Source: a bacterium
GTDB taxonomy: Bacteria > Bacteroidota > Rhodothermia > Balneolales > M1805
Length of the DNA stretch: 64,000 bases
Assembly: GCA_006226965.1 (NCBI GenBank)
Contig: SBGQ01000033.1
Location: 1-64,000, forward strand
Direction of reading: 5' to 3'
Shown: piece after piece, positions 1 to 64,000 of the stretch
How the letters are laid out: every line of letters begins with the position of its first letter
Numbering within the stretch: position 1 is the stretch's first letter
The notes under the pieces: model-generated
Databases searched by the model: none
Told to the model about the DNA's origin: nothing
Seen by the model: the letters and a program-made list of their open reading frames with translations, nothing else
Translations under genes and position numbers: made by a program

Positions 1-142
1 TATACATTTAGGGGAATTGTATTGATTTTTCTTTACTTATAGAGATAAATCAAATTCACATGATTATAAATTGAATTCTAGTAACTAACCAAAAATCTTA
101 TTAATTGGCTATATTTGCAATCCATAAAATAATAGGCAAAAC

Positions 143-811
143 TTGAAATTCTTTAAACTGTTTGTAGTTATCTGGCTTAGCGCCGTTGTTATTTTGGGCT
201 TAACAATAAGCATCCCTGATATAGAAATTCTAAGACAATCGGCGAGGAACTTGTTTTTTCACGTACCAATGTGGTTTACAATGTTCGTGAACTTCCTCAT
301 AAGTTTTTATTACAGTATCAAATATTTAAACAAACCGAAAATTGAATTTGATTTACGAGCAGAATCAGCAACTGCAACCGGAATTTTATTTGGAGTTTGT
401 GGTTTATTAACCGGCTCGTTATGGGCTAGATTTACTTGGGGTGCATGGTGGACTTTCGCTGAGCCGCGAATGAACCTCTCCGCAGTAGCACTGTTAATTC
501 TTGCTGCTTACTTTGTACTTCGTTCTGCGTTTGATGACCCTGAAAAACGTGCTAAAATGGCTGCTGTTTATAATATATTTGCCATTAGTACAGTACCGTT
601 TTTGTTTTATATCATACCAAGACAGCTAACTAGTTTACATCCCGGAGCAGAAGGAAACCCGGCATTCAGTGAAGTAACATCTCCAATTTTACGATTCATT
701 TTTTATCCGGCTGTAATCGGTTTTATCTCATTAAGCTATTGGATTTACACCAATACATTTCGTTATAAACGTATTGCACATCAACTTGAAGAAAGAGCTT
801 TAGATTCATGA
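143..811 (+). CDS. ccmC: Cytochrome c maturation heme-export protein CcmC-like (TTG start)
   Basis: Multi-TM protein with Trp-rich segment GSLWARFTWGAWWTFAEPRMN; directly upstream of ccmE/ccmF-like genes. Confidence 0.88.
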   Translation: MKFFKLFVVIWLSAVVILGLTISIPDIEILRQSARNLFFHVPMWFTMFVNFLISFYYSIKYLNKPKIEFDLRAESATATGILFGVCGLLTGSLWARFTWGAWWTFAEPRMNLSAVALLILAAYFVLRSAFDDPEKRAKMAAVYNIFAISTVPFLFYIIPRQLTSLHPGAEGNPAFSEVTSPILRFIFYPAVIGFISLSYWIYTNTFRYKRIAHQLEERALDS

Positions 812-1056
812 TTTTTTTACACGTATTATTCTTCCTGCAAGATACTTTATCTACAGCTTACTCCGGAAAATGGACAGCTCAAGAAGACTTATCTCACCAA
901 CCGTCTAACGTTTTGGTTGGACTATTAGCCTCGCATGATTTAGCATTCGTTGTTTTTGGAGTTGTATTAATTGTTTTAACAGCACTTTTTATTTACCTCT
1001 TTCGTTTAGATGCCAAACTCAAAAAAATAGAAGAGCAATTGGGAATTAAAGACTAA
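808..1056 (+). CDS. CcmD-like small membrane protein
   Basis: Single TM followed by short charged helix (RLDAKLKKIEEQLG) between ccmC and ccmE; 4-bp overlap with ccmC. Confidence 0.65.
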   Translation: MIFLHVLFFLQDTLSTAYSGKWTAQEDLSHQPSNVLVGLLASHDLAFVVFGVVLIVLTALFIYLFRLDAKLKKIEEQLGIKD

Positions 1057-1076
1057 AATTCTAAATACTATTTTTC

Positions 1077-1475
1077 ATGAAACCTAAAGTAATTATCGGT
1101 GTCATCCTCATCGTAGGATTTACATCACTTTTAATGTACAATTTCGGAAACAGCATTAGCGCATATGTCGATTTTAAAACAGCTGAGCAATTAGGAAACA
1201 GAAATGTGCATGTTGTTGGCGCTTGGGATAAAGCTCAACCAGCTGCGTTTTCAATTGCCACAAAAACCTTTTCATTCTATATGACCGATGAACACGGTAA
1301 TTCGAAACGTGTAATCTACGCAAAACCAAAGCCTAACAACTTTGACGATGCAGAACGACTGGTGGTAATCGGGCAATTAAAAAATGACGTTTTTTATGCG
1401 GATGAAATGTTAATGAAATGCCCGTCAAAATATAATGACGCTTCCGGCGCAGAATTTGAAAAAGCAGAACACTAA
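1077..1475 (+). CDS. ccmE: Cytochrome c maturation heme chaperone CcmE (CxxxY type)
   Basis: N-terminal TM, OB-fold-like sequence, C-terminal CPSKY motif; located between ccmC and ccmF. Confidence 0.85.
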   Translation: MKPKVIIGVILIVGFTSLLMYNFGNSISAYVDFKTAEQLGNRNVHVVGAWDKAQPAAFSIATKTFSFYMTDEHGNSKRVIYAKPKPNNFDDAERLVVIGQLKNDVFYADEMLMKCPSKYNDASGAEFEKAEH

Positions 1476-1481
1476 AAGACT

Positions 1482-3980
1482 ATGATTGGATTATTGGGCA
1501 AATTTGCCGTTGGCGGAGCATTCCTTGCCAGTGTTTTCAGTTTAATTTATTACGGATTAATAAGTTTTGATTCAACCAAAAAACGTGCTGAATCATTAGC
1601 AAATACCTTATTTATTGCAAAAACTGTATTAATTACCATAGCAAGTGGATTATTAATCTATCTAATTGCAACACATCAGTTTCAATACTTTTATGTGTAC
1701 AATTACACCAGTTTAGATCTTAATTTTAAATATCTGATTTCGGCTTTTTATGGCGGACAAGAAGGCTCGTTCTTACTTTGGACTTTATTTTCCGGATTAA
1801 TCGGAATTGGTTTAATTCGTTGGACATCTGAGACCTACCGCGCTCCGGTTATGTTTATAATTACAATGACCCAATTCTTTATCCTTTCTATGATTTTAGG
1901 GTTAAAGCTTGGTGATTTTACTATAGGTGCTTCACCATTTAGAACGTTAGTTGAAGCTTTACCGGATGCTCCGTTTCTTCAAGCAAATCCCGACTTCGTC
2001 CCTGTTGATGGTAAAGGACTCAATGATTTATTAAAAAGTCCATGGATGATGATTCACCCGCCTATTCTGTTTATAGGCTTTAGTATGATGACTGTGCCCT
2101 ATGCGTTTGCAATGGCAGCCTTATGGAAAGAAAAATATCAGGAATGGATAAAACCTGCACTCCCTTGGGTATTAGGAGCAAACTTAGCACTTTTAACAGC
2201 TATCTTTTTAGGAGCCTACTGGGCATATGTAACACTTTCTTTTGGCGGCTATTGGGCTTGGGATCCAGTTGAAAATGCATCTTTTGTACCTTGGCTATTT
2301 GGAGTTGCCGGTATTCATACGATGCTCATACAAAGAAAACACGCCTCCGCATCTCGATCGTCTATTGCATTCGCGCTATTATCTTATGTTGCTATTGTTT
2401 ATGAGACCTTTTTAACTCGTTCCGGCATATTAGGTGATGCTTCCGTTCACAGCTTTGTTGACTTAGGGCTCTATGCACAATTGGTCGTTTTCATGATTGT
2501 TATGACAGGCCTTGGCCTTGTGCTTTATATTTATCGCTCTAAACAAATGCCGCAATCGGACTCTCCGAGCCATTGGTTGAATAAAGACACATGGGTATTT
2601 TGGGGTTCTATGGCCCTGTTTATTGGCGGATTAATTATCATCACAGGAACAAGTAGTCCGATTCTGGGAAAATTATTTCAAAAAAATCCGACCCCTCCTC
2701 AAATCAGTTTTTATAATGATTGGACTCTTCCAGTCGCCATTATTATTGCGATTATGTCGGTTTGTGCGCAATTCTTATGGTGGAAAAAACTTGACGCTAC
2801 ATCGTTCGCAAATGCGATTTCAATGCCATTAATCATCACTTCATTTGTCACTCTTCTTGGTGTAGTATTGGGTGATGTTCGCCAAATAAGTTACATCTTA
2901 CTACTCTATTCCGGTGTTTTTGCCATAGTTGGAAATGCGACTATCCTATTCGGAATTGCAAAAAAGAAAACTATAATGGTTGGCGGCACATTAACCCACG
3001 TTGGTTTTGGATTGTTAATCGTTGGAATCCTGTATTCATCGGCTTACAATTCATTTTTACTTGATGACCAAACAAAAGCTTATAACGCCGCCGTTCGCAG
3101 AGGTGAAGTAAAAGACGAAATGGGTACTCCTATCATCAAAGAAGTAACGATGATTGAACTAAAGAAAGATATTCCGAAAGTTGTAAACAACGAATATCTC
3201 GTCAGTTTTAAAGGATACCGTAAAAGTGATGTAAACCGACCAGGCGAGCAACTCTATTCCATTCAGGTAAGTGATTTAGATGGAAATCCAATTACTCGAT
3301 TAGAACCAACCGTATTTCCGATGTTGCAAAGTTCTACCGCAACTCAAATTAATTGGTCGGTTGACCCTGACGTTTTTTCTGGTTTGCTTTACGATGTGTA
3401 TTTATATGTTGCCGGAAGTTCTGTTGTTGAGAGCGAAAACGCCAAAGCAGCCAAACTTGCAACAGCACAAGGAGAACATGCTCACGGTCCTGATTCACAT
3501 CATCTTCCATTTACTATTGGTCAGGCATATATCATTGGAAAATATGAAATCAAATTCATTGGCTTTAAACCAATCAGTCCGGAAACCGATGCTGAATATC
3601 CCAAAAATGCAACGGTTGCCGTTCGTATTCAAATGGAATTCAGAAATGTAGATACCAACGAAAAAACTGTTTTAAATCCGTTATTTGCAATAGTTGATGT
3701 AAACGGAAATAAAAATATGTTCACTCCTATTTTTGGTATTGATGGATTTCCTGCAAGTATTCAAATGGTAAATTTGGTACCTATGAGCGATCAAATTGAA
3801 GTTCATATCACTGGAATTGAAGGTGAAGCTTCAGAAGACGAATGGGTTCTTTTAATTGCTGAAAAGAAACCTTTTGTATCAATTGTATGGCTAGGCACAT
3901 TCATTATTATGGCTGGCTTTAGTGTTTCTATCATCAGAAGATGGAAAGAAGACAAAAACAGAATGGAATTTACTGCGTAA
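1482..3980 (+). CDS. ccmF: Heme lyase CcmF
   Basis: 832 aa, many TMs, WWD-like motif GGYWAWDPVENASFVPWL, C-terminal soluble region. Confidence 0.92.
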   Translation: MIGLLGKFAVGGAFLASVFSLIYYGLISFDSTKKRAESLANTLFIAKTVLITIASGLLIYLIATHQFQYFYVYNYTSLDLNFKYLISAFYGGQEGSFLLWTLFSGLIGIGLIRWTSETYRAPVMFIITMTQFFILSMILGLKLGDFTIGASPFRTLVEALPDAPFLQANPDFVPVDGKGLNDLLKSPWMMIHPPILFIGFSMMTVPYAFAMAALWKEKYQEWIKPALPWVLGANLALLTAIFLGAYWAYVTLSFGGYWAWDPVENASFVPWLFGVAGIHTMLIQRKHASASRSSIAFALLSYVAIVYETFLTRSGILGDASVHSFVDLGLYAQLVVFMIVMTGLGLVLYIYRSKQMPQSDSPSHWLNKDTWVFWGSMALFIGGLIIITGTSSPILGKLFQKNPTPPQISFYNDWTLPVAIIIAIMSVCAQFLWWKKLDATSFANAISMPLIITSFVTLLGVVLGDVRQISYILLLYSGVFAIVGNATILFGIAKKKTIMVGGTLTHVGFGLLIVGILYSSAYNSFLLDDQTKAYNAAVRRGEVKDEMGTPIIKEVTMIELKKDIPKVVNNEYLVSFKGYRKSDVNRPGEQLYSIQVSDLDGNPITRLEPTVFPMLQSSTATQINWSVDPDVFSGLLYDVYLYVAGSSVVESENAKAAKLATAQGEHAHGPDSHHLPFTIGQAYIIGKYEIKFIGFKPISPETDAEYPKNATVAVRIQMEFRNVDTNEKTVLNPLFAIVDVNGNKNMFTPIFGIDGFPASIQMVNLVPMSDQIEVHITGIEGEASEDEWVLLIAEKKPFVSIVWLGTFIIMAGFSVSIIRRWKEDKNRMEFTA

Positions 3981-4029
3981 CTCACAGCTTGTGAATTGCT
4001 CAGTTGTTATAAAACACTTAGATTCGTTT

Positions 4030-4713
4030 ATGCATCAATTTTCTAGAATAAAATACACTTTACTAGCATTCAGCTTGCTATTTACAACTGATTCTATTCT
4101 GGCACAATCACATAAATCTGAAACTAAGATTAGTGCATCTACTGTCTTTTTAAAATCTTTGGTATTACCGGGTTGGGGGCATTTTTCGCTTTCTCCTGAA
4201 CATCATACCAGAGGCTATATTCATCTCGGCACGGAAATCGGTTTGATGTTGAGTTACTTCGGAATTGATGCTAGTACGCAACGTTTACAACAGAATATGT
4301 ATGCCCATGTTGAGTTATATGCAGGAACAAGTATACAAAACAGAGACAGAGGCTATGCGTTGGCATTAACACGATATGAGAACTTGAGCGCATATAACGA
4401 ATATCAGGAAAGAAGCAGAAACTGGAACGCTTTTATTGCCGATACACCGAGTAATAGATGGCAATGGGAATCTGTAGATGCACGTGAAGATTATATCAGA
4501 ATGCGAAATAAAATTGACGCTAATAATCAACAGTTACCATTTATTGTAACGGTGATGGTTGCAAACCGAATTATTAGTGGAATCAGTGCATTTATACGTG
4601 CTCGTGAAATGAATCAAACCGCTTCCGCAACATTATCATCTATTTCTGTATCACCCGTTCAGCAATTTGGTACAGTTAACGGACTTCAAATGAATTATTC
4701 TATTCGGTTTTAA
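4030..4713 (+). CDS. Secreted/membrane protein, DUF5683-like
   Basis: Signal peptide MHQFSRIKYTLLAFSLLFTTDSILAQS and LVLPGWGHFS motif; start moved from 3922 to in-frame ATG at 4030. Confidence 0.6.
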   Translation: MHQFSRIKYTLLAFSLLFTTDSILAQSHKSETKISASTVFLKSLVLPGWGHFSLSPEHHTRGYIHLGTEIGLMLSYFGIDASTQRLQQNMYAHVELYAGTSIQNRDRGYALALTRYENLSAYNEYQERSRNWNAFIADTPSNRWQWESVDAREDYIRMRNKIDANNQQLPFIVTVMVANRIISGISAFIRAREMNQTASATLSSISVSPVQQFGTVNGLQMNYSIRF

Positions 4714-4715
4714 TT

Positions 4716-5456
4716 GTGCCCAGATTTTTTCTTTATCTGGAATATGATGGTTCTCAATTTGAAGGCTGGCAGATTCAACCCGGAGTATCAACAGTACAAG
4801 GTGAACTAAACCTTGCATTAAAAACCATCTGTAAATCTGAAGTTTTTGTTTACGGTTCAGGTAGAACAGACGCCGGTGTTCACGCATCATTTCAAGTGGC
4901 TCATGCCGATTTACCACAGGAATATGAAAAAGGTAAAATTCTCAGAAGCTTAAACGCATTATTGCCTGCAGGGTGTAAAGTCTGGGATATTCAATTAGTT
5001 AATAATGACGCCCATGCGCGGTTTGACGCTACCGATCGTTCATATGTTTATAAAGTTATTACCAACCCTTCCCCGCTTCGCGATCATACTTCCTGGTATT
5101 TAAACAATCGATTAGATTTTAATTTAATGTGTGATGCAGCCCATTTAATTACTGCTGTTACTAATTTTGAAACATTCTCCAAGCCTAATCCGGGAAATAT
5201 TGGCTCAACATTTTGTAAAGTAAGTTTAGCAGAATGGAAGCAAATCTCTGATGATGAGTTTCATTTTCATATTACTGCCAATCGTTTTTTGCACCATATG
5301 GTTCGCTATTTAGTCGGAAGTATGATTCGAATCGGTGATTATAAACTAAGTCTAGAGCGATTCAACAACGTTTTACAGGGCATTGATACTGATTACGTCC
5401 ATTTAAAAGCTCCTGCCAAAGGTTTATGCTTAACACATATTAGTTTTCCAAAATAA
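4716..5456 (+). CDS. truA: tRNA pseudouridine(38-40) synthase TruA (GTG start)
   Basis: LEYDGSQFEGWQIQP, YGSGRTDAGVHA and FLHHMVRYLVG motifs. Confidence 0.96.
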   Translation: MPRFFLYLEYDGSQFEGWQIQPGVSTVQGELNLALKTICKSEVFVYGSGRTDAGVHASFQVAHADLPQEYEKGKILRSLNALLPAGCKVWDIQLVNNDAHARFDATDRSYVYKVITNPSPLRDHTSWYLNNRLDFNLMCDAAHLITAVTNFETFSKPNPGNIGSTFCKVSLAEWKQISDDEFHFHITANRFLHHMVRYLVGSMIRIGDYKLSLERFNNVLQGIDTDYVHLKAPAKGLCLTHISFPK

Positions 5457-5489
5457 AACGGAGAACGTTATCGAACGTTCTCCGTTTTT
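5455..5489 (+). terminator. Rho-independent terminator after truA
   Basis: Perfect 15-bp stem AAAACGGAGAACGTT-atcg-AACGTTCTCCGTTTT ending in T-run. Confidence 0.9.
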
Positions 5490-5494
5490 ACCCC

Positions 5495-5516
5495 AATCAA
5501 CTGATGTTGATTTTTT
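5495..5516 (+). terminator. Second tandem terminator-like hairpin
   Basis: AATCAAC-tgat-GTTGATT followed by TTTT. Confidence 0.5.
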
Positions 5517-5848
5517 AAGCGTCTCTTTTATGAGCTTGTTTTGCTTGTTACTTTTATTCAACTAGTACTCATGCTCTCACGAGCTGAATTGGTATATCCC
5601 AAAGCTCATGCCTAATATTGAAATACATTGAAAAAATGAATTAATATCTACAAGAACACTTGAATTTTAGAGCTTAACTAGTAATAAAAACTATCACATA
5701 GAAGTACCGTACTTTTAACCTCTTGGGTATTTCCTTACTCAGAAATAAGGGAATCATCATTAAATCATGTTACTCTTCAGCGCTACAGTGTTGCAAAATT
5801 GTGCAACAAAATCATCACTATGAACTAATAAAATACCTCCCATAAACG

Positions 5849-5880
5849 AAAAAAGCCTGACTCATTACTGAATCAGGCTT
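5849..5880 (-). terminator. Terminator downstream of tRNA-Asn (minus strand)
   Basis: Stem AAGCCTGA/TCAGGCTT followed by a U-run on the minus strand. Confidence 0.75.
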
Positions 5881-5882
5881 AG

Positions 5883-5954
5883 CTCCCCGGGCTGGACTCG
5901 AACCAGCAACCCTGCGGTTAACAGCCGCATGCTCTGCCATTGAGCTACCGAGGA
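5883..5954 (-). tRNA. tRNA-Asn(GTT)
   Basis: Cloverleaf on minus strand: TCCTCGGTAGCTCAATGGCAGAGCATGCGGCTGTTAACCGCAGGGTTGCTGGTTCGAGTCCAGCCCGGGGAG; anticodon GTT; no encoded CCA. Confidence 0.95.
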
Positions 5955-6215
5955 ATTCGGCTAAGAGCAGATTTGCTGAAAGCGAAGCAAATATAATAGT
6001 ACTCTATTACCCATGTCAATAAAAAAATGAGGTTTTTTCGCATTTTTTTTGATTTTCTGATACTCTCATCATGATAAATTAAACTAAGCTCTTTATTTTT
6101 AAAGTCTTTCTAAAATTCTCGCCTCTCCAATTCATCACAAGTACTTAAATACTATCTTGCTTTCAGTAAATAACTTGTGCATATTCGTAAATCAACCCAT
6201 TTAAAAAGAGTTTCT

Positions 6216-7433
6216 ATGAATACACGTCCATTAACATTTCTCTGTGTTTCGTTTTATTTCAAGGGAGAAGAATTCCTAAAATCATGTAAAGCTGAAGGCA
6301 ATACTGTATTTCTGTTAACTCACAGAAAATTAGAACATAAACCTTGGCCAAGAGAATCTGTTGATGAATTCTTTTATATGGATGAAGATGCCAACACACC
6401 ACAAAATATCGACAATATGGTGAAAGGTCTGGCCTGGTTAATGCGCGAAAAGAAAATTGACTACATCGTAGCACTTGATGATTTCGATGTTGAAAAAGCG
6501 GCAACGTTCAGAGAAGAGTTTAGAATACCGGGCATGGGTTTAACAACCTCTCGTTTTTTCAGAGATAAATTATCTATGCGTGTAAAAGCTGCTGAAGCCG
6601 GTATAAAGGTTCCTCCATTTACTTCTCTTTTCAGAAATGACGATATCAATCATTTTTGTGACACTGTTCCTGCACCTTGGGTATTAAAACCACGTTCAGA
6701 AGCATCTGCTGCCGGAATAAAGAAAGTAACTTCTAAAGATGAACTTTGGCATCATATTAACAACTTGGGTGACAGACGCCATCAATTTTTAGTTGAACAA
6801 TTTAAGCCCGGTGATGTTTACCATACCGACTCACTTACATTTAATAACGATGTACTCTTTGTGTGGTCATCCCGCTATTTAAGCACTCCGTTTGAAGTAG
6901 CACACGGAGCCGGAATTTTTCGTTCTTTAACATTGGATCAAACAGATAAAGAAGCAAAAGAATTGGCAAAACTAAACGCCAAAGTAATGAAAGCTTTCGG
7001 ACTCAAAACCAGTGCTTCACATACTGAATTTATAAGGAGTCACGATGATGGTGAGTTCTACTTTCTAGAAACGTCATCGCGCGTAGGCGGTGCACATTTA
7101 GCCGTTTTGGTTGAAGCTGCTTCAGGGATAAATTTATGGCGTGAATGGGCTAAAATTGAGACTGCTTCTGCTAAAAATTTGACATATACCCTGCCTAAAG
7201 TGAAAAATGATTTTGCCGGGATTTTAATCTCACTTGCCAGACAAGAACACCCGAATCAAAATGTATTTTCAGCACCGGAAGTAGTTTGGAAAATGAACGA
7301 AACACACCATGTGGGCATGGTTCTTCAATCAGATAATCAACTTCGTGTTTTAGAGCTATTGGACGAATACGCAAGTATTGTTTATAAAGAATTTCATGCT
7401 TCTGCTCCTCCTCAAGACAAACCGACACACTAA
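6216..7433 (+). CDS. ATP-grasp domain protein
   Basis: ATP-grasp-like segments PWVLKPRSEASAAGIKKV and EFYFLETSSRVGGAH; internal ATG at 6216 preferred over 6177. Confidence 0.75.
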   Translation: MNTRPLTFLCVSFYFKGEEFLKSCKAEGNTVFLLTHRKLEHKPWPRESVDEFFYMDEDANTPQNIDNMVKGLAWLMREKKIDYIVALDDFDVEKAATFREEFRIPGMGLTTSRFFRDKLSMRVKAAEAGIKVPPFTSLFRNDDINHFCDTVPAPWVLKPRSEASAAGIKKVTSKDELWHHINNLGDRRHQFLVEQFKPGDVYHTDSLTFNNDVLFVWSSRYLSTPFEVAHGAGIFRSLTLDQTDKEAKELAKLNAKVMKAFGLKTSASHTEFIRSHDDGEFYFLETSSRVGGAHLAVLVEAASGINLWREWAKIETASAKNLTYTLPKVKNDFAGILISLARQEHPNQNVFSAPEVVWKMNETHHVGMVLQSDNQLRVLELLDEYASIVYKEFHASAPPQDKPTH

Positions 7434-7571
7434 ATTTTAATCCGATTTTAATCTATTTAGATGCTTTTTCTATAACATATTCGGCAATTTATCGTTTTAC
7501 TGCCTCGATTGGCTCTATGTTTAGAACCTGAAACCGTATCTTAAAACAAACTCAAAAAATTAAATACCACT

Positions 7572-8156
7572 ATGTTAAAAAAGTTACTACCTGTTTCGCT
7601 CGTTGTTGTTGTTATTTTATGGGGAATTGGCGTTAATAACGGACTCGTTGAAAAAGAAGAATCTGTAAATAGCGCTTGGTCGAAAGTTGAAACTCAATAT
7701 CAACGCCGCGCTGATCTCATCCCAAATTTAGTGAACACCGTTAAAGGTGCTGCCAATTTTGAACAGGAAACACTTACAGCGGTAACAGACGCCAGAAGCA
7801 AAGCAACCAGCATGCAGCTTTCTCCTGAGATGTTAAACGATCCTCAAGCTTTAGAAAACTTCCAAAAAGTACAATCTCAATTAAGCGGAGCTTTATCTCG
7901 CTTATTGGTAAGTGTTGAGAAATACCCCGACTTAAAGGCTAATGCAAACTTTAGAGATTTACAGGCTCAATTAGAAGGCACTGAAAATCGTATAGCCGTT
8001 GAACGCAGCCGTTACAATGATGTAGCGAAAGAATTCAACACTTCAGTAAGAAAATTTCCTACCAGTTTAATTGCTTCCTTAACCGGTTTTAAAGCAAAAG
8101 CATATTTCTCTGCTGAAGAAGGTGCTGAAAAAGCTCCAAACGTTTCATTTAACTAA
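7572..8156 (+). CDS. LemA family protein
   Basis: N-terminal [64 protein letters not shown]. Confidence 0.95.
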
Positions 8157-8161
8157 GAATA

Positions 8162-8602
8162 ATGGCTGTAGAAGGTTTTTTATCTGATTCTGAAGAGCAA
8201 GCTGTGGTGGAAGCCATCACAGCTGCTGAATTAAAAACATCCGGAGAAATCAGATTACATGTGGAAAACCGCTGTAAAGGTGATGCTATTGAACGCGTAA
8301 AAAAGGTTTTCTCTGAACTTGGCATGTATAATACTAAAGATCGCAATGCTGTTTTAATTTACATCGCATTGCTCGATCATAAGTTAGTTGTTTGGGGTGA
8401 TGAAGGTATTCATACTCAAGTTGGCCAACATTTCTGGGATTCTGAGGTAGCCGCCATTTTGAATGCGTTTAAAAATAAACGTTTTAAAGAGGGTTTAGTT
8501 GATTTGATTTTGCACATAGGCGAAAAACTTTCCTCTCTCTTCCCTCATCAAAAAGATGATATCGACGAACTAGATAATTCCATTAGTAAAAACGATAATT
8601 AA
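8162..8602 (+). CDS. TPM domain protein
   Basis: SDSEEQAVVEAITAAELKTSGEIRLHVENRC; adjacent to lemA. Confidence 0.85.
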   Translation: MAVEGFLSDSEEQAVVEAITAAELKTSGEIRLHVENRCKGDAIERVKKVFSELGMYNTKDRNAVLIYIALLDHKLVVWGDEGIHTQVGQHFWDSEVAAILNAFKNKRFKEGLVDLILHIGEKLSSLFPHQKDDIDELDNSISKNDN

Positions 8603-8610
8603 TTCACGTT

Positions 8611-9435
8611 TTGAGACTCCTCATTATTCAACATATTAAACTGAGCTTTTTACTCATTTTCTCACTTTTGAGTTTAATTGAAATCGGTTATTCACAATCA
8701 ATCTATCCGTTAAAACCACAAAATTTTGTCACAGATTTAACGAACACACTAAGCTCAAGAGAACAATCTTACCTTAATCAAAAATTAAAAGCATATCGAG
8801 ATTCAACTTCTACTGAACTTGCGGTTTTAATAATTCCCAGTTTACAAGGTAACGCCATAGAGGACATCGCTCTTGAAGTTTTAGACAAATGGAGTATTGG
8901 TCAGGCTGATAATCGAAACGGAGCTTTAATTTTTATTGCCAAAAACGACCGGAAATTCAGAATTGAAGTCGGATATGGACTAGAAGGTGTATTACCTGAT
9001 ATCTACGCCAATCGAATTTTAAATGATGTGATGGCACCGCGATTTCGAAGTGGAGATTTTTTCGGAGGTATTAATGCCGCATTAGACCAAATGATTACTT
9101 ACGCTTCAGGAGAATACAAATCAGAGGGAAAATCGAAACAAAGCGACGATTCCTTTTCCCTATTCCCGATTTTCTTCATTATTGCCATTGTTATTTATAT
9201 CGCTATTCGGAAACGAGATGGCCCGTATGATGATAATTTTGGCAACGGACCAAAACGCAGACGAACCTATGGCTCAAACGGAGTAATCATAGTTCCCGGT
9301 GGCGTATGGAGTTCATCCGGTTGGGGAAGCTCCGGCGGATTTGGCGGAGGCTTCAGCGGCGGCGGTGGCTTCGGTGGATTTTCCGGCGGTGGTGGATTTT
9401 CCGGCGGCGGCGGCGGTGCCAGCGGCGGCTGGTAA
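8611..9435 (+). CDS. TPM domain protein with Gly-rich C-terminus (YgcG-like)
   Basis: Signal peptide, VTDLTNTLSSREQSYLNQKL, VGYGLEGVLPD, TM, then GGFGGGFSGGGG-type tail. Confidence 0.9.
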   Translation: MRLLIIQHIKLSFLLIFSLLSLIEIGYSQSIYPLKPQNFVTDLTNTLSSREQSYLNQKLKAYRDSTSTELAVLIIPSLQGNAIEDIALEVLDKWSIGQADNRNGALIFIAKNDRKFRIEVGYGLEGVLPDIYANRILNDVMAPRFRSGDFFGGINAALDQMITYASGEYKSEGKSKQSDDSFSLFPIFFIIAIVIYIAIRKRDGPYDDNFGNGPKRRRTYGSNGVIIVPGGVWSSSGWGSSGGFGGGFSGGGGFGGFSGGGGFSGGGGGASGGW

Positions 9436-9440
9436 TTCAA

Positions 9441-9956
9441 TCAGTTCAAATAAAACTGATATACTTTCGCTTTCCCGTCTTTAATATGAACTAGCCAAAT
9501 ATCTCCATAACGACTGTCATCAATTTGCTTATAAACATCCGTTCCAGCCAATTTATTTACTAAATCTGGGATGGTATTTGAGTGACCCGAAACCAGTACG
9601 GTTTTACCGTTGAGTTTTACTAATTCCTCTGCAAATTGCTTTTGTTGCATGGGGCTGTATTCTGCAATTTCTTTACCGTTTTTATCAGCCAGAGGTTTAA
9701 TCGTACCGATTGTTCTTTTATATGGGGTTGAAAAAAACAAATCGATTGATTGATTCTCAAAAAAAGCAACCAACTGTTTAGCTCGTTCCACACCTTTTTC
9801 TGATAGTGACGGGTTTTTAGGATCATCAGTTGCTTTTTCAGCATGACGGGTTAAAAAAATGCTTACTTCTTGTGCTTTAATCGGGCTAAAAACACCAATA
9901 ATGGCAAATAGACCCAAAAAAATTACTTTAATCGCTGCTGCTTTAACTCTGTACAT
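9441..9956 (-). CDS. Secreted histidine phosphatase superfamily protein (SixA/phosphoglycerate mutase-like)
   Basis: Signal peptide; TRHAEKA and VLVSGHSNTIPDLVNKL motifs; start moved to MYRVKAAAIK. Confidence 0.82.
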   Translation of the reverse strand: MYRVKAAAIKVIFLGLFAIIGVFSPIKAQEVSIFLTRHAEKATDDPKNPSLSEKGVERAKQLVAFFENQSIDLFFSTPYKRTIGTIKPLADKNGKEIAEYSPMQQKQFAEELVKLNGKTVLVSGHSNTIPDLVNKLAGTDVYKQIDDSRYGDIWLVHIKDGKAKVYQFYLN

Positions 9957-10088
9957 TGATTTCCTCCAATTTAAATGATGTGAGAATATAGTCAATTTGC
10001 TTTGTGATAATCGTAAATCCTGCATCTTCCATCCATATCAATGGGATGAATTGCCTATTTTTGCTCAAAGAAAACTAAAAAAGCTATT

Positions 10089-11690
10089 TTGAAATCAATT
10101 AATGTGATAAAAGGCAATGTGGTTGATGTTGTGAGCCGAACCATTTTTGCTGCTGAAGTACATGTTTCCGGCGGGATTATTATTTCCATCAAACCGATAC
10201 AAGAAGTGTGTTCCACGTACTTAATACCGGGATTTATTGATGCACACGTTCATGTAGAAAGTTCGATGTTAGTACCGACTGAGTTTGCACGAATTGCTGT
10301 AAAACACGGAACCATCGGCACGATTTCAGATCCGCATGAGATCGCTAATGTACTTGGCATAGCAGGTGTTGAACTTATGCTCGATAATGCTTCTCACTCC
10401 CCTTTTTATTTCAACTTTGGAGCCCCCTCTTGCGTTCCGGCAACCAAATTTGAAACCGCCGGAGCCGAATTAACAGCTGATGATATTGACCAACTTTTAT
10501 CACGAAAAGAAATCGTTTACCTCTCCGAAATGATGAATTTCCCCGGCGTGATATTTAACGATGCTGATGTACTTGCAAAACTTGATGTTGCAAAAAAACA
10601 CGGCAAACCGATTGACGGTCACGCTCCCGGTTTAATGGGAAAACAAATGCTCCAATATTTTGATGCGGGAATAACAACCGACCACGAATGTTTTATGTTT
10701 GATGAAGCTCTGGAAAAACTGAAACACGGTGTAAAAATCATGATTCGTGAAGGTAGTGCGGCTAAAAACTTCGAAACCTTAATTCCGCTACTTAAAGAGT
10801 ATCCCGATCAAATTATGTTTTGTTGTGATGATAAACATCCAGATAATCTCATTGATTCCCATATAGATAATCATGTAAAGCGAGCGGTTGCATATGGGCA
10901 CGATGTCTTTGATGTTCTTCGAGCTGCATCATACAATGTCATTAAACATTATAACTTACCAATCGGCTATTTACAGGTCGGACAATCAGCCGATTTCATT
11001 GAAGTTTCTGATTTGACAGAATTCAAGGTATTAAAAACAATTATTAAAGGTGAAATTGTTGCTGAAAACGGTATTTCATATCTAGAAAAAGTTCCTGCGC
11101 CTATTTTAAACCAATTTGATACCAGTTTAAAAAGCGTTAAAGATTTTGAGTTAACGGTAGAAAGTGAAACAGTTCGTGTAATTGAAGCATTAGACGGACA
11201 ACTCATCACAAAAGAACTTCATTTAAACGCAAATGAGAAAGATGTTCTTAAAATCGCAGTCATAAACCGATATAGAAACGCTCCCGTTTCTGTAGCATTC
11301 ATAAAAAACTTTGGTTTAACGTGCGGAGCCATTGCCGGGTCAGTAGCGCACGATTGTCATAATATTGTAGCTGTCGGAACCAATGATGAAGATTTGGCAA
11401 ATGCTGTGAATCTCATCATCGAACAAAAAGGCGGGATTTCGTTAGCCAATGGTACTGAAAAGCATATTCTCCCCTTACCAATTGCGGGAATAATGACCAA
11501 TCAATCTGCAGAAGAAGTTGCAGAAGCCTACGTGAAAATGGATAAGCGAGCTAAAGAATTAGGAAGCACATTACGTGCTCCCTACATGACTCTTTCGTTT
11601 ATGGCATTATTGGTAATTCCAGAACTAAAGCTGAGCGATTTAGGATTATTCGACGGTAAGAACTTCGAATTTGTGAATCTAAGCGTTTAG
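10089..11690 (+). CDS. ade: Adenine deaminase (TTG start)
   Basis: PGFIDAHVHVESSML, ISDPHEIANVLG, GAIAGSVAHDCHNIVAVG. Confidence 0.93.
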   Translation: MKSINVIKGNVVDVVSRTIFAAEVHVSGGIIISIKPIQEVCSTYLIPGFIDAHVHVESSMLVPTEFARIAVKHGTIGTISDPHEIANVLGIAGVELMLDNASHSPFYFNFGAPSCVPATKFETAGAELTADDIDQLLSRKEIVYLSEMMNFPGVIFNDADVLAKLDVAKKHGKPIDGHAPGLMGKQMLQYFDAGITTDHECFMFDEALEKLKHGVKIMIREGSAAKNFETLIPLLKEYPDQIMFCCDDKHPDNLIDSHIDNHVKRAVAYGHDVFDVLRAASYNVIKHYNLPIGYLQVGQSADFIEVSDLTEFKVLKTIIKGEIVAENGISYLEKVPAPILNQFDTSLKSVKDFELTVESETVRVIEALDGQLITKELHLNANEKDVLKIAVINRYRNAPVSVAFIKNFGLTCGAIAGSVAHDCHNIVAVGTNDEDLANAVNLIIEQKGGISLANGTEKHILPLPIAGIMTNQSAEEVAEAYVKMDKRAKELGSTLRAPYMTLSFMALLVIPELKLSDLGLFDGKNFEFVNLSV

Positions 11691-11698
11691 CATATTGC

Positions 11699-12112
11699 TT
11701 AGTTGGCAATGTATTTAATATTCGTTTTCTTTCTGCTGATGGTTCCGAACGATTCATCAACTAAAACTAAATCGCGATTCTCTTTGTTTAAATAGAACTT
11801 TGCAAAACCATTATTGCTGTACTCGATTTTATAAACCCAGCACGAAATTGATTTGTTTGAGATAGTTATGGTTTCGTCTTCAAGTCGCTTAAAGATGTAG
11901 TTTTTAGGCCCTGATTTTGAACCCGGATGATAAAAAGGAATCTCTACATCAGACTTTATTTCTACTGGAAATAATCGCACGGTTTCGAGATCAATTTCGA
12001 AATTATAGGCATTCAATGAATCTGCCATTTTGAAATTACTTAGGCTGTTATTTTGCGTTGTATCTGAGGATGCCACAAACCCATCAGCATAATTAAATGC
12101 TTCTGTAACACC
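11699..12112 (-). pseudogene. C-terminal part of an interrupted gene for a secreted protein
   Basis: Joins in frame to 13431..13766(-) if the intervening 1318-bp unit is removed (AAC | GGT GTT ACA GAA); 414 nt including stop. Confidence 0.8.
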
Positions 12113-12133
12113 GTTATGAGCAAGGCTATGACG
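12113..12133 (+). repeat. Left imperfect terminal inverted repeat
   Basis: GTTATGAGCAAGGCTATGACG; 15/21 identical to the reverse complement of 13406-13426. Confidence 0.7.
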
Positions 12134-12137
12134 ACAC

Positions 12138-12160
12138 AACCCGACAGACAAAATCGGGTT
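12138..12160. other. Subterminal hairpin inside the left end of the unit
   Basis: Perfect 7-bp stem AACCCGA-cagacaaaa-TCGGGTT followed by CTTTTG. Confidence 0.65.
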
Positions 12161-12174
12161 CTTTTGATATTTTG

Positions 12175-12196
12175 TATTTAAGCAATTGCTTAAATA
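12175..12196. promoter_or_regulatory. Palindromic operator candidate for the ArsR-family regulator
   Basis: Perfect 22-bp palindrome TATTTAAGCAATTGCTTAAATA immediately upstream of the arsR-like gene. Confidence 0.8.
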
Positions 12197-12215
12197 AACA
12201 AATTGACTATCTTTG
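12185..12215 (+). promoter_or_regulatory. Bacteroidota-type promoter of the arsR-like operon
   Basis: -33 ATTG (12185-12188), 19-nt spacer, -7 TATCTTTG (12208-12215), matching TTTG-N19-TAnnTTTG. Confidence 0.75.
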
Positions 12216-12219
12216 CACT

Positions 12220-12594
12220 ATGGACAACATTTCGTGTATAAGACAACAAGCGGACATTAAGCAAATCAACCGCTGTAAAGACCGAGTATTAGAACTGAAC
12301 GGTTCGTTTGACTATTTATCCAACGGACTTGAATTGGCGGGTAACAACGTAAGACTGAAAATCCTGTTTCTGCTTTACGAAGAGCAACAACTTTGCGTTT
12401 GCGACCTTAGTGACATTCTCGGAATGACCATTTCGGCAATTTCACAACATCTGCGAAAACTCAAAGACCGAAAACTAATTGAAACGGAAAGGCAAGCACA
12501 AACCATTTTTTACTCACTGACAAAAGAGTATGAAAAAATGCTCAAACCTTTTTTCAAAATACTTCACGAAAACAAAATTTTGGAAACAATATGA
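12220..12594 (+). CDS. ArsR/SmtB-family metalloregulator
   Basis: MDNISCIRQQADIKQINRCKDRV...QQLCVCDLSDILGMTISAISQHLRKLKDRKLIETER; wHTH plus LCVCDL metal-site-like motif; start placed at 12220, downstream of the promoter. Confidence 0.88.
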   Translation: MDNISCIRQQADIKQINRCKDRVLELNGSFDYLSNGLELAGNNVRLKILFLLYEEQQLCVCDLSDILGMTISAISQHLRKLKDRKLIETERQAQTIFYSLTKEYEKMLKPFFKILHENKILETI

Positions 12595-13190
12595 AAACAG
12601 ACAAAAAATTAATCGGTGCAGGACTTTTGACAGCAATTGCAGCCTCACTTTGTTGCATCACACCTGTATTGGCTCTTGTCGCAGGGACAAGCGGACTTGC
12701 TTCAACTTTTTCTTGGCTTGAACCTTTCCGACCTTATTTTATAGGTTTGACAATTTTGGTTCTTGGTTTTGCTTGGTATCAAAAGTTGAAACCTAAAAAA
12801 CAAATTGACTGCAATTGTGAGACAGAAGAAAAACCAAAATTCATTCAATCCAAAATGTTTTTAGGAATTGTAACAGCATTTGCAATAGTAATGCTTGCCT
12901 TTCCTTACTATACTCACATATTTTATCCAAAGACAGAAAAACAAATCATAGTAGTTGACAAATCAAATGTTCAAACAGTTGAGTTTTCCATTAGCGGTAT
13001 GACTTGTGCAGGTTGTGAAGAACACGTAAACCACGAAGTGAATAAGCTTTCGGGAATAATAAAATCAACTGTTTCATACGAAAACGGAAATGCAATTGTA
13101 GAATTTGATAACTCAAAAACGAACATTGCCGAAATTGAGAAAGCAATAAACGGAACAGGATATTCAGTAACAGACAAAAAGGAAAAATAA
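12591..13190 (+). CDS. MerT-MerP fusion (mercuric/heavy-metal transport protein with C-terminal HMA domain)
   Basis: TM protein with SLCCITPVLALVAGTSGLAS (MerT-like) plus C-terminal HMA motif ISGMTCAGCEEHV; overlaps arsR-like gene by 4 bp. Confidence 0.85.
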   Translation: MKTDKKLIGAGLLTAIAASLCCITPVLALVAGTSGLASTFSWLEPFRPYFIGLTILVLGFAWYQKLKPKKQIDCNCETEEKPKFIQSKMFLGIVTAFAIVMLAFPYYTHIFYPKTEKQIIVVDKSNVQTVEFSISGMTCAGCEEHVNHEVNKLSGIIKSTVSYENGNAIVEFDNSKTNIAEIEKAINGTGYSVTDKKEK

Positions 13191-13191
13191 A

Positions 13192-13398
13192 ATGGAAATC
13201 ATACTACAATCAACAATCACTTGCCCAAATTGCGGACATAAAAAGGAAGAAACAATGCCGACAGACGCTTGCCAATATTTTTACGAATGTGATAATTGCA
13301 AGACCGTTTTAAAACCACATCAAGGCGACTGTTGTGTTTATTGCAGTTACGGAAGTGTAAAATGTCCGCCAATTCAACAAGACAAGAAATGTTGCTGA
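13192..13398 (+). CDS. GDCCVxC domain-containing small Cys-rich protein
   Basis: HQGDCCVYCSYGSVKCPP motif, CPNCG at N-terminus. Confidence 0.88.
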   Translation: MEIILQSTITCPNCGHKKEETMPTDACQYFYECDNCKTVLKPHQGDCCVYCSYGSVKCPPIQQDKKCC

Positions 13399-13405
13399 CA
13401 AAAGA

Positions 13406-13426
13406 CGAAAAAGCCCAGCCCATAAC
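13406..13426 (-). repeat. Right imperfect terminal inverted repeat
   Basis: CGAAAAAGCCCAGCCCATAAC; reverse complement GTTATGGGCTGGGCTTTTTCG matches left end 15/21. Confidence 0.7.
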
Positions 13427-13430
13427 AGCG

Positions 13431-13766
13431 GTTTGTAGCTCTAGTGTGATATTTTGGTTTAAAGTCAGTTGAGCTAAGCCAAGTTTGCAATTCTCTATTG
13501 TTTGGAGTCATCGTTGATGTCCATTTTTGCTTGATTTCTATCAAAGAATCACCTCGATGTTCTATTCGTTTAACTGATCTCTCCCAAACTGAGATATCTA
13601 ATAATTGACTTTCTCGAACGATGGTTACCAAATAGTTCGAGGTTTCATTTTTAATCATTTTATTCAAATAATCAGCAGAAAACGAAAAAGGTTTCGGTGC
13701 TTGTTGTGCTAAAACTGAACCGGACATAGAGAGAAACAATGCTGTTGCAAGAAACTTGAGATTCAT
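13431..13766 (-). pseudogene. N-terminal part of the interrupted secreted-protein gene
   Basis: Signal peptide MNLKFLATALFLSMSGSVLAQ; reading frame reaches the unit boundary after exactly 112 codons. Confidence 0.8.
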
Positions 13767-13881
13767 AAAAGTAAAACTATCTATTGGTGAAAAATCTAAA
13801 CCAGGTGCGATTTCGATTTTTACTAAACAAGGTTTCCAATTTGTGACGAACCGCTATTTATCTCTCAACTTTTACATACAA

Positions 13882-13912
13882 AAAAGGCTCAACATCTAAT
13901 GCTGAGCCTTTT
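13882..13912 (-). terminator. Terminator after the M3 peptidase gene (possibly bidirectional)
   Basis: AAAAGGCTCA ... TGAGCCTTTT stem; U-run on minus strand. Confidence 0.8.
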
Positions 13913-13928
13913 AAATCAACCGAAAAAA

Positions 13929-16043
13929 CTAATTTAGTCCTCGTTTTTTCAACAAGGCATCAACTTTGGGCTCACGTCCTCTGAACGTTACATACAATTT
14001 CATCGGATCGTCCGTTCCGCCTTTTTGCAATACATTTTCACGGAATGATGTCGCCAATTCTTTATCAAAGAGATTACCTTTTTGCTTAAAAGCATCAAAA
14101 GCGTCGGTATCTAACACACCGGACCAGATATAAGAATAATATCCCGATGAATAACCACCGGCAAAAATATGCTGGAAGTAAGAGCTTCTGTAACGAGGGA
14201 TAATTTCTTTCGGCAAACCGATTTTTTGCATAGAAGCATTCTCGCGTTCCGTAATTGAACCTTCAATCGGGCGAGTTTGCATGTGATAATCCATATCGAG
14301 GAAACTTGCAGCCAAATATTCAACCGTAGCAAAACCCTGATTAAACGTACCGCTGTTTTGAAGTTTTTGTATCAACTCATCAGGAATAACTTCGCCTGTT
14401 TTGTAATGTTTAGCATACTGTTTCATTACTTCCGGCTCTCCTGCCCAGTTTTCCATAATCTGTGAAGGTAATTCCACAAAATCGCGCGGCACTGAAGTTC
14501 CTGCCTGACTTGCATAGCGTACATTCGATAACATTCCGTGCATAGCATGTCCGAATTCATGGAAGAATGTTTCTACTTCATCAAATGTCAATAATGCAGG
14601 TTTATCGCCTGTCGGACGAGAAAAATTACATACAATTGAAATTACTGGAGCTTTACGTACACCGTTTTCCATTTTTTGTGAGCGATAACTAGTCATCCAA
14701 GCTCCGCCTCTTTTGCTTGCACGCGGATGAAAATCCATATACAATACACCTAAATGGCTACCGTCTTTGTCCAACACCTGATACGCTTTTGCTTCTTCAT
14801 GATAAACTGGAATATCCGGTCTGGGTTTGAATTGTAAACCATAAAGATTATTCACCACGTAGAATACACCTTCACGAACGGCGTCTAAACTGAAATATTC
14901 GCTTAGTTCATTTTCATCTAAAGCATATCTGTCTTTACGAATTTGTTCTGCGTAAAAACGCCAATCCCAAGGTTCTAACTTAAATTTTTGACCCGAAGCT
15001 TTTATCATTTTCTGCATGTCTGAGGCTTCTGTTTTGGCTTTTTTTACAGCAGGCTTCCAAAGGTCGTTCAATAACCCCATAACATTGGCAGGTGTTTTTG
15101 CCATAGATTCTTCCAATACATAATCGGCATGGGTTCTATAGCCTAACAGTTGAGCACGTTGAACACGCAAATTCGTTATTTCTGATAAAATAGCGTTATT
15201 GTCACGCTCATTACCTTGGTCGCCTCGTTTTCTATACGCATCCCAAATTTGCTGGCGTAATTCGCGATTTTCAGCATATTGCAAAAACGGCATTACAGAA
15301 GGGTTTTGCAAGGTAAACATCCATTTTCCTTCCAAGCCTTTTTTCTTTGCAGTTTCAGCTGCAGATGAAACTAAAGTGGCAGGCAATCCCGCTAAATCTG
15401 CTTCATTTTCAATAACTAATTCATAAGCGTTTGTTTCACCGAGCACATTTTGTCCGAATTTCAAGGTTAAAACAGACAATTTTTCGTTTATGCTTCTTAA
15501 AACTTCTTTTTTATCGTCTTTAAGATTAGCTCCGCTGCGAACAAATCCCTTGTACGCATCATCCAATAATTTAAACTGGTCGGCATCTAACCCTAAATCA
15601 TTTCTTTTTTCCCATACTGTTTTAACACGAGCAAACAGTTTTGGATTTAGATTGATGTCATCTGAATGGCGTGACATATCAGGAGCAATTTCCTGCGCAA
15701 TTTTCTGCATTTCATCGCTGGTATTTGCCGAATTCAAATTGTAAAAAATGCGGGCAACTTGTGTTAATGTAGAACCTGCATTTTCCAGCGCTTCAATCGT
15801 ATTTTCGAAAGTCGGAGCATCAGGGTTATTCGAGATAGCTAAAATTTCTGCTTGATGATCTTTAATGGCTTCATCAAAAGCTGGTTTAAAATGCTCCAAT
15901 TTAATTTTATCGAATGGAGGAACTTCAAACGGTGTATCAAATTTGCTGAGTAAAGGATTCATTGTTGATTTTGAGCTTGGTGATGAACATGAGAGGCTCA
16001 AAAGTAAGATAAGCGCCCCCAAGTTAACAGCGATTTTCTTCAT
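13929..16043 (-). CDS. M3-family peptidase (peptidyl-dipeptidase Dcp-like), lipoprotein
   Basis: FFHEFGHAMHGML zinc site; lipobox-like LLSLSCSS at N-terminus; start placed at MKKIAVNLG. Confidence 0.93.
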   Translation of the reverse strand: MKKIAVNLGALILLLSLSCSSPSSKSTMNPLLSKFDTPFEVPPFDKIKLEHFKPAFDEAIKDHQAEILAISNNPDAPTFENTIEALENAGSTLTQVARIFYNLNSANTSDEMQKIAQEIAPDMSRHSDDINLNPKLFARVKTVWEKRNDLGLDADQFKLLDDAYKGFVRSGANLKDDKKEVLRSINEKLSVLTLKFGQNVLGETNAYELVIENEADLAGLPATLVSSAAETAKKKGLEGKWMFTLQNPSVMPFLQYAENRELRQQIWDAYRKRGDQGNERDNNAILSEITNLRVQRAQLLGYRTHADYVLEESMAKTPANVMGLLNDLWKPAVKKAKTEASDMQKMIKASGQKFKLEPWDWRFYAEQIRKDRYALDENELSEYFSLDAVREGVFYVVNNLYGLQFKPRPDIPVYHEEAKAYQVLDKDGSHLGVLYMDFHPRASKRGGAWMTSYRSQKMENGVRKAPVISIVCNFSRPTGDKPALLTFDEVETFFHEFGHAMHGMLSNVRYASQAGTSVPRDFVELPSQIMENWAGEPEVMKQYAKHYKTGEVIPDELIQKLQNSGTFNQGFATVEYLAASFLDMDYHMQTRPIEGSITERENASMQKIGLPKEIIPRYRSSYFQHIFAGGYSSGYYSYIWSGVLDTDAFDAFKQKGNLFDKELATSFRENVLQKGGTDDPMKLYVTFRGREPKVDALLKKRGLN

Positions 16044-16316
16044 GTTTTGTTGATTTAGTGAATTTACCATCCGAATTTAGGACAATCCTATCTTAATAAG
16101 AAGGCATACATCAATGATTTACAAAAATTGATAATTAAAGCTAGCACAAAATAATCTCCTTTTTTTCCGTCTATCGCAGTATTTCAGGACTCATTTCCAA
16201 TTATTATCTCTGATAAAAATCATTTTATTTCATTCCCAAATCATATCCTTAAAAAAGAAATCCTTTTGATACTCAGTACACGATATGTACATTTTGGCAA
16301 ATTGAGGTGTACATTT

Positions 16317-17363
16317 ATGAAACCAAATTTTCTACTCTTTAGCTTTTTTGCTCTTACTCTGGCATGTAGTCCATCAACAAAAAACGAAACAAAAATAGCG
16401 TTCGGTTCATGTGCTTGGAACGATGGTGAACTCCCGGTTTTTAATCTGATTGTTGAACACAAACCCGATTATTTCATTTTTTTGGGTGATAATATTTACG
16501 GAGACACCAAAGACCCCGATGTATTAAAGATGAAGTATCAAAAATTAGCAGATAAAGCATCCTATCAGAACTTGAAAAAGAATGTTCCGATTATGGCTAC
16601 TTGGGATGATCATGATTTTGGCTGGAATGACTCCGGTAAAGAATATGAATTGAAAGAAGTGAGTAAAGAGATTTTTCTTGATTTTTTTGATGAACCGACA
16701 CAATCAGAACGAAGAAACCATACAGGAATCTATACTTCGTATGAAAAACAAATCGGCGATAAAACCTTACAAATCATTCTTTTAGATGTAAGAACTTTTC
16801 GCGACCGTCTAAAACCTTATCAAGCTTACAAAAAAGACGATTCTCGTTATTTCTATCATTTAGATTATGAACCACAAACTTCAGCTGATTCTACACTCTT
16901 GGGAAAAGAACAATGGATTTGGCTGGAACAACAATTGCAACAACCTGCCGATATTCGCTTAATTGGAAGCGGAACTCAATTTGGCGTGGAATTCAACGGA
17001 TACGAAGCTTGGGCAAATTTCCCGCACGAACAAAAACGGATTGTAGATCTCATCAACAAAACTAAAGCTAATGGTGTAGTTTTTTTAACGGGTGATGTGC
17101 ATTATGCCGAGCTCTCCAAATACAATGATGCGCCCTACCCGCTTTACGATTTTACAGCAAGCGGATTATCAGCAACTTGGCATTTTGCAACGCCAAATGT
17201 GAACCGTATTGAAGGTCCGATTATGGATAATCACTTCGGATTAATTACCATCAGTTGGGAAAAAGACCCGAAAATTCGTTTTGAAACCTTTGATATTAAT
17301 GACAATCAACGAATTGAATATTCCATTAGGTTAAGCGATATCAGTTTCAAAACTCCACATTAA
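16317..17363 (+). CDS. PhoD-like metallophosphatase, lipoprotein
   Basis: FLGDNIYGD, MATWDDHDFGWND, FLTGDVHYAEL; lipobox-like TLACS. Confidence 0.85.
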   Translation: MKPNFLLFSFFALTLACSPSTKNETKIAFGSCAWNDGELPVFNLIVEHKPDYFIFLGDNIYGDTKDPDVLKMKYQKLADKASYQNLKKNVPIMATWDDHDFGWNDSGKEYELKEVSKEIFLDFFDEPTQSERRNHTGIYTSYEKQIGDKTLQIILLDVRTFRDRLKPYQAYKKDDSRYFYHLDYEPQTSADSTLLGKEQWIWLEQQLQQPADIRLIGSGTQFGVEFNGYEAWANFPHEQKRIVDLINKTKANGVVFLTGDVHYAELSKYNDAPYPLYDFTASGLSATWHFATPNVNRIEGPIMDNHFGLITISWEKDPKIRFETFDINDNQRIEYSIRLSDISFKTPH

Positions 17364-19737
17364 ATCCCGAATAAAACGTTCGTGGACGCATGGGGCCATA
17401 TACATATCCGGCGTCGCGTGTTGCACCGGCATCAAAATCTGATTGATAACTATTAGTGAGATTTTGCACGCCGAAAAACCAATCAACAGCCAAACCGTTT
17501 GTCACGTTAAATTCATAACTCATTTTAATGGACTGCTCAAAAAAAGACGGCGTCTGTTTTAAAACAGTAAACTCTGATTGTGAATCAATCATGTGCGGAA
17601 CGGTCATTTTACCCGTAAAAACGCCGGTGTAACTCCAATTCATTTTCTTTATTGGTGTGATTGAAAACGTTGCATACCCGTAAACATCCGGAGTTCTTAA
17701 CATTTTTTTTGTGGTAATGGTATTCTGTTCAGACGGTTCGTTTTGTGGAGACCAAATCACCTCATCCATATCATATTTCCCCTGTTGAACAGTGAGACCT
17801 GTTTGCATAACAAACTGCTTACCAAATCCGAGATTTAATTCGATATTTACACCTTGTACAAATGCACCCGAACCATTCGATTTTGTTACCTGACTCACTC
17901 CATTTACTAATTCAATAGGATTGGTAAGAATAAAGGGATGAGTTAAACGTGTATAAAAGTATTCTAGAACCGCACTTGTTTGTATATAGCCCAAAGGTTT
18001 TGTGTAATTCAGTGAAGCCGTGACACTTTGAGATTTTTCCATTTTTAAATCCGGACTTAGCTGTACAAATCGAGCTGCACCGCCAACGGTTTCAATATGC
18101 AGGTCTTCATTAAAGGCTTGTGGTGCCCGATATCCTTGCGCAAACGAAACTCTGGATTTGAATTGTTCATTCCAATCGTACATCAAAGCAAACCTCGGAA
18201 CAAAAACCACATACGAATCATCCGATAAATAAGAATCTGAACTAAAATGATACATACTATGTATTTGAACAACATCTACTCTGGCGCCACTTAATACTGT
18301 AAGATTCTGAACAGGAATCCATTGTAATTGAGCGTAATTTCCAATGGTTTGGACTTTTTGATCAATCAACCTTTGATAACCCGGCATATCATCTAAGACA
18401 TGATTCATTTGCCACTCAGAACCTGTTGTAAGCGAACTGTTTTCGCTCATTACGTACGAATACTGAACACCAACTGCTGTTGACCAATCGCTTGAATTCC
18501 CATAAGCATTCAAAGCCAGCACATCAGATTCTGTAAGTTCATCTCCAGGATTCAAAACACGTCCGCCGCCGCCATAATAGCTATCACGATTTACAGTCTG
18601 TAAGGAACCGTACACTGAAAATTTATGGTTTAATTGTTCTGAAACTCGTTCATAGGAAATAGTAGAGCCTAAAATGATGTGTTTTAACTGTTCAGTTAAA
18701 TCTGTTTGATGCGGCGCTAAATGAAACTCGTTTCCGCCTCGGCGAAATTCCTTTATTGTATAGGCGCTTAATTTCATTTTTGATTGAACATCGGGATTCC
18801 AAAATGCATCGAAACCCAAGGTATTGTTTTCTTGTTTTGTGATTTCTGAAAATCCGTCACCATTGGCATCCCAAAAATCGCGATTGCGATTAAATCCATA
18901 AAAAGTGAGTCCATGATTAAAATCCGAACTCACAACGGTTCCGTTTATATGCAAAGCCCTATCAGGAGTTTCAGCATTTAAAAAAGCTTGATTCAACCCG
19001 AATTGAACATCGTTTTGAATAGGTTCTTTAGTGATAATGTTTACCGTTCCTGCGATTGCATTTCCGCCATACAAAACCGAGCCGCCGCCGCGCACGACTT
19101 CAATTCGATCAATCATTTCTGCAGGAATCATTTCCAGACCATATACTCCGGCTAATGCAGAAAAAACGGGACGAGAATTAATAAGAATTTGAGAATAAGG
19201 CCCGTCTAAGCCATTCATTCGTAATTGTACAAATCCACAATTCTGGCAGTTGTTCTCGATGCGTAAACCCGGTGAAAAATTTAGACCTTCTGCCAAACAT
19301 AAAGCTTGCACATTCTCAAAGGTCTTTTTACCGATATTACTGATGATTACCGGTGATTGATAGCTCACTATCTCTGAACGTGTACCTGTAACAACAACTT
19401 GCTCCAGATTGAGAATATCTTCATCCAAACTAACATTCAACTGAACTGGATTAGTATTCTCAAGCAAAACTTGGATGGTTTTAGATTTATATCCAACCAG
19501 TGAAACATGTATATCGTAATTCCCAAATGGGATATTTTCGAGAACAAACACCCCTTCCAGATTAGAGACTGCACCCTTTTTTAACGATTTTATAAAAATG
19601 TTTGCACCTGCTAATGTCTCAGAATCTGATTGAATTCTTCCCTGAATTGTTCCTGATTGCCCAAAAACAGAAATAGCCGAGAAGAATATTATTAACAAAG
19701 CGAATAAATAAGTGTAGTTAAAATAATATTTAGTCAT
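17347..19737 (-). CDS. TonB-dependent receptor with N-terminal carboxypeptidase-regulatory-like domain
   Basis: Plug motif NNCQNCGFVQLRMNGLDGPYSQILINSRPVFSALAGVYGLEMIPAEMIDRIEVVRGGGSVLYGGNAIAGTVNIITK; C-terminal F. Confidence 0.93.
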   Translation of the reverse strand: MTKYYFNYTYLFALLIIFFSAISVFGQSGTIQGRIQSDSETLAGANIFIKSLKKGAVSNLEGVFVLENIPFGNYDIHVSLVGYKSKTIQVLLENTNPVQLNVSLDEDILNLEQVVVTGTRSEIVSYQSPVIISNIGKKTFENVQALCLAEGLNFSPGLRIENNCQNCGFVQLRMNGLDGPYSQILINSRPVFSALAGVYGLEMIPAEMIDRIEVVRGGGSVLYGGNAIAGTVNIITKEPIQNDVQFGLNQAFLNAETPDRALHINGTVVSSDFNHGLTFYGFNRNRDFWDANGDGFSEITKQENNTLGFDAFWNPDVQSKMKLSAYTIKEFRRGGNEFHLAPHQTDLTEQLKHIILGSTISYERVSEQLNHKFSVYGSLQTVNRDSYYGGGGRVLNPGDELTESDVLALNAYGNSSDWSTAVGVQYSYVMSENSSLTTGSEWQMNHVLDDMPGYQRLIDQKVQTIGNYAQLQWIPVQNLTVLSGARVDVVQIHSMYHFSSDSYLSDDSYVVFVPRFALMYDWNEQFKSRVSFAQGYRAPQAFNEDLHIETVGGAARFVQLSPDLKMEKSQSVTASLNYTKPLGYIQTSAVLEYFYTRLTHPFILTNPIELVNGVSQVTKSNGSGAFVQGVNIELNLGFGKQFVMQTGLTVQQGKYDMDEVIWSPQNEPSEQNTITTKKMLRTPDVYGYATFSITPIKKMNWSYTGVFTGKMTVPHMIDSQSEFTVLKQTPSFFEQSIKMSYEFNVTNGLAVDWFFGVQNLTNSYQSDFDAGATRDAGYVYGPMRPRTFYSGFNVEF

Positions 19738-19798
19738 AACTAAATATATAAATTTACACAACTAATCTACATCTATAAATAGAAATGTATACTATGTA

Positions 19799-20398
19799 CT
19801 AGCTCTTAATTCCTGTAAGTCGAATTACGGAAGCATCACCAACATGATAAGCGCCTTCATCTAAATGAGTCTCTATTTCGACTAATTCCACGATAGTTAA
19901 GTTTGAGAAATCAGTTTCTAACATCTCTCTCGTCATTAAGAGTTCTTTTAGTTTTGGCCCACCGGAAGTTTTTTCAAGCTGTTCTTGGCGAAATGCTTCT
20001 ATTATCAAGGTTCCGCCCGGTTTAAGTAGCTCAATTAATCGCTTATGAAAAGGAATTCGAATCTCTTGCGGTAAATGGACAAACACTAAAGCGATTGCAT
20101 CAAAGCTATCATTCTTATAAGCATCTAATTCCAGAATATCATGAATCTGATAATCTAAAACGACTTTCTTAACATGAGCCAATTTCATTGCTTTATCCTT
20201 TGCAGATTCACTTTGATCGAATGCAGAAACTACCCAGCCTAATTGAGCGGCATAAACAGCATTCCTACCCTCACCTTCTGCGGGAAAGAAAATTGTACCC
20301 GGCTTAATCTTTTTTATTTGCTGCTTTACATACTCGTTCGGTTTTATTCCGTAAACATATTCATCTTGGCTGTAACGCTCATTCCAAAAAGCTTTCAT
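19799..20398 (-). CDS. SAM-dependent methyltransferase (TehB/UbiE-like)
   Basis: FWNERYSQDEYVYG, FPAEGEGRNAVYAAQLGW. Confidence 0.85.
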   Translation of the reverse strand: MKAFWNERYSQDEYVYGIKPNEYVKQQIKKIKPGTIFFPAEGEGRNAVYAAQLGWVVSAFDQSESAKDKAMKLAHVKKVVLDYQIHDILELDAYKNDSFDAIALVFVHLPQEIRIPFHKRLIELLKPGGTLIIEAFRQEQLEKTSGGPKLKELLMTREMLETDFSNLTIVELVEIETHLDEGAYHVGDASVIRLTGIKS

Positions 20399-20629
20399 AC
20401 AATTATTTTATTATGTCAGAGAAGTGATTTTGTATTGAAAAACTAAACTTAGAAACAATTCTGTGAAAAAGGATTACTATTGTAAGGCTTTAACGCAGGA
20501 TTTAATGATTTTACTTTTGAACACAGGATAAATAAAGTAATCATTTTCTTATTTTAGAGAGGATTAAGGTTGTTATCCGACCTGTTTTTAAATACTTTTA
20601 ACGCGAATGCACTAAAAGGAAGCACACAT

Positions 20630-21085
20630 ATGATTCACCAATTTAGCAGCGAGAATATTCAGGAAATCGGCATTGTTCTTGGTACAGAGCCTAAAAAGAC
20701 AGGTAATGTTTACCGTTTAGAACTTAAAGATGATGCCGGTACACGTAAACTTGCCCTTGAAATTCATGTTGGTCTCGAAGTAGGCGGTGAACTTATTAAT
20801 ATGGTTTCTGTTTATGCAGCAAACACATTTATTCAACTCCATAACTGCACCGGATTCGTTGCCTCTGATTTATTAAATCAGGTTACATTTTTCGGAAAGC
20901 AACAAGAATTGGTCTCCGGTTTAATCATCGAAAAAGAAGCGGGATGTAGTTTATACTCAAACGTAAACGAGCATTTATTGAGCGGTGATTTCACCCAATT
21001 ACCACCGGAAGTAATGATGTCGAGTGTTGCTTTATCACTCACAGAAAGCATCGATTTCGAAGGTTTTTCATTCGACGAAGAGTAG
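20630..21085 (+). CDS. Conserved hypothetical protein upstream of ybeY
   Basis: Intact 151-codon ORF from ATG at 20630, 8 bp upstream of ybeY; no recognised domain. Confidence 0.6.
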   Translation: MIHQFSSENIQEIGIVLGTEPKKTGNVYRLELKDDAGTRKLALEIHVGLEVGGELINMVSVYAANTFIQLHNCTGFVASDLLNQVTFFGKQQELVSGLIIEKEAGCSLYSNVNEHLLSGDFTQLPPEVMMSSVALSLTESIDFEGFSFDEE

Positions 21086-21093
21086 TTGCCCTT

Positions 21094-21528
21094 ATGAATT
21101 CCGTAACTATTGAAGTAGCAAACGAATCAGGAATTCAAGTTCCCATTACCCAAGAAAAAGTGGCGGCGTGTATAAATGTTGTTTCAAAAGGTGAGCAAAA
21201 AGAATTCTCATTAGTTGAAGTCGTTTATGTTGACGCTAATCAAATTGTAGAAATTAATACACAGCATTTAGAGAGAACCTACGTTACAGATATTATCACT
21301 TTCGATTATACTGATGATGAAGAAGACGGCATAGAAGGCACATTATATTGTTGTGCACAACGAATTGAAGAACAAGCCGTCGAATTCGAAGAAAACGTTA
21401 ACAGAGAATTTCACCGAATTGTAATTCACGGATTACTTCACTTATGTGGTTACGATGATTCTACAGATGTTCTAAAAGCAGAAATGACTCGCTTAGAAGA
21501 CCTGTATCTGGAGCAAATTTCTTTGTAA
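21094..21528 (+). CDS. ybeY: Endoribonuclease/rRNA maturation factor YbeY
   Basis: Zinc-site motif HGLLHLCGYDD. Confidence 0.95.
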   Translation: MNSVTIEVANESGIQVPITQEKVAACINVVSKGEQKEFSLVEVVYVDANQIVEINTQHLERTYVTDIITFDYTDDEEDGIEGTLYCCAQRIEEQAVEFEENVNREFHRIVIHGLLHLCGYDDSTDVLKAEMTRLEDLYLEQISL

Positions 21529-21537
21529 TTTTAACCC

Positions 21538-21969
21538 ATGCAAGAAAACGTTATTGACATCATTGTAAGCATCTTCAGACGGATACAGGCAGGCGAAGGC
21601 TTAAAAGAAATTCAATCAGAAGACTTCTCCAATTACCAAAAAAGTGAATTTATAGCAGCTTATTCCTATGTATTAGAACATCAGGAAAACACAAAAAAAG
21701 AAAAGCTGCAAACGATTGTACCGCGCATTTTACATTTAGCTGAGCGATTGGTACTAACTCCGCAGGCTTACGGTTATCTTTTGGAACTCAACAAATTAGG
21801 TATGCTCTCTTATTCTGATATGGAATTCATCATCGAAAAAACCATGTTGAATTCAACCATGCGTATTGAGTTAGATCAGATGAAAACCTTAGTTGCTCGT
21901 TACTTATATCAGCATAAAAATGAATTCGGCGGGAACTTCAACTTTTCAGGCAACGAATCCATAAACTAA
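21538..21969 (+). CDS. DUF494/Smg-like protein
   Basis: RLVLTPQAYGYLLELNKLGMLSYSDMEFIIEKTMLNSTMRIELDQMKTLVARYLYQH resembles the Smg C-terminal helices. Confidence 0.6.
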   Translation: MQENVIDIIVSIFRRIQAGEGLKEIQSEDFSNYQKSEFIAAYSYVLEHQENTKKEKLQTIVPRILHLAERLVLTPQAYGYLLELNKLGMLSYSDMEFIIEKTMLNSTMRIELDQMKTLVARYLYQHKNEFGGNFNFSGNESIN

Positions 21970-22007
21970 GTTCAATCGCTCATCCTCCTAATTCGGCTGG
22001 CTCAAAT

Positions 22008-22385
22008 TTACTTAGCAAAAACCTGAGTGCTTAACCAATACGCACTTGCTGATGCCAATAAACTAAACACAACATTCATTCCGATATTTATAAAGCCTTG
22101 CATGGCTAATCCGCCTTTAAACAATTCAATGGTTTCCATAGAAAAGGTTGAGAACGTTGTTAAAGCGCCAAGAAAACCGGTAGCAATTGCTAATCTCATC
22201 GGTTCTTGTAAATTCCCTTGATGTACCATTCCAATTATAAAACCTAAAATAAACGAACCTAGAACATTAACGGTAAGTGTTCCGAACGGAAATAGCCCGG
22301 GTGTTAACGAATTAATCCATTCCGTTAGTTTATATCTGGAAATTGCGCCTAATGCTCCGCCTATTCCAACCCAAATAAGATTCAT
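22008..22385 (-). CDS. crcB: Fluoride exporter CrcB/Fluc
   Basis: GGALGAISRY, PFGTLTVNVLGSFILG, GFLGALTTFSTFS. Confidence 0.95.
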   Translation of the reverse strand: MNLIWVGIGGALGAISRYKLTEWINSLTPGLFPFGTLTVNVLGSFILGFIIGMVHQGNLQEPMRLAIATGFLGALTTFSTFSMETIELFKGGLAMQGFINIGMNVVFSLLASASAYWLSTQVFAK

Positions 22386-22434
22386 CATGCCTATGAGTTC
22401 TGCAATGGTTAGTATCAATGGTTGAAATGATACG

Positions 22435-22638
22435 TTATTCTTGGGAACCTTTTTTCATACAATTCGAAAGTAATTCATACGCTTTATGGATTTTCCCTTC
22501 AGATAATTTCTTTTTTATTTCGGGATACATTTCTAAACAAATTCTACGCATCAGCTTTCGCTCATCCATTAGCGCATTATATTCCTTATTTTCCTTCTCA
22601 CTAAGCACGCTGTAAAGTATTAATCTCTCTATTTCCAA
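22435..22638 (-). CDS. Small hypothetical protein (TTG start)
   Basis: 67-aa ORF upstream of and codirectional with crcB; weak support. Confidence 0.35.
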   Translation of the reverse strand: MEIERLILYSVLSEKENKEYNALMDERKLMRRICLEMYPEIKKKLSEGKIHKAYELLSNCMKKGSQE

Positions 22639-22646
22639 ACAGTCCT

Positions 22647-23798
22647 ATGACAGACAAATCCATCGAAACCAGTATCAAAGCATTCAGAGAAGATTTGGTC
22701 TTCCCCGCTCAAGGTAGAATTTATTTGAATCATGCAGCCATAAGTCCAATCTCGAATTATGTTAAAAAGGCGATGGATTCTGATATTCAAACGCGCTTTG
22801 AATCCGATCCGGAAAATCTGGAAGCATTGCTCTTTAAAATGGAACAATCCAGAAAAATATTAGCCAGATGGATGAACATTACTGATTTCAATAGAATCGG
22901 GTTCGTGTATAATGTAAGCACAACGATAAACCAAATTGTGCAAAGCATGGAATGGCACTCCGGTGATGAAATCTTGGTGAACTCAAAGGAGTTTCCATCC
23001 AACCGAAGACCATATGAGACTTTAAAAACCCTTGGAGTTCAGATTCTTGAACTAGGAAATAGCGAAGGAGCTGTTCGTGCGGAAGAGGTTGAACAATTAA
23101 TAACTCCAAAAACAAAATTAGTTGCCATAAGTGCTGTGCAGTTTTTAGGAGGATTCAAAGCTAATTTAACTGCAATTGCTGAGATTTGCAGAAAACATCA
23201 GGTTCTGTTACTAGTAGATACCATTCAAGCATTGGGACAAATATCGTTCAATCAAGAAGAAATTCATGCTGATTTTATCGTTGGCGGTTCGCACAAGTGG
23301 TTAATGGGTCCAACCGGCATCGGCTATTGTTTTATTTCTGAAAACGGTGAATCGGCTATGAAAGTAAAACCTCAAGGCTGGTTGAACAATGATACTCCTT
23401 GGAATTTATTCGCATCAGAGGCAACTCTGTTAAAAGGCGGAAGAATTTTGGAAGTCGGTGGAATTTCATCAATAAATGTATCCGGTTTATATGCAACACT
23501 ACGCCAGTTTGATGCAATCGGAATTGACCATATTCAGGTTTATGCTTACCAAAACGCAGGGAATTTACGTGCAAGACTCGCTAAAACAGGGGCAGTTTTT
23601 GGAGATTTTAAGCTGGAAGAACGTTCATCGATAATGAGTCTGTATTTTGGGAAACGTGCGGAAGACATCCATAAAAAACTAAAAGAAAATCAGATTGATA
23701 CTGCCGTTCGTGAAGGATTTATTCGCCTTAGCCCACATTTTTATTTGAATGATGCAGAGATTCACAAAGCTGCTGATGTACTATTAAGTGTAATTTAG
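22647..23798 (+). CDS. Class V aminotransferase (cysteine desulfurase/isopenicillin-N epimerase-like)
   Basis: YLNHAAISPIS, LLVDTIQALGQ, FIVGGSHKWLMGPTGIGY. Confidence 0.9.
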   Translation: MTDKSIETSIKAFREDLVFPAQGRIYLNHAAISPISNYVKKAMDSDIQTRFESDPENLEALLFKMEQSRKILARWMNITDFNRIGFVYNVSTTINQIVQSMEWHSGDEILVNSKEFPSNRRPYETLKTLGVQILELGNSEGAVRAEEVEQLITPKTKLVAISAVQFLGGFKANLTAIAEICRKHQVLLLVDTIQALGQISFNQEEIHADFIVGGSHKWLMGPTGIGYCFISENGESAMKVKPQGWLNNDTPWNLFASEATLLKGGRILEVGGISSINVSGLYATLRQFDAIGIDHIQVYAYQNAGNLRARLAKTGAVFGDFKLEERSSIMSLYFGKRAEDIHKKLKENQIDTAVREGFIRLSPHFYLNDAEIHKAADVLLSVI

Positions 23799-23800
23799 AA

Positions 23801-24865
23801 TTACACCGTGCACAAACGCTGAATCATAAAGAAAAGAATGGAACGCTCGTCTAACGTTGAAAATCCTTTAACGGCGCGGTCTGTATCATATAATATTTCA
23901 AAAACTGCTGGCATTGAATTCAAAGAATACAGACGCGCTTCTTTTTGAAGCATAGTTAAACGGTATCCGTTCATTCCAAGTGATGAGCTAATCTGATCCG
24001 GGCTTAACCCTTTGGCTTGCATACGTAAGTATTGCCAAACATTTAGATACATCGAACTGAAAAAGCCCAACATTTTTAGCATTTCACCAACGGCACCGTC
24101 ACCCTGACTCATCATATGTTCAGCAATAACCAAAGCGTCGTGTGTTCTGCGTTGAATAATGGCATCTTTAAGCTCAAAAACGGTGAATTCTTTGGCAAAA
24201 CCAACTAAGTCCCGAACATCTTTTTCGGTAACATCTTCCCCTTTTTTTGCGGTAATCAGCTTTTGAATTTCGTTGGATAATAAGAGTAAATCTCCGCCAA
24301 CAAACTGAACTAATAACTGTGCCGCATGGGGTTCTATTCTGGACTGAAAACGCATTTTCGCCCAATCAACCACCCAATCAGCCAATAAATAATCCGGTGT
24401 TACTGAAAAATCGAAATTCCCGACATTTGGGCTAGATGCTAATGCTTTACCGATTTTGGTTGTTTTAGCGATTGCCTTTTCATCAATAAAAACAACTAAA
24501 GATGTCGGATTCGGACGCTCCAAATACGGTAAAAAATCATTCAAATTCCCACCGTCTTCGTTTGCAGAAGCACTTCCTTTCGCTAATAACTGGAAATCCC
24601 GAACAACAACGATGCGTCGCTCCGCCATCATCGGATAACTGCGGCAAAGACCAATTACCTGATCAACTTTACCGTCTTGCCCATGTACCAAGTTGAAGTT
24701 AAAATCTTTTAAATCAGCAGGCATTAACCCGTTTATTTCATCTAAAGCTCGGTCATGAAAAAACACTTCCTCACCGGTTAGATAATAAATCGGATGCATT
24801 CCGCCACGGATGTCTTTTAAAAACTCCTGATAGGTGTCAATGCCTGTTTTTTTCTTGTTTTGCAT
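23801..24865 (-). CDS. holA: DNA polymerase III subunit delta
   Basis: IYYLTGEEVFFHDRALDEI, VVFIDEKA, LLLLSNEIQKL; overall HolA pattern. Confidence 0.85.
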   Translation of the reverse strand: MQNKKKTGIDTYQEFLKDIRGGMHPIYYLTGEEVFFHDRALDEINGLMPADLKDFNFNLVHGQDGKVDQVIGLCRSYPMMAERRIVVVRDFQLLAKGSASANEDGGNLNDFLPYLERPNPTSLVVFIDEKAIAKTTKIGKALASSPNVGNFDFSVTPDYLLADWVVDWAKMRFQSRIEPHAAQLLVQFVGGDLLLLSNEIQKLITAKKGEDVTEKDVRDLVGFAKEFTVFELKDAIIQRRTHDALVIAEHMMSQGDGAVGEMLKMLGFFSSMYLNVWQYLRMQAKGLSPDQISSSLGMNGYRLTMLQKEARLYSLNSMPAVFEILYDTDRAVKGFSTLDERSILFFMIQRLCTV

Positions 24866-24941
24866 GATAAACGGACGGAATTAAAGGTATTTACTATGAT
24901 TGTTCAAACTGTAAACCAATCTAAGGTAAGTACTTCATTAA

Positions 24942-24977
24942 AAAAGGTCACTCAAGTTTGGCATTGAGCGACCTTTT
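24942..24977 (-). terminator. Terminator after asnS
   Basis: AAAAGGTC-a-CTCAA...TTGAG-c-GACCTTTT stem. Confidence 0.75.
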
Positions 24978-24985
24978 CAAAAAAA

Positions 24986-26479
24986 TTAAGGATATAATCT
25001 GCCCAATGTACGAGCAAACGGAATGGTTTCTCTAACGTGATGTAAACCACAAATCCAGCTTACAGTTCGTTCTATACCTAAACCAAAGCCTGAGTGAGGA
25101 ACAGAACCGTATTTACGTAAATCAAGATACCATTCAAATGCTTTTTCGTCTAACTCATGTTTTTTGATTTGAGTTAACATTTCTTCAATATCATCCTCAC
25201 GCTGAGAACCTCCGATAATTTCACCATAACCTTCCGGAGCAAGTACATCCACACAAAGTACCAAATCTGCATTTTCAGGGTCTTTTTTCATGTAGAAAGC
25301 TTTCGCTTCTCTAGGATATCGGTGAACCATAATAGGTTTATCAAACTGCATAGTTAGTAAGGTCTCATCAGAACCGCCAAGATCATCACCCCATTTCAGA
25401 TTTTCTACAGATTCTTTCCAAACCGGAATATTGCGTAAATCCTCTTCGATTTCGCTGATTCTAACTGAAATTTCTTTCTTGCGATTTTCTATCTGAAATT
25501 TGCGTCCTTTTTTAGCATTGTTAAACTCAGCCGTAATTTCTTTTTCTTCTGTCTGAAGTGCTTTTAGCTCTTCGGCACGTGATAACTGCATGTCTTTCAA
25601 CATATCACGAGTTTTATCGCTTTTCAATAATTCGATGGCATCTGTATAGGAAATACGAGGGAAAGGCCCTTTTATAGCTTCCAACTTTGAAATATCACGA
25701 CCTAAAATCTCCATCTCTTCCATTTTGTTTTTCAGAACAGATTCGACAATGTAACAGAGCATTTCTTCTGCTAATTGCATATCCATATCCAAATCAAAAA
25801 ATGCCATTTCGGGCTCAACCATCCAGAATTCAGTTAAATGGCGACGAGTTTTTGATTTTTCAGCGCGAAAAGTTGGTCCGAATGTGTACACTCTTCCGTG
25901 AGCTAAAGCCATTGCTTCAGCATATAACTGACCGGATTGAGTTAAATATGCCGGTTGATCGAAGTATTTAGTTTCGAATAAAGTAGTTGTTCCTTCTGCT
26001 GCATTTCCAGTAAAAATCGGAGCATCTAACTGCATGAATCCGCGCTCTTGGAAAAAACGATGAATTGAAAACACGATTTCATTGCGAACACGCATAATCG
26101 CCCATTGGCGTTTACTTCTTAGCCATAAGTGACGATTATTTTGCAGGAATTCGATACCGTGATCTTTTGGTGTAATCGGGTAATTCTCTGCAATTTGGAT
26201 GATTTTCATATCAGAGATATGAATCTCGTAACCGCTTAGTGAACGTTCATCTTTTTGAACAACTCCGGTTACATAGAGAGAACTCTCCTGAGTTAAGGTA
26301 TTGGCTGCTTCCCATACATCTGCGTTTACATCTGTTTCAGAGGTAATACACTGGCACATGCCTGTACCGTCGCGCAAAATGGTAAATACCAGACTTTTTG
26401 AAGAACGCTGGTTGTAAACCCAACCGCCTACTGTAACTGTTTGGCCAACATGTTTTGATAAATCGCTAATCGTAACCAT
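24986..26479 (-). CDS. asnS: Asparaginyl-tRNA synthetase
   Basis: [72 protein letters not shown]. Confidence 0.95.
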
Positions 26480-26482
26480 ACT

Positions 26483-27724
26483 TTAATCGTTGTTTGATGG
26501 AATTAAAACTGTTTCTGTAAAAAGTTCTTTTTTTAGGAATTCTGCACAAAATGCATGTAAATCTTCTGCTGTAACAGCATCGATATCGCGTTCAATTTCA
26601 TCTAAAGGCACATATCGATTATAATACATTTCACTTTTTGCGAGGCGGGTCATACGATTACTCATATTTTCCTGCCCAAGTAACAACATTCCTTTTAACT
26701 GTGTTTTTGAATTTTGAAGTTCTTGATCCGGAACGGGCTCAGATGCCATTTTATCTAGTTCGGCATACACCAATTCTTTCACATGTTCCACATATTCTTC
26801 GTCTGTTCCGGTGTAAATAGCAAAAAATCCGGTGTCGTAATAGGATTGAATACTGGAATTAATGGTATAACAATAACCGTATTTTTCTCGCACATTTTGA
26901 TGTAAACGAGAACTCATTCCACCGCCAAGAATCATATTCATCAGCAATAATTTAAAGCGATCAGGATCGGAAGAACTCAAAGAACGGCGCCCCATAACAA
27001 GATGAGTTTGCTCTATTTCCTTCTGTAATTTACTTTCACGTTTAACATAAGTCGGGATAATTTCCTGACGTGAAACTTGGGTTCCTGTCGGGTGATTGCC
27101 AAAGTAATTTTCCATGTGCTTCACTACTTCATCGTGATTTACATTTCCTGCAATCGCCATTATCAAATTATCTGCTCTATAATGAGTATCCATAAACTGA
27201 TACAATTGATCTCGGTTAAACGCATTTACCGTGTTTTCGAAACCAATAATCGGGCGTCCTAGTGGATGACCGTTAAAAACCTGACCGATAAATTCCTCAA
27301 AAACATAATCTTCGGGACTATCGCGATACATTTTCATTTCTTCAATTACGACTTTCTTTTCTTTCTCAAGTTCATCAGCGGGGAAAGTCGGGTTTAGAAT
27401 CATGTCTGAAATCACATCAAGCGCTGTCGATAATTCGGTGTCTAAACAACGCACATAATAGGCTGTGTACTCATTTGAGGTGAAGGCGTTCATATAACCG
27501 CCACGAGCTTCAATTTCAGATACAATATCAAATGCTGAACGTTTTTTTGTCCCTTTGAACAGCATATGTTCTAAGAAATGAGTAATACCGGCTTGTTCAG
27601 CTGTTTCGTAACGTGAACCTGTTTTTACCCATATTCCGCCTGATACACTTCTTACCGTTGGAATATGTTCTGTAATGATGACAAATCCGTTTTCTAATTT
27701 GGTTTGTTTAACCTGTTCCTGCAT
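26483..27724 (-). CDS. M16 family zinc protease (processing-peptidase-like)
   Basis: HFLEHMLFKGT inverted zinc motif; GGGMSSRLHQNVREKYGYCY. Confidence 0.95.
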   Translation of the reverse strand: MQEQVKQTKLENGFVIITEHIPTVRSVSGGIWVKTGSRYETAEQAGITHFLEHMLFKGTKKRSAFDIVSEIEARGGYMNAFTSNEYTAYYVRCLDTELSTALDVISDMILNPTFPADELEKEKKVVIEEMKMYRDSPEDYVFEEFIGQVFNGHPLGRPIIGFENTVNAFNRDQLYQFMDTHYRADNLIMAIAGNVNHDEVVKHMENYFGNHPTGTQVSRQEIIPTYVKRESKLQKEIEQTHLVMGRRSLSSSDPDRFKLLLMNMILGGGMSSRLHQNVREKYGYCYTINSSIQSYYDTGFFAIYTGTDEEYVEHVKELVYAELDKMASEPVPDQELQNSKTQLKGMLLLGQENMSNRMTRLAKSEMYYNRYVPLDEIERDIDAVTAEDLHAFCAEFLKKELFTETVLIPSNND

Positions 27725-27871
27725 GGATTTTTTAAACGCCTATCTTATAATTATGTATTTAAAAGTGGCGAAAAATACTTGTTTTTTGGCTGATTTGGGA
27801 GATGAAATTCTCACTATTTCGATTTGATGAACAGCTTTCTCTGATAACTAACTTACAACCTCTATAAAACA

Positions 27872-27898
27872 AAAAAGGGCGCCATTGGCGCCCTTTTT
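27872..27898 (-). terminator. Terminator after pnp
   Basis: AAAAAGGGCGCC-att-GGCGCCCTTTTT. Confidence 0.9.
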
Positions 27899-27899
27899 A

Positions 27900-30050
27900 T
27901 TAAGCTTGTGGCTCTTCTGATTGATGAGCCTGTGGAGCGTCGCCTTCACGCGGAGGTCTTTCAATCAAAGCCTTACGAGAAAGTTTAAGCTTGCCGCCAT
28001 GTTCTACTTTCAAGAGTTTCACAGTGATTTTATCACCTTCTTGAAGTACGTCACGAACGTTGGCAATTCTTCTGTGGTCGATTTCTGAAATGTGTAATAA
28101 ACCATCTTTACCCGGAGCGATTTCTACGAATGCACCAAATTCTTTGATGGATTTTACTACGCCTTCAAACACTTCGCCTTCTTCAAAAGAACCGGTGATT
28201 TGTTTGATACGTTTGATTGCCATTTCAGCATCTTCACCGTTCATCGCAGCGATAGAAACTAAGCCTTTGTTGCCTTGCTCTTCGATTACGATTTCAGTGT
28301 TTGTTTCTTTTTGTAATGCCTGAATTACTTTACCGCCAGGTCCGATAACAGCACCAATCTGGTCGTTAGGAATTTCGATAGTTGTAATTGTTGGAGCGTA
28401 TTTAGAAACTTTTGAACGAGAAACAGAAATCGTTTCAGCCATTTTACCTAAGATGTGTAAACGACCTTGACGAGCTTGTTCCATGGCACGTTCCATAACA
28501 TCGTAAGGAATACCTTTTACTTTGATGTCCATCTGGCAAGCAGTTAAACCATCAGATGTTCCGGCTAATTTGAAGTCCATATCACCTAAATGATCTTCTT
28601 CTCCTTGAATATCTGTCAATACAGCTACTTTTTCACCGTCAACAATCATACCCATAGCCACACCAGAAACTGGTTTTTTTACAGGAACACCGGCATCCAT
28701 AAGAGCCATTGAACCACCGCAAACTGAAGCCATTGAAGACGAACCGTTTGATTCGAGAATATCAGATACAACACGAACGGTGTAATTGAATTCAGCATCT
28801 GAAGGCATCATCATTTTTAAAGCACGTTCAGCTAAATTACCGTGACCAATTTCACGACGACCAGGGCCACGCATTGGTTTTGCTTCACCTGTTGAATATG
28901 GCGGGAAGTTGTAATCTAACATAAAGCTTTTGCTTTCTGTTGAGAACAAAGTATCAACAGATTGAGCATCACGCTTTGTACCTAGAGTAACGGTTGCTAA
29001 AGACTGAGTTTCACCACGAGTGAAAATTGCAGAACCGTGAGTACGTGGAATATAACCTACTTGTGTCCAAATTGGGCGAACCTGATCTAATGCACGACCA
29101 TCCAAACGGATTTTGTCGTTCACAATCATTGAACGGAAAGCTTTTTTCTGAATTTCGTAACAGAATTCTTTGATTGTAGCTTTTTCATCCGGATAAGCTT
29201 CTTCTAATTGAGCAACTACATCACTTACAACGGCACTGATTGCATCAGAATACTCTTTTTTAGCCGGACGTGAGTGAGTAATTTCGTCGATTTTTGTACC
29301 GACTAACTCAACTACTTTAGCTTTGAGCTCTGTATTAACAACAGCTTCAACTAAAGCACGTTTTTCTTTTCCAAACTCTTTTTGAAGCTCAAGCTGCCAA
29401 TCACATAATCTGATAATGGCATCGTGACCAAATTTGATTGCAGCTAACATTTCTGCTTCAGAAATCTCTTTCATTTCACCTTCAACCATGGCAACGCTTT
29501 CACGAGTTCCGCCAATAACCAATTCCAAATCGGATAATTTCATTTCAGAAATGGTTGGGTTGATTACTAATTCTCCATTAATACGACCTACACGAACTTC
29601 CGCTGTAGGACCATCAAAAGGAATATCAGAAATTGTTAATGCGATAGATGATGCAACACCTGATAACACATCACCATCGTTTTCTTTGTCTGATGAAATT
29701 ACATAACAAAGAACCTGAGTATCATTCAAATAACCTTCCGCAAACATCGGACGAATTGTGCGGTCAATTAAACGGCTTGTTAAAATTTCTTTTTCGGTAG
29801 CCTTACCTTCTCTCTTGAAAAATCCGCCCGGAAAACGACCCGCTGCATAAAAATTTTCACGATAATCAACAGTTAAAGGGAAGAAGGATTGTCCTTCTTT
29901 AGCCTCATAAGCACTTACTGCAGTTGCAAGTACCATAGTTTCGCCCATACCAACCACTACGGATCCATGAGCTTGTTTTGCCAAACGGCCGATATCAGCT
30001 GTAATAACTTTGCCCGGTGCAAATTCAACTGAACGTATATCTTCTTTCAT
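27900..30050 (-). CDS. pnp: Polyribonucleotide nucleotidyltransferase
   Basis: RNase PH, KH (GPGGKVIQALQKET) and S1 domain motifs. Confidence 0.98.
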   Translation of the reverse strand: MKEDIRSVEFAPGKVITADIGRLAKQAHGSVVVGMGETMVLATAVSAYEAKEGQSFFPLTVDYRENFYAAGRFPGGFFKREGKATEKEILTSRLIDRTIRPMFAEGYLNDTQVLCYVISSDKENDGDVLSGVASSIALTISDIPFDGPTAEVRVGRINGELVINPTISEMKLSDLELVIGGTRESVAMVEGEMKEISEAEMLAAIKFGHDAIIRLCDWQLELQKEFGKEKRALVEAVVNTELKAKVVELVGTKIDEITHSRPAKKEYSDAISAVVSDVVAQLEEAYPDEKATIKEFCYEIQKKAFRSMIVNDKIRLDGRALDQVRPIWTQVGYIPRTHGSAIFTRGETQSLATVTLGTKRDAQSVDTLFSTESKSFMLDYNFPPYSTGEAKPMRGPGRREIGHGNLAERALKMMMPSDAEFNYTVRVVSDILESNGSSSMASVCGGSMALMDAGVPVKKPVSGVAMGMIVDGEKVAVLTDIQGEEDHLGDMDFKLAGTSDGLTACQMDIKVKGIPYDVMERAMEQARQGRLHILGKMAETISVSRSKVSKYAPTITTIEIPNDQIGAVIGPGGKVIQALQKETNTEIVIEEQGNKGLVSIAAMNGEDAEMAIKRIKQITGSFEEGEVFEGVVKSIKEFGAFVEIAPGKDGLLHISEIDHRRIANVRDVLQEGDKITVKLLKVEHGGKLKLSRKALIERPPREGDAPQAHQSEEPQA

Positions 30051-30100
30051 GTCTTTTTTCTTCTTTATTTAAACGATAATTGGTGCAGATAACAAATAAA

Positions 30101-30123
30101 AAAGGCACGAATATCGTGCCTTT
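30101..30123 (-). terminator. rpsO-pnp intergenic hairpin/terminator
   Basis: Perfect 10-bp stem AAAGGCACGA-ata-TCGTGCCTTT. Confidence 0.75.
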
Positions 30124-30132
30124 CTACAAATA

Positions 30133-30402
30133 TTATTTGCGGATACCAAGTTTTTCGATAATAGCTCGATAACGCTCGATATCATTTTTCTTGAGGTAAT
30201 CTAACAATGAACGTCTTTTACCTACTAATTTCAACAAGCCTAAACGTGTTGAGTGATCTTTAGCATGTAATTTTAAGTGTTCTGTAAGATTATTGATGCG
30301 CTCTGTGAAGAGTGCAATTTGAACTTCAGGTTTTCCGGTATCTGCTTCTGTAGCACCGAATTGCTTGAAAATTTCAAGCTTTTTTTCTGTAGTAATACTC
30401 AT
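30133..30402 (-). CDS. rpsO: 30S ribosomal protein S15
   Basis: [53 protein letters not shown]. Confidence 0.98.
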
Positions 30403-30432
30403 TGGGAAAGTTTCCGCTTTAGATTAAAGTTA

Positions 30433-30452
30433 TACTAAAGTAGATTTTAGTA
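30433..30452 (-). other. rpsO leader hairpin
   Basis: TACTAAA-gtagat-TTTAGTA, 7-bp perfect stem between promoter and start codon. Confidence 0.5.
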
Positions 30453-30457
30453 GGCGC

Positions 30458-30488
30458 GAAAGATACAGGATTTTATTCGAAATACAAA
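30458..30488 (-). promoter_or_regulatory. Bacteroidota-type promoter of rpsO
   Basis: Minus strand TTTG (30485-30488) - 19 nt - TATCTTTC (30458-30465). Confidence 0.65.
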
Positions 30489-30548
30489 TTATCGACTGTT
30501 ACAACAAATATTAACATGGAGTTCGGTGCCATTATAAATATGTATGAA

Positions 30549-31487
30549 TTACTCCAGTAAGCGCAAAGCCTCTTCTTTATCCTTATTTAATTGCGAAATT
30601 AATTCTTGCAAGCCATTAAACTTCATTTCATCTCGCAAACGAGCCTTAAATTCAATTTTCATCACTTTTCCATAGATAGATTGATTAAAATTGAACACAT
30701 GAACTTCTATGGTTCTCTCTTCTCCTTTGGTAACAGTCGGGCGGACTCCAATATTCATCATTGCACCATATTTTTCACCTAAAACTTCCACCTCAACAGC
30801 ATAAACACCGTTTTTAGGAATTATCTTTTTGGGGTTTTCTGGTTTGATGTTTGCTGTCGGAAAACCGATTGTTCTTCCTCGCTGGTCGCCGTTTACTACA
30901 GTTCCGATAATTCGGTATGGATGCCCCAAATAGGTTTCAGCTAAGGCTACATTTCCGTCATTTAACAAGGCTTTTCTTACAGCTGTACTGCTTACCGTTA
31001 CTTCCGAAACTTCGTGAGCATGAACTAAACGAACATCAAAATTTTCACGCTTTCCAATTTCGGCTACCGTTTCGAAAGAACCGGCTCTATCTCGCCCGAA
31101 CTTATGATCGTAACCGATTACAAAACAGCTTAAACCTATTTTTTTGACAATATACTCTTCTATAAACTCACTGCTGGATAACAACGAAAAATCGCGATCA
31201 AACGGAATTACAACCAATTCATCCAAACCGCAACCCGTTAACAGATTGGCTCGTTCTTCTAAAGTAGTTAACAAGCCAATACATAATTGAGGATTAATAA
31301 TATCTCTCGGATGCGGGTCAAAAGTAACTAAAACTGAACGCGCACCACGGCTTTTGGCTTCATTAATAAGTACACGAATCAAACTGCGATGTCCTTCATG
31401 AACACCATCAAAAGTTCCAACTGTTACAACCGTGTTCGGATTAAAAGTAACATCTTTGAAATGAACGAGTTTAGTCATGTTTACCAA
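30549..31487 (-). CDS. ribF: Bifunctional riboflavin kinase/FAD synthetase
   Basis: VTVGTFDGVHEGHRSLI, GDQRGRTIGFPTANI. Confidence 0.96.
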   Translation of the reverse strand: MVNMTKLVHFKDVTFNPNTVVTVGTFDGVHEGHRSLIRVLINEAKSRGARSVLVTFDPHPRDIINPQLCIGLLTTLEERANLLTGCGLDELVVIPFDRDFSLLSSSEFIEEYIVKKIGLSCFVIGYDHKFGRDRAGSFETVAEIGKRENFDVRLVHAHEVSEVTVSSTAVRKALLNDGNVALAETYLGHPYRIIGTVVNGDQRGRTIGFPTANIKPENPKKIIPKNGVYAVEVEVLGEKYGAMMNIGVRPTVTKGEERTIEVHVFNFNQSIYGKVMKIEFKARLRDEMKFNGLQELISQLNKDKEEALRLLE

Positions 31488-32202
31488 ATAAAGTTTTTAC
31501 CTGATTTTCATCAAGTGCTGATTCTACGTTAAATGTGCCGATTCGAGTGCGTCTTAAAGCCGTTAAATGTGCCAATGAATTAAGTGCCAGTCCGATATCG
31601 TTAGCCAGAGATCGAATATACGTTCCCTTTCCGCAAACTACACGTAATTCTGCGAATGGCAAATCAAAGCGAGTAATTTCTATTTCTTTGATGCGAACAA
31701 TCCGTGATTTGATTTCAACTTCTTCACCTTTTCGAGCATATTCATATAAACGTTTCCCATCAATTTTAAGAGCTGAAAAAATTGGAGGAGTCTGCTGTAT
31801 TTCGCCTAAAAACTGCTCTCGAATTATTTTTTCTAGCGCTTCTTTTGTGATATGATTCCATTCAGATGTCTGCTCAACTTCCGACTCTGCATCATAAGAA
31901 GCCGTTGCTTCGCCAAATTTTAGTTCTGCAATATATTCTTTTTCATCCGCCTGAATCTGTTCGATAAATTTAGTAGCCTTTCCTAAACCTAAAACTAACA
32001 ATCCAGTCGCCATTGGATCTAAAGTTCCGGCATGACCCACTTTTTTAATTTTACTTGCCCACCGAACCAATTTTACACCCCAAAACGAACTTCTTCCTTT
32101 GGGTTTATCAAACAACAAAAAAGCGGCACTTAGTTGGTCTAAGTCCGCTTTTTCTAAAGATTCTGTGTTTAAAACAGGAATTTCATCAAACTGAATAGAC
32201 AT
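31471..32202 (-). CDS. truB: tRNA pseudouridine(55) synthase TruB
   Basis: KKVGHAGTLDPMATGLLVLGLGKATK, VVCGKGTYIRSLANDIG. Confidence 0.96.
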   Translation of the reverse strand: MSIQFDEIPVLNTESLEKADLDQLSAAFLLFDKPKGRSSFWGVKLVRWASKIKKVGHAGTLDPMATGLLVLGLGKATKFIEQIQADEKEYIAELKFGEATASYDAESEVEQTSEWNHITKEALEKIIREQFLGEIQQTPPIFSALKIDGKRLYEYARKGEEVEIKSRIVRIKEIEITRFDLPFAELRVVCGKGTYIRSLANDIGLALNSLAHLTALRRTRIGTFNVESALDENQVKTLFGKHD

Positions 32203-32212
32203 TCAACTTCTT

Positions 32213-32584
32213 TTATTCGTTTGAATCCGATGGTTTTTTAAATGAATCGTCGTGTTCATGTATTTTTTTGAACACTTCTTCAATTTTTTCAGCATATGAA
32301 GCGGTATCATCCAAGTAGAGATGAATTTCCGGCATTCTGCGCATCTGATTACGAATTTTTTTCGAAAGTTTATATCTGATATCAGAAACATGCTCTTCTA
32401 AATGCTGAAAAAAAGCTTTACTGTTTCCGCCACCCATAATACTGATAAACACTTTTGCAACTCCTAAATCAGGCGTTATCGTTACATCAGTAATGGTAAT
32501 CATGTTATTGTTTTGGTAGTCCTGTAAAATAGGAGCCAAATCTTTTTTTAAGAGTGATGAAATTTTGTCGGTGCGAACGCTCAT
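32213..32584 (-). CDS. rbfA: Ribosome-binding factor A
   Basis: MSVRTDKISSLLKKDLAPIL...ITITDVTITPDLGVAKVFIS...RMPEIHLYLDDT; start moved to 32584. Confidence 0.92.
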   Translation of the reverse strand: MSVRTDKISSLLKKDLAPILQDYQNNNMITITDVTITPDLGVAKVFISIMGGGNSKAFFQHLEEHVSDIRYKLSKKIRNQMRRMPEIHLYLDDTASYAEKIEEVFKKIHEHDDSFKKPSDSNE

Positions 32585-32654
32585 GACGGGAGTTTCAAAA
32601 ATTTTAAAGGTTTCCGATTGCCGGTTTATGCAACTCGTTCTGCAACATGAAATT

Positions 32655-32682
32655 AAGCCTGATTGTGCAACCAATCAGGCTT
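32655..32682 (-). terminator. Hairpin between infB and rbfA (attenuator-like)
   Basis: AAGCCTGATTG/CAATCAGGCTT 11-bp stem, weak U-tract. Confidence 0.5.
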
Positions 32683-32693
32683 TCTAATGTGTC

Positions 32694-35693
32694 TTAGCTT
32701 AACTTACGTTTTACTTCGTATTGCTCGTAAGCTTCAATAATATCACCAATTTTGATGTCATTGTAGTTGTGAATAGAAATACCGCACTCATATCCGGATG
32801 CAACTTCTTTCACATCGTCTTTGAAACGTCTTAATGCGTTCATTTCTCCGTTATAAACCACAATTCCGTCACGGATAAGTCGAATTTTAGAACCACGAAC
32901 AACTTTACCATCAGTTACATAACATCCGGCAACAGTTCCAACATTAGGTACTTTGAAGGTTTCACGAACTTGAACGGTAGCAATAACTTTCTCTTTCAAT
33001 TCAGGTGATAAGAGACCTTCCATCGCTTCTTTAACTTCATCAACTGCATCGTAGATTACAGAGAATAGACGAACGTCAATGCTTTCCTGTTCAGCTAATT
33101 TACGCGCATTTGCTGATGGACGAACCTGGAAACCAATAATAATAGCATCTGATGCAGTAGCAAGTAAAACGTCAGACTCAGAAATTGCACCCACACCTGT
33201 ATGGATGATTTTAACTTTAACTTCGTCTGTACTGAGTTTTTGTAATGAGCCGGCAAGTGCTTCGATAGAACCGTCCACGTCCCCTTTAATAATGATATTG
33301 AGGTCAGATACTTCACCCAATGCCATACGACGGCTTAAGTCGTCGAGGGTCATGTGTTTAACCATTCGAATACTTTGCTCACGCTTAATTTGCTGGCGCT
33401 GAATAGCCAATTCTTTGGCTTTTCGTTCTTCATGCATTCCAACAAGTTTATCACCCGCTTGAGGTAAACCGTCAAAACCTGTTAACTGAATCGGAGTTGA
33501 AGGACCAGCTTCTTGTAAACGTTGTCCTAATTCGTTTTCCATAGCACGAACACGACCGGAGAACTGACCTGCGATAAATACATCACCAACTTCGAGAGTA
33601 CCGTTTTGTACGAGTACGTTTGCAACAACCCCTTTTCCTTTATCAACACGAGATTCGAGTACGATACCGGTAGCGAGTCTGTCGGCATTAGCTTTTAAGT
33701 CGAGCAATTCAGCTTCAACCAAAACTTTTTCAAGCAATTCGTCGATTCCGATACCTTGTTTTGCCGATACTTCTGCGGTTTGAACATTACCACCGTATTC
33801 TTCAACAACAACATTGTATTCGGTTAACTGTTGTTTGATTTTACCCGGATTTGCTTCCGCTTTATCAATTTTGTTAATGGCTACAACTAACGGTACACCT
33901 GCAGCTTGAGCATGGTTTATAGCTTCTACTGTTTGCGGCATCACGGAATCATCAGCAGCAACAACAAGAATTACAATATCTGTTACCTGAGCACCACGAG
34001 CACGCATAGCTGTAAACGCTTCGTGACCTGGAGTATCAAGGAATGCAATTTTACGACCATCTTCTAAGGTTACTGAGTAAGCACCGATGTGCTGAGTAAT
34101 ACCACCCGCTTCACCGGCAGCAACTCGTGTACGACGAATATGATCAAGTAAAGATGTTTTACCATGGTCAACGTGACCCATGATAGTAACTACAGGAGCT
34201 CTATGAGATAAGGAAGCCGGATCGTCTTCAATCTCTTCCTCTTCTTCTAGTAACTCATCAGCAGTAATAAAGCGAACTTCTTTACCAAATTGTCCGGCAA
34301 TTAATTCGATGTTTGACGCATCTAATCTCTGGTTGATAGAAACCATAATTCCGATACTCATCAAACTTGTAATAATTTGTGTCACCTGAATATTTAACAA
34401 TTCAGCTAACTCAGAAACTGTAATAAACTCAGCAACTTCTAAGATGGTGTTCTTTTCGATTTCAGCTAACATTTCAGCTTCTTCTCGTTCAGCTGCCATG
34501 TCTTCACGCTTTTTCTTACGAAGCTTAGAACGTTTTTTACTTGCGCTTGCACCACCTTGCAATTTCATCATGGTTTCACGCATTTTGCTGTCTACTTCTT
34601 CCTCATCAACCTCAGGCTTACCGGATTTTCCTTTTTTATTTTTATCACGTCTTCCAGCGCTGCTATCTGATGAAGGTGCAGTTTGACCAGGAGTACCAGC
34701 AGTAGCTCCAGGTTTAGTTGGTTTATTTATACTTGGTGTAGATTCTGAACTTGTAGATGAAGTTGAATCAGCAGAATCACGTTTTTTAAGACGTTTTTTA
34801 CGGTTACGATTCGGATCATTACTATCCTGAGCTGCGCCCGCTTGAGGGGTAGCTGGTTTAATTTTATCAGGCGAAGAGCTTCCTACCGGACGTTGACCAC
34901 CGTCTTCACGTCTTTCTGGCCTTGGTCCAACCTGAGCATTACGATCACGTCGTTCAAAGCGTTTGCCACCTTGTTGGGCATTATCACGACTCTCAGGAGT
35001 ACGCTCGAAATTCTTTTTGATGTTGATTTTACCGATTACTTTTGTGCCTTTTAATTTTTCTGTTCTGGCACGAATAATCTCAGCATCTTCTTCTTCCGTT
35101 GTTGTAACAACTTGTTCTTCCTTAACTGCTTCAGCAGGTTTTTCCGATTGTACAACTTTTGGCTTTTCTTCAGTTACAGGTTTTTCAACAACTGGTTTTT
35201 CCTGAATTTTCTCAAAAACCTCAGCTACTTTTTCTTCTTTCTTTTCAACAACAGGGGCAGGTTTTTCTTCTGTTTTTTGTTCTACAACAGGCTCTGCTTG
35301 TTTTTCTGCTTTGGGTGCTTCTTTTTGCTTTTCTTCGATGGGCTGTAAGTCAAACAACTCATCAACTGACGGTTTGTCTTCAGCTTCTAAAGGCATTAGG
35401 TTGTCGATTGGATCTATACCAATTGGACTATCGAGTGATACAGTTTGATTTTGGCGAGATTTAAACTGACTTCTCATGTCCTGGTACTCTTCACGAGTAC
35501 GTTCAAACTGCTGACTTTTCTTTTTGTCTACACCATATACTTCGTCCAAGGCACTAACCATCTCATTTGAGAGTGTTGCCATTGGTTTATTCTCAATGGT
35601 AAATCCCTTTGATGCAAGTGTGTCAACCAAAGATGTAGTAGATACGTTGTATTCTTTAGCTGCTTTAAAAAGTTTTAGTGTGCCTTGGCTCAT
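32694..35693 (-). CDS. infB: Translation initiation factor IF-2
   Basis: VTIMGHVDHGKTSLLDHIR, long low-complexity charged N-terminus, conserved C-terminal domains. Confidence 0.98.
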   Translation of the reverse strand: MSQGTLKLFKAAKEYNVSTTSLVDTLASKGFTIENKPMATLSNEMVSALDEVYGVDKKKSQQFERTREEYQDMRSQFKSRQNQTVSLDSPIGIDPIDNLMPLEAEDKPSVDELFDLQPIEEKQKEAPKAEKQAEPVVEQKTEEKPAPVVEKKEEKVAEVFEKIQEKPVVEKPVTEEKPKVVQSEKPAEAVKEEQVVTTTEEEDAEIIRARTEKLKGTKVIGKINIKKNFERTPESRDNAQQGGKRFERRDRNAQVGPRPERREDGGQRPVGSSSPDKIKPATPQAGAAQDSNDPNRNRKKRLKKRDSADSTSSTSSESTPSINKPTKPGATAGTPGQTAPSSDSSAGRRDKNKKGKSGKPEVDEEEVDSKMRETMMKLQGGASASKKRSKLRKKKREDMAAEREEAEMLAEIEKNTILEVAEFITVSELAELLNIQVTQIITSLMSIGIMVSINQRLDASNIELIAGQFGKEVRFITADELLEEEEEIEDDPASLSHRAPVVTIMGHVDHGKTSLLDHIRRTRVAAGEAGGITQHIGAYSVTLEDGRKIAFLDTPGHEAFTAMRARGAQVTDIVILVVAADDSVMPQTVEAINHAQAAGVPLVVAINKIDKAEANPGKIKQQLTEYNVVVEEYGGNVQTAEVSAKQGIGIDELLEKVLVEAELLDLKANADRLATGIVLESRVDKGKGVVANVLVQNGTLEVGDVFIAGQFSGRVRAMENELGQRLQEAGPSTPIQLTGFDGLPQAGDKLVGMHEERKAKELAIQRQQIKREQSIRMVKHMTLDDLSRRMALGEVSDLNIIIKGDVDGSIEALAGSLQKLSTDEVKVKIIHTGVGAISESDVLLATASDAIIIGFQVRPSANARKLAEQESIDVRLFSVIYDAVDEVKEAMEGLLSPELKEKVIATVQVRETFKVPNVGTVAGCYVTDGKVVRGSKIRLIRDGIVVYNGEMNALRRFKDDVKEVASGYECGISIHNYNDIKIGDIIEAYEQYEVKRKLS

Positions 35694-35747
35694 AATAGAT
35701 ATTTGATTTCTGAAATAGGATTAAAAATGAATGGGTTATGCTAACAA

Positions 35748-37004
35748 TTAACCGTTAAATTCATCCTCAATCACTTTGATAATGCGTTTTGCCAACTCAT
35801 TGTCGATATCACCGTTGGTGCGTCTGACAATTTCATCAACATTTAAGTCGAGAACAGAACGTGCTGTATCGCAACCGATATCATATAACATTTGAACAGT
35901 TTCACGACCAAAGTCTGATTCAAATTCATAAATGTCGATATCGTCTTCTTCTTCCTCATCAACTTCGCGATAAACATCAATCTCACACTCTGTTAACCTT
36001 GAAGCTAAACGAATATTCACACCACCTTTACCGATTGCTTTTGATACTTCATCAGCCGGAACGGTAACTTTTGCGAATTTCTCATCTGCAGACAAATCAA
36101 CATTTAACACTTCTGCAGGTTGTAAAGCACGTTTAATGAACTCTTTTTTGTCTTTGGTGTAGTTAATTACATCAATATTTTCGTTGCATAATTCGCGAAC
36201 AATTGAGTGAATTCTAACACCTTTCATACCAACGCAAGCACCAACCGCATCAACACGCTCATCGTGTGAAACTACAGCAACTTTTGAACGCTCACCGGGC
36301 TCGCGTACCGTTTTAATAATTTCAATGATACCATCAAATACTTCAGGAATTTCATTTTCGAACAAGCGCTCTAAGAAAATCGGAGCTGTTCTTGAAATGA
36401 TTACTGTAGGATTACCATTTTCACGACGCACCTCGAGTACTACGGCACGAATGGTATCACCTTTGCGGTATCTGTCTTTGGGAATCTGATGATTTTTAGG
36501 GAGAAGTAATTCAACACCGTTGTGGTTAACTAAAATATCACGCTTACGAACCTGATATACATCACCTAAAATGATTTCACCAACACGTTCGCTGTAATCA
36601 TCAAAAACGTTTTCTTTTTCGATTTCACGGAGGCGTTGAGCCAATGTCTGGCGCGCCATCATAACAGCACGTCGACCAAAATCTTGCGTTAATTCAATTT
36701 CCTGCGGGAATTCATCATACAATTCTATATCAGCTTCAAATTTTTGAGCTTCAGAATATTTGATTTCGGTTACTGGGTCACTGAATTCATCGTCCGGTAC
36801 TACTTCACGAATATGCAGAATTTGAATTTCACCACGATCTGAGTTTAAAATAACATCAAAGGCATCATCTGATTCATATTGTTTACGAATCATGGAACGA
36901 AATACATCTTCCAAGATAGAAAGCAATAAATCGCGATCAATTCCTTTTTCGCGAGCTATTTCAGAGAAAGCTTGTATGATACTTTTTGAAAAATCGTTTT
37001 GCAT
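35748..37004 (-). CDS. nusA: Transcription termination/antitermination factor NusA
   Basis: S1/KH motifs (GACVGMKGVRIHSIVREL); upstream of infB. Confidence 0.97.
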   Translation of the reverse strand: MQNDFSKSIIQAFSEIAREKGIDRDLLLSILEDVFRSMIRKQYESDDAFDVILNSDRGEIQILHIREVVPDDEFSDPVTEIKYSEAQKFEADIELYDEFPQEIELTQDFGRRAVMMARQTLAQRLREIEKENVFDDYSERVGEIILGDVYQVRKRDILVNHNGVELLLPKNHQIPKDRYRKGDTIRAVVLEVRRENGNPTVIISRTAPIFLERLFENEIPEVFDGIIEIIKTVREPGERSKVAVVSHDERVDAVGACVGMKGVRIHSIVRELCNENIDVINYTKDKKEFIKRALQPAEVLNVDLSADEKFAKVTVPADEVSKAIGKGGVNIRLASRLTECEIDVYREVDEEEEDDIDIYEFESDFGRETVQMLYDIGCDTARSVLDLNVDEIVRRTNGDIDNELAKRIIKVIEDEFNG

Positions 37005-37028
37005 ATAATGAACTCCGTGAATTTTTCC

Positions 37029-37487
37029 CTACCAAGCGGGTAATACTTTTGTTTCTAAGGCCTTTTCTAGTGGAATTTGCTGGACTGGTCCTTTTTCGAG
37101 CTCGATGGTTAATACTTCACCATCAAAACCTACCAGTTTACCACTTGTGTTTTTCCCGCCTTCTTCGGTCTTATATCTAACTTTAACTTTTCGCCCAATA
37201 TTATTTTTGTATTGGCGAGCGTCTTTAAGAGGACGATCAAGACCCGGGGAAGAAACATTTAGAAGATACTTTCCGGAAATAACTTCGTTCGCATCCAGCA
37301 ACAAACCCAACTCGTTGCTTACTTTTGCACAACTATCTACAGATATTCCGCCTTGTTCCGTATCGAGATATACCCAAATAATTTGATTACCGAGCGCACC
37401 TTTGAGCTCGACATCTACAACATAAATATCGGTACCACGAATCACAGATTCGGCTAAGTCTTTAATTTTTATTTCCGGTTCAGTCAT
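37029..37487 (-). CDS. rimP: Ribosome maturation factor RimP
   Basis: Position upstream of nusA; YLLNVSSPGLDRPLKDARQYKNNIGRKVKV. Confidence 0.93.
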   Translation of the reverse strand: MTEPEIKIKDLAESVIRGTDIYVVDVELKGALGNQIIWVYLDTEQGGISVDSCAKVSNELGLLLDANEVISGKYLLNVSSPGLDRPLKDARQYKNNIGRKVKVRYKTEEGGKNTSGKLVGFDGEVLTIELEKGPVQQIPLEKALETKVLPAW

Positions 37488-37506
37488 AAAACAGATTTAT
37501 ACTACA

Positions 37507-37538
37507 AAAAAAAGTGAGGCCTGTTCGACGCTCACTTT
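37507..37538 (-). terminator. Terminator upstream of rimP
   Basis: AAAGTGAG/CTCACTTT stem with U-run on minus strand. Confidence 0.7.
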
Positions 37539-37613
37539 CTTAGACGGCAAAATATAGCCGTTTTTTGATTTCTTTACAAGTAATTACGCAAGTATAAATA
37601 ACATTAGAAGAGT

Positions 37614-37880
37614 TTATTCGGGCAAGTCTTCCAATCGGTTAAATTGTTTGTTCAGTTCTTCTAATGATTCAAAAACAGAATTTGAAAGCGTATAGGTTTC
37701 ATAGTATTGCCAAGAGATAAAACCTAATAATGCCGACATAATTCCTAAATCAAAACGCCACTGAATTAAGGAAAAAATTAATAAGATTAATGCAGATGCT
37801 CCGGTTAACACAAATCGTTGTTTACCTAATCGCACATGTACCGATGCTTTTTTTAATAAATTCCTGTACTTACCACTCAT
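37614..37880 (-). CDS. Small membrane protein of unknown function
   Basis: 88 aa with hydrophobic segment; abuts the upstream gene. Confidence 0.5.
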   Translation of the reverse strand: MSGKYRNLLKKASVHVRLGKQRFVLTGASALILLIFSLIQWRFDLGIMSALLGFISWQYYETYTLSNSVFESLEELNKQFNRLEDLPE

Positions 37881-40800
37881 TAGAAATCAATTCCTATACT
37901 GAAATATTGAATAGGTTTTCCTAATCCGTCAACATATCTCGGCCAAGCAACATCATATCTGAAAGGCAAACCGATTAAGATTGTTCGCAAACCAAAACCA
38001 AGCCCCATCAATAAATCGCCTTGACGAATGGTCTCTTTTAAATAAACCGTATTATCAGAATAGGGAGGTGTTGCTATTAATCCATCAGCAGGATCAAGAT
38101 ATACATCTTTTAATCTGGCTAACCTTAAATCCAATCTTTTAGATTCTGTGTAATAATAAATGGGTTCAAAAGTATTCTGGTTGTAAAATCGACTAAAGTT
38201 TCTGTCAATTCCCCATGCTGCGCCTAGATCCATAAACATAACCCCGGTTAAGTTATACAAGGGTAAAATCGGTAGCGGTCCGGGTAAAATTGCTGCAAAC
38301 AATGGAAATCTGAATTCAAAGTTCATCAAACCAAAATGATTACCAAATGAAGCATTATAGTTGTAACCTCGCATTGGCAAAGCGGGTTGAGTGAAGAATA
38401 AATCAGCTAGCTGATCGATTGGAATATCGTTCCCTTCCCACTGATAATTAAACCAACCTGCAACACCTCCTAAGAAATACGTTTGCGCATCCGGGCCGAA
38501 TGAGGTTGCCAAATTCCCACGAATTGCGAAACTATATCCATACCCCATGCTGAAATACGTTCTAAAATCAACCATGGCGCTCGCAAATGTGATACCGCCC
38601 ACACCTACTGCAGGCGAACCTGTTAAACTTACACCAAATCGAGTGCCGCTAGAAGGTGTTAAAAATCCTGGCTGTGTGTAATCTGAGGTATAGGTTACCG
38701 TTGGATACAAAAAGTTTTGAAAATCGTTGCTGCTTTGATTGTTATAGACTGTGCTTAAATCGCGCGAAATATTAAACCAGCTAAATCCATATTCAATTCT
38801 TTCGAATGTATTTAACGGATACTGAAAATTTACACCAAGACCATAATTTCGATTCCGAACAAGTTGTAAATCTACTGTATTACCATCGTAAGTCTGTGCC
38901 AAAAAAGGAATTGCGTAATGAAAGTAGTTCACAGAAAAATTTGTTCTGTTTTTCAAATACTCATAGCTCACTATATATGACGAATTTCTTAAATCGAGCT
39001 GTAAATTCGATGCAATTCCAAATCTATGGTCACCCATCACATCAGAAACAGCAAATTGAGTTAACCCATAAACACCCGAAAACGTGTTAAACGACGAGTT
39101 CAGATAGGTAAATTCAGGTGTAAAGTTGAGTTTATATTTTTTAGGTTGATAGCGCCCGTCTTCCGTTAAATAGTTTTCAACCAGTTTTACGCCTTCCGTG
39201 TTAGCGCTATCCTTAGATTCTGCTTCAAAAAGCTCTCCAAATTGATAACTTCTAAAATCAATCAAATCCGATTGAGTCGTGTCTTTGACTTCTTCAACTT
39301 TAGTTTTAGCCGGTTTTTCTTCTTTAAAGCCTAGTCCTTTCCAGCCTAAATCGTAAGCAGCCTGTGTATTTAATTGAGACATATATCGGTCGTTACCAAA
39401 TTTTTTGTAACCGTAACCTACGGCTGGTACACGTTTATATCCCGGTTCTGTATCTCTCCTTTTAGCCCAATTATTTGATTCTGGCTTATTCACTTCTGTT
39501 CTTGAAAATGGATTTTTAATCAGAAAAACATCTAAATAACCGCCATTAAACGTATTTACAGCCAAACGAGAACCATCTGCTGAAATGGACATTTGAGTAA
39601 CACCTTGCAACAAATTGGTTAATGGACGAGAAACTCCTGTTTTAAAATCGTATTCATACACGTTTGGAATACCATTCAAATCTGAGATATACACTAATTT
39701 ATTGGATGCCGTGATAAGTGGTCGGGTTTCAAATGCATGTTGAGTATTGGTTAACCGAACCAACTCCTGACTTCCGATGGTTAATTTATATAAATCTGCT
39801 TGATCTAAATCAGGATTTAATAACATGTTATAGTTTTCACGATAGGTATTTAACCGAGTTTTGTCTCCCCTGTCAGATGCAAAAACAATTGATTTTGAGT
39901 CCGGCGTCCAAGTTGGTTCATAATCAGAAAACACATCATTTGTAACATTTAAGAAGTCTTGTGTATCTAAGTTGTACACAAAAACATCGCTGTATGCACC
40001 TATATTTCCGTTAAATGCAATCTGTTTGCCATCAGGTGACCAAGAAACAGATTCAATCGCGTCTAGTTTTGGGAAACGAATTCGTTTAATCTCGCCTGTG
40101 TTATAATTAACAAGCGCCAACATATCTTTTCCAAGAGATTTTGATGATAAAGCCAACGTTTTACCATCCGGCGACCAACTCAAATTCGGATTCAGAATAT
40201 TGAGTTCTTCAAAATCAATATTATCATTCCCTTTTATTAGGGTTTTAATTTTCTTGCCTGTAAGCGAGGAAATGACAACCACATCAAAATAACCACGCTC
40301 ATTTGTAATCAACGCAATTTTATCGCCCTGCGGTGATAAAGCAGGACTTGTGTTATATGTTCCTGCTAACTCACGTTTTGTTAAATGTGTAGAAATATCT
40401 TTTAAGTCTTCGCGCTTATCTACTTCAGGCCAGTACTGTTTTTTTAACCAAGCCTGCCATTTTTCTGATAACTCTTCCAGATTTAAACCTAAAGATTGTC
40501 TGAATCCTAATTCAACTGAGCGAGTTGTTTTAATTCGTTGGAAAATTTCACCAATTTTCTCTCTGCCGTATTGGCTTACAATGAAATCCCAAACAGATTG
40601 CCCTCCACGATATGCAAAATAACCGCCCAAATAATCAATAGGCGGTAAATACGTATTAACAACTGCGTCACGAATAAAATTATCGGTATTGGTATCAAAT
40701 CCAAGCGCTGAATATTCTGCCATACCTTCATTAAACCAACCGGGTATTACTAATTGAATATCGTTTTGGATGATTGATTGAATCGAACCGCCATAAAACA

Positions 40801-41257
40801 TATCGTTTATTACAGCGTGTACCAATTCGTGATGTAAAACTCTGCGAAAATCACCGTATTTACCCATAAAAGGTAATACAACGCGGTTTTTAAACAATTC
40901 TGTAACACCGCCGATTCCTTCTGATTCGATGGGTAAATTCACCACATTCGTTTGTACGAAATCATTATGGGAATCAAAAATCACAACCGTTATACGATTG
41001 GCTATTTCATGGCGAAAATCTTCGCTAATCTGTTGATATGCAGCTTCTAAACTTTGTCCTGCAAAACTCGCTAAGTAGTAATTTTGCTCATTGTCGTAAT
41101 ACACATCAAAATGTTCGGTTTGAATAAATCGCCAGTCAAAATTTTCAAATTGTACCCGATTCTTCCCGAAATAAAAGAATTGAGCCTGAACCGAAACGAC
41201 ATTAATAAAAAAACTAAGTACAATTAAAACAATACTGTATCTCATTTTTTTGAACAT
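37880..41257 (-). CDS. Large secreted protein: gluzincin-like peptidase domain, TolB-type beta-propeller, C-terminal outer-membrane beta-barrel
   Basis: HHELVHAVINDMF; repeated WSPDGK/WTPDSK propeller motifs; barrel-like C-terminus ending in F. Confidence 0.8.
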   Translation of the reverse strand: MFKKMRYSIVLIVLSFFINVVSVQAQFFYFGKNRVQFENFDWRFIQTEHFDVYYDNEQNYYLASFAGQSLEAAYQQISEDFRHEIANRITVVIFDSHNDFVQTNVVNLPIESEGIGGVTELFKNRVVLPFMGKYGDFRRVLHHELVHAVINDMFYGGSIQSIIQNDIQLVIPGWFNEGMAEYSALGFDTNTDNFIRDAVVNTYLPPIDYLGGYFAYRGGQSVWDFIVSQYGREKIGEIFQRIKTTRSVELGFRQSLGLNLEELSEKWQAWLKKQYWPEVDKREDLKDISTHLTKRELAGTYNTSPALSPQGDKIALITNERGYFDVVVISSLTGKKIKTLIKGNDNIDFEELNILNPNLSWSPDGKTLALSSKSLGKDMLALVNYNTGEIKRIRFPKLDAIESVSWSPDGKQIAFNGNIGAYSDVFVYNLDTQDFLNVTNDVFSDYEPTWTPDSKSIVFASDRGDKTRLNTYRENYNMLLNPDLDQADLYKLTIGSQELVRLTNTQHAFETRPLITASNKLVYISDLNGIPNVYEYDFKTGVSRPLTNLLQGVTQMSISADGSRLAVNTFNGGYLDVFLIKNPFSRTEVNKPESNNWAKRRDTEPGYKRVPAVGYGYKKFGNDRYMSQLNTQAAYDLGWKGLGFKEEKPAKTKVEEVKDTTQSDLIDFRSYQFGELFEAESKDSANTEGVKLVENYLTEDGRYQPKKYKLNFTPEFTYLNSSFNTFSGVYGLTQFAVSDVMGDHRFGIASNLQLDLRNSSYIVSYEYLKNRTNFSVNYFHYAIPFLAQTYDGNTVDLQLVRNRNYGLGVNFQYPLNTFERIEYGFSWFNISRDLSTVYNNQSSNDFQNFLYPTVTYTSDYTQPGFLTPSSGTRFGVSLTGSPAVGVGGITFASAMVDFRTYFSMGYGYSFAIRGNLATSFGPDAQTYFLGGVAGWFNYQWEGNDIPIDQLADLFFTQPALPMRGYNYNASFGNHFGLMNFEFRFPLFAAILPGPLPILPLYNLTGVMFMDLGAAWGIDRNFSRFYNQNTFEPIYYYTESKRLDLRLARLKDVYLDPADGLIATPPYSDNTVYLKETIRQGDLLMGLGFGLRTILIGLPFRYDVAWPRYVDGLGKPIQYFSIGIDF

Positions 41258-41278
41258 ATTTACAACAGCTTTTTTTTC

Positions 41279-43561
41279 TTAATCTTCTGCTAACGCAAAA
41301 TCTATGGTTTTCTGATTCAGATCTACTGAAAGTACACGAATTTTTATTTCATCACCTAACCGGAATTTACGACCTCTTCGTTTTCCGAACAGCGTATGAC
41401 GCTTTCCGTCAAATTGATAATAATCATCCGATAAATCGTTTACACGAATCATTCCTTCGCAATAATTCTCTTTTAATAAAACGAACATTCCGAATTCCGT
41501 TACACCATTTATAACACCTTCAAATGTTTCGCCTAATCGTTTAGATAAAAACTCAGCTTGTTTAAACTTCACAGAATCACGTTCTGCCTGCATTGCCGTA
41601 CGTTCTTTTTCGCTGCACAACTCACCTAATTCAGCTAAATCTTCGTAGGTGTATTCATATTTATTTTCTGAGTAACCTTTTAATAAACGGTGCACAATCA
41701 CATCAGGATAACGACGAATCGGACTTGTAAAATGGCTGTAATGACTAAAATTTAATCCGAAGTGACCAATATTTTTTGGAGAGTACACGGCTTTAGCCAT
41801 CGAACGTAACATCAAATTATTCACAATAAACTCGAGCGGTGTTCCCTTCACTTTGTGAATAAGGGCATTCAGAGTACTGTGCTTAACACCTCGGTCCGGC
41901 ACGTTAAATTCAATTCCAAGCGGTGCTAACAATTCTGCTAAATTTGCCAATTTGTCGCGATCCGGTTTATCGTGAACACGATATAAATATGGATATAGAT
42001 TCTTGGTTTTCTTTTTTGAATGCTCTTCTCTCAGATTTTCAATATGTAATGCTACCGTCTTGTTAGCCAATAACATACATTCTTCAATCAAACGGTGAGC
42101 ATTTAGCCGTTCTTTAACACGAACGCTTACCGGAACTCCTTTTTCATCTAAGACAAAACGTGGTTCCGGAGTATCAAAATCGACAGCACCGTGTTTCTTT
42201 CGATTTCGGAGCAAGACTTCTGCAAGTTTCCAACACGTTCTTATTTTATCGGCAATTTCGTGCTCTGCTCCGTCTAAAACGGCCTGTGCATCTTCGTATG
42301 CAAAACGGAATTTCGAATGAATAACTGTTTCGGCAATTTTGTAGTCAACAACAATCCCGTCCGGGTCAACTTCCATGAAACAGGTATAGGTTAAGGTGTC
42401 TTCACGCGGATTTAAGGAGCAAAGTCCATTACTCAATTTTTCTGGTAACATCGGAATAACTCTATCCACTAAATAGGTTGATGTCCCTCGGTCAACAGCT
42501 TCTTTATCTAGTACGGAATCCCTTGTTAGATAATGAGTTACATCAGCAATATGAACACCTAAATAGTAATTCCCGTTTTCCAGAATTTCGATACTAAGCG
42601 CATCGTCAAAATCTTTGGCATCTACCGGGTCAATCGTAAAAATGATGTCGTTTCGTAAGTCGATTCGCCTTGCAATTTCTTCATCCGGAATCTTTAAAGG
42701 TATCGCTTCAACATAATCTTCCACATTTTGCGGAAAACTTGATTTTATCTGATTTGATGCCATTATTGAGCGTATTTCTGCTTCATGCGAACCTTTTTTG
42801 CCAAGCACTTCAACAATTTCTGCTTTTGGCAAGGCACGAGGATGAGTCCATTCAAGAATCGAATAACGCACTTTATCTTGCGGTTCGGCACCATTTAAAT
42901 GTTCTTTAGCTACATAAAACTCGTACGGGTTATTTCTGTCGTCCGGTAAAATGTAAAAGGCGTCCGGCCCTTCGGAAAGCAGCGTTCCAACCAGTGCTGA
43001 TGTACCGCGTTTTACGATATCAACAATTTTCCCGTGCTGACGATCAAAACCGCGACCTGACATCAAGATAAACTTTACTTCATCGCCCGGAAGCGCCATT
43101 CCAACGTGCTTTTTCATCACTTTGATGTCATCCGTGAATGATGATGATTTTATAAATCCTGTTCCGTACTGATTAAAACTTAATATACCCGTGTACGATT
43201 CAGTTGCTTCATTCGCTGCAACATTGGCAATATTCCACGCATCAGATTTCAGGGATAATAATCCGGCTTTATTTTTGTCCAAAGCTCCCAATGAAATCAA
43301 ATGTGTAATGGCTTTTTTTACTTTTGTTCGGTCAATTGCCTGTTCTATTTCCATTACTTGCTCAACAATGCTGACCGGAATTTTGGCGCCTTCATTATTC
43401 TTAAAAAACTCCAACACCACATCCTCAAGACTGGAATAACGTGATTTAGCACCTCTTGAAGATTCATGTTCAGCGCTATATCGAGCAGATTTTCTGTCTT
43501 TTCTTGATTTGGATTTCGATTTTTGCTGATGTCTTTGTTTCGTTTTTTTCTTTTTGCTCAT
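41279..43561 (-). CDS. rnr: Ribonuclease R
   Basis: TIDPVDAKDFDDALSIE, HIADVTHYLTRDSVLDKEA, HFTSPIRRYPDVIVHRLL, C-terminal S1; Lys/Arg-rich N-terminus. Confidence 0.96.
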   Translation of the reverse strand: MSKKKKTKQRHQQKSKSKSRKDRKSARYSAEHESSRGAKSRYSSLEDVVLEFFKNNEGAKIPVSIVEQVMEIEQAIDRTKVKKAITHLISLGALDKNKAGLLSLKSDAWNIANVAANEATESYTGILSFNQYGTGFIKSSSFTDDIKVMKKHVGMALPGDEVKFILMSGRGFDRQHGKIVDIVKRGTSALVGTLLSEGPDAFYILPDDRNNPYEFYVAKEHLNGAEPQDKVRYSILEWTHPRALPKAEIVEVLGKKGSHEAEIRSIMASNQIKSSFPQNVEDYVEAIPLKIPDEEIARRIDLRNDIIFTIDPVDAKDFDDALSIEILENGNYYLGVHIADVTHYLTRDSVLDKEAVDRGTSTYLVDRVIPMLPEKLSNGLCSLNPREDTLTYTCFMEVDPDGIVVDYKIAETVIHSKFRFAYEDAQAVLDGAEHEIADKIRTCWKLAEVLLRNRKKHGAVDFDTPEPRFVLDEKGVPVSVRVKERLNAHRLIEECMLLANKTVALHIENLREEHSKKKTKNLYPYLYRVHDKPDRDKLANLAELLAPLGIEFNVPDRGVKHSTLNALIHKVKGTPLEFIVNNLMLRSMAKAVYSPKNIGHFGLNFSHYSHFTSPIRRYPDVIVHRLLKGYSENKYEYTYEDLAELGELCSEKERTAMQAERDSVKFKQAEFLSKRLGETFEGVINGVTEFGMFVLLKENYCEGMIRVNDLSDDYYQFDGKRHTLFGKRRGRKFRLGDEIKIRVLSVDLNQKTIDFALAED

Positions 43562-43572
43562 ACAAGTGCTCT

Positions 43573-46500
43573 TTATCTAACTGCTGCAATATCTTGCTTT
43601 TCTTTTTTACCAAATCCAAAGAAATCTTTAATGTTTCTCCAAATTATACCGGGTAAATCGCGCCATCGGTTAAACTGAACCTGATATTGCAAACCTACTC
43701 CGCTCACGTTTTGTGCCTGATCCTGCACGGCGCTGAAACCGCCAAGTGTAGGGTCTTGTCTGTAAAATACTTCAACTGAAAGTGCTCTGCTAATTTTAAA
43801 ACTCGCACCTAAATCACCAATCAAATTTTGGTTGGTTGCACCTGCCTGATTATTAATAATCTGCCCTTCTCTTCTCAAAACCAGACGGTCATCAAATAAG
43901 CGCAAGGCAATTCCCAAATCCGCTTGGTCGAATCCATTCAAATTCAAATCAATATCCAAGTTACTTATGCTATTGTTCAGAATTGTGTTAATCTGATTGG
44001 ATAACAGCTGACTTAATCCGGCTTGTGTGGCGTTATTCTGAAGATTATTTCCGAACGAATTATCCGTACCCGCAGCATTCACAGCAAAAAAGTTACCCGT
44101 TAACAGCAATGACGTTGCCTGAGGTAATTTTTGGTCTTCACTATTTAACAAACGCAAGGCCGTATTCAAATTGGCATCTTGAAATGTTGTATTGGGGATT
44201 TCAAAGTAAAAATCGTTTTGAAGTGCTTCAATTGTTCCGCCCAATTTCAAAATCAAATCTACTGGAACGCGCACATCTTGGCCGGATATCGGTTGTAAAT
44301 TCGGTCTTGAGCGATAAACAGCAGTTAAGTTTACACGTGGATTTTGCGGAGCGCCTTCCCAAGACAAAGTACCGCCTTCATTTATTATGAATCGACGCGT
44401 GAAAACATCGCCTGCCACAAAGTTGTATGTCCCACCATATACATCGAAGAAACCGTACATCTTTAGTTCTTCATCTTCCAGAGTGATATTGAGCGAACCA
44501 CCGCCAGTAGCATTCAAGACTTCACCGGTAATTGGGTCAAAAACCAGTTCAAATTGAGTATCGTCCGGTGAAGTAAACTGCAAATTCATCTGAAAAATTT
44601 CGGTGAAACTTCTGGATGGCGTTGGCTGGTTTATTGTATTTACTTGACTTCCCGAGTTTGTGGTATTTGTTTGATTTGTTGAAGAAGACGTATTTCTGGT
44701 TACCAAATTCGTATCAAAAGATTCCACAAATTCTATAAAACGACTTTGTGAATCTACTTTTTCTTTATCGATAAGCGGAATAGATAAACGAGAATTTGAT
44801 GTTGTTCTAATCGGCCCTAAGGTCTCCAAAAACGGCTTTGAAATAGGCCCGCTCATCTTAATACTCCCAGAACCGGCTACTTTACCATAAAACGGGATGT
44901 CGTCTTCAAACGAACTGTTCAAAAACTCCATTCTGTTAAATTCTGCAAGTATATCATAGGAACGGTTATCTCCGAAATAATCCATATTGATAGCACCGTT
45001 TAACAAACCTTGCCCACCCAAGCCATCGTGAATTTTTATGTTATCAAAAACCACTCCTTCGTGGTAGCCAAATATCACCGGACCAGACATATAGAAATTT
45101 GTATTCAAAAATTTTGGAACCGTTAATATTTCATCCAATTCAAATCTGGTACTAAAATCGATCCAACCTAATCCACCAGTAAAATAACCGCTACCTTTTG
45201 CCGGACCTTCAATTTTGGAATAAATCTGAGGAATGAAGTAATTCAACATCCACATGTCTGCTTTTTTAATATCGATATCGAAGAAATACAGGGTATCTGC
45301 AGGTGTGAATGTATTATCCGGACGATAAATGTATCCGTTTACAGCTAAGTTATTGTCCAGCTTTGAATTCTTCCAATATTCGGGATGAGATATTGAATCG
45401 AGTTTAATTTGCAGTGAAGTATCGAATCGCTTCAGAATGGCATCATATTTACTTGATATTTCTGCATTACCAACCGGACGCTTTCCCATTTGCAGATTAG
45501 CCACATTGAGTTGTCCGGCAAATTGTGGAATGGAAGTCAAGGTTTTGGTATAAAACATTCCGTCTAAAGTTCCGCTTAAATCATATTTCAGGTGAAGTAA
45601 ATTTGATATTTGTTCTAAATCCAAGGCATTAACTCTATAAGCCATGGAATCTGCATTAAAGTTGGAAAAACTGCCATTCAGAAAAACACTTTGACCTTTA
45701 TTATTGAAGATCAGACTATCAACAAAAACAGTTCCTTTAGAATCTAAAATGATAGATTTGCTTTTTCCTGTCCACAAATAGCTTGAATTACCAACCAAAA
45801 AATGGGATAATCTTGCATTTATTGATTCTTCTTCCAGCTTAGCAAACAATCCTAAGTCCAGCTCACCAAGTCTGTCAAAATCTTGAACTCCAACTCTCAT
45901 TTTTAAGCTGTCATTTTCCTGATTAAGCTCAAACCCGACTGACTTTAACACCCTTTTTTCCTGTCGAAATTCGTCAATGTGAGACTTAACTACAATAGAC
46001 GCATTTCGGCGTAAATCATTCAGATTTCTTATGGCTAAGGTGAAATCTAAATCACCATTTTTTATATAAAAATCATTATAACGCAAGCTATCCGATTTCA
46101 GCTTTCCGGTTGCAACCAAAGCACCGTTTCCTGTTTCCAGATTCACTTTTGCGTTAGTCGTAGATTGAATTAAGGGTAAATCGGCGAAATACGCTTTGAT
46201 TAAACTCAGGTTTTTAGTTCTGAAATCAATCTCCACTTTTTGAGTTTCAGTGAAAACAGGGCTTGCATCCAATAAAGAATCCTGATTTTCAAACAAATAT
46301 ATCGTTGAGAGTTGGTCTTCAACAATTCCGGTCCAGTTGTTGAACCAAGCCTGCCATTTAGTTGGAAACAAAGCACCTTTCACATCCAAATCAAACAAAG
46401 ATGAAGTAACTCTAAACCGTCTTTCTGCTGATTTAGGACCGTCTAAATCAGCATAGATTTGATGCGGCTTTAATGTGTCGTTGTTTACAATGGCATTGGT

Positions 46501-48240
46501 TATATCAAAACTGACACGCCCGAAAATATCATCAGGTTTAATTCCCGCACCGTTCCATTCAAAATTACCATCTAATTGTGTTTCGGGTGCTTTTTCTGAT
46601 TTAACCCAATCTGTTACATTCACTTTTTGAAACACTCCTGATAATGAATAAACAGGTATAGAATCCTGTAAATCTAAGTCTCCGTTTAGCGATAATGAGC
46701 TTTTTCCTTTTTTAATATTCGATGTAATATCTAGGTATTTCGCGTCAACATGAAGCTGTGTTCTAATGGTATCAATCGAGAAAGAGTTAATTTTAAGCTT
46801 TTGAAAAGAAGCATCAACATTAGCCTGAATAAGATCGTTTTGAAGCCCCGAACCTTTAATTTTTACTGTTCCATTAATTGGACTAATTTCATTTTCCGGT
46901 AAAAACGATTGTATATCAAGTTCTTTGAACGCGATGTTTGCGTCGTATTCCGTAAACGTAGTTTCATCGTTTGCTACGAGTGAACCTCTAACATCAATAA
47001 ACCCTTTTTTTCCGGTTTCATTGATTTTTAATGACAGACTCGACTTATTAAAATTCCCTGTTATTTTGCCTTTCGCTTCAATCCCCTGCTTTAACCGTTG
47101 TAATTGTTCAGGCATATTTACATACGTCTGAACCAAGCCGGGTTTTACTTGCAACTTTTTAATATCAACGGAATAATTGAGTTTGCTAAAGTCGTCCATA
47201 TCATCAACTTTACCGCTAACTAACAATTCTGCATCGCCGTATCGGATATCCAGCTTTCCTATTTCCAATTTTCTAAGGTCGCCCTTTACATCAAGCTTTA
47301 CTTCAACGTCATGTTTTAAACTTTGCAATTGCGGAAATAGTTTTTTCCACTCATTTACCTGTAAATCAAGCTGATTAAGCTGTAAATCAATATGATTTTC
47401 CAATAAATCATAAACCGTTAAAATCACTTTTTTCGGACGTGCAATTTTGAGTGTTCCGTCAAACAAACTTTTATCTGTACTCAAATGAATGGCGTTGAGT
47501 TCGATATTTTCGTTATCAACAAACCCTTGTGCTTTAAACCGCCTAATACTTGGTATTTGGCGCGACATTGCTTCTACATGTTCAATATCCAAATAAATCT
47601 GATTTTCCAGATATTCGAGGAACACTTTAGCGTAAATACCGGATAAATTTCCCTTAGCAGGAAATTTAACTTGATTCGACTCAATCGGTTCATTCAGTTC
47701 CCAATGCACATAACCGTTTGTAATTTTCAATTCAGGGGCATAAATCTCGATTGGGAGCTTGGGTAATTTTGTTCTTTTATCCAGTGTATCAACATTAACA
47801 GCAACAACGGAATCTTTTCTTGCAAATGCTTTTGCCCAAATGAGTTCACCGGTAGAATCGGTTTTTACGGTAATCAACGGATCTACCATTTCGAATGAAA
47901 CTATCTTTAGCTGACGGTTCCACAAAGACCAAATATCCAAATTGGCATATATACGCTGAACCGTTGCAAGAGTATCTTCCTGTTTTCCTGCCGTTGATAA
48001 CAAACTTACTTGATTCAAACTCACTCCAAACGGAACTATCCCATTAATATCTCCAACAGATATACGAGTATGAAACGTCGACTCAATTTTTTCTGAAACG
48101 CTCGATACAATTGCATTTCGAACCACAGTCAGATTTAATAATCCCCAACCAAGCAATACGATAAAAGCGACCAATCCTGCAATCGCAAAAAAGGCTCTTA
48201 AGAACCATTGCCAAGTTATATAGAGATATTTAAAATACAC
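43573..48240 (-). CDS. TamB-like translocation/assembly module protein (DUF490)
   Basis: 1555 aa, N-terminal TM, AsmA/TamB-like beta repeats, C-terminal YGGTYNFVAGDVFTRRFIINEGGTLSWEGAPQNPRVNLTAVY. Confidence 0.9.
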   Translation of the reverse strand: MYFKYLYITWQWFLRAFFAIAGLVAFIVLLGWGLLNLTVVRNAIVSSVSEKIESTFHTRISVGDINGIVPFGVSLNQVSLLSTAGKQEDTLATVQRIYANLDIWSLWNRQLKIVSFEMVDPLITVKTDSTGELIWAKAFARKDSVVAVNVDTLDKRTKLPKLPIEIYAPELKITNGYVHWELNEPIESNQVKFPAKGNLSGIYAKVFLEYLENQIYLDIEHVEAMSRQIPSIRRFKAQGFVDNENIELNAIHLSTDKSLFDGTLKIARPKKVILTVYDLLENHIDLQLNQLDLQVNEWKKLFPQLQSLKHDVEVKLDVKGDLRKLEIGKLDIRYGDAELLVSGKVDDMDDFSKLNYSVDIKKLQVKPGLVQTYVNMPEQLQRLKQGIEAKGKITGNFNKSSLSLKINETGKKGFIDVRGSLVANDETTFTEYDANIAFKELDIQSFLPENEISPINGTVKIKGSGLQNDLIQANVDASFQKLKINSFSIDTIRTQLHVDAKYLDITSNIKKGKSSLSLNGDLDLQDSIPVYSLSGVFQKVNVTDWVKSEKAPETQLDGNFEWNGAGIKPDDIFGRVSFDITNAIVNNDTLKPHQIYADLDGPKSAERRFRVTSSLFDLDVKGALFPTKWQAWFNNWTGIVEDQLSTIYLFENQDSLLDASPVFTETQKVEIDFRTKNLSLIKAYFADLPLIQSTTNAKVNLETGNGALVATGKLKSDSLRYNDFYIKNGDLDFTLAIRNLNDLRRNASIVVKSHIDEFRQEKRVLKSVGFELNQENDSLKMRVGVQDFDRLGELDLGLFAKLEEESINARLSHFLVGNSSYLWTGKSKSIILDSKGTVFVDSLIFNNKGQSVFLNGSFSNFNADSMAYRVNALDLEQISNLLHLKYDLSGTLDGMFYTKTLTSIPQFAGQLNVANLQMGKRPVGNAEISSKYDAILKRFDTSLQIKLDSISHPEYWKNSKLDNNLAVNGYIYRPDNTFTPADTLYFFDIDIKKADMWMLNYFIPQIYSKIEGPAKGSGYFTGGLGWIDFSTRFELDEILTVPKFLNTNFYMSGPVIFGYHEGVVFDNIKIHDGLGGQGLLNGAINMDYFGDNRSYDILAEFNRMEFLNSSFEDDIPFYGKVAGSGSIKMSGPISKPFLETLGPIRTTSNSRLSIPLIDKEKVDSQSRFIEFVESFDTNLVTRNTSSSTNQTNTTNSGSQVNTINQPTPSRSFTEIFQMNLQFTSPDDTQFELVFDPITGEVLNATGGGSLNITLEDEELKMYGFFDVYGGTYNFVAGDVFTRRFIINEGGTLSWEGAPQNPRVNLTAVYRSRPNLQPISGQDVRVPVDLILKLGGTIEALQNDFYFEIPNTTFQDANLNTALRLLNSEDQKLPQATSLLLTGNFFAVNAAGTDNSFGNNLQNNATQAGLSQLLSNQINTILNNSISNLDIDLNLNGFDQADLGIALRLFDDRLVLRREGQIINNQAGATNQNLIGDLGASFKISRALSVEVFYRQDPTLGGFSAVQDQAQNVSGVGLQYQVQFNRWRDLPGIIWRNIKDFFGFGKKEKQDIAAVR

Positions 48241-49329
48241 TTAAGCGGTTTTTCCAGTTTTTGAAAGTGCATAATTCCAGGCTTTTTCGACCAAAATTTT
48301 ATCTGATAGCTTCCGTAAATAAGCTTCACCGTATGTTTTTAAGAGTACAAATGTAATTGCATCAGATGTATTCTTTTTATCCGTTTTCATGGCGGCAATC
48401 AAATGTTCAGTATTCGGGTTGAATGTAAATCTTGGTGCATAAAACGGAATAAATGCTTCTAACTCTGTGCCGATTGGAGAACCAACTAAACGTGATAACT
48501 CTGATGCTGCTAAACAGCCCCAAAAAACGGCATCACCATGACTAATCTTCCCATAACCTAATTCATGTTCTAAAGCGTGAGCAAAGGTATGGCCAAAGTT
48601 TAAAAACGCTCGAATACCAGTTTCCTTTTCATCTTCAGCAACAATTTGAGCTTTAATCTCTGCGCTTTTTTGGATGATGGGCTCCCATTTTTGCGCTTCC
48701 CATTTCGAATTAGCAGCTAACAATTGCTGAATTTTTTGAAACAATTCTGGCGTAGAAATACAGGCATATTTCAACATTTCACCAATACCGCAATACCATT
48801 CATCTTCCGGTAAAGTGCTCAGAAAATGAGCATCACAGATTACCGCATCCGGCTGATAAAACGCACCGATTCTATTTTTTCCTGTTGGATGATTAATTCC
48901 CGTTTTCCCGCCAATAGCTGAATCCACCATTGCAAGTATCGTGGTTGGAAATTGAACAAGAGCAACTCCTCGTAATGCTGTAGAAGTTGCAAAACCACCT
49001 AAATCTCCGGTAACTCCGCCACCAAATACAAAAACCGCATCATTTCGTTTAACATCAGCTTCTAATAAGGCATCGGTTATTTTCGTCCACTCCGTTACCG
49101 ATTTCGAGGCTTCACCAGATGCAACAACATATAAACCGATAAGATTTAGTCCCCAAGCCGAAATTGCATTCTGAATATAATCGCCATGAAATTGCTTTAC
49201 ATTTTCATCAATAATAAGAAATACACGTTTGTAGCTTTTTTCTTTTAGAAATGTGCTTACCCATTCAGATTCTAATGCTTGAGTTGAAATCGGGTATGAA
49301 TGTGTGCTTTGGGTTGTTAATGTAATCAC
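48241..49329 (-). CDS. aroB: 3-dehydroquinate synthase
   Basis: FGGGVTGDLGGFATSTALRGVALVQFPTTILAMVDSAIGGKTGINHPTGKNRIGAFYQP. Confidence 0.97.
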   Translation of the reverse strand: MITLTTQSTHSYPISTQALESEWVSTFLKEKSYKRVFLIIDENVKQFHGDYIQNAISAWGLNLIGLYVVASGEASKSVTEWTKITDALLEADVKRNDAVFVFGGGVTGDLGGFATSTALRGVALVQFPTTILAMVDSAIGGKTGINHPTGKNRIGAFYQPDAVICDAHFLSTLPEDEWYCGIGEMLKYACISTPELFQKIQQLLAANSKWEAQKWEPIIQKSAEIKAQIVAEDEKETGIRAFLNFGHTFAHALEHELGYGKISHGDAVFWGCLAASELSRLVGSPIGTELEAFIPFYAPRFTFNPNTEHLIAAMKTDKKNTSDAITFVLLKTYGEAYLRKLSDKILVEKAWNYALSKTGKTA

Positions 49330-49877
49330 GTTTTGAACTCTTTTAAACTATCAATAACGAGTTGAGTAACCTCGTCTTTTTCCATTTTTTGATTGATTTT
49401 AACGCAAATATCGGCTTTTTCGTACCATTTTTTGCGCTTATTCATCATTTCGGTGATAATTTTTTTTATTTCTTCTAGAGGTTTTAATTCTCCGTTTTCA
49501 TCGAGTAACAAGGGTCTTTTGGTGTTTTTTATTAAACGCTCAATCAACAAATCTGTACTTACATCCAAATACAATAGTTGTCCGGTGGCATGTAATACTT
49601 TCTGATTTCTATCACTGCAAGCTGCTCCGCCTCCTAATGCAACAATGTGAGGATCATTTTTGATGGATATATATTCGATAGTTGCCGTTTCCATCAATCT
49701 AAAAAACGGCTCCCCTTTTTTCTCAAACAATTCTTTAACCGGCATATTAAATCGTTCTTCGATCACGGAATCAACATCCAAAAAAGGAAGATGATAATAT
49801 TCGCTCAATCTTCTGCCAATCATCGATTTACCTGAACCCATAAATCCGGTTAAATAAATATGCTTTTTCAAACTCAT
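49326..49877 (-). CDS. aroK: Shikimate kinase
   Basis: LTGFMGSGKSMIGRRLSEYYHLPFLDVDSVIE; HIVALGGGAACSDRN. Confidence 0.95.
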   Translation of the reverse strand: MSLKKHIYLTGFMGSGKSMIGRRLSEYYHLPFLDVDSVIEERFNMPVKELFEKKGEPFFRLMETATIEYISIKNDPHIVALGGGAACSDRNQKVLHATGQLLYLDVSTDLLIERLIKNTKRPLLLDENGELKPLEEIKKIITEMMNKRKKWYEKADICVKINQKMEKDEVTQLVIDSLKEFKT

Positions 49878-51442
49878 TGCAGTCTATCGGGTTTTACCAA
49901 AAGTACTTCTTCTTTATCAACAAGAACCAAGCCAGCATCGGCCCCTTTAGGTTTTCGAAGGTATTTTCTGCGGGCAACTTGCACAGGCACCATCGAGCTG
50001 CCTTTTGCTTGAGAATGCCATGCGGCTAATGAGGCAATCTTTTCCATAAACCATTTAGGCGGATTCTCTTTTTGTTTTCTCATTCGCACTAAAACGTGGC
50101 TTCCACCAACACCTCTTGCGTGAAACCACAAATCTTCTTTATGAGCTTTTTGCAAGATAATGTCGTTGCTTTTTGCATTTTTTCCCATCCAGATTTCATA
50201 CCCGTCGATTGTAAAACTGCCAAAGCCCTCCGTATCGTTTACCTGTTGTTTATGAGCTGTAAACGTTTCAAGTTGTGAACTGAATTGTTTCTTCCAATCC
50301 ACAAATTGCTGATATCTTGAACAAGCTGCTAAACCTAATAGTACCGGTTTGATTTCTGCGAGATTTTCTTGTGCTGATTGTGCCTGACGTTCTAAAATTT
50401 CTATTGATTTCTTAGCACTTACTGAGCGTTTGTAAAACCGATTCGCATTTTCAATGAGTGTTAAATCCTCTTTTAATGGAATGGTGATTTCAGTTTGTTT
50501 ATCGAAATAATCGAACACCCGAATGTTTTTTTGTTTTTGATTGGGATTAGGCTGGCTCATCAGCAGATGACCGTAATTCTGCCATATTTCAGCCTGTTTT
50601 TCCTGCTTTTCTTTGCCTGATGCCTGCTCAATTAAACTTTCCAAATAGCGCAAACGCTGTTGTAAACGAGCCATCCAATTGTCTTTTTCGGCTTTTAATC
50701 GTCCTTCGTTTACAATAATGAACCACGAACGACGAATCCCTTCATTTACAGAATCGAAGCTGAGTTTTGTTTCGATTGGTAAGGACTTTTCGGAAAATAA
50801 AGTAAATCTGTGATCGGCAAGTAAACGCGGCACCGGATTGTTTTCCAACTCAGCAACCCACTCTTTAGCTTTATTTTGCCAATCAGATAGTGATAAATCT
50901 TCACCGGCATAGTGAATCAATTCATCAACAAAATGGCGAGGCAATTTGGGTTCTTCAATCAGAACGGCGTCTTTGGGTGAAGTCGGTAATTTATCTTTTG
51001 CAACAAACATCGGGAACACGTCATGAATCGGCTTCCCTTTCCATTTCTTCTCCTGTTTGAAAGTGGCTTCAATTATTTCGTCACGTACTAAATAGGCATT
51101 CGGAACACTTCCGAATAAACTTAGATATAAAGAAACGGATGTATCAAACTGAAATATAAAAGCTCTCTCTCCAGCTAGTTGAGTTACACTCTTAAGTGTC
51201 ACGTTCTCAAGCTCTTCAAAGAAAAATGCTACGTTTGATTTAGGCTCTTTACTATGCTCTGTTAAAAAACCGGCAACAATTCCTTTATCAAAACTTAACA
51301 CAAATCGAAGCTCCTCTTCACCCTTTAAAAAACAAAGTGTTAACGTATTTCTATTCCCTGAAAAGGCACTCTCGAATACAGAATTTTCTAATCGCTTATG
51401 GATTTCTTTGTGTAATATTTTTATTGTGTAGTAGTTATTCAT
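49874..51442 (-). CDS. NFACT family protein (RqcH/FbpA-like)
   Basis: C-terminal NFACT-R-like segment DLWFHARGVGGSHVLVRMRKQKENPPKWFMEKIASLAAWHSQAKGSSMVPVQVARRKYLRKPKGADAGLV. Confidence 0.88.
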   Translation of the reverse strand: MNNYYTIKILHKEIHKRLENSVFESAFSGNRNTLTLCFLKGEEELRFVLSFDKGIVAGFLTEHSKEPKSNVAFFFEELENVTLKSVTQLAGERAFIFQFDTSVSLYLSLFGSVPNAYLVRDEIIEATFKQEKKWKGKPIHDVFPMFVAKDKLPTSPKDAVLIEEPKLPRHFVDELIHYAGEDLSLSDWQNKAKEWVAELENNPVPRLLADHRFTLFSEKSLPIETKLSFDSVNEGIRRSWFIIVNEGRLKAEKDNWMARLQQRLRYLESLIEQASGKEKQEKQAEIWQNYGHLLMSQPNPNQKQKNIRVFDYFDKQTEITIPLKEDLTLIENANRFYKRSVSAKKSIEILERQAQSAQENLAEIKPVLLGLAACSRYQQFVDWKKQFSSQLETFTAHKQQVNDTEGFGSFTIDGYEIWMGKNAKSNDIILQKAHKEDLWFHARGVGGSHVLVRMRKQKENPPKWFMEKIASLAAWHSQAKGSSMVPVQVARRKYLRKPKGADAGLVLVDKEEVLLVKPDRLQ

Positions 51443-51489
51443 CTCGAGATTGATACCAGAACTTGAAAAAATAGAGGAGCCAGCAATCT

Positions 51490-52137
51490 ATGAATTATCC
51501 AATATTTGACTCTATTGTTAAAAACATTGAAGCCGACCTGTTAAAACGTTCTATCAAAATTGACACGTTCAGAACGTGGAACGAACCAAATATAAATGCA
51601 ACAGGTTTAGAAATGGGTTTTAAGCTTGATGATATTTCAAAAACAATCCGAAGCATTTCCATAAATATGGATTGGGACAAATTCCGTGAAGCTAAAATGG
51701 CACGCGAATTAAAAGGCATGGAAGCCCATCCGTATGCAAAAGAAAAAATCGGAAATCTGCAAAGCGTAAAACCAACTGTTGATGTTGAAGTAATGTGGAA
51801 TCTCGACGAGAAACGTGTACTTACGCTTTCCGGAGAATCAGCAGCATTTAAACGTTTGGAATTAGCATCTACTTGGATGGAAAACATCAACAGCCGCGCA
51901 AACTTCTTATTACAAAACGATGATATTATGACTCGCTGGCATGTTGAGCTCGAGGGTGATGTTAATGGTCGATTTGTTTCAAACATGTGCTTAATCAGTT
52001 ACTTCCAGTACACATTAAGCAGTTGCCATACCATTTTAGATGTACACGATTATATTCAGGAAAAACTAAAACAAATTCTGAATGTAACACGCCGACTCAT
52101 GTATTTGTCGGAAGATGCTTTAGCTATAGTTGCGTAA
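51490..52137 (+). CDS. Conserved hypothetical protein
   Basis: Intact 215-aa ORF with a terminator downstream; no recognised motif. Confidence 0.7.
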   Translation: MNYPIFDSIVKNIEADLLKRSIKIDTFRTWNEPNINATGLEMGFKLDDISKTIRSISINMDWDKFREAKMARELKGMEAHPYAKEKIGNLQSVKPTVDVEVMWNLDEKRVLTLSGESAAFKRLELASTWMENINSRANFLLQNDDIMTRWHVELEGDVNGRFVSNMCLISYFQYTLSSCHTILDVHDYIQEKLKQILNVTRRLMYLSEDALAIVA

Positions 52138-52160
52138 TACCTAACCCAACTTACAAGCAA

Positions 52161-52188
52161 AAAAAAACCCCGACATCGGGGTTTTTTT
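52161..52188. terminator. Bidirectional terminator
   Basis: AAAAAAACCCCGA-ca-TCGGGGTTTTTTT between convergent genes; overlaps the stop codon of the 29-aa ORF. Confidence 0.88.
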
Positions 52189-52276
52189 ATTTTTTCTTAT
52201 GGCGATTTTTTCTGAGCCTTTTTTTGCGCTTATGTTTCGCGATTTTCGCTCTTTTTCTTTTTTTACCGCTAGGCAT
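52187..52276 (-). CDS. 29-aa highly basic COX24/AURKAIP1 (mS38)-like protein
   Basis: Minus strand ATG..TAA encodes MPSGKKRKRAKIAKHKRKKRLRKNRHKKK; AGGAG upstream (aaaccAGGAGcacgaaattaATG); not in the supplied ORF track. Confidence 0.85.
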   Translation of the reverse strand: MPSGKKRKRAKIAKHKRKKRLRKNRHKKK

Positions 52277-52367
52277 TAATTTCGTGCTCCTGGTTTATTA
52301 GAAATACAGTTTTTACTAAGGGCGCTAAGATACAAAGTTTTTTAACGGAGTAAAGCGCAAAATTGAA

Positions 52368-52655
52368 TTATTTAGACAAGGAATCGTTTACTTCCTTTTT
52401 AAATTCTTTAGAAACTTTCAAAGTAGGAACAAACTGCTCAGGAACTTTAACTTCTACATTAGTTTTAGGATTACGAGCAACTCGTTTTGCTCTTTTAACC
52501 ACTTTGAAACTACCAAATCCGCGAAGTTCTACAGATTCACCGCGTTTCATTGCATCAACGATGGTGTCCATAAACCCTTTTATCGCAGCTTCCGTTTCTA
52601 CTTTGGTAAGGCCTGTTGCCTGAGAAACAACTTCAACTATATCTGCTTTGGTCAT
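52368..52655 (-). CDS. HU/IHF-family DNA-binding protein
   Basis: MTKADIVEVVSQATGLTKVETEAAIKGFMDTIVDAMKRGESVELRGFGSFKVVKRAKRVARNPKT. Confidence 0.96.
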   Translation of the reverse strand: MTKADIVEVVSQATGLTKVETEAAIKGFMDTIVDAMKRGESVELRGFGSFKVVKRAKRVARNPKTNVEVKVPEQFVPTLKVSKEFKKEVNDSLSK

Positions 52656-52848
52656 AATATTGCTCGATTGGTTAGTGAATAGCGAAAATTAGTCTTAAGT
52701 AACGATTTCTGCAAATCATTAATTCACTTTGAGTTAGCAATTTTTATTTTTTTTAGTGAAAGTGATTTTTTCAAACTCATTTTTACGAAAAGCGATTTTA
52801 TACTATACTTTAGCCCTCTAAAGCATATGTTCATACTTAAAAGGTATC

Positions 52849-54483
52849 ATGGATTTATTCAAAGAAATCGTCGACACAATTAACAGTCTCGTATGGGAAA
52901 CCCCTTCTGCTTTCCCATTAATGATTGCTCTCTTACTCAGTTTTGGAATTTTTATCACCTTCCGTTTAGGAATTATCCAAGTTCGAAAATTCGGACACGG
53001 TGTAAAGGTAGTTTTAGGGTTTTACGACAATCCCGAAGACGAAGGTGATGTAAATCACTTTCAAGCACTTAGTACCGCACTTTCTGCAACAGTTGGTATC
53101 GGGAATATAGCCGGTGTAGCCATTGCCATTCACTATGGCGGGCCGGGAGCTCTTTTCTGGATGTGGTTAACAGCTATTTTAGGTATGGCTATTAAATATG
53201 CAGAATGTACCTTAGCCGTTCACTATCGTCAAACCAATGCCGACGGAACCGTCTCAGGTGGACCAATGTATTACATTGAAAAGGGACTTGGTCCAAACTG
53301 GAAATGGTTAGCTGTAACTTTTGCTGCTGCGGCTGTAATCTGTTCGTTTCTAACAGGAAATGCGGTTCAGGCGAACACAGTGGCTGATACTGTTCTTTCA
53401 ACATTCTCTGTACCGACTTGGGTTACAGGAGTTATTTCTGCCGGTTTAGTTGGTGTTGTGATTTTAGGCGGTATTAAACGTATCGGAAACGTTACAGCTA
53501 AATTAGCGCCATTAATGGCATTGATTTACGTTGGCACTGCATTAATCATCTTGTTATTGAACTACACTCAAATTATTCCGACACTCGGATATATCATTGA
53601 AAGCGCATTTAATCCAACTGCGGGTGCTTTTGGAGTAGGCTCAGGCTTTTTTATGACAACAATGGTTTGGGGTATTAAACGTGGACTTTTCTCGAATGAA
53701 GCCGGACAAGGTTCAGCTCCTATTGCTCACGCTGCTGCAAAAACTGACGAACCTGTACGTGAAGGTGTTGTAGCTTTACTTGAACCTTTCATCGATACAT
53801 TGATGATTTGTACAATGACCGGCTTAGTTATCATTATCACCAATGTTTGGCAAGTAAAACACCCTGCACAATTTAGTTTAAACGGCGGTGAAGTTAGTGT
53901 TGAATTCCCAATGGGTTCTAAGTCAGTAACAGTAACAAATGGTATTGTTGAAAATGGCGTGGTTAAAGTAAACGACTTCAAAGTTGACACATTATACTAC
54001 ACCTTAAATTTCGCTCAACCTTTTAACGGTGTTATAAAATCCAATGCCGATGGTGCTATTCAGGCTGAATCGGAAGGTAAAAACTATGCCAAATTAACCG
54101 GAAATATTGTTGAAAACGGTGCTCCGTTAACTGCTTTAGCTTTCGAACGTGGCTTAGCTGATTTATTCCCAGGCGGTCGATATATCGTTACACTTTGTGT
54201 GCTTTTATTTGGTATTTCTACATCAATCAGTTGGTCTTATTATGGTGACCGTGCCATCCAATATTTATTGGGCGATGGTTCTATCAAATACTACAAAGGT
54301 GTTTATGTATTGATGCATTTTGTTGGTGCCGTTTTAGCTCTTTCAACAGTTTGGGCTATTGGCGATATCATGTTAGGCTTAATGGCGATTCCGAATATTA
54401 TCGCATTATTTGCCTTATCCGGTGTAGTATATACCTTAACAAAAACTTATTTCGCGAAAAACCATGACCGCCCCGAAGATTGA
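52849..54483 (+). CDS. AGCS family alanine/glycine:cation symporter
   Basis: ALSTALSATVGIGNIAGVAIAIHYGGPGALFWMWLTAILGMAIKYAECTLAVHYR; GLFSNEAGQGSAPIAHAAAKT. Confidence 0.96.
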   Translation: MDLFKEIVDTINSLVWETPSAFPLMIALLLSFGIFITFRLGIIQVRKFGHGVKVVLGFYDNPEDEGDVNHFQALSTALSATVGIGNIAGVAIAIHYGGPGALFWMWLTAILGMAIKYAECTLAVHYRQTNADGTVSGGPMYYIEKGLGPNWKWLAVTFAAAAVICSFLTGNAVQANTVADTVLSTFSVPTWVTGVISAGLVGVVILGGIKRIGNVTAKLAPLMALIYVGTALIILLLNYTQIIPTLGYIIESAFNPTAGAFGVGSGFFMTTMVWGIKRGLFSNEAGQGSAPIAHAAAKTDEPVREGVVALLEPFIDTLMICTMTGLVIIITNVWQVKHPAQFSLNGGEVSVEFPMGSKSVTVTNGIVENGVVKVNDFKVDTLYYTLNFAQPFNGVIKSNADGAIQAESEGKNYAKLTGNIVENGAPLTALAFERGLADLFPGGRYIVTLCVLLFGISTSISWSYYGDRAIQYLLGDGSIKYYKGVYVLMHFVGAVLALSTVWAIGDIMLGLMAIPNIIALFALSGVVYTLTKTYFAKNHDRPED

Positions 54484-55111
54484 TTCTTCAAAAGTTATTC
54501 ACGTTAAACACCCGGTCGTTGACCGGGATTTAACCATTCTTAGAGATAAACACACCAATACGGAAACGTTTCGTCGTGTTCTTGAACGTATTTCTATCAT
54601 TTTAGCTTACCATGCTTTAAAACATCTTCAAACAAGAACACTTGAAGTTGAAACTCCGATTACAAAAACAACGGGATATGAGATTGATTCTCATGTAGTT
54701 GTTGTACCTATTTTAAGAGCAGGTTTAGGTCTTGTTGATTCAATAGTTCGGTTTATTCCTGATGCAAAAATCGGCCATTTAGGCATGTATCGAGATGAAG
54801 AAACCAAGCAACCTGTAGATTACTACTCTAACCTTCCTGAAGGCATTGAATCCGCCTATGTACTTGTTGTCGATCCAATGCTTGCGACAGGTGGAAGTGC
54901 TTGTGACGCATTGAATTTTCTTAAAAAGAACGGCGCAAAAAACATCACCTTTATGTGCTTAATCTCAGCACCGGAAGGTATTGCTCGTGTTCAAAATCAG
55001 CATCCGGATGTTCGAATTATAACCGCGGCGATTGATGAACGTTTAAATAATGATGCCTATATTGTTCCCGGACTTGGTGACGCCGGTGACCGCATTTTTG
55101 GAACTTCGTGA
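54464..55111 (+). CDS. upp: Uracil phosphoribosyltransferase
   Basis: VPILRAGLGLVDSIVRFIPDAKIGHLGMYRDEETKQP, VVDPMLATGGSACDAL. Confidence 0.96.
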   Translation: MTAPKIDSSKVIHVKHPVVDRDLTILRDKHTNTETFRRVLERISIILAYHALKHLQTRTLEVETPITKTTGYEIDSHVVVVPILRAGLGLVDSIVRFIPDAKIGHLGMYRDEETKQPVDYYSNLPEGIESAYVLVVDPMLATGGSACDALNFLKKNGAKNITFMCLISAPEGIARVQNQHPDVRIITAAIDERLNNDAYIVPGLGDAGDRIFGTS

Positions 55112-55692
55112 TTCTAAATTATTCATATCATTTTTTTAGTAAAGCCTCAATTCCTTTTATTGGGGCTTTACTCTTTTTAGGCGTATTTACAGCTTGCCAA
55201 CCCTATGAAGAAACGGCGCAAAAACAGACAAAAGGCGCATTAGAAGACTCCCTCTTCCGTTTTACTGAATCAAGTGATGTTGATGTAAGCATGATGGAAA
55301 AAGGCAATCGTTTTCTTTCAATCAGGAGTCCGTTTGCAAAGTCCTATCAAAGCAATGGGAATAACTTTACTACGTTTTCTGGCGGTGTTTCCATTCAGCT
55401 ATTCGATTCCTTGCAAATGATACAATCTCAAGTAATTTGCTCAACTGCAACCTATAACACGGTTACCAATATTTTTGACTTTGTTGGAGATGTTAGAGTT
55501 ACATCAACTGAAAACAGAAAATTATTCACAGAAAAATTACTCTGGTTCAGAGAGGATCGCCATATTGAGACGATGGCTTTTGTATCCATTTTCACCGAAA
55601 AAGACACCTTATACGGGTACGGTTTACACGGAGACGAGTCCTTGGAAAATTACGAGATAACAAAAGTGAGCGGTAAAATTACATTAGATTAA
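55108..55692 (+). CDS. LPS export protein LptC-like lipoprotein
   Basis: Lipobox-like GVFTACQPYEE, OstA/LptC-like beta repeat pattern, next to an OstA-like gene. Confidence 0.75.
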   Translation: MILNYSYHFFSKASIPFIGALLFLGVFTACQPYEETAQKQTKGALEDSLFRFTESSDVDVSMMEKGNRFLSIRSPFAKSYQSNGNNFTTFSGGVSIQLFDSLQMIQSQVICSTATYNTVTNIFDFVGDVRVTSTENRKLFTEKLLWFREDRHIETMAFVSIFTEKDTLYGYGLHGDESLENYEITKVSGKITLD

Positions 55693-55697
55693 TTGGT

Positions 55698-57098
55698 TTG
55701 ATGAAAAAAGAGCTTCACACATATTTGTTATTTCTATTCTTTTTGATGATGCCGTCTTTCACTGTATATGCACAAACCAATGTAAACATCTTAAAAGCCA
55801 ATATCTTACAAGGAAGAACAACAAAACTCGGTGCAGTTCGAGTTCTAAAAGGCGATGTTCATATTCGTATAGATGATAACAACCTTTTTTGCGACTCTGC
55901 CCTTCACTACGTAGATATCGACGAAATAAGAGCCTATTCACGGGTATTTATTTCCGGGGAAGATGAAAAAATCTGGTCTGATTCAGCCTATTACAATTCA
56001 AAAAGCGATATAAGTAATTTTTTCGGCAACATTGCCATTGAACGCGATACCACTCTCCTTTTCAGTACGCGCGTTTCCTATTCCTATCCTCAAAAAACAG
56101 CTTACTTTACCGAGCCATTCCAATTAGAGGACAGCAAAGGCATACTGCGTGCGAACCGCGGTATTTATTTTACAGAACTGGATTCAGCATCGTTTAGAGG
56201 CGGAGTACAAATTGCCGATTCAGTGTATTATATCGAAGCCGACAGTATGTTATCGAACCGAAAAAGTGAGCAATACGAGTTATTCGGAAATGTATTTGCG
56301 CATCATTACGAAGAAAACAGCTACATAAAATCAAAATATATGTATGTGGACTCAACCGGTTACAGAAAGCTCAGAGATGATGCTCTACTCGTAAAAATTG
56401 ATTCCGCAAAAGCCGATACCATCATCATACAGGCAAAAAGTATCGACTATTATGAGTTTGAAGACTCCACTTACTCATTTGATGCGATTGATAATGTCCA
56501 AATTTGGAGTAAGGACTTCTCATCCTACAGCGACACTGCCGATTATGAATCGAAAACCGAGCTATTTACTTTGGAGTCGAAAGCATTAGCATGGAATAAA
56601 AAACTCCAGCTTAGCGCAGAAACGATTTTAGTTCAATTACAAGATGATACCGTTAGAACTATTCGGGCTTTTCCAATTCCTTTTGCTGTTCAACCCGACT
56701 CTATTTCCGGGCGATTTCAACAAATGCGTGGTGATTCAGTTTTGGCCAGTTTCAAAAAAGGAAAACTAACAACCGTTACGTTTTCGCCGAATGCTGCCGT
56801 TGCTTTTTTCTCGAATGATGACGAAGATAAACCCGACGGGCTAATGATTGTACACTCAGAAAGTGTGAATTTATTCTTTGAAAACGACGAATTAGTTGAT
56901 ATGAAAGCTTCAAATGATGTAAAAGCTACTTATTCTGAAGAAGTTGAAGGTTTAGAAACATATCGACTCATTGGTTTTATTTGGCAACCCGAACTCAGAC
57001 CTGAAAAAAAAGCAATTCCGGCATCAGAAAAAGAGTTACCAATGAAAATGCCTTATGCTTTTTATCCTAAGCATCACCCCTTGTATTTAAAAAAATAG
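55698..57098 (+). CDS. OstA/LptA-like protein
   Basis: Signal peptide; repeated GDVHIRIDDNNLFCDSALHY / YYNSKSDISNFFGNIAI jelly-roll pattern. Confidence 0.82.
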   Translation: MMKKELHTYLLFLFFLMMPSFTVYAQTNVNILKANILQGRTTKLGAVRVLKGDVHIRIDDNNLFCDSALHYVDIDEIRAYSRVFISGEDEKIWSDSAYYNSKSDISNFFGNIAIERDTTLLFSTRVSYSYPQKTAYFTEPFQLEDSKGILRANRGIYFTELDSASFRGGVQIADSVYYIEADSMLSNRKSEQYELFGNVFAHHYEENSYIKSKYMYVDSTGYRKLRDDALLVKIDSAKADTIIIQAKSIDYYEFEDSTYSFDAIDNVQIWSKDFSSYSDTADYESKTELFTLESKALAWNKKLQLSAETILVQLQDDTVRTIRAFPIPFAVQPDSISGRFQQMRGDSVLASFKKGKLTTVTFSPNAAVAFFSNDDEDKPDGLMIVHSESVNLFFENDELVDMKASNDVKATYSEEVEGLETYRLIGFIWQPELRPEKKAIPASEKELPMKMPYAFYPKHHPLYLKK

Positions 57099-57285
57099 CT
57101 GACTGGGTTTCACTGACGTTTCAACTTCGTTTAGCCTAAATTAGCGAGTTGCTGTTTAGATTCATTAGTTCGTTTTCTTGCACGTTTCATATTCCCTCAA
57201 ACAAAGTAAAAACTCCTTTCTTCTCCTCATTTTTTTGTAGTTTCGAGCAGGTAAAAAATCGAGTAAAAGCGTTAGTAAATCACAC

Positions 57286-58287
57286 ATGAAAAAAATCCTG
57301 TTGATTCAAACCGGTGGAACCATTTCCATGCAATTCGGGAAATCAGGCACATCCTACATGGATTCACAGGTTTCTGAAAACGTTGTAAAACAAGAACTTC
57401 CGGAGCTTCAACAACTCGCTGACATCGATATACTCGGACTTTTTTATGAAGACAGCTCGAATCTGAATCCGGAACATTGGAAAAAATTGGCTAATGCAAT
57501 CGCAGAACATTATCAAAAGTATGATGGTTTTGTGGTTTTACACGGAACTGATACCATGGCATACACTGCATCAGCGCTTTCGTATGCGTTAAAAAACCTG
57601 ACAAAGCCGGTTATTTTAACGGGTAGTCAAGTGCCGCTCGTGAGCATAAGAAGTGATGCTCGCCGCAATTTGATTAATGCGGTTGAAGTTGCAACATTGC
57701 CTTTGCATGAAGTGGCACTTTGCTTTAACGATAAAGTCTTTCGTGGAAATCGCTCAACGAAAATGAGTATAGGTGATTTTGATGCCTTCTCCTCTCCTAA
57801 TTTTCTCCCTCTAGCCAAAATCGGCATCCACATTGAAACTAATTTTTCGATTGATACTCCTCGTGCTGAGTTTTATGCTGAACCCGTATTTGACCAAGAT
57901 GTGTTATTAATCAAACTATTTCCGGGTTTACAATCCGAGGTTTTATTAAAAATGGTTCAGGCGATTTCCGTAAAAGGAATCGTAATTGAAGCCTTCGGAG
58001 CCGGAAACATGCCTGTTAGCGGTTCAACTTCTGTGATTCCATTATTAGACTATTGTCGAGAAAACGCCATTGCCGTTTTAGTTACTTCACAAGCAGCTTA
58101 CGACGCTGTAGACTTAGCCAAGTACGAAAATGGAAGATTAGCTTTAGAACACGGGGCTTTATCAGCCGGAGACATGACTTGCGAAGCTGCCATCACCAAA
58201 ATGATGTATCTCTACGCCAAGTACACACATACACATTTAGTAAATCAACAATTAATGATTCCCATCGCGGGAGAAATGACGCTTTAA
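57286..58287 (+). CDS. Asparaginase/glutaminase family protein (type I-like)
   Basis: IQTGGTISM, DGFVVLHGTDTMAYTASALSY, VILTGSQVPL. Confidence 0.93.
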   Translation: MKKILLIQTGGTISMQFGKSGTSYMDSQVSENVVKQELPELQQLADIDILGLFYEDSSNLNPEHWKKLANAIAEHYQKYDGFVVLHGTDTMAYTASALSYALKNLTKPVILTGSQVPLVSIRSDARRNLINAVEVATLPLHEVALCFNDKVFRGNRSTKMSIGDFDAFSSPNFLPLAKIGIHIETNFSIDTPRAEFYAEPVFDQDVLLIKLFPGLQSEVLLKMVQAISVKGIVIEAFGAGNMPVSGSTSVIPLLDYCRENAIAVLVTSQAAYDAVDLAKYENGRLALEHGALSAGDMTCEAAITKMMYLYAKYTHTHLVNQQLMIPIAGEMTL

Positions 58288-58288
58288 C

Positions 58289-59005
58289 ATGTATTTTGTT
58301 TTTGATATCGAAACCATTCCTGATTTTGAGTTTATTGAACGCGCCGTATCAAGAGAAACGCAAAACCGTGATGAATTGCTTGAATTAGCCTCCGAAGAAT
58401 TAGCACGAAATAAATCCGGGTTTTTACCCCCAATGTATCACCAAATGGTTTCTTGGGTAGGTTTTTGGATTGATGATTTAGGAAACCCGAAAAGCGAACA
58501 CAGATGGAACGGAAAAGACGAAAAACAAGGTCTCTTAGAACTCATTGATAGTCTGAGTATGTACAAAGATTTTCGTCTGATACATCACAACGGAAAAGGG
58601 TTTGATATTCCGCTGGTTGTTTATCGTGCTATGAAACATCACTTACAACTTCCGGCTCGTTTTAACACGCAAGATATTCGTTATCGCTACAGTAAAGACA
58701 ACGTAGATTTGGTTGATGAATTTTCGAACTACGGAGCATCCAGTTTTCCGAAATTAAAACATCTTGGTTTATTAATCGGAGTTCCATTCAAACAAACCGG
58801 TGAAGGAAATCTTGTTTTAGAGATGTTTGATAAAGGAGAATTGGCAAAAATTGAGCATTATTGCTTAGAAGACGTTATTGCCACCTACCTGATTTGGTTA
58901 CACTATAAATACACGGTCGGAGAATTCAAGCCTGAGCATTACGAAAATTTAAGAGAACGAGCTACTCGAAAATTAATTCAGGTTCAGGAATCAACACCTG
59001 AATAA
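58289..59005 (+). CDS. Stand-alone 3'-5' exonuclease related to PolB exonuclease domain
   Basis: FVFDIETIPDFEFI, LIHHNGKGFDIPLVVYRAM, HYCLEDVIATYLIWL. Confidence 0.85.
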   Translation: MYFVFDIETIPDFEFIERAVSRETQNRDELLELASEELARNKSGFLPPMYHQMVSWVGFWIDDLGNPKSEHRWNGKDEKQGLLELIDSLSMYKDFRLIHHNGKGFDIPLVVYRAMKHHLQLPARFNTQDIRYRYSKDNVDLVDEFSNYGASSFPKLKHLGLLIGVPFKQTGEGNLVLEMFDKGELAKIEHYCLEDVIATYLIWLHYKYTVGEFKPEHYENLRERATRKLIQVQESTPE

Positions 59006-59090
59006 TTCTGCTACAAAAGCGCTTTTTCGTTTCCATTCTAAACGAATTTTAAGGTATTTTATAGCAGTTTGAATCTATAAAAACGGTACA

Positions 59091-60602
59091 ATGGAAAAGA
59101 AAATCACAAAAGTATTAGTTGCCAATCGCGGTGAAATCGCCATTCGGGTAATGAGAACATGCAGAGAGTTAGGTATTAAAACCGTAGCCGTTTATTCCGA
59201 TGCTGATAAAGGCGTTTTACATACTTTGGCTGCTGACGAAGCCGTTCATATTGGTCCGGCAGCATCAAAAGAAAGCTATTTGGTTATTGATAAAATTATT
59301 GATGCAGCAAAAAAAACCGGAGCCGATGCTATTCACCCGGGATATGGTTTTTTAAGTGAGAATGCATCTTTTTCAAAGCGTTGTGAAGCCGAGGGTATTA
59401 TTTTTATCGGGCCAAGCGCGGAATCCATCACGATGATGGGTGATAAAACCAAAGCCCGTGAATTAATGATTAAACACGGTGTTCCCGTTCCTCCCGGACT
59501 CCAAACTGCTTTACATGATATTGAAGAAGCCAGAACTATCGCTGATGAAATCGGTTATCCGGTTCTTGTAAAAGCCGCTGCTGGTGGCGGTGGCAAAGGA
59601 ATGAGAATCATCGAAAAACCTTCTGATTTTGATTCCGGTATTCGTGCAGCTAAATCGGAAGCACTCAATGCGTTTGGCGATGACCGTGTCTATGTAGAAA
59701 AATATTTAGAAGAACCTCACCACATCGAATTTCAGGTAATTGGTGATATGCACGGAAATGTGCTTCATGTGTACGATCGTGAATGTTCTATCCAACGCCG
59801 ACATCAGAAGGTAGTTGAAGAAGCACCATCTGCTTATGTGGATGATAATTTACGTGCAAGAATGGCTGAAACGGCTGTTTTAGCAGCTAAAGCTTGTAAT
59901 TATTACGGCGCGGGAACTATTGAATTTTTGGTTGATAAACACAAAAATTACTACTTCCTTGAAATGAACACTCGTCTACAGGTTGAACATCCTGTTACTG
60001 AGTTTATCTCCGGCTTGGATTTAGTAGCCTTACAAATCTTAGTTGCTGAGGGTAAACCACTTCCACTCAAACAAGACGAGATTCAACATCGCGGACATTC
60101 CATCGAGTGTCGTATTTCTGCGGAAGACCCATTTGAGAACTTCATGCCAAGTACCGGTACCTTAACCCGATATCGTCTCCCCAGCGGTCCCGGTGTACGT
60201 GTTGACTCCGGTGTTACAGAAGGTCAGGCAGTTTCCATCAATTACGACCCAATGTTGGCGAAACTGATTGTTTATGCTGAAACTCGTGAAGCTGCCATTT
60301 CAAGAATGATTAGAGCTTTAGAAGAGTATCAAATCAGTGGAATTTTAACAACGATTCCATTTTGTAAGTATGTGATGGAGCACGAGGTTTTTCAATCCGG
60401 AGTTTATGATACCCATTTCGTGAAAGACCACTTCACTGTTGAAGCCATGCAAAAATCGCCGCTAAAAGATGAAACTAAATTCGCTTTAGCAACATTAGTA
60501 CGTGCTTTCGCTGAAAAAACCAAAGCCGGATCAACAACAGAACTTGTTGAAACCCATGCAGAAAATTCAAACGGCACTTGGTGGTCTAAACGTCGCGCAT
60601 AA
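59091..60602 (+). CDS. accC: Acetyl/propionyl-CoA carboxylase biotin carboxylase subunit
   Basis: VLVANRGEIAIRVMRTCRELGIKTVAVYSDAD, VKAAAGGGGKGMRI, EMNTRLQVEHPVTE. Confidence 0.95.
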   Translation: MEKKITKVLVANRGEIAIRVMRTCRELGIKTVAVYSDADKGVLHTLAADEAVHIGPAASKESYLVIDKIIDAAKKTGADAIHPGYGFLSENASFSKRCEAEGIIFIGPSAESITMMGDKTKARELMIKHGVPVPPGLQTALHDIEEARTIADEIGYPVLVKAAAGGGGKGMRIIEKPSDFDSGIRAAKSEALNAFGDDRVYVEKYLEEPHHIEFQVIGDMHGNVLHVYDRECSIQRRHQKVVEEAPSAYVDDNLRARMAETAVLAAKACNYYGAGTIEFLVDKHKNYYFLEMNTRLQVEHPVTEFISGLDLVALQILVAEGKPLPLKQDEIQHRGHSIECRISAEDPFENFMPSTGTLTRYRLPSGPGVRVDSGVTEGQAVSINYDPMLAKLIVYAETREAAISRMIRALEEYQISGILTTIPFCKYVMEHEVFQSGVYDTHFVKDHFTVEAMQKSPLKDETKFALATLVRAFAEKTKAGSTTELVETHAENSNGTWWSKRRA

Positions 60603-60708
60603 GCATAGAATCATAGCCCGAACTATTTCGGGCTTTTTTTTGCCCTATTCTCACTTCATGAATCCGTATCTTTTGTACATTCATTAACCTGTTAATTGAT
60701 ACTTCAAC

Positions 60709-61974
60709 ATGGAATTTTTAGAGAGTTGGGTAAGTGTCCTGCTTACCGAATTGGGGCTTTCAAACCAGTTTACGCCCGGAATCAGACTACTCATTTTACT
60801 TACAGGACTCATCCTTGTATCAGCTCTGTTTTTTTATATCACCAAACGTTTTGTAATCCAATCGATTTATAAGATTTTCAAAAAATCGTCCATGCATTGG
60901 GATGATGTTTTGGCTGACCATCGGGTTTTCGACAGAACATCACATGTAGTTCCTGCCATTATATTGCGCCTATTCTCTCCTATTATTTTCAAAGATTTTG
61001 AGACTCTTCTTCCCATTGTGAACAAACTCACCGATGTATATATCATTATTGTTGGAGTCATTATTGTCATTTCAATTCTTAAAGTAACCGAGTTATCACT
61101 CGAAAAAACTAAATTATTCGCTGATAAACCGGTTGCCGGGTATTTTCAGTTAATCCGAATAATTCTTTATATCTCTGTCGGTATTCTGGTTTTATCCATT
61201 CTTTTAGGAAAATCTCCGATTTACTTTTTAAGTGCATTCGGTGCGCTATCTGCCATTTTATTATTGGTTTTCAAAGACACGATATTAGGATTCGTTGCCA
61301 GTGTTCAGATGTCGGCCAATGATATGATTCGTGTCGGCGATTGGGTTGAAATGCCCAAATTTAATGCTGACGGCGACGTAATAGCCATCAACCTGAATAC
61401 TGTAAAAATCAGAAACTGGGATAAAACGGTTACAACAGTTCCGACCTATTACTTTATTACGGATAGTTTTAAAAACTGGCGTGGAATGCAGGAAAGCGGT
61501 GGGCGACGTATTAAACGTTCTCTTTTTGTGAATGTAAAAACCGTAAAATTTGTTGACCCGGAAACACGTGAACGTTTCAAAAAATATCAGTTAATCACGA
61601 ACTACATAACTAAACGTCAGGAAGAAATCGAGAAACACAATATTGCTAACCAAATCGATACTTCTGAACTGATTAATGGACGCAGAATGACCAATTTGGG
61701 TGTTTTTAGACGTTATATTGAAGCATATTTACTCAATCACAAACAAATTCATTCTAAAATGACACTATTGGTTCGTCAATTACCCATTGAAGACCACGGC
61801 ATTCCTATTGAAATCTACTGTTTCACAAAAACAACCGCATGGGCAGAGTACGAGGAAATTCAATCAGACCTATTCGACCATTTATTAGCTGCTGCCAGTT
61901 TCTTTGATTTAGAGATTTTCCAGAGTCCGGGAGGAAGTGATATTCGTTATTTAGCTCAACACAACATTAAATAA
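60709..61974 (+). CDS. MscS-family mechanosensitive channel
   Basis: TM region then LSAFGALSAILLLVFKDTILGFVASVQMSANDMIRVGDWVEMP. Confidence 0.94.
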   Translation: MEFLESWVSVLLTELGLSNQFTPGIRLLILLTGLILVSALFFYITKRFVIQSIYKIFKKSSMHWDDVLADHRVFDRTSHVVPAIILRLFSPIIFKDFETLLPIVNKLTDVYIIIVGVIIVISILKVTELSLEKTKLFADKPVAGYFQLIRIILYISVGILVLSILLGKSPIYFLSAFGALSAILLLVFKDTILGFVASVQMSANDMIRVGDWVEMPKFNADGDVIAINLNTVKIRNWDKTVTTVPTYYFITDSFKNWRGMQESGGRRIKRSLFVNVKTVKFVDPETRERFKKYQLITNYITKRQEEIEKHNIANQIDTSELINGRRMTNLGVFRRYIEAYLLNHKQIHSKMTLLVRQLPIEDHGIPIEIYCFTKTTAWAEYEEIQSDLFDHLLAAASFFDLEIFQSPGGSDIRYLAQHNIK

Positions 61975-62073
61975 ATTGGAATTACATTCAGTCGATTTTT
62001 TAGGTTAAACCATTTATTTTTCAAGATTCGATAATCGACAGGATTCAACTTTAGTTACACATTCAACATCACC

Positions 62074-62820
62074 ATGAAAAGAACGCTTGTTTCCATTTAC
62101 TTATGGGTTTTTATTTTTTTTGATTTCGTCAGCATTTTAATACTCACGTTTATCGCTAACCTATTCACCCGCTGGTTTGATGAACATCAGAAATTAGCCA
62201 ACTTTATCATGGTATGGTTTGGCGGTAAAGTTACGAAAGCTTGGCCGGGCTGGAAAATTCATATTGTCGGAAAAGAGAAATACAACAAAGATGTGCCAAC
62301 CGTGTATATCTCAAATCATCAGAGTTTTTTAGACATGCCCTTGCAAGCCATTGTGTTACGTAATTTTAAATGGGTCGCAAAAATTGAATTATTTTCCATT
62401 CCGATTATGGGTTGGTTTATGCGTTTAACACGCCAGTTGAGTGTAATTCGCGGAAAAAGTTCAGCTAAAGACTTATTGGATAAATCACTTCCTTTAATCA
62501 AAAAAGGGTATTCCATCTGTATTTTCCCGGAAGGCGGACGAACACGAAATCGTGAATTATTGCCTTTCAAAAAGGGAGCATTTATTTTGGCTTGGGATGC
62601 CGGAATTCCTGTTCAGCCATTAGTATTAGACGGCGCATTTGACCTCAACCAACCCGATGACTGGAGATTCGTAGAAAAAGGTGAATTACATTTGCACTTT
62701 TTAGATCCCGTTCATCCAAAAGATTTTGCTGATGTTGATGAGTTAACGGATTATTGCCATAAAATTTGCACAGAACGATTGGCTGAAATTCGTGCAAACA
62801 AGCTTGCCTTAGCCGTATAA
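62074..62820 (+). CDS. 1-acyl-sn-glycerol-3-phosphate acyltransferase (PlsC-like)
   Basis: SNHQSFLDMP (NHxxxxD) and FPEGGRTRNRELLPFKKGAF. Confidence 0.94.
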   Translation: MKRTLVSIYLWVFIFFDFVSILILTFIANLFTRWFDEHQKLANFIMVWFGGKVTKAWPGWKIHIVGKEKYNKDVPTVYISNHQSFLDMPLQAIVLRNFKWVAKIELFSIPIMGWFMRLTRQLSVIRGKSSAKDLLDKSLPLIKKGYSICIFPEGGRTRNRELLPFKKGAFILAWDAGIPVQPLVLDGAFDLNQPDDWRFVEKGELHLHFLDPVHPKDFADVDELTDYCHKICTERLAEIRANKLALAV

Positions 62821-62885
62821 TTTCAAACTCCTCCTTCATTAATGAGTAGCTTGTTTACAATCGTGAACGATAAATCATTCACACA

Positions 62886-63395
62886 ATGACCGTTTTTATA
62901 AGACCTTTAACTGAATCTGATTACGTACCACTCGCCCAACTTGGCAACAACAAAAAGATTCAGGATAATTTACGAGATGCATTTCCGCACCCTTACACAC
63001 TTGATGATGCAAAGCAATTTATCGAACATTGCGCATCTGAACACCCGACACAAACATTCGCAATAGTTTACAATAATCAGTTTGTAGGCATTATTGGTTT
63101 TCTTAGCAAATCTGATATATATCGCAAAACAGCTGAGATTGGATATTGGATTGGCGAGCCTTTTTGGGGTTTAGGAATAGCAAGTTCAGCATTACAACTC
63201 GCTACACAATATGGATTTAATGAACTGGAATTAGTTCGAATCCAAACTGGTGTTATGGAACACAATACATCATCTATTCGAGTTTTAGAAAAAGCGGGAT
63301 ACTCATTCGAATGTATTTTCGAGAAGTCGATATTAAAAAATGACTTAATTCTTGATGAATACCGCTTTTCAAAAATAAATCCCCAATACAAATAG
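62886..63395 (+). CDS. GNAT family N-acetyltransferase (RimJ/RimL-like)
   Basis: IGYWIGEPFWGLGIASSALQLATQYGFNELELVRIQTGVMEHNTSSIRVLEKAGYSFE. Confidence 0.93.
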   Translation: MTVFIRPLTESDYVPLAQLGNNKKIQDNLRDAFPHPYTLDDAKQFIEHCASEHPTQTFAIVYNNQFVGIIGFLSKSDIYRKTAEIGYWIGEPFWGLGIASSALQLATQYGFNELELVRIQTGVMEHNTSSIRVLEKAGYSFECIFEKSILKNDLILDEYRFSKINPQYK

Positions 63396-63407
63396 ATAAA
63401 TGAGTTT

Positions 63408-63911
63408 ATGTCAGAGTTCATCATAAAAGAAATCACATCATCCCAACTAAATGCGTATAAAACGTTCTTGAAAACCGGATTGCTACAAGACTCCGATAAT
63501 TTCAGGATTTCACCGAATGATGATGAAACCGCACCGTTTCCGACAAAAGACCAGTCGGACAGTTTTACCTTAGGAGCATTTTCAAATCAGATTTTGGTTG
63601 GTGTGGTTTGCTTTACAAGAGATGGTGACAACCGCGAAAAACTGCGACACAAAGGGATTTTATTTAGGCTATATGTTGCAAAAGAATTCAGAGGCAAAGG
63701 AATTGCAAGTTTACTCATCGAATCCGTAATTGAAAAAGTTAAAGCCCTAGGTACTATCGAACATATTAATTTGACAGTAATTGCCAATAATGCCCGTGCT
63801 AAAAAGATGTATGAACGTTTTGGATTTGTGACATTTGCATCGGAACCACAAGCCGTAAAATGGAATGGGGAATACTTTACTGAAGACCACATGAAATTAA
63901 AATTGGTGTAA
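63408..63911 (+). CDS. GNAT family N-acetyltransferase
   Basis: LYVAKEFRGKGIASLLIESVIEKVKALGTIEHINLTVIANNARAKKMYERFGFV. Confidence 0.93.
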   Translation: MSEFIIKEITSSQLNAYKTFLKTGLLQDSDNFRISPNDDETAPFPTKDQSDSFTLGAFSNQILVGVVCFTRDGDNREKLRHKGILFRLYVAKEFRGKGIASLLIESVIEKVKALGTIEHINLTVIANNARAKKMYERFGFVTFASEPQAVKWNGEYFTEDHMKLKLV

Positions 63912-63915
63912 GCAA

Positions 63916-64000
63916 ATGAAACCATTTACTATGAGCGAGGAGCAAATTCTTGAACTAAACGAATGGGATGGCGTTCACACCGAATATCTAATCAACATAT
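63916..64000 (+). CDS. 5' end of a further CDS truncated by the window
   Basis: ATG then open frame MKPFTMSEEQILELNEWDGVHTEYLINI to the window edge. Confidence 0.5.
   Translation, partial: MKPFTMSEEQILELNEWDGVHTEYLINI

Follow-up and report, generated by a model that had tools for sequence, protein, structure and literature searches.

A DUF3108 gene of a Balneolales bacterium interrupted by a putative integron-type MerTP cassette that lacks its attC hairpin

The window analysed here, a stretch of 64,000 nucleotides from contig SBGQ01000033.1 of a Balneolales genome (GCA_006226965.1), contains two minus-strand reading frames separated by a short unit with three plus-strand genes (Table 1). A preliminary description had taken the two frames for the halves of a single gene, and this is borne out with the codon counts it gave: conceptual excision of positions 12113-13430 (1318 bp) restores an in-frame protein of 249 aa. 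The joined protein matches Pfam DUF3108 over residues 56-231 (E=1.2e-9), spanning the join at 112/113. A search for intact relatives, as that description had proposed, retrieved two that span the join, G052 (E=5.8e-23, residues 6-244), which aligns through it with one extra residue there, and G054, which is gap-free at this point. Because the Pfam match and the relatives align across the join, the arrangement is more than chance and, as judged from sequence, is a DUF3108 gene split by an insert.

Table 1. Features of the interrupted gene and of the insert (positions in the window)
Feature	Position	Strand	Basis or remark
3' half of interrupted DUF3108 gene	11699..12112	-	138 codons including stop; joined protein matches DUF3108
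Inserted gene cassette of integron type, without its attC hairpin	12113..13430	+	limits of the homology shared with dozens of copies
Cassette left end GTTATGAGC, R' core, crossover G^TT	12113..12121	+	common start in copies with unrelated flanks
Terminator-like stem-loop AACCCGA-N9-TCGGGTT, then CTTTT	12138..12160	+	read in sequence; conserved in copies
22-bp perfect palindrome TATTTAAGCAATTGCTTAAATA	12175..12196	.	computed
TATCTTTG, inferred Bacteroidetes-type -7 promoter box, directly 5' of arsR	12208..12215	+	read in sequence
ArsR/SmtB-family metalloregulator	12220..12594	+	PF01022; NF033788 above cut-off
MerTP mercuric transport fusion protein	12591..13190	+	NF033556, 316.7 bits (cut-off 180)
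GDCCVxC domain protein	13192..13398	+	NF041374, 111.1 bits (cut-off 40)
attC remnant: R'' core GCCCATAAC and first bases of left arm, AGCG	13418..13430	+	comparison with the complete attC sites of L006 and L098
GTTTG, in both attC left arm and host target; proposed deletion endpoint	13431..13435	+	sequence comparison
5' half of interrupted DUF3108 gene	13431..13766	-	112 codons; joined protein matches DUF3108

On the plus strand, the junctions read CACC/GTTATGAGC at the left and GCGG/TTTG at the right. GTT is present at both, as reported earlier, and the restored host target is CACC^GTTTG, which itself contains G^TT; the target site sequence is CACCGTTTG, and the uninterrupted site would read ACACCGTTTGTAG. 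The earlier claim of a precise element boundary needs refinement at the right end. Homology with other copies runs to 13435, which makes this end ambiguous by five bases (GTTTG), and the boundary proposed there belongs to a truncated cassette.

The unit starts at G^TT and carries genes, all three of which score above the NCBIfam cut-offs; the absence of a recombinase inside it is confirmed. A role of the cassette in mercury handling is inferred. Mercury reduction is unsupported, the two MerA homologues encoded in the same genome reaching 289 and 272 bits, both below the cut-off of 454. The palindrome upstream of arsR is likely to be the ArsR operator, a function that is likewise inferred, and it is followed by a sequence read as a Bacteroidetes-like promoter box, the consensus of the Bacteroidetes -7 box being TAnnTTTG. 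That the conserved stem-loop acts as a terminator is an inference, and a simple scan did not flag it. The scan for sigma-70 promoters and terminators returned a number of sites not much above that in shuffled sequences and none in the cassette leader, and an Rfam search of 11000-14500 gave no match.

A genome scan for relatives of the cassette returned 80. In most of the closest copies, homology begins at the G^TT of the window (12110-12113) and ends at 13435, with unrelated DNA outside; of 1325 positions compared with the Flavobacterium suncheonense copy (L006), 1321 are the same. The same cassette, starting with G^TTA, is found with unrelated flanks in dozens of Bacteroidota, and MerTP cassette copies elsewhere occur in tandem, head-to-tail arrays. 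The presence of near-identical copies at other sites in Bacteroidota, together with intact host-gene relatives that span the join, supports the earlier reading of a recent cassette-like interruption; that reading had recognised neither an integron-type cassette mobilised in trans nor the absence of its attC hairpin. Other relatives, at about 85-87% DNA identity, have only the genes in common and lie in a different, conserved context that lacks the cassette ends. At L021, L022, L051 and L054-L061, arsR-merTP-GDCCVxC genes at 86% DNA identity, again without cassette ends, share one nearly invariant context across many genera, which is probably a conjugative element.

Thirty-four recovered copies end in a stretch of 132-135 bp, running from GCCMMTAACAGCGGTTTGGC or a variant of it to G^TT, that contains an attC-like hairpin of ~125 bp. 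The exact motif CATAACAGCGGTTTG, with one copy in the host's own genome and present in 7 of 300 genomes, was too strict as a search, and a covariance model built from 19 of the 34 copy ends was used instead; at a threshold of E<=0.1 it matched 214 sites, spread over 54 sources. Among 148 distinct sequences, the stem positions pair in 95% of cases with 611 double-sided changes, while slid controls reach 25-50% pairing and 46-116 such changes. The alignment had been fitted to the attC model, and the counts lean towards it. With this reservation, the 3' ends of the copies are, on sequence evidence alone, an attC-type site with R cores TAAC/GTTA.

No match to the attC model was found in the window, including its cassette copy. 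What is missing from this copy is a segment of 115 bp between the GTTTG of the attC left arm and the GTTTG of the host; whichever strand is folded, this segment gives a long hairpin. The native cassette is accordingly ~115 bp longer than the 1318-bp insert. The ends, gene content and remnant of the insert identify it as a truncated integron-type gene cassette. The copy L067, on a short contig, stops at the same place in the attC left arm as the window copy, with AACAGCGG as its end, and is possibly a second case of hairpin loss.

These observations can be accommodated in a two-step history that is inferred throughout and considered likely. A Bacteroidota integron-type cassette of ~1.43 kb (ArsR-MerTP-GDCCVxC and attC) would have been inserted at the off-array site CACC^GTTTG in the DUF3108 gene by integron-like site-specific recombination, with the recombinase acting in trans. 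Afterwards, the attC hairpin would have been lost by a deletion between the GTTTG of the left arm and that of the host, removing 115 bp. The loss is most simply explained, again as an inference, by palindrome-stimulated deletion between the flanking repeats. Such a loss would have immobilised the cassette. Cassettes with one flanking recombination site are already hard to excise (PMC2426708); without attC this one should be fixed. Neither an empty allele nor a copy with a full attC at the host site of the window supports this account; the recombination event itself, the order of insertion before deletion and the identity of the acting recombinase are inferred.

The deletion step could be dispensed with if the recombinase had used the GTTTG of the attC left arm in place of the R' site, so that the hairpin never arrived. 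The left arm does have a G^TT exactly at the observed right end, and L067 likewise ends at AACAGCGG; however, the bottom strand of attC, once folded, is cut at its R' core by known integrases, the left end of the insert was cut exactly at the R' core, and GTTTG repeats flanking a long hairpin are consistent with a deletion. Direct insertion remains a minor possibility beside insertion followed by deletion.

No IntI above the TIGR02249 cut-off was detected in the host genome or in any of the 34 cassette-carrying genomes. All 34 carriers encode tyrosine recombinases that match mainly both ends of the IntI model, the best of them mostly ~340-400 aa long. Aligned with IntI1 and VchIntIA, they lack the ~44-aa IntI-specific insertion, a domain called essential for known integrases in the literature, and keep the catalytic residues and the SPLD tail. 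In a tree, the family groups with IntI1, apart from XerC/D, with full support, the exact placement of IntI1 being unsure owing to its long branch. The family has an added N-terminal region, for which a structure model gives strands and helices without a clear match; the top matches in a structure search were XerA, VchIntIA and XerH, leaving this region unnamed. A HARP-like character of this region, suggested by resemblance by eye, is unsupported by Pfam. The best NCBIfam match of the host's own recombinase is NF040815, 'site-specific tyrosine recombinase/integron integrase' (XerA_Arch), at 210 bits, under the cut-off of 220 and without covering the N-terminal region; a Chryseobacterium plasmid relative carries this name, which implies no array linkage.

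The link between this family and attC arrays is visible in the genomes themselves. Twenty recombinase loci contained 80 attC matches, with attC in 16 of them, and none of 20 xer control loci, taken from the same set of genomes except for one from another carrier, contained any; two of the four recombinase loci without a match are cut by a contig end. Across 300 Bacteroidota genomes, the recombinase occurs in 100, attC-like sites in 136 and both in 83 (Fisher p=3e-21, uncorrected for relatedness). Sites resembling attI, of the form CATATATANNA^GTTRGC, lie downstream of the recombinase stop codon at about a dozen loci, as recognised by eye and without recombination data, and in L071, L027 and L078 the array that follows the recombinase opens with the MerTP cassette. 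In the complete chromosome CP058707.1 (G357; L174-L178, L144), at least 149 attC-like sites pass the threshold. Those listed lie on one strand only, between 3.476 and 3.983 Mb, and end ~3 kb from the recombinase gene. Five 20-kb samples inside this region contain 65 matches and three outside contain none, a density that suggests some 300 sites. The array, headed by the non-canonical recombinase, thus covers ~507 kb, about 12% of the chromosome.

The system from which the cassette derives resembles an integron of a non-canonical variant, with activity that is inferred. In common with the canonical integron (IntI, attI and attC array) it has cassette arrays that bear attC hairpins, the R cores TAAC/GTTA, a recombinase gene at the array head and, as read by eye, an attI-like site. 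It differs in its recombinase, which lacks the IntI-specific insertion, carries the N-terminal addition and is usually encoded in the same direction as the array, and in its attC arms, which have an asymmetric 1-versus-5-base spacer. The best candidate for the enzyme that acted on the window would be the host's own 360-aa protein on contig C4, or a relative from the family that heads such arrays across Bacteroidota; no activity has been shown, and the dependence of the insertion on this recombinase is inferred. Counting against this assignment are the four recombinase loci without an attC match, the lack of an array beside the C4 copy and the reported need of known integrases for the missing domain. 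A canonical IntI from another bacterium or a plasmid might also have inserted the cassette, and off-target cassette insertion by IntI1 is documented (PMC10127599; Loot et al. 2024, as cited in PMC12901181). This is improbable, as no IntI exceeded the cut-off in the host or in the 34 carriers and the Bacteroidota arrays adjoin the other recombinase.

Group II introns were observed within or beside cassette arrays, Rfam confirming those at L049 and L169 only. At five loci (L007, L039, L053, L065 and L075), sequence that looks intron-like interrupts the right ends of cassettes at the R'' core of attC; known group IIC-attC introns would interrupt at attC in such a way.

The host genome contains 15 attC-like sites, all on contigs other than that of the window. 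No further attC match was found on the contig of the window (C155), the window itself included, and the host gene lies on both sides of the cassette, which is therefore outside any array. The IntI-related tyrosine recombinase on contig C4 is intact and has no adjoining array. A second integron, with a truncated recombinase and at least one attC, is present on contig C75 (L104), with a recombinase fragment at 1721-2269, an attI-like site near 2400, an attC at 4332-4462 and cassettes downstream; its reading frames at 4541-5205 look by eye like a toxin-antitoxin pair (RHH/PIN). The attC-like sites scattered on the small contigs C59, C148, C11, C90, C136, C116, C98, C134, C91 and C87 are the host's own cassette arrays, fragmented by assembly.

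The state of the assembly, in 184 contigs, and the repetitive nature of hairpins leave room for an artefact, in which pieces were misjoined or the attC was dropped by the assembler. This is highly improbable, since the flanks are the two parts of a single gene, meeting at a G^TT site, and an assembly would not collapse on repeats of only 5 bp. The imperfect inverted repeats at the ends (GTTATGRGC, 8/9 bases) suggest a unit that is MITE-like or mobilised by an IS, but this is barely credible given the attC hairpins at the ends of the copies, their head-to-tail arrays and the absence of a target duplication. A transposon with terminal inverted repeats is rejected on the grounds of the same attC ends and arrays.

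Off-array insertion of cassettes at secondary or attG sites is known (Recchia & Hall 1995 and Loot et al. 2024, as cited in PMC10127599 and PMC12901181). Off-array insertion followed by attC deletion, the history preferred here, would resemble these cases in the single cassette, the G^TT crossover, the arbitrary genomic site and a recombinase in trans. The window differs in its Bacteroidota type of cassette, in the subsequent loss of attC and in the disappearance of the usual route of re-excision. Partial or total loss of attC is also described for fused cassettes (PMC4670013), in which a cassette is likewise fused to its neighbour; in the window the partner of the fusion is a host gene, away from any array.

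Integron surveys depend on the IntI-specific domain (PMC9668308). Within Bacteroidetes, IntegronFinder 2.0 reported a single complete integron, that of Salinibacter (PMC9024848), and Bacteroidota are absent from a set of taxon-specific attC models (PMC8352920). A literature search yielded no description of the Bacteroidota system; its novelty is provisional, because preprints and most subscription papers were outside that search. The evidence leans towards a widespread and largely unrecognised integron system of Bacteroidota, whose recombinase, lacking the IntI-specific domain and carrying another N-terminal region, would recombine long attC hairpins, with arrays of up to ~507 kb and cassettes also scattered into host genes. 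Should this recombinase be the working integrase, many integrons have been overlooked in a major phylum, attC hairpins could be handled without the extra IntI domain, and it would become possible to search the mobile gene pool of Bacteroidota. The window would then represent an example of a cassette that left the arrays, broke a gene and became fixed.

Follow-up and report, generated by a model that had tools for sequence, protein, structure and literature searches.

The window, by which we mean the whole 64,000-nucleotide stretch analyzed here (contig SBGQ01000033.1, positions 1 to 64,000), contains a gene cassette inserted into a minus-strand DUF3108 gene, which it splits in two. We interpret this unit, with a probability of roughly 0.85, as a cassette of an integron-like system of Bacteroidota that was inserted in trans at a secondary GTT and subsequently lost its hairpin. 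The exact unit is 12113–13430, and GTT is common to its start and the target. The features of the region are listed below.

12113..13430, plus strand: inserted gene cassette of 1318 bp (ORF restored by its removal, same boundaries elsewhere)
12113..12121, plus strand: R' box GTTATGAGC, cassette start with putative crossover G|TT (Flavobacterium suncheonense copy, GTTATGGGC; cassette-start statistics)
13418..13426, plus strand: R'' box GCCCATAAC, where the attC-like site begins (aligns to positions 1–9 of model R1 in full copies)
13427..13435, plus strand: what is left of the 5' arm of the hairpin, AGCG followed by the GTTTG common to the target (comparison with loci L165 and L092)
12220..12594, plus strand: ArsR/SmtB-family metalloregulator (NF033788, 77 bits; PF01022)
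12591..13190, plus strand: mercuric transport protein MerTP (NF033556, 316.7 bits, cut-off 180)
13192..13398, plus strand: GDCCVxC-domain protein (NF041374, 111 bits, cut-off 40)
13431..13766, minus strand: N-terminal part of the interrupted DUF3108 gene (joined ORF, DUF3108 score, homologue alignment)
11699..12112, minus strand: C-terminal part of the interrupted DUF3108 gene (same evidence)

Joining the flanks as ACACC|GTTTGTAGC (ACACC|GTTTG) yielded an uninterrupted ORF of 249 aa, and the alternative join that keeps AGCG broke the reading frame. The joined protein could be aligned over its full length to a homologue in the same order (27% over 245 aa), and DUF3108 scored 38.8 bits across the junction compared with 25.7 bits for the C-terminal half alone. 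The unit was searched in 395 Bacteroidota genomes and then in 84,980 named genomes, from which 80 loci were kept. In about 30 of these 80 loci, the alignments reached both boxes and ended at 12110–12113 and 13434–13435; many others represented the operon without boxes. The copies in genomes G112 (98%) and G132 (87%) had the same ends as the window unit, and in both of them the two unit ends extended into long palindromes. Since the flank join restores the ORF and equal boundaries recur in about 30 other genomes, the cassette was assigned to 12113..13430. The empty site, ACACCGTTTGTAGC, restores the ORF, so that the cassette is joined to a genomic GTT site that is not an att site. Secondary insertion of integron cassettes of this attG type is attributed to Loot et al. 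2024 in PMC12901181 and PMC12772301; to the extent that these citing papers describe it, it shares with the present case a lone cassette and a short genomic GTT site outside an array, and the present case differs in that no IntI is known, the hairpin is missing, and the event is known from sequence alone.

An earlier note had described the ends of the unit as imperfect 21-nt inverted repeats. Direct comparison confirmed both 21-mers, identical at 15 of 21 positions, and at least 15 of 21 identities at the same spacing were found for only 3.5e-5 of random window positions. The identities were concentrated in the outer 9 nt (8/9), and the inner 12 nt are not common to other cassettes; the functional box is the outer 9 nt only, and what had been taken for a 21-nt terminal inverted repeat is the R'/R'' box match of one cassette. 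A point against the cassette reading is that the left box differed from the right box at one position, as it did from the F. suncheonense box. The F. suncheonense copy (99.7%) and a Cyclobacteriaceae MAG copy (99.6%) were bounded at G|TTA and followed by a full hairpin. In full copies, the right end, GCCNNTAACAGCGGTTTG, led into a hairpin of 135–137 nt ending in ...CGCAAACC|GTTR of the next cassette. In this Cyclobacteriaceae MAG (L166), the cassette of the window was placed at an attI-like sequence. In plasmids, only distant copies of the unit were found. At L196, L207, L219, and L228, the R'' box at the right end of the merTP cassette led into a hairpin of another kind and of lesser length (AACTAAGTTTTCGT...ATGAAAACGCTGTTG), perhaps a further class of site or an element inserted there.

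Alignment of 21 hairpins revealed two helices: R'' pairs with R', and L'' pairs with L' over 18 bp, the latter helix including a conserved A·C mismatch. Of the cells in the 27 pairs, 82% were paired, and 21 pairs had two-sided changes; the covariation score was reached by 0 of 500 shuffles, and the signal collapsed when the partners were slid by 1–3 columns. The spacers were asymmetric, with 1 nt after R'' and 5 nt before R'. Judged from these alignments, the A·C mismatch and the 5-nt bulge appear to resemble landmarks of attC. The sites do not have the integron core boxes RYYYAAC / GTTRRRY: GTTR was nearly invariant, positions 5–6 were not RR (A at 2% at position 5), and the boxes read GTTRNNNGC.

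A covariance model, R1, was built from the hairpins and used to survey the genomes at E ≤ 0.001. R1 sites were present in 171 of 395 Bacteroidota genomes (about 43%) and in 96 of 171 genera. The specificity of R1 is based on E-values down to 1e-30, on the 224 Bacteroidota genomes without a match, and on the own-R'' comparison described below. The sites formed same-strand arrays, e.g., at 150–185 kb of G407:C2 and at 107–145 kb of G110:C1, in which each cassette ended in a palindromic attC-like site with R''/R' pairing. The genome of the window contained about 10 R1 sites at E ≤ 0.01 on small contigs, three of which were located on one strand of contig C59. An Rfam search of the site returned nothing relevant. 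The exact end motif occurred once in the genome of the window, where near matches were no more common than those of a reversed control; judged by this motif in one genome, the trail would have seemed a dead end, and the hairpin model was needed. The prediction of an attC-like recombination site was thus borne out by a covarying hairpin of about 137 nt, and the motif pair, whose absence from other gene boundaries had been named as refuting it, was found at hundreds of cassette boundaries. A second attC-like family, starting with AACGGTCTTG, was observed at L016, L027, and L102 (G344, G014); its genomes carried array recombinases of other subtypes, one of which was near IntI in the tree.

The start of each array cassette was compared with R'' boxes over the five variable bases after GTTR. 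Among 141 array cassettes, a count containing a few copies of one cassette from several genomes, the start matched the reverse complement of the cassette's own R'' at 4.38 of 5 positions on average and perfectly in 109 cases. The match was 2.10/5 to the abutting site and 2.12/5 to random sites. This is an independent test because the five bases are unpaired in model R1. Such a pattern would be expected as the trace of circular cassettes recombining at G|TT, and the cassette boundaries together with the own-R'' rule point, at the level of sequence, to a crossover at this position.

At the right end of the window unit, model R1 detected no hairpin: about 115 nt of it are missing after 13435, and GTTTG leads straight into the target. 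Canonical insertion would have produced the full hairpin followed by ...GCAAACC|GTTTGTAGC. The observed junction, AACAGCG|GTTTGTAGC, equals the canonical junction minus the hairpin, with GTTTG at both edges. The circular junction GCCCATAAC-AGCG-GTTATGAGC proposed earlier is accordingly not the normal one, the real right site being the hairpin of about 137 nt that was lost here. Most likely, the GTTTG at the foot of the 5' arm and the GTTTG in the target would have been the ends of a deletion that removed the hairpin; the loss of a palindrome between short basal repeats would call for no new chemistry. The window copy alone cannot show the route of entry, because its hairpin is absent. It is less likely, although a serious alternative, that the cassette arrived hairpin-free and that the right junction arose by direct crossover at the GTT within the 5' arm (AGCG|GTTTG). 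AACAGCG|GTTTG does hold a GTT, GTTTG is common to cassette and target, and truncated sites from unusual crossovers have been reported for class 1 integrons (PMC12901181); however, none of the listed array cassettes had the 5'-arm GTT as its boundary, and locus L173, which carries the same cassette with its hairpin truncated at a different point, fits decay better than direct crossover at the inner GTT.

At the head of the arrays is a tyrosine recombinase. A recombinase profile built from nine array proteins was searched across the 395 genomes and found it in 117 of them, 98 of which also had sites (odds ratio 14.5, p = 1e-26, with no phylogenetic correction). Against the favored reading, 73 genomes had sites but no recombinase match at the chosen threshold, although cassettes can be orphaned and the sample includes draft genomes. 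In genomes with listed sites, 24 of 48 recombinases had a listed site within 20 kb, and the site was on the 3' side and the same strand in 20 of these, divergent in three, and otherwise arranged in one. A Chryseobacterium plasmid carried both the recombinase and hairpin sites; viral contigs contained no relative of the array recombinase. In 24 of 32 recombinase loci, some of them near-duplicates, the motif TATAAAnnA|GTT followed the stop codon at a distance of 57–114 nt; in the motif scan, all 24 lay within 160 nt of the stop, and none occurred in the remaining flanks. A putative attI-like site thus adjoins the integrase gene, as in integrons.

Most array recombinases had an N-terminal extension. 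The IntI-specific insertion, which is present in IntI1 and in a Vibrio IntI, was absent from all 22 array recombinases compared. Seven array recombinases scored 192–211 bits, always below the integrase_gron cut-off of 265. The top NCBIfam model for six of the seven was NF040815 (XerA / integron integrase), a likeness to XerA/XerC/XerD; they differ from the Xer proteins in their linkage to arrays and in a small tree, where they grouped with IntI apart from XerC/D (support 90/71), and IntI stood beside one Bacteroidota recombinase subtype (91/81). The tree has long branches, and the placement is provisional. A 582-aa array recombinase at L144:13772-15520 had an N-terminal W..W domain of about 45 aa three times, with no Pfam match. 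At L096:7435-8295 and L097:9447-10307 of Sphingobacterium sp. CZ-2, two identical recombinases of another type lie beside attC-like sites and may be part of an IS91-like element.

In the genome of the window, an intact recombinase gene was found at G000:C4:890-1972; against the favored reading, no attI-like site followed this gene, and no array site was found on C4. A broken array recombinase with an in-frame stop was observed at G000:C75:1721-2230 (L099), and C75 also had a weak R1 site. The contig of the window had no recombinase match. Because all matches lie off this contig, the enzyme would act in trans, as the earlier note had supposed when it advised looking for a tyrosine recombinase elsewhere in the genome; the C4 protein is the candidate.

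Taken as a mechanism, an IntI-related tyrosine recombinase without the IntI-specific insertion, presumably the array recombinase, would excise cassettes as circles, cutting at G|TT in the R' box of attC-like hairpins of about 137 nt, with folded single strands as the probable substrate. The circles would enter the attI-like site beside the recombinase gene or the sites of other cassettes. The window cassette would have been inserted in trans at the secondary site ACACCG|TTTGTAGC within the DUF3108 gene. It is improbable that a canonical IntI encoded elsewhere in the genomes mobilizes these units as ordinary integron cassettes, with the linked recombinases being incidental. A true IntI is able to recombine many attC sites in trans, and a review names Bacteroidota among the phyla with integrons, without detail (PMC8618304); against this, nothing in the 8 genomes tested scored above cut-off with the integron-integrase model, the linkage and orientation of the non-IntI recombinases are too regular, and IntegronFinder 2.0, after In0 elements earlier, now gives a single complete integron (Salinibacter) for Bacteroidetes proper (PMC9024848). 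A transposase-mobilized unit, either a mobile insertion cassette or a MITE-like passenger, bounded by terminal inverted repeats and with GTT as a 3-bp target duplication, would account for the clean gene insertion, the 9-nt inverted ends, and the GTT at each junction, but this was rejected as very improbable, with no fixed terminal inverted repeats, no duplication beyond the shared GTT, end boxes that vary among copies (GTTATGGGC, GTTAGTGGC) and obey the own-R'' rule in 141 cassettes, and relatives lying in hairpin-sharing arrays, not at scattered sites with duplications. Of the two origins previously offered for the GTT, crossover at a secondary site is retained and target duplication is dropped.

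The integron-like system favored here shares with integrons a recombinase gene, an adjacent attI-like site, a same-strand array, cassettes of mostly 0.2–4 kb, palindromic sites with pairing R''/R' boxes, and, as deduced from sequence, the G|TT crossover and cassette starts that match their own R''. It differs from them in that the IntI-specific insertion of roughly 45 residues is absent, the array mostly lies 3' of the recombinase gene and shares its strand, the boxes are GTTRNNNGC instead of GTTRRRY, the sites are mostly about 137 nt with the asymmetric 1-nt/5-nt spacer, and most enzymes have the N-terminal extension. The system works like an integron yet fails the defining IntI-insertion test, and it is not filed as one here. 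On balance, we favor the view that Bacteroidota have their own phylum-wide integron lineage, whose recombinase handles hairpins although it lacks the IntI insertion that is considered necessary for doing so; this lineage may be the sister or the ancestor of classical integrons. Our literature search, which covered freely available published papers, found no published account of this Bacteroidota system. Bacteroidota are regarded as a phylum in which integrons are rare. Detection tools depend on IntI and on standard attC models, and they may well miss the cassette sites that are present in about 43% of the sampled genomes. With an integrase that is free of the IntI insertion yet tied to hairpins, both the origin of integrons and the role of the insertion become directly testable.

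The G112 array (L091, 2400–12700) contained a lincosamide-resistance gene, Lnu(H) (567 bits against a curated cut-off of 540), a gene for a Sul3-like dihydropteroate synthase that scored below cut-off, a GmrSD-type restriction system, and AlbA/Schlafen-like genes. From the Lnu(H), Sul-like, and GmrSD-type cargo, the system probably moves resistance and defense genes. In the window, a palindrome at 12179–12215, TAAGCAATTGCTTA, overlaps TATCTTTG just before the ArsR start, a putative promoter of the Bacteroidota type; the merTP cassette probably carries its own regulated promoter.
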